A stretch of DNA of 21,989 nt from a virus, in IMG/VR virus record IMGVR_UViG_3300010149_000213, positions 1-21,989 of that record; one strand, 5' to 3'. Shown here in pieces: positions 1 to 21,989 of the stretch. The position numbers were made by a program, and so were the translations under genes. Every line of letters starts with the position of its first letter. Within the stretch, counting starts at the first letter, position 1. The notes beneath the pieces were generated by a model. It was not told the origin of the DNA and searched no databases. It saw only the letters and a program-made list of their open reading frames with translations.

Positions 1-113
1 CCACATATATATGGCGCGGGTCGCAGGTCGCAGGTCTATTATTTATTGGATTAGTTGGGATATTATGGTACTGTTTATGTGAGCAATATCGCTCGATAAC
101 GGAGGTTAATTAA
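1..113 (+). promoter_or_regulatory. Upstream module A: heptamer repeat plus promoter-like AT stretch
   Basis: Non-coding leader of the first gene. It holds ATATATATGGCGCGGG, two tandem TCGCAGG heptamers (21-34), then an AT-rich stretch with TGGGATATTAT (56-66) that resembles an extended -10 box, and a strong GGAGG site at 101-105. The same order of elements recurs at 601-719. The promoter role is inferred; no convincing -35 box is visible. The left edge is cut by the window. Confidence 0.45.
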
Positions 114-305
114 ATGAAGTATGCAGATGAAATCCAGAAAGCGAATGGTCTGATCAGTCAAGCCAGAAATATGCTCGAGGAAGTCACGTGCGAGATGATG
201 GACGATGGCTTTGCCGATCAGGAAAAGCTGTCCGAACTCGAGGAACGTATTGACGAACTCGATCACGTCGAAGGTGAGCTTGAAAGCATAGCGCCCATCA
301 ACTAG
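114..305 (+). CDS. Small acidic helical protein, unknown function
   Basis: A 63-residue protein starting at ATG 114, with GGAGG at 101-105 eight bases upstream. The sequence is acidic and rich in Glu, Asp and Leu. Residues 38-60 (EKLSELEERIDELDHVEGEL and following) have a spacing typical of an amphipathic helix or short coiled coil. There is no signal peptide, membrane segment, or Cys/His metal site. It is the first of three plus-strand genes at the left end, followed by a 10-bp hairpin at 316-342 and then another small gene. I do not recognise a family. A dimeric accessory or host-takeover protein would fit, but nothing in the sequence shows that. Confidence 0.75.
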   Translation: MKYADEIQKANGLISQARNMLEEVTCEMMDDGFADQEKLSELEERIDELDHVEGELESIAPIN

Positions 306-315
306 ACCCTCCGTG

Positions 316-342
316 CCCGGGCAGGCTGGATACCTGCCCGGG
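316..342 (+). other. Perfect 10-bp intergenic hairpin without T-tract
   Basis: CCCGGGCAGG (316-325) and CCTGCCCGGG (333-342) form a perfect 10-bp stem with a 7-nt loop. The sequence after it is GAACGCGG, so it lacks the U-tract of an intrinsic terminator. It lies between the stop codon at 305 and the ribosome site at 358. It may be an RNA processing or stability element, or a weak pause site. Confidence 0.7.
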
Positions 343-369
343 GAACGCGGACCAAACGGAGACAGACAG

Positions 370-555
370 ATGAGATTCAAAGAATGGTACAACACATGCG
401 ATGAGATCGTGCAGCGCAAGGTCGGTGTAGGCGTCGAGGATTTACCAGACGCACCATGGGCTGACTACTACGAGGATGATCTCACTCCGCACGAAGCTAT
501 CGAGTGCGCTAAAGAAGATGCATGGCATGACTACCTAGTGCCTGGCATCCTGTAA
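370..555 (+). CDS. Small conserved-type phage protein (DLPD motif)
   Basis: A 61-residue protein. The ATG at 370 is preferred because GGAG (358-361) sits eight bases before it. A longer in-frame GTG at 313 would place the start inside the hairpin at 316-342 and has no ribosome site. The pattern FKEWYN...CDEIV...VGVEDLPDAPWADYYEDDLTP followed by EAIECA resembles a family of about 60-residue phage and actinobacterial proteins with a Trp near the N terminus, a central DLPD motif and a Pro-x-x-Ala end (possibly the DUF5419 type). Its function is unknown. A strong terminator follows at 572-603, so the gene probably ends a short transcript that began at module A. Confidence 0.82.
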   Translation: MRFKEWYNTCDEIVQRKVGVGVEDLPDAPWADYYEDDLTPHEAIECAKEDAWHDYLVPGIL

Positions 556-571
556 CCGGTCCCTCCGGAGA

Positions 572-603
572 CTAGGGCCACCGAATGGTGGCCCTAGTTT
601 TTT
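572..603 (+). terminator. Strong Rho-independent terminator
   Basis: CTAGGGCCACC (572-582) pairs perfectly with GGTGGCCCTAG (587-597), an 11-bp stem closed by the tetraloop GAAT and followed by six T (598-603). It ends the transcript carrying the genes at 114 and 370 and separates them from the GP88 gene. Confidence 0.95.
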
Positions 604-719
604 GCGGTCCATATACATATGGCGCGGGCCGCAGGACGCAGGACGCAGGATTATTTTATTTGATTAGATGGGATTATCTGATAATATCTTAGGACATGGA
701 AAAACGCGGAGGTTAAACC
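601..719 (+). promoter_or_regulatory. Upstream module B: heptamer repeat plus promoter-like AT stretch
   Basis: Leader of the GP88 gene. After CATATGGCGCGGGCC come three tandem CGCAGGA heptamers (630-650), then AT-rich DNA with TGGGATTAT (669-677) and TGATAATAT (679-687), both resembling extended -10 boxes. The ribosome site GGAGGTTAA begins at 708. The order and wording closely match 1-113, so the two leaders look like duplicates of one module. The promoter role is inferred. Confidence 0.5.
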
Positions 720-1385
720 ATGCAAATGCAAACCCGATATAAGAAAAGCCGCCGAGCTATGGCGGGTTACACGTTTAAAGTGTTAAAGCCTGTCACCAAT
801 AAGAAGCTATTAAAAGAGGTGATGAAAGGCCGGTTTAAAGGCTACCGCGTCCACACCCTAACGCTTGAGGAGCGGGCGACATGTCCCGCAACATGCCATC
901 ACCTGGCAACTTGTTACGGCAATAATATGCCATTTGCACACCGGCTGGAACACGGGCCGGAGTTGATCGCAAAGATCGACAGCGAATTGAAAGCACGGCA
1001 TGACAAGCTGACGTTGGTGCGTCTACATGTTTTGGGCGATTTCTGGTCTGTTGAATACGTTGAACAATGGGGCCAGTGGCTCGATGATCATCCGAATCTG
1101 GCAGCGTGGGGATATACGCACAATTGGCCAGACAGCATCATTCCGTTAGAGCGGGATATTGGGCAAGCTATCCAACGGGTAAAGGATCGGCATCCTGACC
1201 GGTTTAGGATTCGCTGGTCTGATCGTCCTGATTTGCCAGACAGTGCCAACAGTGAAGCATTAGCGCAGCCCGTAAAAGGGGAAAGCTTGATCTGTCCAGA
1301 ACAGGAAGGTAAGACCGGCGGTTGCGGTGATTGCGTCCTGTGCTGGGAACAGCCCGCCCGCAATGTCATATTCAAAACACACTAG
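720..1385 (+). CDS. GP88-family phage protein
   Basis: A 221-residue protein starting at ATG 720, with GGAGG at 708-712. It matches the pattern I know for the phage 'gene product 88' family (Pfam GP88): an N-terminal Cys group C55, C59, C65 in CPATCHHLATCY; a central RLHVLGDFWSVEY block (101-113); a WSDRP segment near 166; and a C-terminal cluster C192, C202, C205, C208 ending in LCW and a final Lys-Thr-His. The Cys pattern suggests a metal or Fe-S cluster, but the family has no established reaction that I can name. There is no signal peptide or membrane segment. It is transcribed alone, from module B to the terminator at 1401-1432. Family assignment is fairly sure and function is open. Confidence 0.85.
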   Translation: MQMQTRYKKSRRAMAGYTFKVLKPVTNKKLLKEVMKGRFKGYRVHTLTLEERATCPATCHHLATCYGNNMPFAHRLEHGPELIAKIDSELKARHDKLTLVRLHVLGDFWSVEYVEQWGQWLDDHPNLAAWGYTHNWPDSIIPLERDIGQAIQRVKDRHPDRFRIRWSDRPDLPDSANSEALAQPVKGESLICPEQEGKTGGCGDCVLCWEQPARNVIFKTH

Positions 1386-1400
1386 GAGCTTCCTCCGGGA

Positions 1401-1432
1401 AACAGGGGCGGGTTACAACCCGCCCCTGTTTT
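1401..1432 (+). terminator. Strong Rho-independent terminator overlapping opposite gene's stop
   Basis: AACAGGGGCGGGTT (1401-1414) pairs with AACCCGCCCCTGTT (1417-1430). This gives a 14-bp inverted repeat (about 12 bp once the tight loop is allowed) followed by a short T run (1429-1432). It ends the GP88 transcript. The stop codon of the convergent minus-strand nuclease (1413-1415) lies inside the stem. In the minus direction the hairpin is followed only by TTTCCC, so it would terminate less efficiently that way. Confidence 0.88.
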
Positions 1433-1898
1433 CGTTCGTGCTGCCGGCGCCATCATCACAGGGCGCAGGGGCGCAGGACGCAGGATCGAGCGACTCGATC
1501 CATGACTCACGGGCCGCAAGGCGCAGGGCGCAGGGCGCAGCAGACATATCACCATACCAGCGGGCCGCAGGACGCAGGACCGAGAGCCGCGAACCGTGCA
1601 ACTTGGCCGCTAAACCACCGTCAAACAAAAATACAAGCCTCGTAGAGGGGTCGTGGACCAAGAAAAAACTGACACCACCACACCGTGTATGCCCCAGATG
1701 CCAAGCAATCTGGGATTTTGAGATGGTAAAGCGGTCATTCTTGGTAATTTTTAGTTCAGCCCATACCGGCACACCATCCATGCACAGATATACGTCCGGC
1801 ATACCTTCACCGGCACGGTTCTCAATCCGCTGGCAGTGGGTCTTTTTCGGTAACTTCTGCCTCAATGAGTTCCATAGCTGGCGTTCTGTCCGAGGCAT
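1413..1898 (-). CDS. PD-(D/E)XK (VRR-NUC / resolvase-like) endonuclease
   Basis: A 161-residue protein. The ATG at 1898 has a GAGGG site about seven bases upstream; a TTG at 1904 is also in frame. Residues 1-12 (MPRTERQLWNSL) carry an early Glu (E5), then GMPDV with D35, then WAELK with E48 and K50, then a Gln-containing helix (SKSQIAWH). This is the order of PD-(D/E)XK nucleases of the VRR-NUC or Holliday-junction-resolvase type, which cleave DNA with a Mg2+ ion. The start overlaps the small terminase gene by 77 bases in another frame. The last ~50 residues are encoded across the heptamer arrays and look like low-complexity sequence rather than a domain. The stop lies within the terminator hairpin. 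A role in processing packaging substrates or branched DNA is inferred from the terminase linkage. Confidence 0.82.
   Translation of the reverse strand: MPRTERQLWNSLRQKLPKKTHCQRIENRAGEGMPDVYLCMDGVPVWAELKITKNDRFTISKSQIAWHLGHTRCGGVSFFLVHDPSTRLVFLFDGGLAAKLHGSRLSVLRPAARWYGDMSAAPCALRLAARESWIESLDPASCAPAPCDDGAGSTNENRGGL
1461..1580. repeat. Cluster of CGCAGG(A/G) heptamer repeats
   Basis: Three short arrays: GGGCGCAGGGGCGCAGGACGCAGGA (split over 1461-1485), a GGGCCGCAAGG(CGCAGGG)2 array at 1511-1540, and GGGCCGCAGGACGCAGGA at 1562-1579. The unit is seven bases, usually CGCAGGA or CGCAGGG, often headed by GGGC(C). The same unit occurs in modules A (18-36) and B (626-650). The arrays lie inside the 3' third of the minus-strand nuclease gene. 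Because seven is not a multiple of three, successive copies are read in different frames. Confidence 0.85.
1483..1501. repeat. Perfect 8-bp inverted repeat between heptamer arrays
   Basis: GGATCGAG (1483-1490) and CTCGATCC (1494-1501) are separated by CGA. It lies between two heptamer arrays inside the 3' end of the minus-strand nuclease gene. It could be a protein-binding palindrome or part of a small RNA hairpin. The sequence does not decide between these. Confidence 0.6.
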
Positions 1899-2421
1899 CT
1901 TCAACCCTCTTCATATTGTCAAAGGCATGTGGGTGTCGTTTGCGGAGATCATCGAGTCGGGCGACGATCTCTTCCCGCGACAGTTGATCAAGCTGGTGGA
2001 TGTGGTTCTGTTCCCGCCGGTCTATGGTCAGGCCACCGAGAGCGGACCTGATCTTCTCCGCATTGATGGCGGCAGAGAATTGACCAGACTCTTCTGCCCC
2101 GCGCGACAGTTCGTCAAGGCGTTTGAGTTGACCGACAAGGGTCACGCCGTATTTGCGCTCCCGCTCTTCCCGCAGTTCTTTGATCAGATCAGTGACCAGA
2201 GGGTAGGACGTACCATCCAGCAGTTTGTATGCGTGTTGCTTGGCGGCGTCGGGCGAGTAGCCAGCCAGCCTAGCGCACTCGGCATTACTGTATCGCCCCT
2301 CGACGTAGTACCGAGCAAACTCTCGTTGCCTGTTGGTCAGGCCAGCGGTCTTCTTTGGCAAGGTAAGCCCCCTATAGGTTTTTCTGTGGGTTTTTGTTTT
2401 TTGCAGAGCAAAGGGTCGCAC
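1822..2421 (-). CDS. terS: Terminase small subunit
   Basis: Up to 199 residues. The segment LTNRQREFARYYVEGRYSNA followed by ECARLAGYSPDAAKQHAYKLL is the classic N-terminal HTH domain of phage small terminase subunits (Terminase_2-like), which bind the packaging site and hand DNA to the large subunit. A helical middle (EELREER...QLKRLDEL) and an acidic tail follow. The outer start is GTG 2421, which has no clear ribosome site and sits just after a small hairpin. A TTG at 2361, preceded by AGGGGG, would give MPKKTAGLTNRQ and 179 residues, a layout usual for the family, and may be the real start. The 3' end overlaps the nuclease gene by 77 bases. No large subunit is seen in this window. Confidence 0.9.
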   Translation of the reverse strand: MRPFALQKTKTHRKTYRGLTLPKKTAGLTNRQREFARYYVEGRYSNAECARLAGYSPDAAKQHAYKLLDGTSYPLVTDLIKELREERERKYGVTLVGQLKRLDELSRGAEESGQFSAAINAEKIRSALGGLTIDRREQNHIHQLDQLSREEIVARLDDLRKRHPHAFDNMKRVEDASDRTPAMELIEAEVTEKDPLPAD

Positions 2422-2441
2422 GAGCGGATTTGCTCGCTCTC

Positions 2442-2586
2442 AAGTGTGTTGGACGTGTTGAAGTGTGTTGAGATTCGGTCAATGTTTTCAACACTCTTTA
2501 CACTCAACACACTCAACACACCATTTCCCAAAAATTTTTTCCAAAAAGTTTTTCGTGTGGAAAAAGCTATAGGAGCGAACACACTT
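2442..2586. repeat. Iteron-like cluster in opposed orientations beside A/T tracts
   Basis: Seven copies of an AAGTGTGTTGA-like element. Forward copies lie at 2442-2452, 2451-2461 (degenerate) and 2461-2471. Reverse copies (TCAACACACTT type) lie at 2488-2498, 2504-2514, 2513-2522 and 2576-2586. The forward group faces the reverse group around about 2480. Between the last two reverse copies lie AAAAATTTTTT (2530-2540), AAAAAGTTTTT (2543-2553), and a 7-bp inverted repeat TTTTTCC/GGAAAAA (2536-2542, 2559-2565). This layout fits either a replication origin with iterons and an unwinding region or a multi-site operator between divergent transcription units. Confidence 0.7.
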
Positions 2587-2601
2587 AATATTTTCTCTTG
2601 T

Positions 2602-2617
2602 ATGGCATGGGATAATA
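2602..2617 (+). promoter_or_regulatory. Extended -10 promoter element (16-nt motif, copy 1)
   Basis: ATGGCATGGGATAATA contains TGGGATAAT (2608-2616), an extended -10 box, with no good -35. The same 16 bases recur at 6714-6729, again just upstream of a plus-strand gene block. A related TGCATGGGACTATAT follows at 2641-2655. It probably drives the operon that starts at 2695. This is inferred from the motif and its position. Confidence 0.5.
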
Positions 2618-2694
2618 TGAGATAACTCCTTATCGGGTACTGCATGGGACTATATCGGTTCAAGTACCAAGGTTCAAGCTACACGGAGATAGTT

Positions 2695-3006
2695 ATGAAA
2701 AAGCAGAACAACATCATCAAGAACATCGAAGCCACTGCCCAGCGTTTGGGAGGCACGGTTGAGGTCACGCGGTATCCTTACATCAATGAGGCTATTGTCG
2801 AGGCCAAGTTCGGCAGCGGCAACAACCTGATGGTCAACATCGGGCCGCGTGGTGCGATCAAGTATTGTTCTTGGTTCGTGACTGCCAGCGATGGCGTCTG
2901 GTCTGTCCACCATGACGACAAGCGGTTCACGGGCAAGCGCAACGGCACGGCGGTTGGGCGGTTCTTTAACCTGATGCAAACATATGCAGTGAAGGAGGCA
3001 GCGTAA
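2695..3006 (+). CDS. Hypothetical protein, first gene of small-gene operon
   Basis: A 103-residue protein. ATG 2695 is chosen because GGAG (2685-2688) lies six bases upstream; an in-frame ATG at 2644 has no such site and falls within the promoter-like region. The N terminus is basic (KKQNNIIKNIEATAQRLGG), followed by a probably alpha/beta core with TVEVTRYPYINEAIVEAKF and a Trp-containing segment (SDGVWSVHHDDKRFTGKR). There is no membrane or signal segment and no family that I recognise. The stop codon overlaps the next start as TAATG, so the two genes are translationally coupled. Confidence 0.8.
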   Translation: MKKQNNIIKNIEATAQRLGGTVEVTRYPYINEAIVEAKFGSGNNLMVNIGPRGAIKYCSWFVTASDGVWSVHHDDKRFTGKRNGTAVGRFFNLMQTYAVKEAA

Positions 3007-3461
3007 TGAACAAGGTAGAGTATTCGGCGTCCACTGGTGCGCCAATGGTTACCATCTCATCCAGCCCAACGTGGGATGCGTGGGCTGAGATTGCCGAGGC
3101 TGTGTGGGTCACGGCACTGGAGGGCGGGTGCAATTACTGGATGGACTACATCCACATTCGCCATCTGGAGACGAGTGCCCCATACGCGAAGCTGCCGGAG
3201 GGCCGTCACTGGAGTCTGAAAGACGGTGGCGACATCGTCAAAAATTTCAGCATCGCGGTTCACCACAACGCTGACGACTGGCCGTCCAGCACATCCGAGG
3301 TTACCGAGGCCAAGTCATTCGATGTGATCACGGTGGGCATCAACAATCTGCCGCCGGAGATCAAGCTGTCGATCATGAACCCATACACCTGTGACATCGA
3401 CGCCGAGATTGCGGATCAGATCGTGCAGACAGGTTTGTTCGGGAGTGCGGTCTATGGGTGA
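3006..3461 (+). CDS. Hypothetical phage protein (ALEGGxNYW motif)
   Basis: A 151-residue protein starting at ATG 3006, which overlaps the previous stop by one base, with GGAGG upstream. The segment EIAEAVWVTALEGGCNYWMDYI near residues 27-48 resembles a motif I associate with widespread uncharacterised phage proteins that carry a helix ending in A-(L/F)-E-G-G-x-x-Y-W. The C-terminal part contains NLPPEIKLSIMNPYTCDIDAE. It is soluble-looking with no obvious catalytic motif. It is the second gene of the operon, and its end overlaps the next gene by eight bases. Confidence 0.82.
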   Translation: MNKVEYSASTGAPMVTISSSPTWDAWAEIAEAVWVTALEGGCNYWMDYIHIRHLETSAPYAKLPEGRHWSLKDGGDIVKNFSIAVHHNADDWPSSTSEVTEAKSFDVITVGINNLPPEIKLSIMNPYTCDIDAEIADQIVQTGLFGSAVYG

Positions 3462-3684
3462 GCGGGGGGCATTGAAGCATGGCAGTCCCGAGGACCGTGG
3501 ATCGGCGGACAGGTATTATGGTCGGCGGTACAACCCGCATTGGGAATGGTATGGCGAGACATGTGGTGGTCGCATTGAAAAGGATCAGATGACCGCCGAG
3601 GAGATTGCTGAGTATGACAGGGGCTATCATGGCGAGACAGGCGAGAAGGTCTGGTTCGAGCCGGAGCCGAGGGAGGATTATTGA
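3454..3684 (+). CDS. Small conserved phage-type protein (YYGR...MTxEEIAEY motif)
   Basis: A 76-residue protein. The start is set at ATG 3454, preceded by GGGAG and overlapping the previous gene by eight bases. A far-upstream in-frame start would run through the previous gene and is unlikely. The pattern GSADRYYGRRYNPHWEWYG, then MTAEEIAEYDRGY, is seen in short proteins of unknown function from prophages and plasmids. It has a single Cys, is rich in Tyr, Gly and Glu, and shows no membrane segment. It is probably a small accessory protein expressed early with its neighbours. Confidence 0.78.
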   Translation: MGERGALKHGSPEDRGSADRYYGRRYNPHWEWYGETCGGRIEKDQMTAEEIAEYDRGYHGETGEKVWFEPEPREDY

Positions 3685-3685
3685 T

Positions 3686-3958
3686 ATGGCAAAGAGGATC
3701 ATTGAGGCCGAGTATCACATTACGTCGGTGCTTTTTTGGGAGACCAAGGAAATAGAAGACTGGCCAACCGACGAAGAAGGTGAGCCGCGTGATATTGCAC
3801 ATGCTGTAGGCTGGCACATCAAGTGGGGACTGCTGTTTGTGCTGTGGGACAAGGATGAAAAGCACGTCAAGTATGAGCCGACTGGTAGGGCGCACGATCA
3901 AGACGATGACTATAAGTGGTCCGATGCCGAGTACATTGATGGAGAGAGGGTAGAGTGA
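3686..3958 (+). CDS. Hypothetical acidic protein
   Basis: A 90-residue protein starting at ATG 3686, with GGGAGGA at 3671-3677. It begins MAKRIIEAEYHITSVLFWET, followed by a central hydrophobic beta-rich segment (HIKWGLLFVLWDKDEKHVKY) and an acidic tail (AHDQDDDYKWSDAEYIDGE). The hydrophobic part is short and interrupted by charges, so a membrane helix is unlikely. I recognise no family. The stop TGA overlaps the next ATG (GTGATGG), which suggests translational coupling. Confidence 0.78.
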   Translation: MAKRIIEAEYHITSVLFWETKEIEDWPTDEEGEPRDIAHAVGWHIKWGLLFVLWDKDEKHVKYEPTGRAHDQDDDYKWSDAEYIDGERVE

Positions 3959-4194
3959 TGGGTAAGGTAAGTGATTGGCTGATTGGCATGCAAGAGGATG
4001 CCGCATGGATGAGCCGAGATTCGTGGGCCGCGAAGAATGGCGCACAGAATCTGCGAGTCTATGACGAGGTGCAGGATTCGATTGCGGGTCTGGCTAAGAG
4101 TGCCGTCAGCATGGCGGGAGATCGTTCTGCCACGCCTGAGATGTTGCAGGAACAAATCAACAAGCTAGAGGAGATATTCCGTGGGAAAGATTGA
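3958..4194 (+). CDS. Hypothetical protein
   Basis: A 78-residue protein starting at ATG 3958, immediately overlapping the previous stop, with GGAGAGAGGG upstream (3941-3950). It is mostly helical. The start MGKVSDWLIGMQEDAAWMSR is followed by NGAQNLRVYDEVQDSIAG and a C-terminal helix (TPEMLQEQINKLEEIFRGKD). No Cys cluster or membrane segment is present. I recognise no family. It overlaps the next short gene by 14 bases. Confidence 0.76.
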   Translation: MGKVSDWLIGMQEDAAWMSRDSWAAKNGAQNLRVYDEVQDSIAGLAKSAVSMAGDRSATPEMLQEQINKLEEIFRGKD

Positions 4195-4354
4195 TAAACG
4201 AAAGGCGTACTGGGTTGAGATTCAAATGCCAACGTCCGCTTTTGGCATCACCCATAACGTGAACCTGACTGTTTTTGCTCACAGCAAAGCTGTCATCTTG
4301 AGCATGTTCCGTGACTACGCGGTAAGGAGGATTGATGTCAGCCCCTTCCACTGA
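4181..4354 (+). CDS. Short hypothetical protein with GTG start
   Basis: A 57-residue reading frame starting at GTG 4181 with AGGAG (4169-4173) seven bases upstream, ending at TGA 4352-4354. It begins VGKIDKRKAYWVEIQMPTS and ends with MFRDYAVRRIDVSPFH. It fills the only gap (4195-4334) in an otherwise gapless operon and overlaps both neighbours, as every other gene here does. It carries its own ribosome site, and the sequence looks like a normal globular protein, so I take it as real. It is basic, with a beta-strand-like centre (NVNLTVFAHSKAVILSMF). No family is recognised. Confidence 0.7.
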   Translation: MGKIDKRKAYWVEIQMPTSAFGITHNVNLTVFAHSKAVILSMFRDYAVRRIDVSPFH

Positions 4355-4520
4355 TCCCAGACTGATGCATGTGGCCGACGAGGTTCGTCGGCTCATGCGC
4401 GAGTTCGGTGATCTGTGTTTCGATGAGGCACCGCAGGATGAAATCGATGCGGCTTGGCGTAGGTACAAATCCGTCAAGCGGCTACAGAACGAGGGGGTCG
4501 AGTATGTCCCAAGATTCTAA
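4335..4520 (+). CDS. Small helical hypothetical protein
   Basis: A 61-residue protein starting at ATG 4335 with AAGGAGG at 4324-4330. The preceding TTG at 4332 is too close to the ribosome site to be the start. The sequence is one or two amphipathic helices (MHVADEVRRLMREFGDLCF, then DEIDAAWRRYKSVKRLQNEG). It overlaps the end of the previous short gene and the start of the HNH gene, so the three are probably co-translated. No function can be assigned. Confidence 0.76.
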   Translation: MSAPSTDPRLMHVADEVRRLMREFGDLCFDEAPQDEIDAAWRRYKSVKRLQNEGVEYVPRF

Positions 4521-5733
4521 TGGCGAAAATCCAAAAAAGTTAAGTCTGTCGGGTAGCAAGTTAACCCTCGGCGGCGTTATGGCCGAAGCGCTGTCCGACG
4601 CTGGGCGGATGCGCGCGGGTGGCGTAGGTGTTAGGACCAGAGTGATGGTGGAAGTACGACGCAAACGTGCGCCCGTCGCACCACATAAAGTTCGTCCGGC
4701 AGAACCCGTGTCTCCACAGAAGATGAAAAAACCTGTTCCGTGGACCGTTGACTCTCACACCAAGCATCCTGAGACAGAGATGTGGCATGACCGTGTCGGG
4801 TGGGACAACCCGAAGTCAGAGAGTCGGTTCCGCGTGGGCGAGAACATTACCAGAAAGGAAATTGCATTAAACAAGAAGATTCGCGCAAAAGATTGCAAGA
4901 CTGTCGAAGAAGTCATGGGCTTGATTCCAAACCTGCGGACGGTATCGAACAGCACAAGGCTCAGTGCCGACATGAACAGGCTGTTCGAGTACGCTCGGGG
5001 GGACACATGGAGCAAGCATGTGTTCAACGAGAGTTTTGTTTCGAAGCGCCCTGATGGAGGAGGGAAGTGGACGAGGCACATGCGCCCGATGGGTGCGAAG
5101 GTGCTGGTCCGGTTTCTGGTGCATGTGGGTCCGGAGTTTTACATCGACGGCGACATCGATCTGAGAGCGTTGCGTGAGTATGCATCGAGTGCGGATGTTT
5201 TCGAGGAGCCGCCCGCCAGCAACGACAACAAGGTAACGCCAGTAAAGATTACCGAGAGTCGTCAGCAGACAGTGACCACTCGGCCCTATGACACAGGAAA
5301 GTTTCGTAAACAGATGCTTGCAAAGAATCCGGTGTGTCCTGTGACCGGCATAGACAGACCACAATTTTTGCGCGTGTCGCACATCAAGGCCGACAGTGCC
5401 AGCGAGGCAGAAGGTAAACATTACGAGAGGACGGACGAAGCAAACGTGTTGATGCTGTCGTTGGCAGCAGACGAACTGTTCGATGGTATCTGTCCACGAG
5501 GTTTCACCGGCTGGAAGGGCCGTGCTGCGTGGATCACGTTTGCCGATGACGGCAAGCTGATGCGGAGTCTTCACATGACCGGTGACGAGTTACGTCGGTT
5601 TGGAATCTCGCACCATGTGTCCATTGCACACCTATTAAAAGGTCGGGCAGGTGATCGGCGTCGAGAATACTTGCGGTGGCATCGAGAGAATATGTTCTTG
5701 GACAACAATAAAAAGGAGGACAGTGATGGATGA
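4504..5733 (+). CDS. HNH endonuclease-like protein with long N-terminal region
   Basis: A 409-residue protein starting at ATG 4504 with GAGGGGG at 4491-4497. Residues 1-85 are basic, Pro-rich and probably disordered. Residues 95-250 form an unrecognised domain with many aromatic and charged positions. Residues ~265-350 resemble the HNH_2 fold: FRKQML, CPVTGI (C278-I283), SHIK with H293, a segment ending in N314 in EANVLML, and LFDGI with D327. These match the conserved His, Asn and Phe-Asp of that family, although the His usually expected before LFD is not obvious. Expected activity is metal-dependent DNA cleavage. It sits between small genes and overlaps the next by eight bases, so it belongs to the operon rather than being an obvious homing insertion, though homing cannot be excluded. 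Confidence 0.72.
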   Translation: MSQDSNGENPKKLSLSGSKLTLGGVMAEALSDAGRMRAGGVGVRTRVMVEVRRKRAPVAPHKVRPAEPVSPQKMKKPVPWTVDSHTKHPETEMWHDRVGWDNPKSESRFRVGENITRKEIALNKKIRAKDCKTVEEVMGLIPNLRTVSNSTRLSADMNRLFEYARGDTWSKHVFNESFVSKRPDGGGKWTRHMRPMGAKVLVRFLVHVGPEFYIDGDIDLRALREYASSADVFEEPPASNDNKVTPVKITESRQQTVTTRPYDTGKFRKQMLAKNPVCPVTGIDRPQFLRVSHIKADSASEAEGKHYERTDEANVLMLSLAADELFDGICPRGFTGWKGRAAWITFADDGKLMRSLHMTGDELRRFGISHHVSIAHLLKGRAGDRRREYLRWHRENMFLDNNKKEDSDG

Positions 5734-5869
5734 GTATCAAGGCGTCGAGTGCGACCACTGCGGCGAGAGATGCTGGGAACATACCAGCTATTTTGGGGAC
5801 ATTCGTTGCGACGAGTGTGCCTACGAAGACGAAACCTATAGAAGGGAGATTCTAGGTGAGTGTACATGA
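5726..5869 (+). CDS. Mini zinc-ribbon protein
   Basis: A 47-residue protein starting at ATG 5726 with AAGGAGG at 5713-5719, overlapping the HNH gene by eight bases. Cys pairs C9-x2-C12 and C28-x2-C31 form a typical zinc ribbon, with an additional C16 and a C-terminal C46. The protein is very acidic (YEDETYRRE). Such mini-ribbons often bind nucleic acid or act as adaptor proteins, but no function is shown. It is the first of five small CxxC proteins encoded in this window. Confidence 0.78.
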   Translation: MDEYQGVECDHCGERCWEHTSYFGDIRCDECAYEDETYRREILGECT

Positions 5870-6107
5870 CAAGCGAGTGACGCGCGAAATGCGTCGGAAG
5901 ATGTTGGAAGTCCATAACGACCTGAAAAGCATTCGCTGCACAGTCGAAGAGTGCAACGATATGTGGCTGTCTGATCTGGCTAAGATGAACGATATCATCA
6001 ACTACCTACAAAGGGAGTTCGAGTTCAAGCCGCCGCAGGGTACGGGTGGGTACTACATAAACTATATTTTTGCCGAGGATGTGAAAGAAGCGGACGACGA
6101 AGAATGA
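5856..6107 (+). CDS. Hypothetical helical protein
   Basis: An 83-residue protein with GTG start at 5856, preceded by GGGAGA at 5844-5849 and overlapping the previous gene by 14 bases. Its N-terminal two thirds are helical and charged (TREMRRKMLEVHNDLKSIR, DLAKMNDIINYLQREFEF), and it ends with a Gly- and Tyr-rich segment and an acidic tail (EDVKEADDEE). Two Cys residues (in IRCTVEEC) are spaced six apart. No family is recognised. The stop overlaps the next ATG as ATGA. Confidence 0.76.
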   Translation: MSVHDKRVTREMRRKMLEVHNDLKSIRCTVEECNDMWLSDLAKMNDIINYLQREFEFKPPQGTGGYYINYIFAEDVKEADDEE

Positions 6108-6292
6108 AGCTGGTCTGGGTTTTGCTTTTAGTCACGGGATACGGTGTCGATGAGTTCGACACCAAGTCTCTGGGCGGCTACGATACTATGGCAGAGTGTC
6201 ATGTGGCATCGACTCAAACATTTTGGGAAAACATGCCCATCAATCAGGAAGCACTCTGCATCAGAGTGGAGACAAGGATAGATGACGATTGA
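6104..6292 (+). CDS. Small exported-looking protein with two Cys
   Basis: A 62-residue protein starting at ATG 6104, four bases overlapping the previous gene. The N terminus MKLVWVLLLVTGYG has one Lys and a hydrophobic core, like a short signal sequence or membrane anchor. The rest is hydrophilic, with two Cys (AECHVA, ALCIRV) about 26 residues apart that could form a disulfide outside the cytoplasm. The layout resembles the gene at 6952-7176. A periplasmic or membrane role, such as superinfection exclusion or a lysis accessory, is possible but not shown. Confidence 0.72.
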   Translation: MKLVWVLLLVTGYGVDEFDTKSLGGYDTMAECHVASTQTFWENMPINQEALCIRVETRIDDD

Positions 6293-6470
6293 TAAAGGCG
6301 ACGGAGTAATGGCAAAGCGGCTGGCACACGGCATGTGTCCAAAGTGCCAGATCGCGATACCAAAAGCACCGAGGATCAAGTGTCTCGGTTGCGGACTCGA
6401 GATCAGAAGCAACGAGACGCAGGACGAAGATCGTCCTGTCGTCGTTCGAATGAAGGCGGTTTGGAAATGA
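6282..6470 (+). CDS. Small zinc-ribbon protein
   Basis: A 62-residue protein. The ATG at 6282 is preferred, with GGAG at 6268-6271 ten bases upstream. An alternative ATG at 6309 lies only two bases after its GGAG, which is too close. Cys pairs C19-x2-C22 and C34-x2-C37 (MCPKCQ, KCLGCG) form a zinc ribbon with Lys/Arg-rich surroundings, followed by an acidic linker and a VVVRMKAVWK end. It is likely a nucleic-acid or protein adaptor. It overlaps both neighbours by a few bases, within the operon. Confidence 0.74.
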   Translation: MTIDKGDGVMAKRLAHGMCPKCQIAIPKAPRIKCLGCGLEIRSNETQDEDRPVVVRMKAVWK

Positions 6471-6700
6471 GCAGAGCGTTTTATATTCATCCATCAGCAT
6501 GCATGTATGCAGGGGTTCTGGATCCGGATTTTGATCTGATGTTTGGTGGCAGCTTTCCTGCCGACCTGACATTTCAGGAGGAACCCTATCGAGGAAACAT
6601 TGGTGGCAGCATCAATGGTCCTGTTGTCCGCAATACACAGGTCTATGACCGTCCGGCGATTGGTAGGGTCAGTCCGTGGCCTGAGATTCGCAGGCAATAG
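6467..6700 (+). CDS. Hypothetical protein, last gene before internal promoter
   Basis: A 77-residue protein starting at ATG 6467, overlapping the previous stop by four bases. It is rich in Pro, Gly, Asp and aromatic residues (MSRAFYIHPSACMYAG, DPDFDLMFGGSFPADL, VYDRPAIGRVSPWPEIRRQ), with no helix-rich regions, membrane segment or metal motif. It looks like a mostly extended or loop-rich protein. No family is recognised. A 61-base gap with a promoter-like element follows, so it may end the first transcriptional segment of the operon. Confidence 0.72.
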   Translation: MSRAFYIHPSACMYAGVLDPDFDLMFGGSFPADLTFQEEPYRGNIGGSINGPVVRNTQVYDRPAIGRVSPWPEIRRQ

Positions 6701-6713
6701 CGGATAGCATTGC

Positions 6714-6729
6714 ATGGCATGGGATAATA
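6714..6729 (+). promoter_or_regulatory. Extended -10 promoter element (16-nt motif, copy 2)
   Basis: ATGGCATGGGATAATA here is identical to 2602-2617. It contains TGGGATAAT (6720-6728) with no clear -35 box, and lies in the only real intergenic gap of the operon (6701-6761). It probably supplies extra transcription for the genes from 6762 through the SNF2 helicase. Inferred from the exact repeat and the position. Confidence 0.52.
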
Positions 6730-6761
6730 AAGTATCATATGTCATTTCAGGGAGATTGGAC

Positions 6762-6950
6762 ATGAGCGAAGAAACAAAACTGATGCCAGAAGCAGAGGCA
6801 AGAACTGTTATGGAGTGGAGCACCGCTGTTCAGGTGATTGAGTGGTGCGTCGATGAGATGCTGGACAAGATCGCCGAGTATCCGGACGACTATGGTCCGG
6901 GCAGGACCGACGAGGTCATGGAAGCATGGGAACGGATTCTTAGAGGGTGA
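6762..6950 (+). CDS. Small acidic hypothetical protein
   Basis: A 62-residue protein. ATG 6762 follows AGGGAG (6749-6754). An upstream in-frame ATG at 6714 lies inside the promoter-like motif and is unlikely. The protein is helical and acidic: MSEETKLMPEAEARTVMEWS, VIEWCVDEMLDKIAEYPDDY and DEVMEAWERILRG. No known family is recognised. It is the first gene after the internal promoter. Confidence 0.75.
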   Translation: MSEETKLMPEAEARTVMEWSTAVQVIEWCVDEMLDKIAEYPDDYGPGRTDEVMEAWERILRG

Positions 6951-6951
6951 T

Positions 6952-7176
6952 ATGTTTGTTGCGATAATAGCTGTCTGCTTTGCGGCGGATGTAAATGGTC
7001 TGCCGGTAAACAAATGCTACATGCGTCAGAGCGATGAGCGTTTTAAAAGTCTGGCAATCTGCGAAGCGTGGTCTTACCGCAACGAAGAGAGTATGTTCCG
7101 AGCCATGACGTTAGAGTCTACAGAACCAGTGGTTATCAACATTGTTTGCCGTACCGCTGATGAGAAACAGACATGA
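6952..7176 (+). CDS. Small exported-looking protein with several Cys
   Basis: A 74-residue protein starting at ATG 6952, one base after the previous stop, with a weak GGGTGA upstream. The N terminus MFVAIIAVCFAADVNG looks like a short signal peptide, possibly cleaved near AA-D. The mature part has Cys residues in KCYMR, AICEAW and IVCRTA, enough for disulfides. In layout (hydrophobic start, spaced Cys, C-terminal C-(I/R) segment) it resembles the gene at 6104-6292 and may be a distant paralogue. Its function is unknown. Confidence 0.7.
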   Translation: MFVAIIAVCFAADVNGLPVNKCYMRQSDERFKSLAICEAWSYRNEESMFRAMTLESTEPVVINIVCRTADEKQT

Positions 7177-7388
7177 AACCCCGCGATCCAAGCTGGCGCG
7201 ACATCCGTCGCCACCACATAGTGCCGGACAAGCGTCAGGATATGCTTGCCAAGATTCACGAGGAAGAGATGCAGGATCGATGCCCGCGCTGTGGAGGTGC
7301 TGGTCGGGTTGAGGTTCATGGACACTATCAATGTGCTGCATGTGGCAGCGTGATCGATGACTGCTGCCAAGGAGAATGCGCGACATGA
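7173..7388 (+). CDS. Zinc-ribbon protein
   Basis: A 71-residue protein starting at ATG 7173, four bases overlapping the previous gene. A basic helical N terminus (PSWRDIRRHHIVPDKRQDML) is followed by a clear zinc ribbon C37-x2-C40 / C54-x2-C57 (RCPRCGGAGRVEVHGHYQCA), which resembles ribbons in nucleic-acid-binding proteins, then a Cys-rich tail (C64, C65, C69). It probably binds DNA or RNA, or acts as an adaptor. Within the operon it overlaps the next gene by four bases. Confidence 0.78.
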   Translation: MKPRDPSWRDIRRHHIVPDKRQDMLAKIHEEEMQDRCPRCGGAGRVEVHGHYQCAACGSVIDDCCQGECAT

Positions 7389-7615
7389 CCGACAATGTAC
7401 TTAGCTTTCCGGTTCACAAAGTAGAAAAAGCCAGAGACCCTGTGCCGCAGGTGTGTGAGGCCGCAGCAAAAAACTTCAAGGAATTAATTATACTTGGTCA
7501 GAACGAGGCTGGCGAAGTGCAGATGATAACCACGGTCCACGATCCAGCAGAGATATTTTGGTATTTCGAAGCTGCCCGATTCGGGATCATGCTAGGAGCA
7601 ACAGAGGATGAGTGA
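7385..7615 (+). CDS. Conserved-type small phage protein (NVLSFPV start)
   Basis: A 76-residue protein. ATG 7385 is chosen over ATG 7376 because AAGGAG (7369-7374) is ten bases away instead of one. MTDNVLSFPVHKVEK is a beginning shared by many uncharacterised phage proteins. The rest (NFKELIILGQNEAGEVQMIT, then DPAEIFWYFEAARFGIMLG) suggests a short beta hairpin and a C-terminal helix. The function is unknown. It overlaps both neighbours. Confidence 0.78.
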   Translation: MTDNVLSFPVHKVEKARDPVPQVCEAAAKNFKELIILGQNEAGEVQMITTVHDPAEIFWYFEAARFGIMLGATEDE

Positions 7616-7802
7616 AGTTGTAGAAATGATTCGCGTTCAGTTTGATTACATGGACGGCAAGCTGTCGCTGCGAGAGGCGCTGGATGCTTTCGAGGAGTGT
7701 GGTTCAGACTGCACTCGCGGGCAACTGGAGAAGATGCTGCGAGAGTCGCCGCGCTACAACGTAACAAACATAAAAGAACCGAGGACCGAGGATGAAGTTT
7801 AA
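7608..7802 (+). CDS. Small hypothetical protein upstream of helicase
   Basis: A 64-residue protein starting at ATG 7608 with AGGAG at 7594-7598. It is helical and acidic, with segments LSLREALDAFEECG and TRGQLEKMLRESP and two Cys. No family is recognised. It overlaps the helicase gene by 11 bases, so the two are translationally coupled, and a helper role for the helicase is possible but unproven. Confidence 0.75.
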   Translation: MSEVVEMIRVQFDYMDGKLSLREALDAFEECGSDCTRGQLEKMLRESPRYNVTNIKEPRTEDEV

Positions 7803-9249
7803 CTACAGGACGGAGCCGTATGCTCACCAGCATGAAGCGCTGGTTCGAAGCTACGACAAACGCAACTACGCTTACTTTATGGAGATGGGGTGTGGCAAGT
7901 CGAAGGTACTTATTGACAACATGGTGTGGCTCTACGAGCAGGGCTGTATTGACACGGCGGTTATTGTTGCGCCGAAGGGTGTTTATCGCAACTGGGAAAC
8001 GGCGGAGATTCCCACCCATTTCCCCGAAGCCGTTCCGCACGAGGTTTATGTATGGAATCCGAGTCCCAACAAGTCGCAGGCAGAACGTCTTGCAGCCGGT
8101 GTTAAAGAGCGTGGTGTCTTCCGCATCCTTCTGGCAAACGTGGAAGGGTTTGCGACTAAGAAGCTGCCAGCTTTTGTGGATAAGTTCACACAAGGCAGCA
8201 CGTTCTTACTTGCTGTTGATGAGTCCACTACAATCAAGAACCCCAAAGCCAAACGCACTAAGACGCTGGTCATCTTCGGTGCAAAGGCTGCATATAAAAG
8301 AATCCTGACGGGATCACCGGTAACCAAGTCACCGTTGGATTTGTATGCACAATGTGGATTCATGGACAAGCGGCTGCTCGGGTTCGACTCGTTCTATTCT
8401 TTTCAAGGTAGGTATGCGATCACGCGAACGCAGCGGATGGGATCGCACAGTTTCAATCAGGTGGTGGGCTATCGGAATCTGGAAGAGTTATCGAACAAGC
8501 TGCTGACGTTTTCGTATCGCGTAACGAAAGACGAGGCGCTGGATCTTCCGGATAAAGTCTACACCACACGCAATGTCTCACTGACCAAGCAGCAGATCGA
8601 GCACTACCACTCGCTCAAGAAGGCTGCGATTGCGATACTTGAAAGTGGTGAGTTGGTTTCGGCGCCCGCTGCTATGACGCAGCTGATCAGGCTGCAACAG
8701 CTACTGTGTGGGCATCTGGTAACAGACGACGGCGAACTGGTGGAGATTCCCAGCAACAGGATTACGGCGCTGCTGGACTGCATTGAAGAGATGACTGGTA
8801 AAGTTATTATCTGGTCCAGGTTCCGCTACGACATCCGCAAGATTGAAGCAGAGTTAAAGAAAAAATATGGACCAGAAAGCACAGTCACATACTTCGGCGA
8901 CACAACCAGTGACCAGCGTGAGGAAGCAAAGAAACAATTCCAGACAGGTGACGTTCGATTCTTTGTTGGCAACCCGCAGACCGCTGGCATGGGTCTGACA
9001 CTGCATGCTGCAACGAACGTGGTTTACTATGCAAACGACTTCAATCTCGAGAGTAGGGTGCAGTCAGAGGATCGAGCGCATCGGATTGGTCAGCATCATC
9101 CTGTTCTATACGTTGACCTGATGGCTCCGCAGACTGTGGATGTTCACATTGTGAAGACGCTTCAGAAGAAGATTGAACTGTCGGCTGCTGCTCTGGGTGA
9201 AGAAGTCCGGAGATGGTTGGAACTTTCCCCCCGTGCCAATGACGATTAG
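7792..9249 (+). CDS. SNF2-type superfamily 2 DNA helicase / translocase
   Basis: A 485-residue protein starting at ATG 7792, with GAGG seven bases upstream. It carries the full SF2/SNF2 motif series: Walker A EMGCGKS (31-37), motif II VDEST (142-146), motif III LTGSP (172-176), motif V GMGLTLHAA (399-407), and motif VI QSEDRAHRIGQ (424-434), the SNF2 hallmark. It is expected to use ATP to move along double-stranded DNA, remodelling protein-DNA or branched structures during phage replication or recombination. Its length is that of compact phage SNF2 proteins without accessory domains. It ends the small-gene operon. A minus-strand nuclease frame runs antisense through its last 209 bases. Confidence 0.95.
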   Translation: MKFNYRTEPYAHQHEALVRSYDKRNYAYFMEMGCGKSKVLIDNMVWLYEQGCIDTAVIVAPKGVYRNWETAEIPTHFPEAVPHEVYVWNPSPNKSQAERLAAGVKERGVFRILLANVEGFATKKLPAFVDKFTQGSTFLLAVDESTTIKNPKAKRTKTLVIFGAKAAYKRILTGSPVTKSPLDLYAQCGFMDKRLLGFDSFYSFQGRYAITRTQRMGSHSFNQVVGYRNLEELSNKLLTFSYRVTKDEALDLPDKVYTTRNVSLTKQQIEHYHSLKKAAIAILESGELVSAPAAMTQLIRLQQLLCGHLVTDDGELVEIPSNRITALLDCIEEMTGKVIIWSRFRYDIRKIEAELKKKYGPESTVTYFGDTTSDQREEAKKQFQTGDVRFFVGNPQTAGMGLTLHAATNVVYYANDFNLESRVQSEDRAHRIGQHHPVLYVDLMAPQTVDVHIVKTLQKKIELSAAALGEEVRRWLELSPRANDD

Positions 9250-9589
9250 AAGCCTTCTCGATGATGGCCTGATGTTGAACTGTTAAAGAAGAGTAAAGTT
9301 GATGAGGGTACAAAGCACATCTTCCCGTCTCGGGTTCCACATACAGAAGACGTACGCCCATCTTTCTCTGTTTGGTTTTAAGCTTTCGAGATATGTACGA
9401 TCCGTTTTCTCTTTGCGCTGCTTTCTTGACATCGAACAGGTGAAGCTTGCCGTCGGGCGCAAGAGCAATCAGGTCTATTGGACCCTGAGACATGACCGGT
9501 TGGTAGACATAGCACCCTTGTTGTACCAACCACGCGGCGGCAATAAGCTCACATTGAGCGCCGTCACGGATTCTATGATCTATTCCCAT
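9041..9589 (-). CDS. PD-(D/E)XK nuclease (Holliday-junction-resolvase-like)
   Basis: A 182-residue frame starting at ATG 9589 with GAGGGAG about eleven bases upstream. The first ~110 residues show the resolvase-like nuclease order: E14 in CELIAAAWLVQQGCYVY, GPIDLIAL with D39, LFDVKK with D53 and K55, then TKQRKMGVRLLYV. It is expected to cut DNA with Mg2+, perhaps at branched structures. Residues 114-182 are encoded antisense to the helicase 3' end and are Gln/Ser/Glu-rich without an evident fold, so they look like a run-on tail. The gene interrupts the plus-strand operons, and its start region overlaps a plus-strand promoter candidate. It is the second nuclease of this superfamily in the window. 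Confidence 0.82.
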   Translation of the reverse strand: MGIDHRIRDGAQCELIAAAWLVQQGCYVYQPVMSQGPIDLIALAPDGKLHLFDVKKAAQRENGSYISRKLKTKQRKMGVRLLYVEPETGRCALYPHQLYSSLTVQHQAIIEKASNRHWHGGKVPTISGLLHPEQQPTVQSSSEASSQCEHPQSAEPSGQRIEQDDADQSDALDPLTAPYSRD

Positions 9590-9596
9590 TGAATGC

Positions 9597-9624
9597 TTGA
9601 CTCCCTCGCATTGTATGGGGTAAG
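9597..9624 (+). promoter_or_regulatory. Sigma-70-like promoter candidate for replication operon
   Basis: TTGACT (9597-9602), a five-of-six match to a -35 box, is followed after 16-17 bases by TATGGGGTAAGT (9614-9625). The latter is similar to the TGGGATAAT elements at 2608 and 6720. A second AT-rich TATAAAAT (9641-9648) is nearer the gene, but a start there would leave almost no leader. It probably drives the RHH gene and the replication operon. Confidence 0.5.
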
Positions 9625-9661
9625 TTTCCCTTAATCTTCGTATAAAATCAAGGAGAAGAAC

Positions 9662-9805
9662 GTGGACAAGACGAAGTACAAATCTGTTGCAGTGTCGATA
9701 GAGATTTACAAAAAGTTACAGAAGCTGGCAGAGGACAGCGACAGAAGTGTGAGTCGTCAGATTGCACACATGGTCAAATTACAGGAGCAGCAGAAAGCTG
9801 CTTGA
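9662..9805 (+). CDS. Ribbon-helix-helix DNA-binding protein
   Basis: A 47-residue protein with GTG start at 9662, AGGAG at 9651-9655, ending at TGA 9803-9805. The sequence is MDKTKYKSVAVSIEIYKKLQ, then KLAEDSDRSVSRQIAHMVKL, then a Gln/Lys tail. A short beta strand (YKSVAVSI), a first helix (EIYKKLQKLAEDS) and a second helix (SVSRQIAHMVK) are the textbook Arc/CopG layout, in which a dimer inserts a two-stranded ribbon into the DNA major groove. As the first gene after the promoter at 9597, it may regulate itself and the replication operon. The family call rests on pattern alone. Confidence 0.8.
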   Translation: MDKTKYKSVAVSIEIYKKLQKLAEDSDRSVSRQIAHMVKLQEQQKAA

Positions 9806-9915
9806 CCATAAAAGTTTGCCGGTGTATCACACTGGCCGCAGCCCGCGCTTACCTCCGTGGGCAGGGCTGCACCACCACCCGAAGGGGTTAAACTTTTTAC
9901 CAGAAGGAGAGAGTG
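9806..9915 (+). other. Structured leader between RHH gene and replication genes
   Basis: This stretch can fold into several nested hairpins. AAAAGTTT (9810-9817) pairs with AAACTTTT (9890-9897) as an outer stem. CCGGTG/CACTGG (9819-9824, 9830-9835) and GCAGCCC/GGGCTGC (9838-9844, 9864-9870) form inner stems. The T run after the outer stem could also act as a weak terminator. The ribosome site AAGGAG (9904-9909) follows directly. It may be a leader that attenuates or protects the replication transcript. No known riboswitch class is recognised. Confidence 0.5.
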
Positions 9916-10485
9916 ATGAGCGATGTGTTCTCGCTATTTGAAGAAGAGGCAGTCAACGCCGACAAGTTTGACAACGTGCAGAAGGAAGGCGCAAGCGACC
10001 TTTCCAACCTGATCCGTCGATCCCTCGAGATCGATAAGCAGATCGCAGATGCAGAACAGTTTCTGAAAGATCTGAAATTTAAAAAGCGCAAGATCAACGA
10101 AGAAGATATTCCAATGCTCATGGAAGAGATGGGCATGGACAGCGTCACCGTGGACGGTAACAAGGTTACTCTGCGGCAGTTCGTTCACGCGCGGATTACA
10201 GAGGACAAGCGCAATGAAGCGTTCGGTTATCTGCGATCCATTGGCGAGGCCGACATCATAAAAAATGATGTAACGATCTCGTTCTCAGCAGGACAAGACA
10301 ACATGGCTGGCTCGGTGGTCGATGACCTCCGGCAACAGTACGGTCTTGATCCGTCACAAAAGACTCACGTACATCCGTCCACCCTGAAGGCGTGGGTCAA
10401 GAACAGAATCGAAGCCGGCAAGGAATTGGACTTCGACACATTTGGGGTTTTTGTTGGCACAGAAGCCAAGATTTCAAGGAGCTAG
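9916..10485 (+). CDS. Conserved phage protein next to SSB (FGVFVG motif)
   Basis: A 189-residue protein starting at ATG 9916 with AAGGAG six bases upstream. Residues ~30-75 form a charged coiled coil (SLEIDKQIADAEQFLKDLKF) ending in EEDIPMLMEEMGMDS. The second half has DLIKNEV-like IIKNDVTISFSAGQ, then KTHVHPSTLKAWVKNRIEAG and a terminal FGVFVGTEAKI. This arrangement is common in phage proteins encoded beside SSB-like and primase genes, including the HPxTLKA and FGVFV blocks, but I know of no assigned biochemical role. Its position suggests a replication or recombination accessory, possibly one that binds DNA as a dimer. Confidence 0.85.
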   Translation: MSDVFSLFEEEAVNADKFDNVQKEGASDLSNLIRRSLEIDKQIADAEQFLKDLKFKKRKINEEDIPMLMEEMGMDSVTVDGNKVTLRQFVHARITEDKRNEAFGYLRSIGEADIIKNDVTISFSAGQDNMAGSVVDDLRQQYGLDPSQKTHVHPSTLKAWVKNRIEAGKELDFDTFGVFVGTEAKISRS

Positions 10486-10487
10486 TG

Positions 10488-10817
10488 ATGGAAGACGTAA
10501 GAACTCTTTACAGAACAGATGCTCCGGATACGAGCATCGAGGCTGCACAAAGTATAGACCCGACAAAGCTAGAGGGTTTGGTGCTGCGGGCGATAAAGTC
10601 CAGCCCAAACGGGTGTATTTCGGATGATGTTAGAAGGTTCTGTAGGGAAAACTACAACATCAAATCGTATTCTTCGGTGACAGCAAGGTTTGCTTCCTTG
10701 GCGAGGAAGGGACTGATTAAGTACACGGGTGAAAGAAGGCCCGGTGACAGTGGGAGAGGCCAGCGAGTTATGGTGGCTAATCTCGATAACAACATCGAAC
10801 AAGTGATGGGGAACTAA
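10488..10817 (+). CDS. Winged-helix DNA-binding protein
   Basis: A 109-residue protein starting at ATG 10488 with AAGGAG at 10476-10481. Residues ~27-97 look like a winged helix: helix 1 (LEGLVLRAIKSSPNG), a short helix (ISDDVRRFCREN), a recognition helix (SYSSVTARFASLARKGLIKY), and a wing with GERRPGDSGRGQRVMVA. The pattern 'VTARFxxLxRKGLI...TGxRRPxxSGR' is typical of small phage regulators and replication proteins. It lies between a conserved phage gene and the SSB-like gene. It could be a regulator of the operon or an origin-binding accessory; the sequence does not decide. Confidence 0.82.
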   Translation: MEDVRTLYRTDAPDTSIEAAQSIDPTKLEGLVLRAIKSSPNGCISDDVRRFCRENYNIKSYSSVTARFASLARKGLIKYTGERRPGDSGRGQRVMVANLDNNIEQVMGN

Positions 10818-10818
10818 C

Positions 10819-11631
10819 ATGGCTGGTACAGCAGTAGCAGATAAGAAAGAAACCGCACCGTCCACAATCTTTGCTGACATGGCAGAGTTTGCAGGCGAGG
10901 GCATGGATTCAATTGGCACAGAGGATATGCAGATTCCGTTCTTGCGGATTCTCCAGCCTCTGTCGCCAGAGGTGCAGAAGGGTGACGCCAAGTTCATCAA
11001 GGGCGCATCCGCAGGTGATCTATTTAACACCGTTACTCAGCAGGTCTGGGACGGCGAGGAAGGCGTAGTAGTTATTCCGTGTGGGTACACCGTCAAGTAC
11101 CTCGAGTTCGGATTGCGTGAGGCTGGTGGAGGTTTCCACGGTGAGTTGGATCCTAATTCACCAGACGTGAAGAACACTACACGCAATGGCGCGGCAGAAA
11201 TACTACCGTCGGGTAATGAGCTTGTCCGTTCGGCACAGCATCTTGTGTTGCTTGTTGATCTTAAAACAGGTCATACACAGCAGGCGATCTGTGACATGAA
11301 GAAGACACAGTTGAAGGTGTCTCGTCGCTGGAATACGCAGATGCGTATGGTGCAGTACGAAGGACCACAAGGACTGTTCAACCCACCGATGTGGGGCACT
11401 GCCTGGAAGATGACGGTGATCTCGGAAAGCAACGACAAGGGTACGTGGTACAACTATGGCGTGTCTCGTGTCGAGCCGACCGAAGTTCCAAGTTCCGCGT
11501 TTCACGCTGCGAAAGCATTCTTCCAATCGTTCCGTTCCGGCGATGTAAAGACACAAGCTGGTACACAGGACGAGATGAGCAAGCAGTCGAACACTGCCTC
11601 CAGCAACACTGACGACGATATCCCCTTCTAA
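10819..11631 (+). CDS. Phage single-stranded DNA-binding protein (SSB-like)
   Basis: A 270-residue protein starting at ATG 10819, one base after the previous stop, with a GGGGA upstream. The core from ~25 to 225 includes DMQIPFLRILQPLSPEVQKG, then GDLFNTVTQQVWDGEEGVVV, and a Trp/Tyr-rich region (RWNTQMRMVQYEG, WYNYGVSRVEPTE). These resemble proteins encoded beside primase and polymerase genes in many aquatic phages and often described as ssDNA-binding. The C-terminal ~40 residues are a Ser/Thr/Asn-rich linker ending in DDDIPF, the same last six residues as E. coli SSB, a tip that binds replication partners. Expected role: coating ssDNA at the phage fork. The call rests on the tail, the context and resemblance; the fold itself is not proven. 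Confidence 0.8.
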   Translation: MAGTAVADKKETAPSTIFADMAEFAGEGMDSIGTEDMQIPFLRILQPLSPEVQKGDAKFIKGASAGDLFNTVTQQVWDGEEGVVVIPCGYTVKYLEFGLREAGGGFHGELDPNSPDVKNTTRNGAAEILPSGNELVRSAQHLVLLVDLKTGHTQQAICDMKKTQLKVSRRWNTQMRMVQYEGPQGLFNPPMWGTAWKMTVISESNDKGTWYNYGVSRVEPTEVPSSAFHAAKAFFQSFRSGDVKTQAGTQDEMSKQSNTASSNTDDDIPF

Positions 11632-11755
11632 TCCACCGGGGTTTTGACCGTGGTACAGGGGGCTGCGGAAAGATTAACAGGTCCGGTGGGTGTGCTCCTT
11701 TCGCGCACAAAGTTTGCTTGTTGATCACCCCCTGCCTTTTTTTATGGGGGCAGGT
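11632..11755 (+). other. Structured intergenic region between SSB-like and primase genes
   Basis: CCACCGG (11633-11639) can pair with CCGGTGG (11683-11689). CAGGGGG (11656-11662) can pair with CCCCCTG (11728-11734), followed closely by seven T (11737-11743), a possible terminator with a long internal loop. A small GTGTGC/GCGCAC hairpin lies between. The two long pairings exclude each other, an arrangement that could allow attenuation. The last 12 bases carry the purine-rich ribosome site of the primase. Confidence 0.4.
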
Positions 11756-13285
11756 ATGAACCTAGCACAACGGTTCATGGCTGCGTTTGAAGGATTCAGC
11801 GCAGCACATGGACAGACACAAATATCAGAAGAACGTCGAGCCGGTAAGCAGAAGGCCAAGTCCTTTATCGTACGTCAGCCGCTCACGCTCGAACTTATTG
11901 AAGGGCATCTTGCCGGCGCCAAGGGTGTTGGCTCGATCCCGATTAAGGAAAACAACAAGTGTTCCTTTGGCGCACTCGACATCGATCAGTACCCGCTGGA
12001 CCTTGCGGCAATAGACAAGAGGCTACGAGACAATGACATCCCCGCTGTGGTCTGCCGTTCGAAATCAGGTGGCGCGCATATCTTCTTCTTTTTCACAGAG
12101 GAGATTGGCGCTGGCGAGTTCCGTGACAAGGCGGGTGAGATCAGTGCCTTTCTTGGCTACGGCGGTTGCGAGGTGTTCCCAAAGCAGGAGCAGCTTCTCG
12201 TCGAGCGTGGTGATGTTGGTAACTTTATTAACCTTCCGTACTTTGATTCGGAACAGACGATGCGTTACGCCATTAAGGAAGATGGCGACGAAGCAGAGAT
12301 CGAGGAGTTTCTAGAGCTTGTTGAAGCTCGACGGTGTACTCCAGACGCTTTCGTTACACTGTCCCTCGGGCGCAGCCTCGACGAGTTTATGGAATACCCA
12401 CCCTGTATGCAGAGCCTGTTCTCGGACGGCGTACCAGAGGGAACGCGGAACATCGTAATGTTCGGCACGTGCGTGGCGTGTAAGAAAGAGCAGCCAGAAA
12501 ATTGGAAGGGCAGGCTCGAAGAGATCAACATGTCTCATGTGCAGCCTCCGCTGCCTGCATCCGAGATGGTGATCATCCAGACACAACACGAGAAGAAAGA
12601 GTACGGTTTCCCCTGCCAGCAGGAGCCGTTCAAGTCTCGCTGCAACAAGACCCTGTGCAAAACGAAGCAGTTCGGAATCGGTGGGGGCAGTGCCTCCGCC
12701 GACATCACTGGGCTGTGCGTGGTCAAGTCGGAGCCGCCGGTCTGGTTCTGCGACGTTGATGGCAAGCGTGTAGAGTTGATTACCGAGGAGCTACAGACAC
12801 CGCAGAAGTTCCAGAAGGCATGTATGGAACAGATCCATCAAATGCCTCCGCTAATGAAGTTGGGCGACTGGCAGGCTATGGTCACGATGCTGATGTCCGA
12901 CATGAGCGAGATCGAGGTGCCGGAGGAACTGACATACAAGGGTCAGTTCATGGACTTCCTCGAAGAGTTCTGCACCGGCAGGGTTCAAGCTGCGAGTCCC
13001 GAGGAACTAGCACTGGGCAAGCCGTGGACCGAGGACGGGCTGACCTACTTCCGCATCGAGTCTCTGATCAAGTACCTGCGGAACAACCGCTTCGACACCT
13101 ACAGTCGTGGTCAGATTCAGGAGCGCCTGAAAGAACTGAATCCAGACGGTAAAGCGTCGGGGACAAAGAGCTTCAAAGGCTCTGACAGCCAGTGGAAAAC
13201 AGTTCGAGTCTGGCACATCCCTGCCTTCAGTCCCGAGGTCGAAGCTCCGGACATCGACATACAAGGGGAGGACATTCCGTTCTGA
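11756..13285 (+). CDS. Archaeo-eukaryotic-type primase (TOTE-like)
   Basis: A 509-residue protein. ATG 11756 has GGGGG about six bases upstream; ATG 11744 is an alternative. The catalytic AEP signature is clear: FGALDID with D75 and D77, RSKSGGAHIFFFF (101-113) with H108, EVFPKQ (139-144), and GNFINLPYF (155-163), as in primases of the TOTE type. It makes RNA or DNA primers using two metal ions. A Cys group follows (C239, C242; C287, C296, C301 in FPCQQEPFKSRCNKTLCKTK, then FGIGG), probably a zinc or Fe-S site of the PriCT type. The C terminus ends in GEDIPF, mirroring the SSB tip. It is followed by the UvrD-like helicase with a TGATG overlap. Confidence 0.9.
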   Translation: MNLAQRFMAAFEGFSAAHGQTQISEERRAGKQKAKSFIVRQPLTLELIEGHLAGAKGVGSIPIKENNKCSFGALDIDQYPLDLAAIDKRLRDNDIPAVVCRSKSGGAHIFFFFTEEIGAGEFRDKAGEISAFLGYGGCEVFPKQEQLLVERGDVGNFINLPYFDSEQTMRYAIKEDGDEAEIEEFLELVEARRCTPDAFVTLSLGRSLDEFMEYPPCMQSLFSDGVPEGTRNIVMFGTCVACKKEQPENWKGRLEEINMSHVQPPLPASEMVIIQTQHEKKEYGFPCQQEPFKSRCNKTLCKTKQFGIGGGSASADITGLCVVKSEPPVWFCDVDGKRVELITEELQTPQKFQKACMEQIHQMPPLMKLGDWQAMVTMLMSDMSEIEVPEELTYKGQFMDFLEEFCTGRVQAASPEELALGKPWTEDGLTYFRIESLIKYLRNNRFDTYSRGQIQERLKELNPDGKASGTKSFKGSDSQWKTVRVWHIPAFSPEVEAPDIDIQGEDIPF

Positions 13286-14796
13286 TGGAAAAGGCAATCT
13301 TTGGCCCACCGGGCACAGGCAAGACAACCACCCTCCTCAACATCGTGGACGATGCGCTGCAAGGCGGCATGGATCCGACGCGCATTGCGTTTGTTTCGTT
13401 TAGCCGCAAGGCCGCAGACGAGGCGCTGGCTCGTGCAAAAGAGAAGTTCGGCTACGACGAGAAGCAGCTTGTCTGGTTCCGCACTCTACACTCTATGGCG
13501 TTCCGGTATCTGGGACTGACGACAACAGACGTGATGAAGGGCGCTGACTACAACGACCTTGGCAAGGCGCTCGGACTCGAGTTCCGATCACACGCTGCAC
13601 TGAAGATGGAAGACGGTCCGATGTTTGCTACCGGTGTTGGCGGCGATGCGTACATCAACATCATCAGCAAGGCGCGGGCGGCTGAGATTCCTGCCGAGCG
13701 GGAGTTCGACATATCTGCCCACTGGAGCATGAGCCGGCAGCAACTGCGGCTGGTTGAGAATGCACTGGCACGATACAAGGATGTGCACGACAAGGTGGAC
13801 TTCGTCGATATGATCGAGCAGTTCACCCTCGGCGGCGAAGGCCCGAACCTCGACCTGTTGATTGTGGACGAGGCACAAGACCTGACACCAATGCAGTGGC
13901 GCATGATTCGAGAGGTTCTAGTTCCACGGTCCAAGGTTGTCTATTACGCGGGCGACGATGACCAGTGCATCTATTCGTGGATGGGTGTGGATGTGAAGGA
14001 CTTTATGAACGCATCTGAAAACGTCACCGTTCTGGACAGATCGTATCGTCTACCCAAGCCGATCTACGATGTGGCTCAGAGCATCATCCGTCGTGTGGCG
14101 GTGCGACAAGATAAAAGCTGGGATCCGAACGATCACGCTGGCACCGTTAAGTTCCATCATGATATCATGAACGTGGACCTACGAACTGGTGAGTGGCTTA
14201 TCCTTGGCCGTACAAATCACATCGTCAACAAAGTCGCCGCCTCTCTTAAAGATCAAGGCTTCGTCTTCTGGCGCGAGGGTTCGGGTTGGTCCATCTCCCC
14301 GAAAACACTGAACGCACTGGAGGTATGGATCCGATTATGCAGAGGCGAAAAATTTACCCCACTGGAAATGAAGACTTTTGGCTCGTACTTGAGGAAGGAA
14401 GTTATCAACCGCCAGGGGAAAAGACGCTTCAACAATTTAGACCCCGAGATCGCCTACTCTCTCGACGAACTTATCGAGAACTGCAACATGCTCGTATCGC
14501 GAGATATGCACTGGACCAAGGTTCTGCGGGCCTCGGAGAAGGAGGCACTGTACATAGCCTCTATCCGGAGGAGTGGCGAGAAGATTCTGGGGGATGCGAA
14601 ACCGAGGATTCGTCTATCGACGATTCACAAAGCAAAAGGTGGCGAGGCGGATAACGTCTTACTCCTGACCGAAACCACAAAGACCTGTGACAAGAACGAT
14701 CCGGACGACGAGGCGCGTGTTTTTTATGTGGGGGCCACCCGCGCCCGACAGAACCTGCACGTCGTTGAATCCGGCAAAGTGAGGTATGCGATATGA
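13285..14796 (+). CDS. UvrD/PcrA-like superfamily 1 DNA helicase
   Basis: A 503-residue protein starting at ATG 13285, one base overlapping the primase stop. SF1 motifs in order: I GPPGTGKT (7-14); Ia FSRKAADEA (~38); II VDEAQD (194-199); III GDDDQCIYSWMG (223-234); IV-like DRSYRLP (~250); V TIHKAKGGEAD (446-456); VI FYVGATRAR (480-488). This is a 3'-to-5' helicase of the UvrD/Rep type and is somewhat shorter than the cellular ones, with reduced accessory domains. It probably unwinds DNA at the phage fork with the primase, or acts in recombination-dependent replication. It overlaps the next gene by four bases. Confidence 0.95.
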   Translation: MEKAIFGPPGTGKTTTLLNIVDDALQGGMDPTRIAFVSFSRKAADEALARAKEKFGYDEKQLVWFRTLHSMAFRYLGLTTTDVMKGADYNDLGKALGLEFRSHAALKMEDGPMFATGVGGDAYINIISKARAAEIPAEREFDISAHWSMSRQQLRLVENALARYKDVHDKVDFVDMIEQFTLGGEGPNLDLLIVDEAQDLTPMQWRMIREVLVPRSKVVYYAGDDDQCIYSWMGVDVKDFMNASENVTVLDRSYRLPKPIYDVAQSIIRRVAVRQDKSWDPNDHAGTVKFHHDIMNVDLRTGEWLILGRTNHIVNKVAASLKDQGFVFWREGSGWSISPKTLNALEVWIRLCRGEKFTPLEMKTFGSYLRKEVINRQGKRRFNNLDPEIAYSLDELIENCNMLVSRDMHWTKVLRASEKEALYIASIRRSGEKILGDAKPRIRLSTIHKAKGGEADNVLLLTETTKTCDKNDPDDEARVFYVGATRARQNLHVVESGKVRYAI

Positions 14797-15224
14797 GCAT
14801 CTCCAGAAAACAACTTAAAGAGGAACTAGAGCCGGGCCTGCGGATGCTTTTTGGCGAGGATCTATGGGACAAAGAGCAGGAGAACGCGAAGCTCTTTTGG
14901 GACGAGAAAAGAGAGAAAGAAAAAATGGGTAAAAACAGAGAACACTTCCTGCGTGAGGCAGAAGAACTAATCAACGGTCCGAGGGCCGAGGATTACGGGC
15001 CAGCGTTGGTAAACCACGAGCGGATTGCTACGATCTGGAACGTGCTGCTCCGCTCTAAGCTGTTAAAACAGATCACGCCGACAGAGGTGACTGCGATGAT
15101 GATCGGCCTGAAGCTTGCCCGCCTTGCCGAGGACATGCACAAGGACGACTCGTGGGTAGATATCATAGGCTATGCCGCTCTGGGAGGAGAGATTTCTAAC
15201 GATGAAAAAGAAACATCAGTTTGA
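14793..15224 (+). CDS. DUF6378-like protein with added N-terminal segment
   Basis: A 143-residue protein starting at ATG 14793 with GAGG eight bases upstream. Residues ~50-132 match the DUF6378 layout as I know it: FLREAEELINGPRAEDYG, NHERIATIWNVLL, ITPTEVTAMMIGLKLARLAE, then DDSWVDIIGYAAL. This all-helical domain is common in phages, and its function is unknown. The first ~30 residues (SRKQLKEELEPGLRMLFG) resemble a short N-terminal motif seen at the start of separate small phage proteins, so the gene may be a fusion of two modules joined by a Lys/Glu-rich linker. It overlaps the polymerase gene start by 23 bases. Confidence 0.82.
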   Translation: MSISRKQLKEELEPGLRMLFGEDLWDKEQENAKLFWDEKREKEKMGKNREHFLREAEELINGPRAEDYGPALVNHERIATIWNVLLRSKLLKQITPTEVTAMMIGLKLARLAEDMHKDDSWVDIIGYAALGGEISNDEKETSV

Positions 15225-17115
15225 CATCTTCGATGCAGAAGACCTGAAACGTGTAGCGGCGTCAGGGGTTGAGGGAACGTGGTCTCCACCGTCCAACTTC
15301 CCTGACCTAACGCAGTTTGATCGGATTGCCATCGACCTTGAGACTCGAGATCCAAATCTGACGCGGCTCGGACCCGGGTGGTGCCGAGATGATGGTTACG
15401 TCATTGGCTACGCTGTAGCCGCTGGGGATTTTGTGGGGTATTATCCCGTGCGTCACGAAGGCGGCGGGAATATATCAGAGAAGAAGGTAGTCAACTGGCT
15501 AAAGAAACAACTGGCTACACCGCACATCGATAAGATTATGCACAACGCACTGTACGATCTGGGCTGGCTACGCTGGGCGGGCATCGAAGTGCAGGGTCGG
15601 GTGATTGATACGATGGTTGCAGCGCCGCTGCTCGACGAAAACCGCCGGTACTACAACCTGAACAGCCTGGCTCGTGACTATCTCAGTGAGTTTAAAAACG
15701 AAAAGCTGCTGCGTCAGGCGGCGGATGTGTTCGGTGTAGATCCCAAGTCTGGCATGTGGCAACTACCCAGTCAGTTTGTTGGCCCGTATGCCGAGCAAGA
15801 TGCTGCTGTTACTCTGCGACTGTGGGATCGTTTGGAACAGGAATTGCGTGACGATGAATGCACAGGCATCTTTGAACTAGAGTCGTCGTTGACCCCGCTG
15901 CTGCTAGACATGAAACAGACTGGTGTCCGTGTTGACGTAGATCGAGCAGAGCAGGTGCGAAAAGAACTGAAGACTAGAGAGTCAGTTTTACTTAAAGAAA
16001 TAAAGGAAGAGACCGGCGTCCTTGTAGAGCCTTGGGTTGCCACATCGATAGCAAAGGCGTTCGACGCGCTTCGGCTCACGTACGAAAGGACAGAAAAGTC
16101 TAATGCGCCCGCTTTTACAAAAGCTTTTCTTGCGAATCACGAGCACCCTGTCGCACAGAAGATCGTACGCCTTCGCGAGTTTAACAAAGCCAACACGACA
16201 TTTATCGAAACTATACTCGAGCATTCTCATAACGGGCGTATCCATTGTGATTTTCACCCTCTTCGTTCAGATGAAGGGGGCACAGTTACCGGACGATTTT
16301 CTTCGTCCAACCCGAATCTCCAGCAAATCCCGGCACGAGATCCAGAAATAAAAAAGATGATTCGCGGACTCTTCATACCAGAAGAGGGGCACAAGTGGGG
16401 ATCGTTTGACTACGCATCTCAAGAGCCAAGGTGGCTGGCCCACTACTGTGCGTCATTAAAAAATCCACACCCCATGATCGAAGAGGTTGTACAAGAATAC
16501 CACGAAGGCGCTGCCGATTTCCACCAGAAGGTGGCAGACCTAGCAGGGATCAGTCGCAAAGAAGCAAAGACCGTGAACTTGGGTATCATGTACGGCATGG
16601 GCAAGAAGAAGCTGGCCGGTGTCATGGACATCGAGGTGGACGAGGCGACTGAACTACTAAGCAAGTACCACGACAAGGTGCCGTTTGTGAAAGGCATGGC
16701 AGATCTTGCCATGCGTCAGGCAGAAAAGAACGGATTCATACGTACCGCTCTGGGACGCAAGTGCCGGTTCAACATGTGGGAGCCAAAGATGTTCGGCTAC
16801 CACAAGCCTCTGCCACTAGAAGAAGCTGCCAAAGAATATGGCGGACGTGGGGCAATTAGGCCGGCGTTCACGTACAAGGCACTGAATAAACTGATTCAAG
16901 GTTCAAGTGCCGACCAGACCAAGAAAGCGATGGCTGTGTGCTATTCAGAAGGATTCACACCAATCCTCACGGTGCATGACGAATTGTGTTTTAACGTGAA
17001 CTCTGATGAACAGGCAGCGCGGATCAGTGAAATAATGTCAACTTGTGTGAAGGGGCTGAAGGTTCCCTTCGATGTGGATACAGAGCTTGGCAACAACTGG
17101 GGTGAGGTGGGATGA
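15202..17115 (+). CDS. polA: DNA polymerase I family A with 3'-5' exonuclease
   Basis: A 637-residue protein. ATG 15202 follows GGGAGGAGAG (15182-15191). The exonuclease domain has AIDLE (D45, E47), HNALYD (D119) and YAEQD (Y196, D200), so proofreading should be active. Polymerase motif A is FDYASQEPR (D403), motif B RKEAKTVNLGIMYG (R452, K456, L460, Y464), and motif C VHDE (D593). There is no 5'-3' exonuclease domain, as in other phage enzymes. The residue equivalent to E. coli Phe762 is Leu (L460), a variant reported in many environmental phages and linked by some authors to slower or temperate-type replication. This is the main replicative polymerase of the phage. Confidence 0.97.
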   Translation: MKKKHQFDIFDAEDLKRVAASGVEGTWSPPSNFPDLTQFDRIAIDLETRDPNLTRLGPGWCRDDGYVIGYAVAAGDFVGYYPVRHEGGGNISEKKVVNWLKKQLATPHIDKIMHNALYDLGWLRWAGIEVQGRVIDTMVAAPLLDENRRYYNLNSLARDYLSEFKNEKLLRQAADVFGVDPKSGMWQLPSQFVGPYAEQDAAVTLRLWDRLEQELRDDECTGIFELESSLTPLLLDMKQTGVRVDVDRAEQVRKELKTRESVLLKEIKEETGVLVEPWVATSIAKAFDALRLTYERTEKSNAPAFTKAFLANHEHPVAQKIVRLREFNKANTTFIETILEHSHNGRIHCDFHPLRSDEGGTVTGRFSSSNPNLQQIPARDPEIKKMIRGLFIPEEGHKWGSFDYASQEPRWLAHYCASLKNPHPMIEEVVQEYHEGAADFHQKVADLAGISRKEAKTVNLGIMYGMGKKKLAGVMDIEVDEATELLSKYHDKVPFVKGMADLAMRQAEKNGFIRTALGRKCRFNMWEPKMFGYHKPLPLEEAAKEYGGRGAIRPAFTYKALNKLIQGSSADQTKKAMAVCYSEGFTPILTVHDELCFNVNSDEQAARISEIMSTCVKGLKVPFDVDTELGNNWGEVG

Positions 17116-17384
17116 GAAAGTTTCGTTACCGTCCCGCCATCGCCAACGGCAACCCGGTTGTTCAGTTCCTGTTCAAGGAAATGCACAAGCAGCGTTGCTG
17201 TCAGATGGATCTGTCAGAGCGGGTTGGACTGCACCGTGACACCCTGCGTAAGTGGCGCACGACGCACACCCCCAGGATCAGTGACATGGAAGCAGCACTG
17301 AACTACCTCGGCTACACGCTGAAGGCAGTGCCTATCAGAGAAAAGAAACAGGAGAAGAAAAATGAAAATCAATGTTGTAGATAA
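17112..17384 (+). CDS. HTH DNA-binding protein
   Basis: A 90-residue protein starting at ATG 17112, overlapping the polymerase stop by four bases. Residues ~14-72 resemble an XRE/Cro-type HTH: VVQFLFKEMHKQRC, MDLSERVGLHRDTLRKWR (the HTH core), then PRISDMEAALNYLGYTLKAV. This suggests a sequence-specific DNA-binding regulator. The C terminus is a Lys/Glu/Gln-rich tail that runs into the next gene with a 23-base overlap. It may control late-to-early switching or its own operon, but this is not shown. Confidence 0.82.
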   Translation: MRKFRYRPAIANGNPVVQFLFKEMHKQRCCQMDLSERVGLHRDTLRKWRTTHTPRISDMEAALNYLGYTLKAVPIREKKQEKKNENQCCR

Positions 17385-17658
17385 CGAGCTACACTGCCCA
17401 CACTGTGATCATGAACACGTTCACCACGTTCAGACGTTCATGTATTGCCGAAGCGAAGACAAGGAAGGAGTTTTCGTTACAGCTAACCCTATCTCGGGTC
17501 TGGTGTCGCAATCAAAACTGGAGTTGGACGACGAAGGGAACCCATCTGTGCGGAGACACGCCACTGTTCTTATGTTTTTCTGCGAAGGATGCCAAGACAC
17601 CCATGCGCTTATGATCACCCAGCACAAGGGCACCACGTTTATTGAATGGGAAGAATAA
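17362..17658 (+). CDS. Zinc-ribbon phage protein
   Basis: A 98-residue protein starting at ATG 17362 with AGGAGAAG just upstream. The first CxxC (C12-x2-C15 in LHCPHCDHEHVHHV) is rich in His. The second CxxC is C74-x2-C77 (FFCEGCQDTH), followed by a strand-rich end (ALMITQHKGTTFIEWEE). Such two-knuckle proteins are common in phages and may bind nucleic acid or host proteins. No specific function is known to me. It is coupled to the next gene by a TAATG overlap. Confidence 0.8.
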   Translation: MKINVVDNELHCPHCDHEHVHHVQTFMYCRSEDKEGVFVTANPISGLVSQSKLELDDEGNPSVRRHATVLMFFCEGCQDTHALMITQHKGTTFIEWEE

Positions 17659-17843
17659 TGCAAAACTGTTTTGCTTGTGGCGGAAAATTAATCTGGGGCG
17701 GTGACCACGACATTGAAGACGACGAGGACTATTTCATCGTCTCTAACCTGTCATGCCCTGAGTGTAAGGCGTTCTATCTTATGTATCACCCAACGCCGCC
17801 ATCCGATGAGACAAACGAGACGCCCGATTCGGAGTCTGTTTAG
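17658..17843 (+). CDS. Small zinc-ribbon phage protein (IWGGDHD motif)
   Basis: A 61-residue protein. ATG 17658 overlaps the previous stop as TAATG, and an in-frame ATG at 17646 would overlap further. Cys pairs C4-x2-C7 and C33-x2-C36 surround a conserved-looking core, KLIWGGDHDIEDDEDYFIV. Near-identical layouts (CxxC-G...IWGGDHD...NLSCPxC) are frequent in aquatic phage genomes and have no function I can name. It is the last gene of the replication operon. Its final 65 bases overlap the convergent lysozyme gene on the other strand. Confidence 0.85.
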   Translation: MQNCFACGGKLIWGGDHDIEDDEDYFIVSNLSCPECKAFYLMYHPTPPSDETNETPDSESV

Positions 17844-18228
17844 CCCACTTCGAGTCCAACATCTGACGACTGGCCTCTGCCCAGTCCCTAGAATCGACTG
17901 CCGCTTTCATTTTTTTGAAGCCTGTTAGCCGAGGACGGCCTAATTGAAAGCACATGTTTGCGATGATCAATTGTAGCTCTTCCGATAACTCGTTGAAATC
18001 GCTATACAATAATTCGCAATCTCGTACAGTTCGTTGGATGTCCTCGTGGAATAGTTCATCGACGTGCTCCTGAGAGACCTCTGAGCCTACTTCGAACCCG
18101 TAAAGCTCGTCATTTTCAGTGATTAGGTGACCAATTCCGACGGTGGGGTATCCTAAGTGATCTAAATAAATTTCCAGCTTGCAGCCTTCGTCGGCGGCTA
18201 GCTCTTTTTGCAGTTGTTCTAGGTTCAT
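17779..18228 (-). CDS. T4-type lysozyme (GH24 endolysin)
   Basis: A 149-residue protein starting at ATG 18228. The catalytic triad pattern E-x8-D-x5-T is exact: E14 in DEGCKLEIYLDHLGYPTVGI, D23 and T29, as in T4 lysozyme (E11, D20, T26). The length fits the family. It should cleave the beta-1,4 bond of peptidoglycan to release progeny. There is no signal peptide or signal-anchor sequence, so it should need a holin to reach the wall; no holin is obvious in the window. The start overlaps the stop of the huge upstream gene as ATGA, so the two are co-transcribed. The end overlaps a plus-strand gene by 65 bases. Confidence 0.95.
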   Translation of the reverse strand: MNLEQLQKELAADEGCKLEIYLDHLGYPTVGIGHLITENDELYGFEVGSEVSQEHVDELFHEDIQRTVRDCELLYSDFNELSEELQLIIANMCFQLGRPRLTGFKKMKAAVDSRDWAEASRQMLDSKWAKQTPNRASRLSHRMAALGDT

Positions 18229-21200
18229 GGTCCAGTCCTTGTGGCTATCAGTTGAGTTCCCGGGTTAAGACCAGCCAACGCCTGTCGCGTTTGTGGACTT
18301 GTAGTTGTGGGTACGGGGGCTGCCGTCGTTGCCGGAGGAGCAACGCTAGAGGGAGATGGCGCCCCCGTGTTCTGTTGCGTTAACTGTTGTTGTGGTGTCA
18401 GTGCAATCCCTGAGAAAAGCCCGCCACTCGTCGGTGCCGCAGAAAGATCCGAGGACCGAGTTTCATCAGGCTCCTCCAAAGATCCGAGAGGTGTGCCTTT
18501 AAGGTCAAAGCGAATATCATTCAGTTCGGATATTGGAAGATCGTTTCCGTTATTTTGAACCTCTCGCCTTGTTTCTCGGCTTATGGTCATCGGCACAAAC
18601 TCACCGTTCATAAGCTCACGAACATTTCCTATCTTGTATTTTTTCATGGACTTTCGGATATCCGCGTCACTCATGCCCAATGCTCGCATGTCTTTGACGG
18701 TCTGATACATCTTGCTCTGCACTCGGAACAGAGCTTCGTTGGCATTGCGGTAAGCATCAATTGCCTCTTCATCAGTCAAAGCACCACGAGTTTTAACCGC
18801 AGTGTTAAAGTTCTGACGTGCGCCAGTGATATTGCCGGAGTAATCAAACGATGAGTACATCACAATGTTGTCAGGCTTGACTTCGATTTCAGACAAGCCC
18901 GAGATAGCGCGAAGAAATTCTGTCGCAGCAAAACGCTCGTTGCCAGCGGGGTCTGCCTCACTACTGGTCATACCACGGAAGAATCTACCCATCTGCACAC
19001 CCGGCATCTGAGTTGTTTTTTTCTGCGCTTTTAAATCGACAGGAGACATGCCGGGGTTGAATGCGTCCAGAATGTGGACAAAGCTTTTGTATGCTTTTGT
19101 TCCAGCCTCGTCCACGTCGCGGTAGACTTTAGCGCCGGTTTTTGTCTGCCCGTCGCGCAGCGTTGTGTCGATGATCTTTTCGGTAATAATGGATTCACCC
19201 GCAAATGGCTCGAATATTTCTGACACGGCTTCCATCGTTGCGTTCAGAGCTATCCTGCCTGGATCCTTACCGAGATCCTGTCCATCTATGACAGCGTTGA
19301 AGATGCCCTGAATTGGTCTTTGCAAATAATCATATGGGTTCGTGTAGCTAAAGTCCATGTAGCCGGTGAGGTTGCCGTCATCATCGACACTGGTTGGAAT
19401 CAAGCGGCTGTTGCGGGACCACTCAGGGCCGCTACGACGAACGGCGTTTAGTTGATCCTCATCAACACCTGTCAGCATCATCGCCGTCTGCTGAATCGCT
19501 ACAGGTGCCGCCATAGTTGTGAAGGTAAGACCTGTCAGTCGGCGCATACCAATACGCTGTAGCTCGGGGGACTCACTGGCAAGTTCGGTAAGTGCTTGCT
19601 TCAGTGTGTTGCCGCTGGTGCGAATGATCTCTGCGGGGAAAGCAATGAAGTTACCGACGGGCAGCTTACGAATGCTTTTGATAAACTCTGGCACTCGTTC
19701 GTAGTTTGGAACAGTGTTCTTAACGATGTCCGCTGCATATTGATCCAATGGCCTACCAAGAGCTTCTTCAGCTTTCTTCACGCTACCGAACGCAGAGATT
19801 AGCTTGTTACGCTCGAACTCGTAATTGTAGATTTTCCAAACATCGTCACCGCCCTGATACAGTTCCCGGGCAAGACCTGTTCCCTTTTGTAGAAACGCTC
19901 CGCCCCTGGACCGGGTGAACATATTTCCGCCTTGTTCACCAACACGGACACCAGCAATAACTTCGTCAGCTTCTCTAGTAACACCAAGACCCTCTTTCAT
20001 CAGACGGTCAATCTCTCGAATCTGCGCTTGGTTGCCGATGACGCCCAGCCGTTGCAGATTGGTGTAATATTCAACTTTATCGCCGCGCTTTGTGATGTTG
20101 TCAAAAACGGTGCTGAAAGACTCGAACAGGTTTGCACCACGCCCCACGTTGCCCTGTGCCAGTGCGAACAGAGAAGCAGAGGTTACGTTACGAACCTGCG
20201 TAATTGGTGACAGTACGGTTTTGGAAAACTGAGTAGCACCCTTGCCACGTAAAAACCCAGAATACAGAGTGCGGGCGGTGTTAGCCATAATCCCAAGATC
20301 ACCACTAACCACACGAGTTAAATCGCGATGAACACGATTCGACACAGCCATGCCCTGCGCCATGCCCCAGTAGTCTTCTTTCAGGACATTGTAGCTGGCT
20401 TGCAGTTCAGGAGGTAGCTGCTCAAACGCCTCCTTGCTCAGAATACCTTCGCCCGGACGATCTGCCTGCCTTGCCAGATACGAAAGAAAATCATCTGTTG
20501 CTGTAAACTCAGCCATGTCGGCGACTGTAGAGACAAACGCCTCCTCCGGATCTCGGACCTCACCGAGAAGACGACGGATGGTCTGGTTGTTGACCGTCCG
20601 TGCTTTGAACATGTCCGTCTTCAACTTGTCGATAGCCGTACGCGAAGACACCGTGCCCGACTTAGGTGCATAGGCTTTTCGCTTTTGAGTGGCAGTCGCC
20701 AGAAACTTAGCAACCAAGTCCTCGGCTGCGGACTCTTTAACGCGCATTGATTTGCCGACGCCAATGAAATCCTCTTGAGGCACAATCACAGGCAGGTCGT
20801 CTTCCGCCTTTTTTCCCGCACCGTATACGCGCTTGTAAAACTTTTCGTACACCTTCGGGTTGTTCTTAAATAGTTTGACCGTATCAGCACGAGCTTGCCT
20901 GAATTCATCCGTTTTCTGAAAACCATCGTCCTCGAACAGCTTGTATTTACGGCGCAGATAAGATCCGATGTTGCTTCTGATCTGTGACAAAACTTCTTCT
21001 TTACCCTGCAAGAAGTCCGACTGCTCAATCTTGCTGGACAGACCGTCTACCTGCTTACGCATCTGTTTCGCTTGCGCTTTGACAAAATTAGGAAGAACCT
21101 CTTCACCAACTTCGCCGGTCAGATAGCTGTAAAGATTGTTGTTGAGGTCGGCGCGAGTCATTGGTGTTTGTCCCACCATGACTTCTTCGACGCCCTTGTA

Positions 21201-21989
21201 GGCTTGATCCAGATTTTTACGAAGCTGAGACAACGTGGTGTACGCCGCTGTGGCTTCTGCCTCTACCTTTCCACGAATTGTAGAGCGAACCTCGGCAACA
21301 TCTTGAGGAAGGTTGCCCCGAAACCGAAAAACAGATGCGATGTTATCGACACGCTCGGGTGTTAGTAAATTACCAACAAACGGAGTTTTAGGAACTAACT
21401 CCGAAGCGGCTGTTGAAAGCGCAGTGCCGGCCTCGAGTGCCTTACGCGCGACAGGTGCAGCGACAGGTGCGGCAGCAGTCGCCGCGACTCGTCCTCCCAT
21501 GCCGATGGCTTTTAGAGTTGGCTCGATTAATGCGGTTGCGCCAGCCGCTTCAAATCCAAACTTGAGCTTATTGCCCATGCGGGCTAGCGCAGCGCCACGG
21601 CCTTCAAGGCCGATTAGATCTGTTGTTTGTGTCGGGCCACCTTCAAAGAAATCACCGATAGTTGTTGTGCCCTCGGTGGTAACTACGGCGTCAGTCACAC
21701 CAGCAGCGCCGGCCTGTGCAGCGCCACGAATAAACTTAGGGGCGTTGGCTAAGATCCGCGCCTTGCTAACAAGACTTGCAGCGCCAAGACCAGGGACAGC
21801 AAACTGTGCGATGACTTCGGTTATCTCACCAGCAGCGCCCTCGGGATCAATGCCACCCGCAGCGCGAACGCCCTCGAAGAAGTCTGTGACATCTCGCGCG
21901 TAATTAGTGTCGGCAACCAGATCGACCCCTGAAGCGCCAAGTTCCGCGATGCCTTGTGGAATGCCGATCAGGCCAGAGACAATCCCTTC
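18225..21989 (-). CDS. Very large virion-type (polyvalent/ejection-like) protein, partial
   Basis: The reading frame is open from the stop at 18225 to the window end, at least 1254 residues, with its true start outside. An internal GTG at 21698 is not needed as a start: the 97 codons beyond it read as normal protein (for example DVTDFFEGVRAAGGIDPEG). The N-terminal part is Ala/Gly-rich, with a DFFEG motif occurring twice. The middle is helical and charged. Around 20170-20230 it reads FSKTVLSPITQVRNVTSASL, which resembles a domain found in large polyvalent phage proteins (LPD38-like). A hydrophobic stretch is encoded near 19450-19540. The C terminus is a Pro/Thr/Gln-rich linker. A virion-associated protein carried or injected with the DNA is likely. 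It precedes the lysozyme gene with an ATGA overlap. Confidence 0.85.
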   Translation of the reverse strand, partial: EGIVSGLIGIPQGIAELGASGVDLVADTNYARDVTDFFEGVRAAGGIDPEGAAGEITEVIAQFAVPGLGAASLVSKARILANAPKFIRGAAQAGAAGVTDAVVTTEGTTTIGDFFEGGPTQTTDLIGLEGRGAALARMGNKLKFGFEAAGATALIEPTLKAIGMGGRVAATAAAPVAAPVARKALEAGTALSTAASELVPKTPFVGNLLTPERVDNIASVFRFRGNLPQDVAEVRSTIRGKVEAEATAAYTTLSQLRKNLDQAYKGVEEVMVGQTPMTRADLNNNLYSYLTGEVGEEVLPNFVKAQAKQMRKQVDGLSSKIEQSDFLQGKEEVLSQIRSNIGSYLRRKYKLFEDDGFQKTDEFRQARADTVKLFKNNPKVYEKFYKRVYGAGKKAEDDLPVIVPQEDFIGVGKSMRVKESAAEDLVAKFLATATQKRKAYAPKSGTVSSRTAIDKLKTDMFKARTVNNQTIRRLLGEVRDPEEAFVSTVADMAEFTATDDFLSYLARQADRPGEGILSKEAFEQLPPELQASYNVLKEDYWGMAQGMAVSNRVHRDLTRVVSGDLGIMANTARTLYSGFLRGKGATQFSKTVLSPITQVRNVTSASLFALAQGNVGRGANLFESFSTVFDNITKRGDKVEYYTNLQRLGVIGNQAQIREIDRLMKEGLGVTREADEVIAGVRVGEQGGNMFTRSRGGAFLQKGTGLARELYQGGDDVWKIYNYEFERNKLISAFGSVKKAEEALGRPLDQYAADIVKNTVPNYERVPEFIKSIRKLPVGNFIAFPAEIIRTSGNTLKQALTELASESPELQRIGMRRLTGLTFTTMAAPVAIQQTAMMLTGVDEDQLNAVRRSGPEWSRNSRLIPTSVDDDGNLTGYMDFSYTNPYDYLQRPIQGIFNAVIDGQDLGKDPGRIALNATMEAVSEIFEPFAGESIITEKIIDTTLRDGQTKTGAKVYRDVDEAGTKAYKSFVHILDAFNPGMSPVDLKAQKKTTQMPGVQMGRFFRGMTSSEADPAGNERFAATEFLRAISGLSEIEVKPDNIVMYSSFDYSGNITGARQNFNTAVKTRGALTDEEAIDAYRNANEALFRVQSKMYQTVKDMRALGMSDADIRKSMKKYKIGNVRELMNGEFVPMTISRETRREVQNNGNDLPISELNDIRFDLKGTPLGSLEEPDETRSSDLSAAPTSGGLFSGIALTPQQQLTQQNTGAPSPSSVAPPATTAAPVPTTTSPQTRQALAGLNPGTQLIATRTGP

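Follow-up and report, generated by a model that had tools for sequence, protein, structure and literature searches.

A probable replication origin whose repeat units co-vary with the wing of the phage primase in an uncultured phage family

The window, that is, the whole stretch of DNA analysed here, is a fragment of 21,989 bases that corresponds to positions 1–21,989 of the IMG/VR record IMGVR_UViG_3300010149_000213 and belongs to an uncultured phage family, apparently of marine origin. As had been described, a block of short repeats parts the minus-strand terminase from the plus-strand operon, and both arms of its units sit in that gap (Table 1). The terminase small subunit (TerS) was used as the query for relatives, which yielded 80 viral contigs, and the gaps between terminase and early operon were compared in about 80 distinct relatives. 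In this gap, three units of 9–10 bp oppose three others and are accompanied by an A/T-rich stretch; this layout is the same in every relative with sufficient upstream sequence, and the letters of the units vary. On the terminase side, a GP88-like gene (720–1385 of the window) is of a type that is rare among relatives, most of which have another version of GP88 there.

The right-hand unit has the form YTYR-NNN-CR, in which the outer bases are common to relatives and about three central bases, hereafter termed the word, vary. Sequence scans confirmed the opposed repeat cluster of the preliminary description, although its count of seven copies of an 11-mer was wrong, as comparison with relatives gives three left and three right units. 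In the whole window, 13 matches to the 11-mer with up to two mismatches were found versus 7.5 expected (13 or more in 4 of 100 shuffles), and 6 of the 13 fall inside the 145 bp previously delimited. The three right units are tandem 9-mers (2494–2520). Two of the seven described copies were rejected as units: 2488–2498 lies partly on constant spacer, and its CAACACTC is also present in phages with a different word, while 2576–2586 is constant flank. The cluster carrying the word, which has six units and is non-coding, was found at a single place in each of nine genomes examined, and a search for a guide RNA or further word copies outside the block returned only stray single matches.

Table 1. 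Features of the repeat block, its neighbours and the proposed initiator (window coordinates)
Feature	Position	Strand	Basis
Terminase small subunit (TerS), constant neighbour	1822..2421	-	phrog_51, PF03592
E box, left copy (consensus MTATARTGTTTTCTRYGGG)	2372..2390	+	conserved inverted pair
Left unit L1, word GTGTTG	2442..2452	+	repeat scan, relatives
Left unit L2 (ACGTGTTGA)	2453..2461	+	comparison with relatives
Left unit L3	2462..2471	+	repeat scan, relatives
Right unit R1 (CTCTTTACA), degenerate here	2494..2502	-	aligns with CTCGTTACA in 99% identical L095
Right unit R2 (CTCAACACA)	2503..2511	-	comparison with relatives
Right unit R3 (CTCAACACA)	2512..2520	-	comparison with relatives
A/T-rich stretch, candidate unwinding element	2524..2553	.	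80% A+T
E box, right copy	2554..2572	-	conserved inverted pair
Two copies of GCATGGGANNATAT, promoter- or operator-like, early operon start	2605..2656	+	sequence scans, relatives
47-aa ribbon-helix-helix (RHH) protein, conserved	9662..9805	+	family comparison
Archaeo-eukaryotic primase (AEP-TOTE), proposed initiator	11690..13285	+	PF22548, phrog_21866
C-terminal winged-helix domain of the primase	12914..13282	+	AlphaFold2 model, last 123 residues, mean pLDDT 85.8
Primase residues 473-483, second helix (RGQIQERLKEL), nearly invariant	13106..13138	+	alignment, AlphaFold2
Primase residues 490-511, wing hairpin with co-varying 492, 494, 500, 504	13157..13222	+	co-variation, AlphaFold2

The A/T tracts noted earlier are real: the A/T-rich stretch compares with 48% A+T in the window, and its level is reached by 0.02% of 30-bp stretches. 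Over 69 relatives, the 35 bp to the left of the right E box have a mean A+T content of 82%. The E boxes, a larger inverted repeat (2372–2390/2554–2572) that encloses the block and was missed previously, form an inverted pair of about 19-bp boxes in most of the approximately 80 relatives, with a spacing of 175–184 bp. Genomes with an unambiguous pair contain no further site equally near the consensus; some clades have one weak box or one that escaped the search pattern used. The opposed arms of the block pair as a hairpin in all six blocks tested (z −3.2 to −8.0), including the window (about −31 kcal/mol, z −3.2). At the early operon start, a CATGGGATAATATG-like motif occurs at 2606–2619 and 2643–2656, with a third copy at 6718–6731; such copies are also found in promoter-like sequence of relatives, which suggests a shared operator or activator site.

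Within one phage, most units share the same word, and phages that are 98–99% identical elsewhere differ in precisely these bases. Between the window and L095, which are 98–99% identical, the block differs mainly at three bases per unit, and the flanks are about 96–99% identical. The right-hand unit is CTCAACACA in the window, CTCGTTACA in L005–L009 (whose TerS is 99–100% identical), CTCGTACCA in L013, CTTGAGACA in L027, TTTGTAACG in L036, and CTTGCCACA in L081. Words are swapped within arm-specific frames that remain fixed; some genomes have mixed words, the left arm is less regular than the right, and the arms often mismatch. Relatives that retain the flanks but lack the 11-mer would be a misleading argument against the element, because in many close relatives another word occupies the same frame. 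The statement that no described phage element has this motif holds for the letters, but the conserved part is the architecture rather than the letters.

Among the compared core proteins, one tracks the word, namely the primase, and within it the wing of the C-terminal winged-helix domain (residues 492, 494, 500, and 504). In near-identical relatives, the primase is 98% identical, and its differences are gathered at residues 483–505. Residue 492 and the word are paired as Q with GRTAC, L with GTTAC, H with GTAACA, K with TCTYA, R with GGAAC, F with GTGAC, V or A with GTAACS, and, in the window, T with GTGTTG. The four commonest pairs (Q-GRTAC, L-GTTAC, H-GTAACA, and K-TCTYA) recur on primase backbones that are only 70–80% alike. 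Pairs of genomes that change both residue and word on a compared backbone that is 99–100% identical are L221/L226, G007/L162, and G019/L168; between L221 and L226 the compared backbone is identical, and Q gives way to L as GRTAC gives way to GTTAC. In L168, the wing was read before the block, which then showed the expected TCTTA. Genomes added after the rule had been noticed also fit it, namely L226, L227, and L230 (L-GTTAC), L221 and L229 (Q-GRTAC), and L249 (A-GTAACS).

For the statistics, the word classes TTACA/TTACG, TAACG/TAACC, GTACA/GTACG, and TCTCA/TCTTA were merged after the data had been seen, some words that the automatic caller had mis-framed were set by eye, and L148 was excluded because its primase (10001–11593) is broken in frame inside the wing region, by an assembly error or a real lesion. 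Across 31 distinct genomes, residues 484–506 were associated with the word after correction for the remaining primase (partial Mantel r 0.53, p 0.0002, 5000 permutations), and the top single columns across the whole primase were 492, 494, 504, and 500. When 11 core proteins were scanned in backbone-corrected windows of 12 residues, the best windows lay at primase 487–493 (r 0.53–0.60, with 0.60 at 491), and the maximum outside the primase was 0.36. On the primase-backbone tree of the 31 genomes, 16 word-class changes, 17 residue-492 changes, and 18 joint changes were counted, whereas shuffled labels (2000 trials) gave a mean of 26 joint changes and a minimum of 22. Residues 492 and 494 alone gave the right word class in about 24 of the 31 genomes, with relatives of more than 95% identity excluded, versus 9 of 31 for the backbone. 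As an illustration from non-independent pairs with at least 88% backbone identity, 32 pairs differ in both residue and word, 13 in neither, 3 in the word only (by one base in two cases and owing to L138 in the third), and 1 in the residue only, also owing to L138.

On its own, residue 492 does not specify the word completely, because Q meets two words (GRTAC and GGGAC) and GTAACS meets three residues (A, V, and once T). The only clear exception is L138, in which the primase is that of the window, the block reads GTAACG, and TerS belongs to another lineage; it is a mosaic whose terminase side is as in L141, while its early region is 99.5% identical to the window, and may be either a chimeric contig or a true recombinant. 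The L095 contig ends before its primase wing, and its type of word is thus not paired with its own primase. Plain linkage does not explain the match of word and wing, because the two are separated by 10 kb that include non-associating genes.

With regard to other proteins as readers of the word, little or no association was found for TerS, the RHH protein, the SNF2 helicase, nucleases, the gp33- and gp34-like proteins, the UvrD helicase, DUF6378, and DNA polymerase. Near-identical relatives with different words share the RHH protein and the SNF2 helicase at 100% identity, and their TerS, gp33, gp34, and DNA polymerase are at least 98–99% identical wherever the same lineage is present. The GP88-like gene beside terS was rejected, as L015 has the window's word but the other GP88 type, and so was the small gene at 6714–6950, which some relatives lack or carry in versions unrelated to the word; in L138, this gene has the window's allele although the word is different. 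This small gene has two alleles that differ by 36 substitutions in about 80 bp (residues 43–67) in phages otherwise about 99% identical. Of the binders proposed in the preliminary description, the winged-helix gene at 10485–10817 is missing from several relatives that retain the block, and the RHH protein finds no support as a reader of the word; binding is likely to be due to the C-terminal winged-helix domain of the primase, a candidate not named there.

The primase is a protein of 531 aa, and its true start is probably near 11756. Its sole Pfam match is AEP-TOTE; it has no SF3 helicase, and a UvrD-like helicase is encoded by a separate gene. A primase domain and a predicted winged-helix domain are thus combined in one polypeptide (PF22548; model), and the co-varying residues lie on the hairpin 490–496/502–511 of the AlphaFold2 model. 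This domain would bind DNA. The catalytic half resembles, by sequence, 7nqd/7nqf, an entry labelled as a TPR_REGION protein that we take to be a CRISPR-associated prim-pol. A PDB fold search with the C-terminal domain gave nothing significant and just weak winged-helix matches. Similar domains were found by fold search at the ends of other phage and viral primases, e.g., that of Dinoroseobacter phage R5C. This cultured phage (vB_DshS-R5C, KY606587; L336:4990–5300) has a 580-bp intergenic stretch in which an inverted repeat (TATAGATCATAGAC/GTCTATGATCTATA) encloses repeated GTGTGTCTCGTGTG; this stretch may be an origin of a similar kind and could serve as a model for laboratory work. The block itself was not found in a coarse scan of partial records of the cultured relatives HTVC023P, HTVC027P, 023Pt_psg01, and DSL-LC04.

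Taken with the co-variation, the conserved architecture makes it very likely, in our judgement, that the block is the phage's replication origin, bound by its own primase. Clustered short repeats in one non-coding place and an A/T-rich neighbour, as looked for in iteron origins, are both present. An origin with an initiator protein had been proposed before, and it is the best-supported reading on account of the co-variation; GC skew, which does turn near the block, gives no proof, as gene orientation turns there too and confounds it.

The same pairing would also be seen if the primase read the block for another purpose, for example to regulate its own early transcription or to choose a priming site on an already opened strand. 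The block lies at the early promoter, and co-variation shows an interaction rather than its consequence; however, a primase as the reader, a unique site per genome, the A/T-rich neighbour, and the switch of strand orientation all fit an origin, and this alternative is regarded as improbable.

The chance is smaller still that the block is a packaging site (pac or cos) bound by TerS. The pac site of phage P1 has two clusters of repeats, and the block resembles it in adjoining terS, in having two short-repeat clusters around a centre, and in being conserved together with terS. TerS could read the constant bases of the units. Nevertheless, it is 97–100% identical among phages with at least five different words (100% in L095; L138 and L141 have another lineage), its best 12-residue window is weakly associated with the word (r 0.25), and it is the primase wing that tracks the word instead. 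To a large operator or centromere-like site, at which the RHH protein or another regulator would control divergent promoters, we give equally little credence. RHH proteins often bind short tandem repeats, the position is divergent with promoter-like elements adjoining, and the RHH protein, short enough for gene callers to miss, is retained at a constant position in the family. Yet it does not change between phages with different words (RHH windows, r 0.22); it could bind the conserved bases and is a candidate for the E boxes or the promoters. Least probable of all is that the words have no reader, the units owing their likeness to slippage and hairpin-templated correction, or being selected for stem-loop pairing only: the arms do pair strongly and right-arm units appear homogenised (L011 versus L012), but words are exchanged inside fixed arm-specific frames between arms that often mismatch, and co-variation with a protein encoded 10 kb away would be expected from neither process.

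As an origin read by its primase, the block recalls several known systems. The iterons of lambdoid phages lie within the gene of the O protein, whereas the site and its proposed reader are 10 kb apart here, and O is not a primase. The P4 alpha protein and its iteron origin were reportedly described by Yeo et al. in 2002. Both P4 alpha and the replication protein of pRN1 join a primase to a winged-helix domain, and P4 alpha binds origin repeats (PMC4234260). A winged-helix domain on a primase polypeptide that binds origin repeats is described for P4 alpha and proposed here; however, P4 alpha unites a Toprim primase and a helicase in one protein, while the present protein is an archaeo-eukaryotic primase without a helicase domain, and its opposed 9–10 bp units carry a word that diversifies with the wing. 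The pRN1 origin, used by ORF904, is a stem-loop of about 100 bp rich in GTG/CAC motifs, and pRN1 and pRN2 differ most within it (PMC4234260). ORF904 is likewise an archaeo-eukaryotic primase with a C-terminal winged helix, and its origin, like the block, can fold into a long stem-loop containing GTG/CAC; by analogy, the stem-loop may additionally be important here. In contrast, ORF904 carries an SF3 helicase, its specific binding was undetected, pRN1 lacks iterons, and no word code has been described for it. Because the helicase is absent from its polypeptide, the window's primase is not filed with P4 alpha and pRN1, though it would work like them. The lambdoid O protein is a phage initiator reading ori iterons (PMC7466680), as is proposed here. 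In PLE, RepA and its iterons form the initiator–iteron pair of a phage-borne replicon, and hostile nucleases, such as the phage nuclease Odn, have been suggested to select for iteron change (PMC7145576, PMC8263062). RepA is, however, a RepA_N initiator and no primase, and its iterons are about 30 bp long with few variants, versus many words in one phage family here.

The mechanism that we propose is as follows. Briefly, several primase molecules would occupy the units. Helix 473–483, which hardly varies, would touch the conserved outer bases (YTYR...CR), and the variable wing would touch the word. The primase would thereby be brought to the A/T-rich stretch, where the strands would open, and the UvrD-like helicase, DNA polymerase A, and other replication proteins would be recruited at the opened stretch. 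A primase mismatched to the word should not start replication there, so that cross-firing of origins between related phages sharing a cell would not occur.

It is conceivable, although we hold this only tentatively, that many mutually exclusive primase–origin pairs circulate family-wide, the wing residues and the three-base word acting like a mating type in which rare words are favoured. If true, such pairing would bar co-infecting relatives, satellites, and origin-cutting nucleases from each other's origins. Possible drivers of word change are hostile nucleases, by analogy with PLE and Odn, or the avoidance of cross-firing in mixed infections. No report of primase–origin word pairing in phages was found in the open-access literature. 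For an uncultured phage family, a probable origin and its probable initiator can thus be assigned together from sequence alone. The family also offers a natural specificity series, in which otherwise matching proteins with a few changed residues go with a different word, and this should be useful for understanding how winged-helix domains read DNA. It raises the question of what makes a lytic phage keep altering the lock and key of its own replication.
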